From a bacterium (GTDB lineage: Bacteria; CSSED10-310; JAJRTK01): DNA of 5,548 bases. Under the pieces are notes generated by a model. That model was not told the origin of the DNA, made no database searches, and saw only the letters and a program-made list of their open reading frames with translations. Of the stretch, positions 1-5,548 are shown one piece after another. Made by a program: the position numbers and the translations under genes. The stretch lies in the NCBI GenBank assembly GCA_024278345.1, contig JAJRTK010000477.1:1-5548 (forward strand). Direction: 5' to 3'. Within the stretch, counting starts at the first letter, position 1. Every line of letters begins with the position of its first letter.

Positions 1-11
1 CTCGCTCAACT

Positions 12-37
12 TCCCGTTGCAACAAAGGGCAACGGGA
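12..37. repeat. Perfect 9-bp stem-loop downstream of the radical SAM gene
   Basis: TCCCGTTGC (12-20) and GCAACGGGA (29-37) are exact reverse complements around an 8-base loop. The stem lies about 80 bases after the radical SAM stop (119-121). No T-run follows it in the minus direction; in the plus direction a short T5 comes only about 15 bases later. It may protect or end a transcript, possibly also that of a gene left of the window, but it is not a standard intrinsic terminator. Nothing else is recognisable in 1-118. Confidence 0.5.
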
Positions 38-118
38 TCCCAGCCCACATTTTTGTGCGCTGCGCGTTTTCCTTTTATTTCCAATCTTTGTCCCGCCTTG
101 CGTGGATACCCCGATTTT

Positions 119-1600
119 CTACGAAGCCGTCGTCACTTCACTGACAAAATCCGCCGCGGCGCCCTTGGGCTTGCGCCGAAGCATCAGTGATTTGGCGGCC
201 TGCCAGTACATTGCGATATCCCCTTTGTTCTTGATGTTCCGGACCAGATGGAAAAGCTGTCTGGGCCGCAGATAAAAGGAGCGGGTGGCGTACCGTTGCC
301 AGTATTTGATATCCTCGGGAGTCCGGCCCTTGGGAGTGTAGACGGGGTCGAAGTCCGTGTAACCCGCCTGGGAAGAAAACCTGGACCAGTCCCGATTGTC
401 GAAACCTCCCTCTTCCATGGCGACCTGGTAAAGGGCCGTCCCCGGATAGGGTGTAGCAATGGAGAACTTACAGACGTCCAGCTTCAGCTCCTTGGCCAAA
501 GCGATGGAGCGTTTGGTCTCTTCCACGGTCTCCGTGGGAAGCCCCAAAATCATCGTCCCGCGAACCTTGAGCCCCGCTTTCCTAGCCGTATTCACCGCCC
601 ACCGGATCGTGCTGAGGTTCGTCCCCTTCTGGATCAGATCCAACAGCCGCTGCGTCCCGCTCTCGACGCCGTACGAGATGAGAGCACACCCGGCCTCCTT
701 CATCTTCCTGCAAAGCTCCAGATCCACCTGATCGGCACGGCAAGCCGTCGTCCAGACCGCCTTTTTGTGAAGGCCGCGCTCAATGAGCTCCGAACAAATA
801 TCCATGGCCCGCTGCTTGTTCACGCTGAAATTGTCGTCCAGAACAATGACTTGCCGGCCTCCGTGCTCGTTGACCAAGATCTCCCACTCATCCACCACGT
901 TCTTGGCACTCCGCGCTCGGTAGCGGTAACCCGACATCTGCCGAGCCGAACAGAAAATGCACTTGTACGGACAACCTCGAGAAGTGATGATCACCCGAAT
1001 CGGCTCCACGAAAACAGCGTCCGGCACCTGGTGATACCGGTTGAGAGGAATCCCCTCCAAATCCGGGAAAGGCAATGCATCGAGATCCGTGGGCAACGGA
1101 CGATCAGGATTGTGGACCACCCGGCCATTCCGCCGCCAAGTCAACCCCGGAATCCGATTCATCTCCTGCCCCGCCACCTCCGCCAAGACAAGCTCATGCA
1201 GGGTTTCCTCGCCCTCGCCCCGCACCACGTAGTCGAACAGCTCTTCCTTCATCGTTTCGTCGGGCAGAACCGTCGGATGCACTCCGCCCATCACCGTCTT
1301 GATGCCCGGGAAATTCTCTTTGACCACTCGCGCCACTCGCTGGCTGGCGGCGTACATCGGAGTCTTGCAGGTGATCCCCACGAACCCGGGCTCGTAATCT
1401 CGAACCACTTCCGACAGCGCGGATTCGTCCATGTTCTCCACCTGCCCGTCAAGAATCTTCACCTCAAGCCCCTTCGACTTCAGGTAAGAAGACAAATACA
1501 TCAGGCTGATGGGAGGCAAAGAGGGGGCTACCTTCTGGAAGTCCCCATAAAAGGCCGAAGAGTTGAAGTGGGGAAAAACCAGCAGCACTCTCTTATTCAT
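119..1600 (-). CDS. Cobalamin (B12)-binding domain radical SAM enzyme, substrate unknown
   Basis: The 493-residue product starts at ATG 1600, because GAGGAG lies 6 bases upstream (1607-1612). A TTG codon at 1654 is in frame but has no such site. Residues 2-140 look like a B12-binding Rossmann domain (RVLLVFPHF at the start, GGVHPTVLPDE near 105-115, and VRGEGEETL near 126). The radical SAM core follows, with a CxxxCxxC cluster motif (CPYKCIFC, C210, C214, C217), YGVESG near 310 and GTMILGLPTET near 348. Known members with this layout bind a 4Fe-4S cluster, SAM and often cobalamin, and do methylations, ring closures or rearrangements. The DxHxxG cobalamin-ligand motif is not visible, which is usual in this class. 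The C-terminal 90 residues are rich in aromatic and basic residues and may close over the active site. No substrate gene, carrier or partner is adjacent, so the reaction cannot be named. Family assignment is firm; function is open. Confidence 0.93.
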   Translation of the reverse strand: MNKRVLLVFPHFNSSAFYGDFQKVAPSLPPISLMYLSSYLKSKGLEVKILDGQVENMDESALSEVVRDYEPGFVGITCKTPMYAASQRVARVVKENFPGIKTVMGGVHPTVLPDETMKEELFDYVVRGEGEETLHELVLAEVAGQEMNRIPGLTWRRNGRVVHNPDRPLPTDLDALPFPDLEGIPLNRYHQVPDAVFVEPIRVIITSRGCPYKCIFCSARQMSGYRYRARSAKNVVDEWEILVNEHGGRQVIVLDDNFSVNKQRAMDICSELIERGLHKKAVWTTACRADQVDLELCRKMKEAGCALISYGVESGTQRLLDLIQKGTNLSTIRWAVNTARKAGLKVRGTMILGLPTETVEETKRSIALAKELKLDVCKFSIATPYPGTALYQVAMEEGGFDNRDWSRFSSQAGYTDFDPVYTPKGRTPEDIKYWQRYATRSFYLRPRQLFHLVRNIKNKGDIAMYWQAAKSLMLRRKPKGAAADFVSEVTTAS

Positions 1601-1606
1601 CTCGAT

Positions 1607-1612
1607 CTCCTC
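1607..1612 (-). promoter_or_regulatory. Ribosome binding site that sets the radical SAM start
   Basis: On the minus strand this reads GAGGAG, 6 bases before ATG 1600. It decides in favour of the 493-residue form, which begins MNKRVLLVFP at the first beta strand of the B12 domain. The 18 extra residues of the longer reading are acidic and have no family counterpart that I recognise. Confidence 0.75.
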
Positions 1613-1738
1613 ATCGTCTGCTTCCCATCGGCCCGGCCAAAGCTCTTCGCTCAATCTAAACCGAAGTCAACCACCACCACCGCCCGGAAGATTTTCTTGT
1701 GCTCTGTCTCAACCTGCCACACTCTCCAGAGCCGCCTA

Positions 1739-1768
1739 ATTAGAAACAGATTTGTAGCTAATATGCAA
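1739..1768 (-). promoter_or_regulatory. Possible sigma-70-type promoter for the radical SAM gene
   Basis: On the minus strand TTGCAT (1763-1768) is followed after 18 bases by TCTAAT (1739-1744). The second element matches the -10 consensus at five of six positions, the first matches the -35 at only three. It sits in the only clearly AT-richer part of the long gap upstream of the gene, and would give a leader of roughly 130 bases. It is a pattern match only; the organism's sigma factor preference is unknown. Confidence 0.25.
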
Positions 1769-1839
1769 GCAGCGACGAGACCGGCGATGGACTTAGCAAG
1801 TTTCAGGCCAGTTGGCTGGGGAGAAGCGAAGGGCAACGG

Positions 1840-2211
1840 CGGGGCTTCTGGATGGAACGGTCAACAGAGGTGCTTCGCGGACCTCCATCAGGCCCGGCGA
1901 CGGCCTGGTCCCGCACCGACCTGGCGCCTTCCTACGATAACCTGCCAGAGACCTCGTTCCCTGGCCCTTCTTGGATCGCTTCGAACGTCCTTGGGACCGG
2001 TGACCGGCAAAAGGATCACCGGTCTCAGTCCAGCGCCCGAGCCTGGAAAGACTTTGGCGAAGCCAACAGACGGGGCCCGCCCCATCAAGTTGCCGCAGGA
2101 ACTCGGGCCCAACGCATTTTGGGGCAACGATCCGGCTCACGCGGGTGCAAGGGGCAGGGCATTGGCGCGGAGACGATTGAACCGATCCCCTGTGTGACAA
2201 AGAGAGGTGCG
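1840..2211. other. Long non-coding, GC-rich stretch with many perfect inverted repeats
   Basis: No frame on either strand gives a recognisable protein. The stretch holds several strong stem-loops: GAGGT/ACCTC (1867-1871 with 1881-1885, with GC-TTC-GC inside the loop), CAGGCC/GGCCTG (1889-1894 with 1902-1907), GACCGGTGA/TCACCGGTC (1995-2003 with 2016-2024), TTGGC-GAA-GCCAA (2054-2066) and GACGGGG/CCCCATC (2069-2075 with 2080-2086, one G-T pair). None is followed by a run of T on either strand, so they are not simple terminators. It could be a structured RNA, a decayed gene or a palindromic repeat cluster. I searched by eye for RNase P RNA, tmRNA, 6S RNA, SRP RNA and cobalamin riboswitch signatures and found none that held up. 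Confidence 0.4.
1995..2024. repeat. Perfect 9-bp inverted repeat, 12-base loop
   Basis: GACCGGTGA at 1995-2003 is the exact reverse complement of TCACCGGTC at 2016-2024. If transcribed from the plus strand, G-U pairs extend the stem to about 13 pairs (1991-2028). There is no T-run on either side. It is the strongest fold of the 1840-2211 gap and could be part of a structured RNA or a protein binding site. Confidence 0.55.
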
Positions 2212-2403
2212 TCAGCCCGGCTTCACGACTTTGCCCGCGCTGATGCAGCGGGTGCAGACGCGCATTCTTTTGACTCCGCCATTGACCATGGCCCGGACTC
2301 GCTGCAAATTGGGCTTCCACCGGCGTTTGGTCACGTTGTGGGCGTGGCTGATCCGGTTTCCTACTTGAGGCTTCTTTCCACAGATCTCACATTGGAATGC
2401 CAT
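2212..2403 (-). CDS. rpmB: 50S ribosomal protein L28 (bL28), zinc-ribbon form
   Basis: The product is 63 residues, starting [20 protein letters not shown]. This is the classic L28 opening with the conserved GN-ISHAHN segment (residues 15-23), followed by the basic [12 protein letters not shown] segment (26-37) and the closing [12 protein letters not shown]28 is a small basic protein of the large ribosomal subunit. CxxC pairs at C5/C8 and C50/C53 mark the zinc-binding type. ATG 2403 is preceded by AAGGAG six bases upstream (2410-2415). An in-frame extension to 2481 exists but has no L28 similarity and is rejected. The gene stands alone: rpmG (L33), a common neighbour elsewhere, is absent. Identification is very secure. 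Confidence 0.97.
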
Positions 2404-2409
2404 TTTTTT

Positions 2410-2415
2410 CTCCTT
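2410..2415 (-). promoter_or_regulatory. Ribosome binding site of rpmB
   Basis: The minus strand reads AAGGAG followed by six A residues and then ATG 2403. This strong site fixes the rpmB start and fits a highly expressed ribosomal protein gene. Confidence 0.8.
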
Positions 2416-2425
2416 GGTCCGGGAA

Positions 2426-2466
2426 GGAATCGACCTGGAAAAAGATCGATTTCCCCAAAAAATCGA
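2426..2466 (-). promoter_or_regulatory. rpmB leader with two mutually exclusive hairpins
   Basis: Read on the minus strand, segment 1 (TCGATTT, 2460-2466) pairs perfectly with segment 2 (AAATCGA, 2446-2452). Segment 2 can instead pair with segment 3 (TCGATTCC, 2426-2433) with a single bulged A, using GGAAATCGA (2446-2454). The T-rich run TCTTTTTCC (2437-2445) follows segment 2 directly, so the 1:2 hairpin has the shape of a weak intrinsic terminator, and 2:3 would be an antiterminator-like alternative. Ribosomal protein leaders are often regulated, but I know of no described L28 leader of this form. The segments are short and AT-rich, so chance is a real alternative. Confidence 0.3.
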
Positions 2467-2509
2467 GTGCAAAGTCACCACAATCCGTAGCGATCATCAA
2501 CGGCGGGGT

Positions 2510-2539
2510 AGAATAGCCGGGATTGGGCGGTTTTGTCGA
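2510..2539 (-). promoter_or_regulatory. Possible promoter for rpmB
   Basis: On the minus strand TCGACA (2534-2539, five of six to the -35 consensus) and TATTCT (2510-2515, four of six to the -10) are 18 bases apart. They lie between the stop of the upstream gene (2550) and the rpmB start, which would give a leader of about 100 bases that includes the alternative hairpins. This supports rpmB as a separate transcription unit, but it is a pattern match only. Confidence 0.3.
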
Positions 2540-2549
2540 ACGCTGTGAC

Positions 2550-4349
2550 TCATTCTTTACTTTTGCGCCCTCTGGAGGCGGATTTTGCTCGCCTTGGCTT
2601 GGCGGCAGCCTTTTCTTCGATCTTCTTTCCCGTCTGGCGCTTGGGATCGAAGATCCGTCCCAGAAACCCGATGGTGATGGCGTAAGAGGGAACGACGCCT
2701 TCGAAGCCGAGGCCCCGAGAGAGCGTCTCTCCCTTCCGAAGGGGGCAATCAGAGGCATAGTAGGCGACATTGAGCTCGAAGCCATCATCGAAATAGCCGA
2801 GCTTCGCCGACTGTTTGAGCTTCTTGAAGTAGGGCACGCCTTCCATCTCCAGGCCCATCATCCGCCATTTGTCGGCGTAGAACCGGAGCATCTCGTTGTT
2901 TTGCAGGATCGTCCCAAGGACCGTGAGCATGGGGCCACCGGAGAAGATTTCCATAACGTTTCCAAGGCACTCCAGGTCTTCCTTGGTGATGCCGTTGGGA
3001 ACGACCAGATCGTAAACATCGAGCCGACCGTAATTGAGAAAGTAGGAGGGAAGCATGATGCAGCCGCGGTGCCCCACAAGAGTCCCGGCCTTGCCCATGA
3101 TGGAAATGGAGCGGATACGCTCGTTGAATTCCTCGCAAAGGACCCCGATGATTTTTTCGGCCTGGGCGCCGAAAGCGTATTCGAAGTTCAGGAGGAAGGG
3201 CTTGTCCTTCTCGATGAGTTCCCGGTCTACGGGGATTCTGGAATCCAGCTTGTCCAAATCGAGCTTGGCAACGTCGATGAGCTGGACCGGAATCCCGGTG
3301 TAGCGGCGATCCGGCAGGAAATAAATCCCCTCCCGGGCCTGATACTCCTTGAATTCCTTCTCTCGCTTTGCCGCCTGGGACAAATAGTTCCGCAGAAAAT
3401 AATAACGCAAGTCATCCGTGTCCTGGCCCTTGGCAAGAGCGCGGCCGGTTTGGAGAATTTCAGAATTCTCCGGCTCCACCAGCATCTCGTCCAGCGCCCC
3501 ACGGATCTCCGGCTCCCTCACAAAACCAGAGACGCAGTTCACGATGGAGTGGGTATTGGAGGAAATGATGTGAACCGGCCGCCCCTCAAGGCCCTTCTCC
3601 TGGATAAAGTCCAAAATATCCTGGCACCATTCCCGGGCGCGATTGTCCAGGTTCGCCGAGGTAATGGAGCTATGGACCTTCACCGTGATGTCATGATCGT
3701 GGCGTGCCAGCTCGAACATCTTCGTCATAAGTTTCCCCTTCCAGGAGCCGTCCAGCTCCATGATCTCCTCTTCGGTGATTCCAAGCTCGAAGGCCAGCTT
3801 CGTGAAAAGTTGGTTCTTCCGGGCAACGCTCAGACCGGCGTCGTGGGAAATCGTAAAGCCCGGCATCTCCACCTGGGTGGGACTGACCTCTTCCAGGGCC
3901 TCCACAAGTCCCGAAGCGATGAGCTTGGCCTTGACCTTGCTAGCCTCGATGACAAAAGAACAGAGAATCGTCACCAGATCCAGAATATCACTCACGTCCT
4001 CCCGCACCACCATGATGATTTCCGAATCCGAAATCTGGTAGGTTTCCCGCCGCTTCACGTCCGAGGAAACCTCCGTGATCCCCTCGTAACGCCCGAAGTT
4101 CTCCGGCACACGGCGCTTGACCAGAATCGTGTCCATCGACGAGATATTGTTCGGAAGCCTTTTCGTCGAGTAGATCAAGGCACCGATATCGATGATATTA
4201 TCTTCGGAAACGTAGGGGTGGAGACTGGGCTGGATCTCCTTGAAAACGTCCAGTAGATCGTAGATTCGGATGCGGCCATTGATCACGCCGTGGCGAACGT
4301 AAGTCTCGAAATCTCGGATAGCCTTGGATATCGTCTGGATCTCTTCCAT
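2550..4349 (-). CDS. Conserved-looking protein of unknown role with a nucleoside-phosphorylase-like C-terminal domain
   Basis: The 599-residue protein (starting MEEIQTISKA) has no signal peptide or membrane segment, so it is probably cytoplasmic. Residues 1-375 are mixed helical and unrecognised; they include HIISSNTHSIVNC near 260-272. Residues 389-570 resemble the PNP/UDP phosphorylase fold: FEYAFGAQAEKI (389-400), MGKAGTLVG (418-426, like the Gly-Ala-Gly phosphate/base strand), GLEMEG (499-504, like the Met-Glu ribose-binding pair) and ASD (532-534, like the base-contacting Asp). The last 30 residues are almost all Lys, Arg, Ala and Ser, a probable disordered nucleic-acid-binding or flexible tail. 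I recall similar unnamed proteins of 550-600 residues, possibly a DUF6909-type family, but cannot verify that. Start: AAGGAG at 4362-4367 is 12 bases before ATG 4349 and directly abuts ATG 4361, so 4349 is preferred; GTG 4391 is unlikely. Reading-frame integrity is certain; function is inferred. Confidence 0.88.
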   Translation of the reverse strand: MEEIQTISKAIRDFETYVRHGVINGRIRIYDLLDVFKEIQPSLHPYVSEDNIIDIGALIYSTKRLPNNISSMDTILVKRRVPENFGRYEGITEVSSDVKRRETYQISDSEIIMVVREDVSDILDLVTILCSFVIEASKVKAKLIASGLVEALEEVSPTQVEMPGFTISHDAGLSVARKNQLFTKLAFELGITEEEIMELDGSWKGKLMTKMFELARHDHDITVKVHSSITSANLDNRAREWCQDILDFIQEKGLEGRPVHIISSNTHSIVNCVSGFVREPEIRGALDEMLVEPENSEILQTGRALAKGQDTDDLRYYFLRNYLSQAAKREKEFKEYQAREGIYFLPDRRYTGIPVQLIDVAKLDLDKLDSRIPVDRELIEKDKPFLLNFEYAFGAQAEKIIGVLCEEFNERIRSISIMGKAGTLVGHRGCIMLPSYFLNYGRLDVYDLVVPNGITKEDLECLGNVMEIFSGGPMLTVLGTILQNNEMLRFYADKWRMMGLEMEGVPYFKKLKQSAKLGYFDDGFELNVAYYASDCPLRKGETLSRGLGFEGVVPSYAITIGFLGRIFDPKRQTGKKIEEKAAAKPRRAKSASRGRKSKE

Positions 4350-4361
4350 CGGATCTCTCAT

Positions 4362-4367
4362 CTCCTT
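4362..4367 (-). promoter_or_regulatory. Shine-Dalgarno site of the phosphorylase-like gene
   Basis: The minus strand reads AAGGAG and is immediately followed by ATG 4361, with a second in-frame ATG at 4349. A zero spacing is not workable for 4361, whereas 12 bases to 4349 is long but usable. This favours the 599-residue form by elimination. Confidence 0.5.
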
Positions 4368-4573
4368 ACACGGTGCCTGAAGCCCAATCACCAGGCGGAT
4401 CGAATAGTGTCACCAAACAGGGATCGACCATAAAAGGGGTTATGCCATCGGTCATTCAGCGTTGGGTTCCGCTCCCGGCGGCGGCAATCCGTCCGCCGCC
4501 ACTCGCCCGGAACGCCGCCATCGCCAGCCACGGCCCCAAGAAAAGATCCACGTCATTCCAAACCATTCCCCCT

Positions 4574-4633
4574 CGAATCCCAAGCCTGAATCTCCCACGC
4601 GCGCCGGCCCGAACCCCAAGCTTGAATCCCTCA
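4574..4633. repeat. Imperfect 24-bp direct repeat, 36-base period
   Basis: Copies at 4574-4597 and 4610-4633 agree at 20 of 24 positions (pattern CGAAYCCCAAGCYTGAATCY, then YCYCA-like ends); all four differences are C/T transitions. They are separated by a 12-base GC-rich spacer. No third copy is visible at the expected position on either side. Candidate roles are paired operator sites for the divergent genes, or leftover of a local duplication. Confidence 0.6.
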
Positions 4634-4725
4634 CTATAGGAACCCACCAACCAGATTGTCAATTCAGTCAATGGGCAAAAGACCGCGATCTCTTTGCGGG
4701 TTTCCCCCCAAAACACGAACCATCG

Positions 4726-5358
4726 ATGGAAACCATGAACAGACCCATACTTCTAGCCATCGCCGGAGGCACCGGCTCGGGAAAAACCACGGTCTCCCGT
4801 CAGCTCCTGGAGGCCCTGGGCACCGGGATCGGCCTCGCCCTGGACCTTGACGCCTATTACCACGATCTCGGCAAGCTCCCCCTCACCGACCGGGGCCTGC
4901 GCAACTTCGATTCCCCCGAAAGCCTTGATTTCGACCTGCTGACGGCCCATGTAGCGCAGCTCCGGGCAGGGCGAAGCATCGAAAAACCCATCTATTCCTT
5001 CCCCGAACACGTCCGCCTCGACAGAACCGAAACCGTCCACCCGCGACCCCTCATCCTCCTGGAGGGTATCCTTGTTTTGGCCCACAAACCCCTCCTCCCC
5101 CTCCTGGATTACAAAATCTACATCGACGCGCCGGCGGACCTCCGCTTCATCCGCCGCCTGAGCCGGGACGTTGCCGAACGAGGCCGCCAGGTGGACGGCA
5201 TCATCCACCAATACCTCGAAACCGTGCGCCCCATGCACGACCTCCACATCGAACCTTCAAGAGCCATGGCCGACATCATCATCCCCCACGTAGAACACAA
5301 CCCCACCGCCATCCACATCCTGGCATGCTTCCTCCGGCACAAGCTCAAGCTGGGCTAA
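4726..5358 (+). CDS. udk: Uridine kinase family protein (probable uridine/cytidine kinase)
   Basis: The 210-residue product begins METMNRPILLAIAGGTGSGK. It carries the Walker A loop GGTGSGKT (14-21), the LDLDAYYHDL segment (39-48) matching the D-(S)-(F/Y)-Y substrate site, NFDSPESLD (60-68), PIYSFPEHVR near 90, an ILLEGIL strand near 110, and the signature RLSRDVAERGR followed by PMHDLHIEPSRAMADIIIP. Uridine kinase transfers phosphate from ATP or GTP to uridine or cytidine, giving UMP or CMP in pyrimidine salvage in the cytoplasm. Length is typical of Udk (about 205-215). ATG 4726 or ATG 4735 are both possible; neither has a clear Shine-Dalgarno site, which hints at weak or leaderless-like initiation. 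The in-frame extension back to 4462 is proline-rich, includes the direct repeat and lacks family similarity, so it is rejected. The exact substrate (uridine versus a related nucleoside) is not proven by sequence. Confidence 0.93.
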   Translation: METMNRPILLAIAGGTGSGKTTVSRQLLEALGTGIGLALDLDAYYHDLGKLPLTDRGLRNFDSPESLDFDLLTAHVAQLRAGRSIEKPIYSFPEHVRLDRTETVHPRPLILLEGILVLAHKPLLPLLDYKIYIDAPADLRFIRRLSRDVAERGRQVDGIIHQYLETVRPMHDLHIEPSRAMADIIIPHVEHNPTAIHILACFLRHKLKLG

Positions 5359-5461
5359 GCTCACCCGATCCGCCTGCTCCCCCGTCCGGGCATGCCCTGG
5401 AGAAGTAAGCGTCGGGGCCTCGGTCATGGTACCGGCCACGGTGCAGATTTCAGACGCCGCC
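5359..5461. other. Non-coding region after udk
   Basis: No supportable gene is present. A 10-bp palindrome GGGCATGCCC (5388-5397) lies about 30 bases after the udk stop; it could help end transcription but has no T-run after it, so I do not call it an intrinsic terminator. The region leads directly into the palindrome row. Confidence 0.4.
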
Positions 5462-5548
5462 CCAGGGCTTCCAGCCCTGGAACCCGGCGGAGGCTCTGCC
5501 TCCGGACCTCCGCTGGGAGCGCCGCTCCCAGACCCACGCCAGGGAGCC
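5462..5548. repeat. Row of short GC-rich palindromes with about 26-base spacing, cut by the window end
   Basis: Three tight stem-loops follow each other: CCAGGGCT-TCC-AGCCCTGG (5462-5480), CGGAGGC-TCT-GCCTCCG (5488-5504) and CTGGGAGC-GCC-GCTCCCAG (5513-5531). A fourth left arm, CCAGGGAGCC, begins at 5539 and is cut off. Start-to-start spacing is 26, 25 and 26 bases. The stems differ in sequence, but the linkers look alike (AACCCGG, ACCTC, ACCCACG). This resembles the dispersed multi-hairpin palindromic repeats seen in many GC-rich genomes, such as several Deltaproteobacteria. Possible roles are mRNA 3'-end protection, transcription ending or a REP-type mobile repeat. Confidence 0.75.

Follow-up and report, generated by a model that had tools for sequence, protein, structure and literature searches.

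A DUF6909 protein with a predicted nucleoside-phosphorylase fold as a candidate AMP-cleaving N-glycosidase

The stretch of DNA analysed here (the window; 5,548 nucleotides) encodes a DUF6909 protein of 599 codons from its ATG (positions 2553..4349, minus strand; stop codon at 2550-2552). Its C-terminal domain almost certainly has the PNP/UDP-phosphorylase fold, judged from a predicted model and its structural matches. The explanation we lean towards is a purine-nucleotide N-glycosidase of this fold, which probably cleaves AMP and replaces classical AMP nucleosidase (AMN). That AMP is the main substrate is plausible, at slightly under an even chance. We infer catalysis, a preference for hydrolysis over phosphorolysis, the AMP substrate and regulation from the comparisons described below.

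The window protein was a full-length member of DUF6909 (PF21850; E 1.6e-102), scoring 344 bits against a gathering cut-off of 27. Profile positions 3-534/535 matched residues 31-567 as one unit. The first-pass annotation, made from the sequence, had assigned the N-terminal part to no family; the single Pfam unit spans that part as well, while the absence of a known function stood, as Pfam lists DUF6909 as a family of unknown function. The PNP_UDP_1 profile (PF01048) did not match the window protein and matched 9 of 61 DUF6909 members weakly (E up to 0.1, best 7e-5), below its cut-off. No NCBIfam family covered the window protein, and none of the 61 members matched an AMN model (TIGR01717 or TIGR01721). 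A sequence search of the PDB gave no match for the window protein or the family profile, and an open-access literature search found no paper naming DUF6909.

An AlphaFold2 model built from 61 diverse members reached a pLDDT of 90 and a pTM of 0.89; an earlier model from five sequences (pLDDT 60) was set aside. Foldseek placed AMP nucleosidase (2guw; E 2.3e-7) at the top of its matches for the model, and MTAN, PNP and uridine phosphorylase (UP) came just below. Since the E-values for these four lay near one another, the fold alone cannot pick AMN. Realignment with VIA gave Z scores of 19-20 to DeoD, MTAN and UP, with an rmsd of 2.6-2.9 A over 205-216 residues and a model range of 236-571. By structure, the predicted model thus belongs to the PNP/UDP-phosphorylase fold (Z about 20, >200 residues), the fold that the first-pass annotation had proposed. 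The same signal was obtained without any structure model. In local profile-profile comparisons, the C-terminal half matched a small HpnG-type profile at 91% and a pooled phosphorylase profile at 95%, and column-shuffled controls of the same comparison stayed below 1%. The N-terminal half matched neither kind of profile.

The fold domain comprised residues 236-571 (2637..3644, minus strand, as are all features of the protein). It was preceded by an alpha/beta region that is family-specific and lies outside the fold matches (residues 1-235; 3645..4349). This N-terminal region is basic and strongly conserved, with Y60, R64-L65-P66, R101, D124 and K138 invariant in the family alignment. Structure match, conservation and alignment placed strand 1 and its loop at VHIISSNTHSIVN (residues 259-271; 3537..3575), in which N265 lined up by eye with AMN N205. 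From the model secondary structure and the match ranges, a helical insertion of ~65 residues (about 275-340; 3330..3527) is predicted to separate this strand from the FEYAFGAQ strand. A domain start at about residue 375-385 had been suggested earlier and has to be moved: the structure alignment ran over 236/258-571, so that ~235 residues precede the domain and the insertion (~275-340) lies within it. Residues 385-396, FLLNFEYAFGAQ, are a later strand and loop of the fold and not its beginning. By profile and sequence comparison, this strand and loop, FLLNFEYAFGAQA (residues 385-397; 3159..3197), is the counterpart of INFGMGSANAA in AMN-like proteins. It is followed by a Gly loop, SISIMGKAGTLVGHRGCIMLP, which contains K420 (residues 414-434; 3048..3110; conservation and sequence comparison), and by the equivalent of the family signature EGTxDNY, which has diverged in the window protein (residues 439-446; 3012..3035). 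Conservation then marks GLEMEG with the Met502-Glu503 ribose pair (residues 499-504; 2838..2855), and conservation and shared signatures mark ASDCPL with the base-contacting Asp534 and a D-x-P in common with AMN (residues 532-537; 2739..2756). The basic tail noted previously is real (residues 572-599; 2553..2636); it is predicted to be disordered (pLDDT 46-58), is not conserved and is missing from the other aligned members.

The three motifs on which the first-pass annotation was built, MGKAGTLVG (418-426), GLEMEG and ASD (532-534), were all present, and their conservation was far beyond chance. In the family alignment, M502, E503, K420, N265, H267 and N271 were each kept in 60/61 members, and D534 and P536 in 61/61, which bears out the expectation that the Glu of GLEMEG and the Asp of ASD would be conserved among homologues. 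In a set of 85 sequences, E501, M502 and E503 were kept in 84/85 and D534 in all 85. The order of the Met-Glu pair and the base Asp matches that of the fold, and, judged by homology, the conserved residues, up to 240 positions apart in the sequence, would lie on its pocket side. We regard activity as a purine N-glycosidase as probable.

Two phosphate-binding Arg residues operate in DeoD and Udp, and D204 of DeoD and D197 of MTAN are the counterparts of the base Asp. In a by-eye alignment in structural register, the positions of DeoD R24 and R87 were S268 and I417 in the window protein, and that of S90 was K420. The phosphorylase arginines (DeoD GDPLR and IIRVG) thus had no counterpart, the two positions being hydrophobic or small across DUF6909, and the combination of an Arg pair and a Ser for binding phosphate was not found. 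The missing Arg pair makes hydrolysis more likely than phosphorolysis, and, given activity, we regard a hydrolase as very probable. A phosphorylase, in which phosphate instead of water attacks C1' to yield a sugar 1-phosphate, would be in keeping with a fold common to many phosphorylases, and K420 and N-terminal Arg, which are basic and conserved, might serve to bind phosphate; the replacement of both Arg positions by Ser268 and Ile417 makes it improbable. Asp534 lies at the position of DeoD D204, MTAN D197 and AMN D428 (PMC9584410), which favours a purine substrate.

Three signatures, GK[AC]G, EGTxxxY and SDxP[LM], were present in DUF6909 and AMN-type enzymes and in 0/33 other PNP_UDP proteins, a comparison set dominated by PNP and MTAP. 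Reading of the sequences of E. coli Mtn, Udp and DeoD likewise showed all three to be absent. Among AMN-type enzymes, GK[AC]G and EGTxxxY were common to the short AMN-like form only. This form (Bacteroidota, TIGR01721/PRK07115) shares with DUF6909 a Lys-bearing loop (GKCGG/GKAG), DMET/EMEG and SDxP[LM], and its GDxxLPxxxIRGEGTSN[DE]Y parallels GDIMIPxxxxxEGTxDNY of DUF6909. Unlike DUF6909, it is ~260 aa long and without an N-terminal domain, and no sampled genome holds both.

Classical AMN (E. coli Amn, TIGR01717, PDB 1t8s/2guw/7uwq), the top structural match, has in common with DUF6909 an N-terminal domain followed by a PNP-fold C-terminal domain, an Asn on strand 1, a Gly loop without the phosphorylase Arg, a [DE]ME pair and SDxPL. 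The two differ in the insertion after strand 1 and in their N-terminal domains. The first-pass annotation had pointed out that AMP nucleosidase, too, carries an extra N-terminal domain; no sequence relation was found between the two (hhalign probability 0.1%). The profile of the classical N-terminal domain (AMNp_N, PF10423) matched neither the window protein nor any other protein of its genome. In AMN, R381, W383, K436, H188' and Y189' hold the phosphate or stack on the base (PMC9584410). These residues had no clear equivalents in DUF6909; R381, W383 and K436 were not recognisable. DUF6909 may work like AMP nucleosidase and lies outside that family as defined.

MTA/SAH nucleosidase and HpnG share with DUF6909 the fold, the Gly loop, EMEG/EMEA and (I/V)SD. 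They lack the N-terminal region, the Lys of the Gly loop, EGTxDNY and SDxP, and the position of MTAN Glu12 is not kept in DUF6909. When genomes were scanned broadly with the DUF6909 profile, the one weak cross-match was to an HpnG-like gene, which adjoins a radical SAM gene resembling HpnH. The profile comparison with AMN (54%) was not stronger than those with HpnG/MTAN-type profiles. This result, together with the unrecognisable phosphate-binding residues of AMN, would suit a nucleosidase that cleaves a different adenine compound in place of AMP: MTA, SAH, a cyclic nucleotide, a dinucleotide or a modified nucleotide. We consider such a substrate unlikely, given the AMN-type signatures, the mutual exclusion with AMN-like genes, and a genome that already encodes an MTA phosphorylase and an MTAN-like protein.

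The mutual exclusion was seen in a set of 238 high-quality genomes from a single phylum. This phylum is taken to be Bacteroidota, since one of its members, L007, falls among Bacteroidota in the tree. Of these genomes, 34 carried DUF6909 and 101 a strong AMN-like gene (E no higher than 1e-40); none carried both, against 14.4 expected. Counted by genus, the overlap was 0 against 7.6 expected. The hypergeometric chance of zero overlap was 9e-10 for genomes and 8e-6 for genera, in statistics that ignore phylogeny, and a single large family (f318, Flavobacteriaceae-like) accounted for part of the exclusion. Both kinds of gene occurred, in different genera, within each of the families f325 and f330, which is the pattern of a replacement. 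No true AMN was found among the sampled genomes of a second phylum, that of genome G253, so that the exclusion is uninformative there. The distribution agrees with AMP hydrolysis, and the earlier suggestion of kinship with AMP nucleosidase gains from it, as it does from the top Foldseek match and the common signatures. If DUF6909 supplies the AMP nucleosidase that Flavobacteria and others are missing, it would close a gap in the purine metabolism of these bacteria.

As an AMP-cleaving N-glycosidase, the protein would hold its substrate between N265 and H267 of the strand-1 loop, K420 of the Gly loop and the pair M502-E503, which would grip the ribose. D534 would protonate the leaving purine, and water would then cleave the N-glycosidic bond. 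The products of AMP would be adenine and ribose 5-phosphate, and the family would stand in for classical AMP nucleosidase. The basic N-terminal region probably serves in 5'-phosphate binding, oligomer assembly or regulation of activity.

The sole exception in the 61-member alignment for the pocket residues was a second DUF6909 copy in the same genome (L002; G000:C202:1785-3494), which was 36-37% identical to the window protein and adjoined it in the tree, with a branch of 2.56 vs 0.72 for its sister. This copy had lost N265, H267, N271, K420, E501, M502, E503 and others together; it retained D534 and most fold-defining glycines. As the lost residues map to the pocket side by homology, their joint loss has the look of a dead pocket. 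Judged by its sequence, the copy is probably a pseudoenzyme and may be a partner subunit.

An N-terminal PF00027 domain (cNMP_binding) was found in L102 and four spirochaete members (E 4e-13 to 2e-16), and a profile built from other fused members detected the same domain in L103. The six fused members (L013, L014, L015, L017, L102 and L103) all carried the FGE-x8-R phosphate-binding cassette when their sequences were read. They formed one clade (100/100) within a larger group that includes the window protein (99/97). In the window protein itself Pfam detected no cNMP domain. In the fused subgroup, cAMP or a similar signal probably acts as a switch for the enzyme, and the fused form would tie adenylate breakdown directly to a second messenger. 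No precedent for a cNMP-PNP fusion or for such a tie was found in the open-access literature, which likewise gave no paper describing PNP nucleosidases as effectors of CBASS. A more elaborate proposal is that DUF6909 constitutes a third kind of AMP nucleosidase, one that has an N-terminal domain of its own, that in the cNMP-fused spirochaete members and their relatives a cyclic nucleotide directly gates AMP destruction on or off, and that the dead copy is perhaps a regulatory subunit. We rate it as possible and rather doubtful as a whole.

Several DUF6909 loci adjoin response regulators, an MCP-signal protein or a BLUF photoreceptor, pointing to regulation. At one locus (L015, 5083-5535), a gene for a BLUF blue-light sensor lies directly 5' of the cNMP-DUF6909 gene. 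Such neighbours, the cNMP fusions and the degenerate second copy could also be expected of a non-catalytic nucleotide sensor or scaffold that uses a PNP-like pocket for binding only. Apart from the degenerate copy, practically every member retains the catalytic Glu and Asp, which leaves that role quite improbable, a shade more so than a phosphorylase. The fused members might further be defence effectors of a Pycsar-like kind, destroying adenine nucleotides upon a cyclic mononucleotide signal. Their layout of a cNMP-binding and a nucleotide-destroying domain is that of PycTIR, which their cNMP part matched weakly in PADLOC (E 7.5e-4). This match was confined to the cNMP domain, no nucleotide cyclase was seen among the neighbours read, and the non-fused members resemble ordinary chromosomal genes; we give a defence role hardly any credence. 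The window protein had no match in PADLOC.

A profile-guided scan confirmed at least 578 DUF6909 relatives, 80 of which were retained. These were mostly from Bacteroidota, with others from Spirochaetota, Desulfobacterota, Myxococcota and Acidobacteriota, one from Eremiobacterota and one cyanobacterial record. The family was patchy: it occurred in 15/118 Bacteroidota genera sampled and, in family scans of sampled genomes, in 15/235 genomes of G253's phylum and 7/42 of G374's phylum. Broad sampling gave 5/386 genomes, one of the five being the HpnG-like cross-match, and within the window's own small phylum DUF6909 was found in this genome only. With the fold, active site and testable reaction proposed here, an unassigned family of many Bacteroidota and several other phyla gains a footing.

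Two of the records had unexpected labels. The DUF6909 gene of a Xenococcaceae cyanobacterium MAG (L018, 5289-7007) clustered with that of Flexithrix (Bacteroidota) in the tree, through gene transfer or a binning error. A Flavobacterium-like DUF6909 locus was found in a record titled Bifidobacterium breve MAG (L067; CALPIE020000012.1), which is probably a mislabelled or contaminated bin. In Flavobacteriia (e.g. L077, 7516-8592), DUF6909 often stands behind a GH3-family gene and heads a polysaccharide cluster, and it lies ~13 bp before a conserved large gene labelled Wzz-like by eye and without a Pfam match. This neighbourhood was set aside as a functional clue since it is confined to one lineage and other phyla differ.

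In the window, the gene best starts at the ATG at 4349-4347 (minus strand), with an RBS-like AAGGAG at 4362..4367 (minus strand), 12 nt upstream. A GTG at 4391 would lengthen the ORF and is a possible alternative with no better support. Genes for ribosomal protein L28 and a B12-binding radical SAM protein lie downstream on the same strand; the latter (119-1654, minus strand) is BchE/HpnJ-like, with scores below both cut-offs. A uridine kinase gene on the plus strand is divergent from the DUF6909 gene. Pyrimidine salvage, prompted by this neighbour and by a UPRTase gene beside L103, was set aside: the neighbours are not conserved, and the conserved base Asp speaks for a purine. Rfam gave no match for a putative leader region near 4633-4662. 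At these positions, a strong sigma-70-like site (minus strand; TTGACA-18-TATAGT, 11/12 matches) lies ~285 bp 5' of the DUF6909 start, inside the divergent gap toward the uridine kinase gene, and would imply a long leader if it is the promoter.
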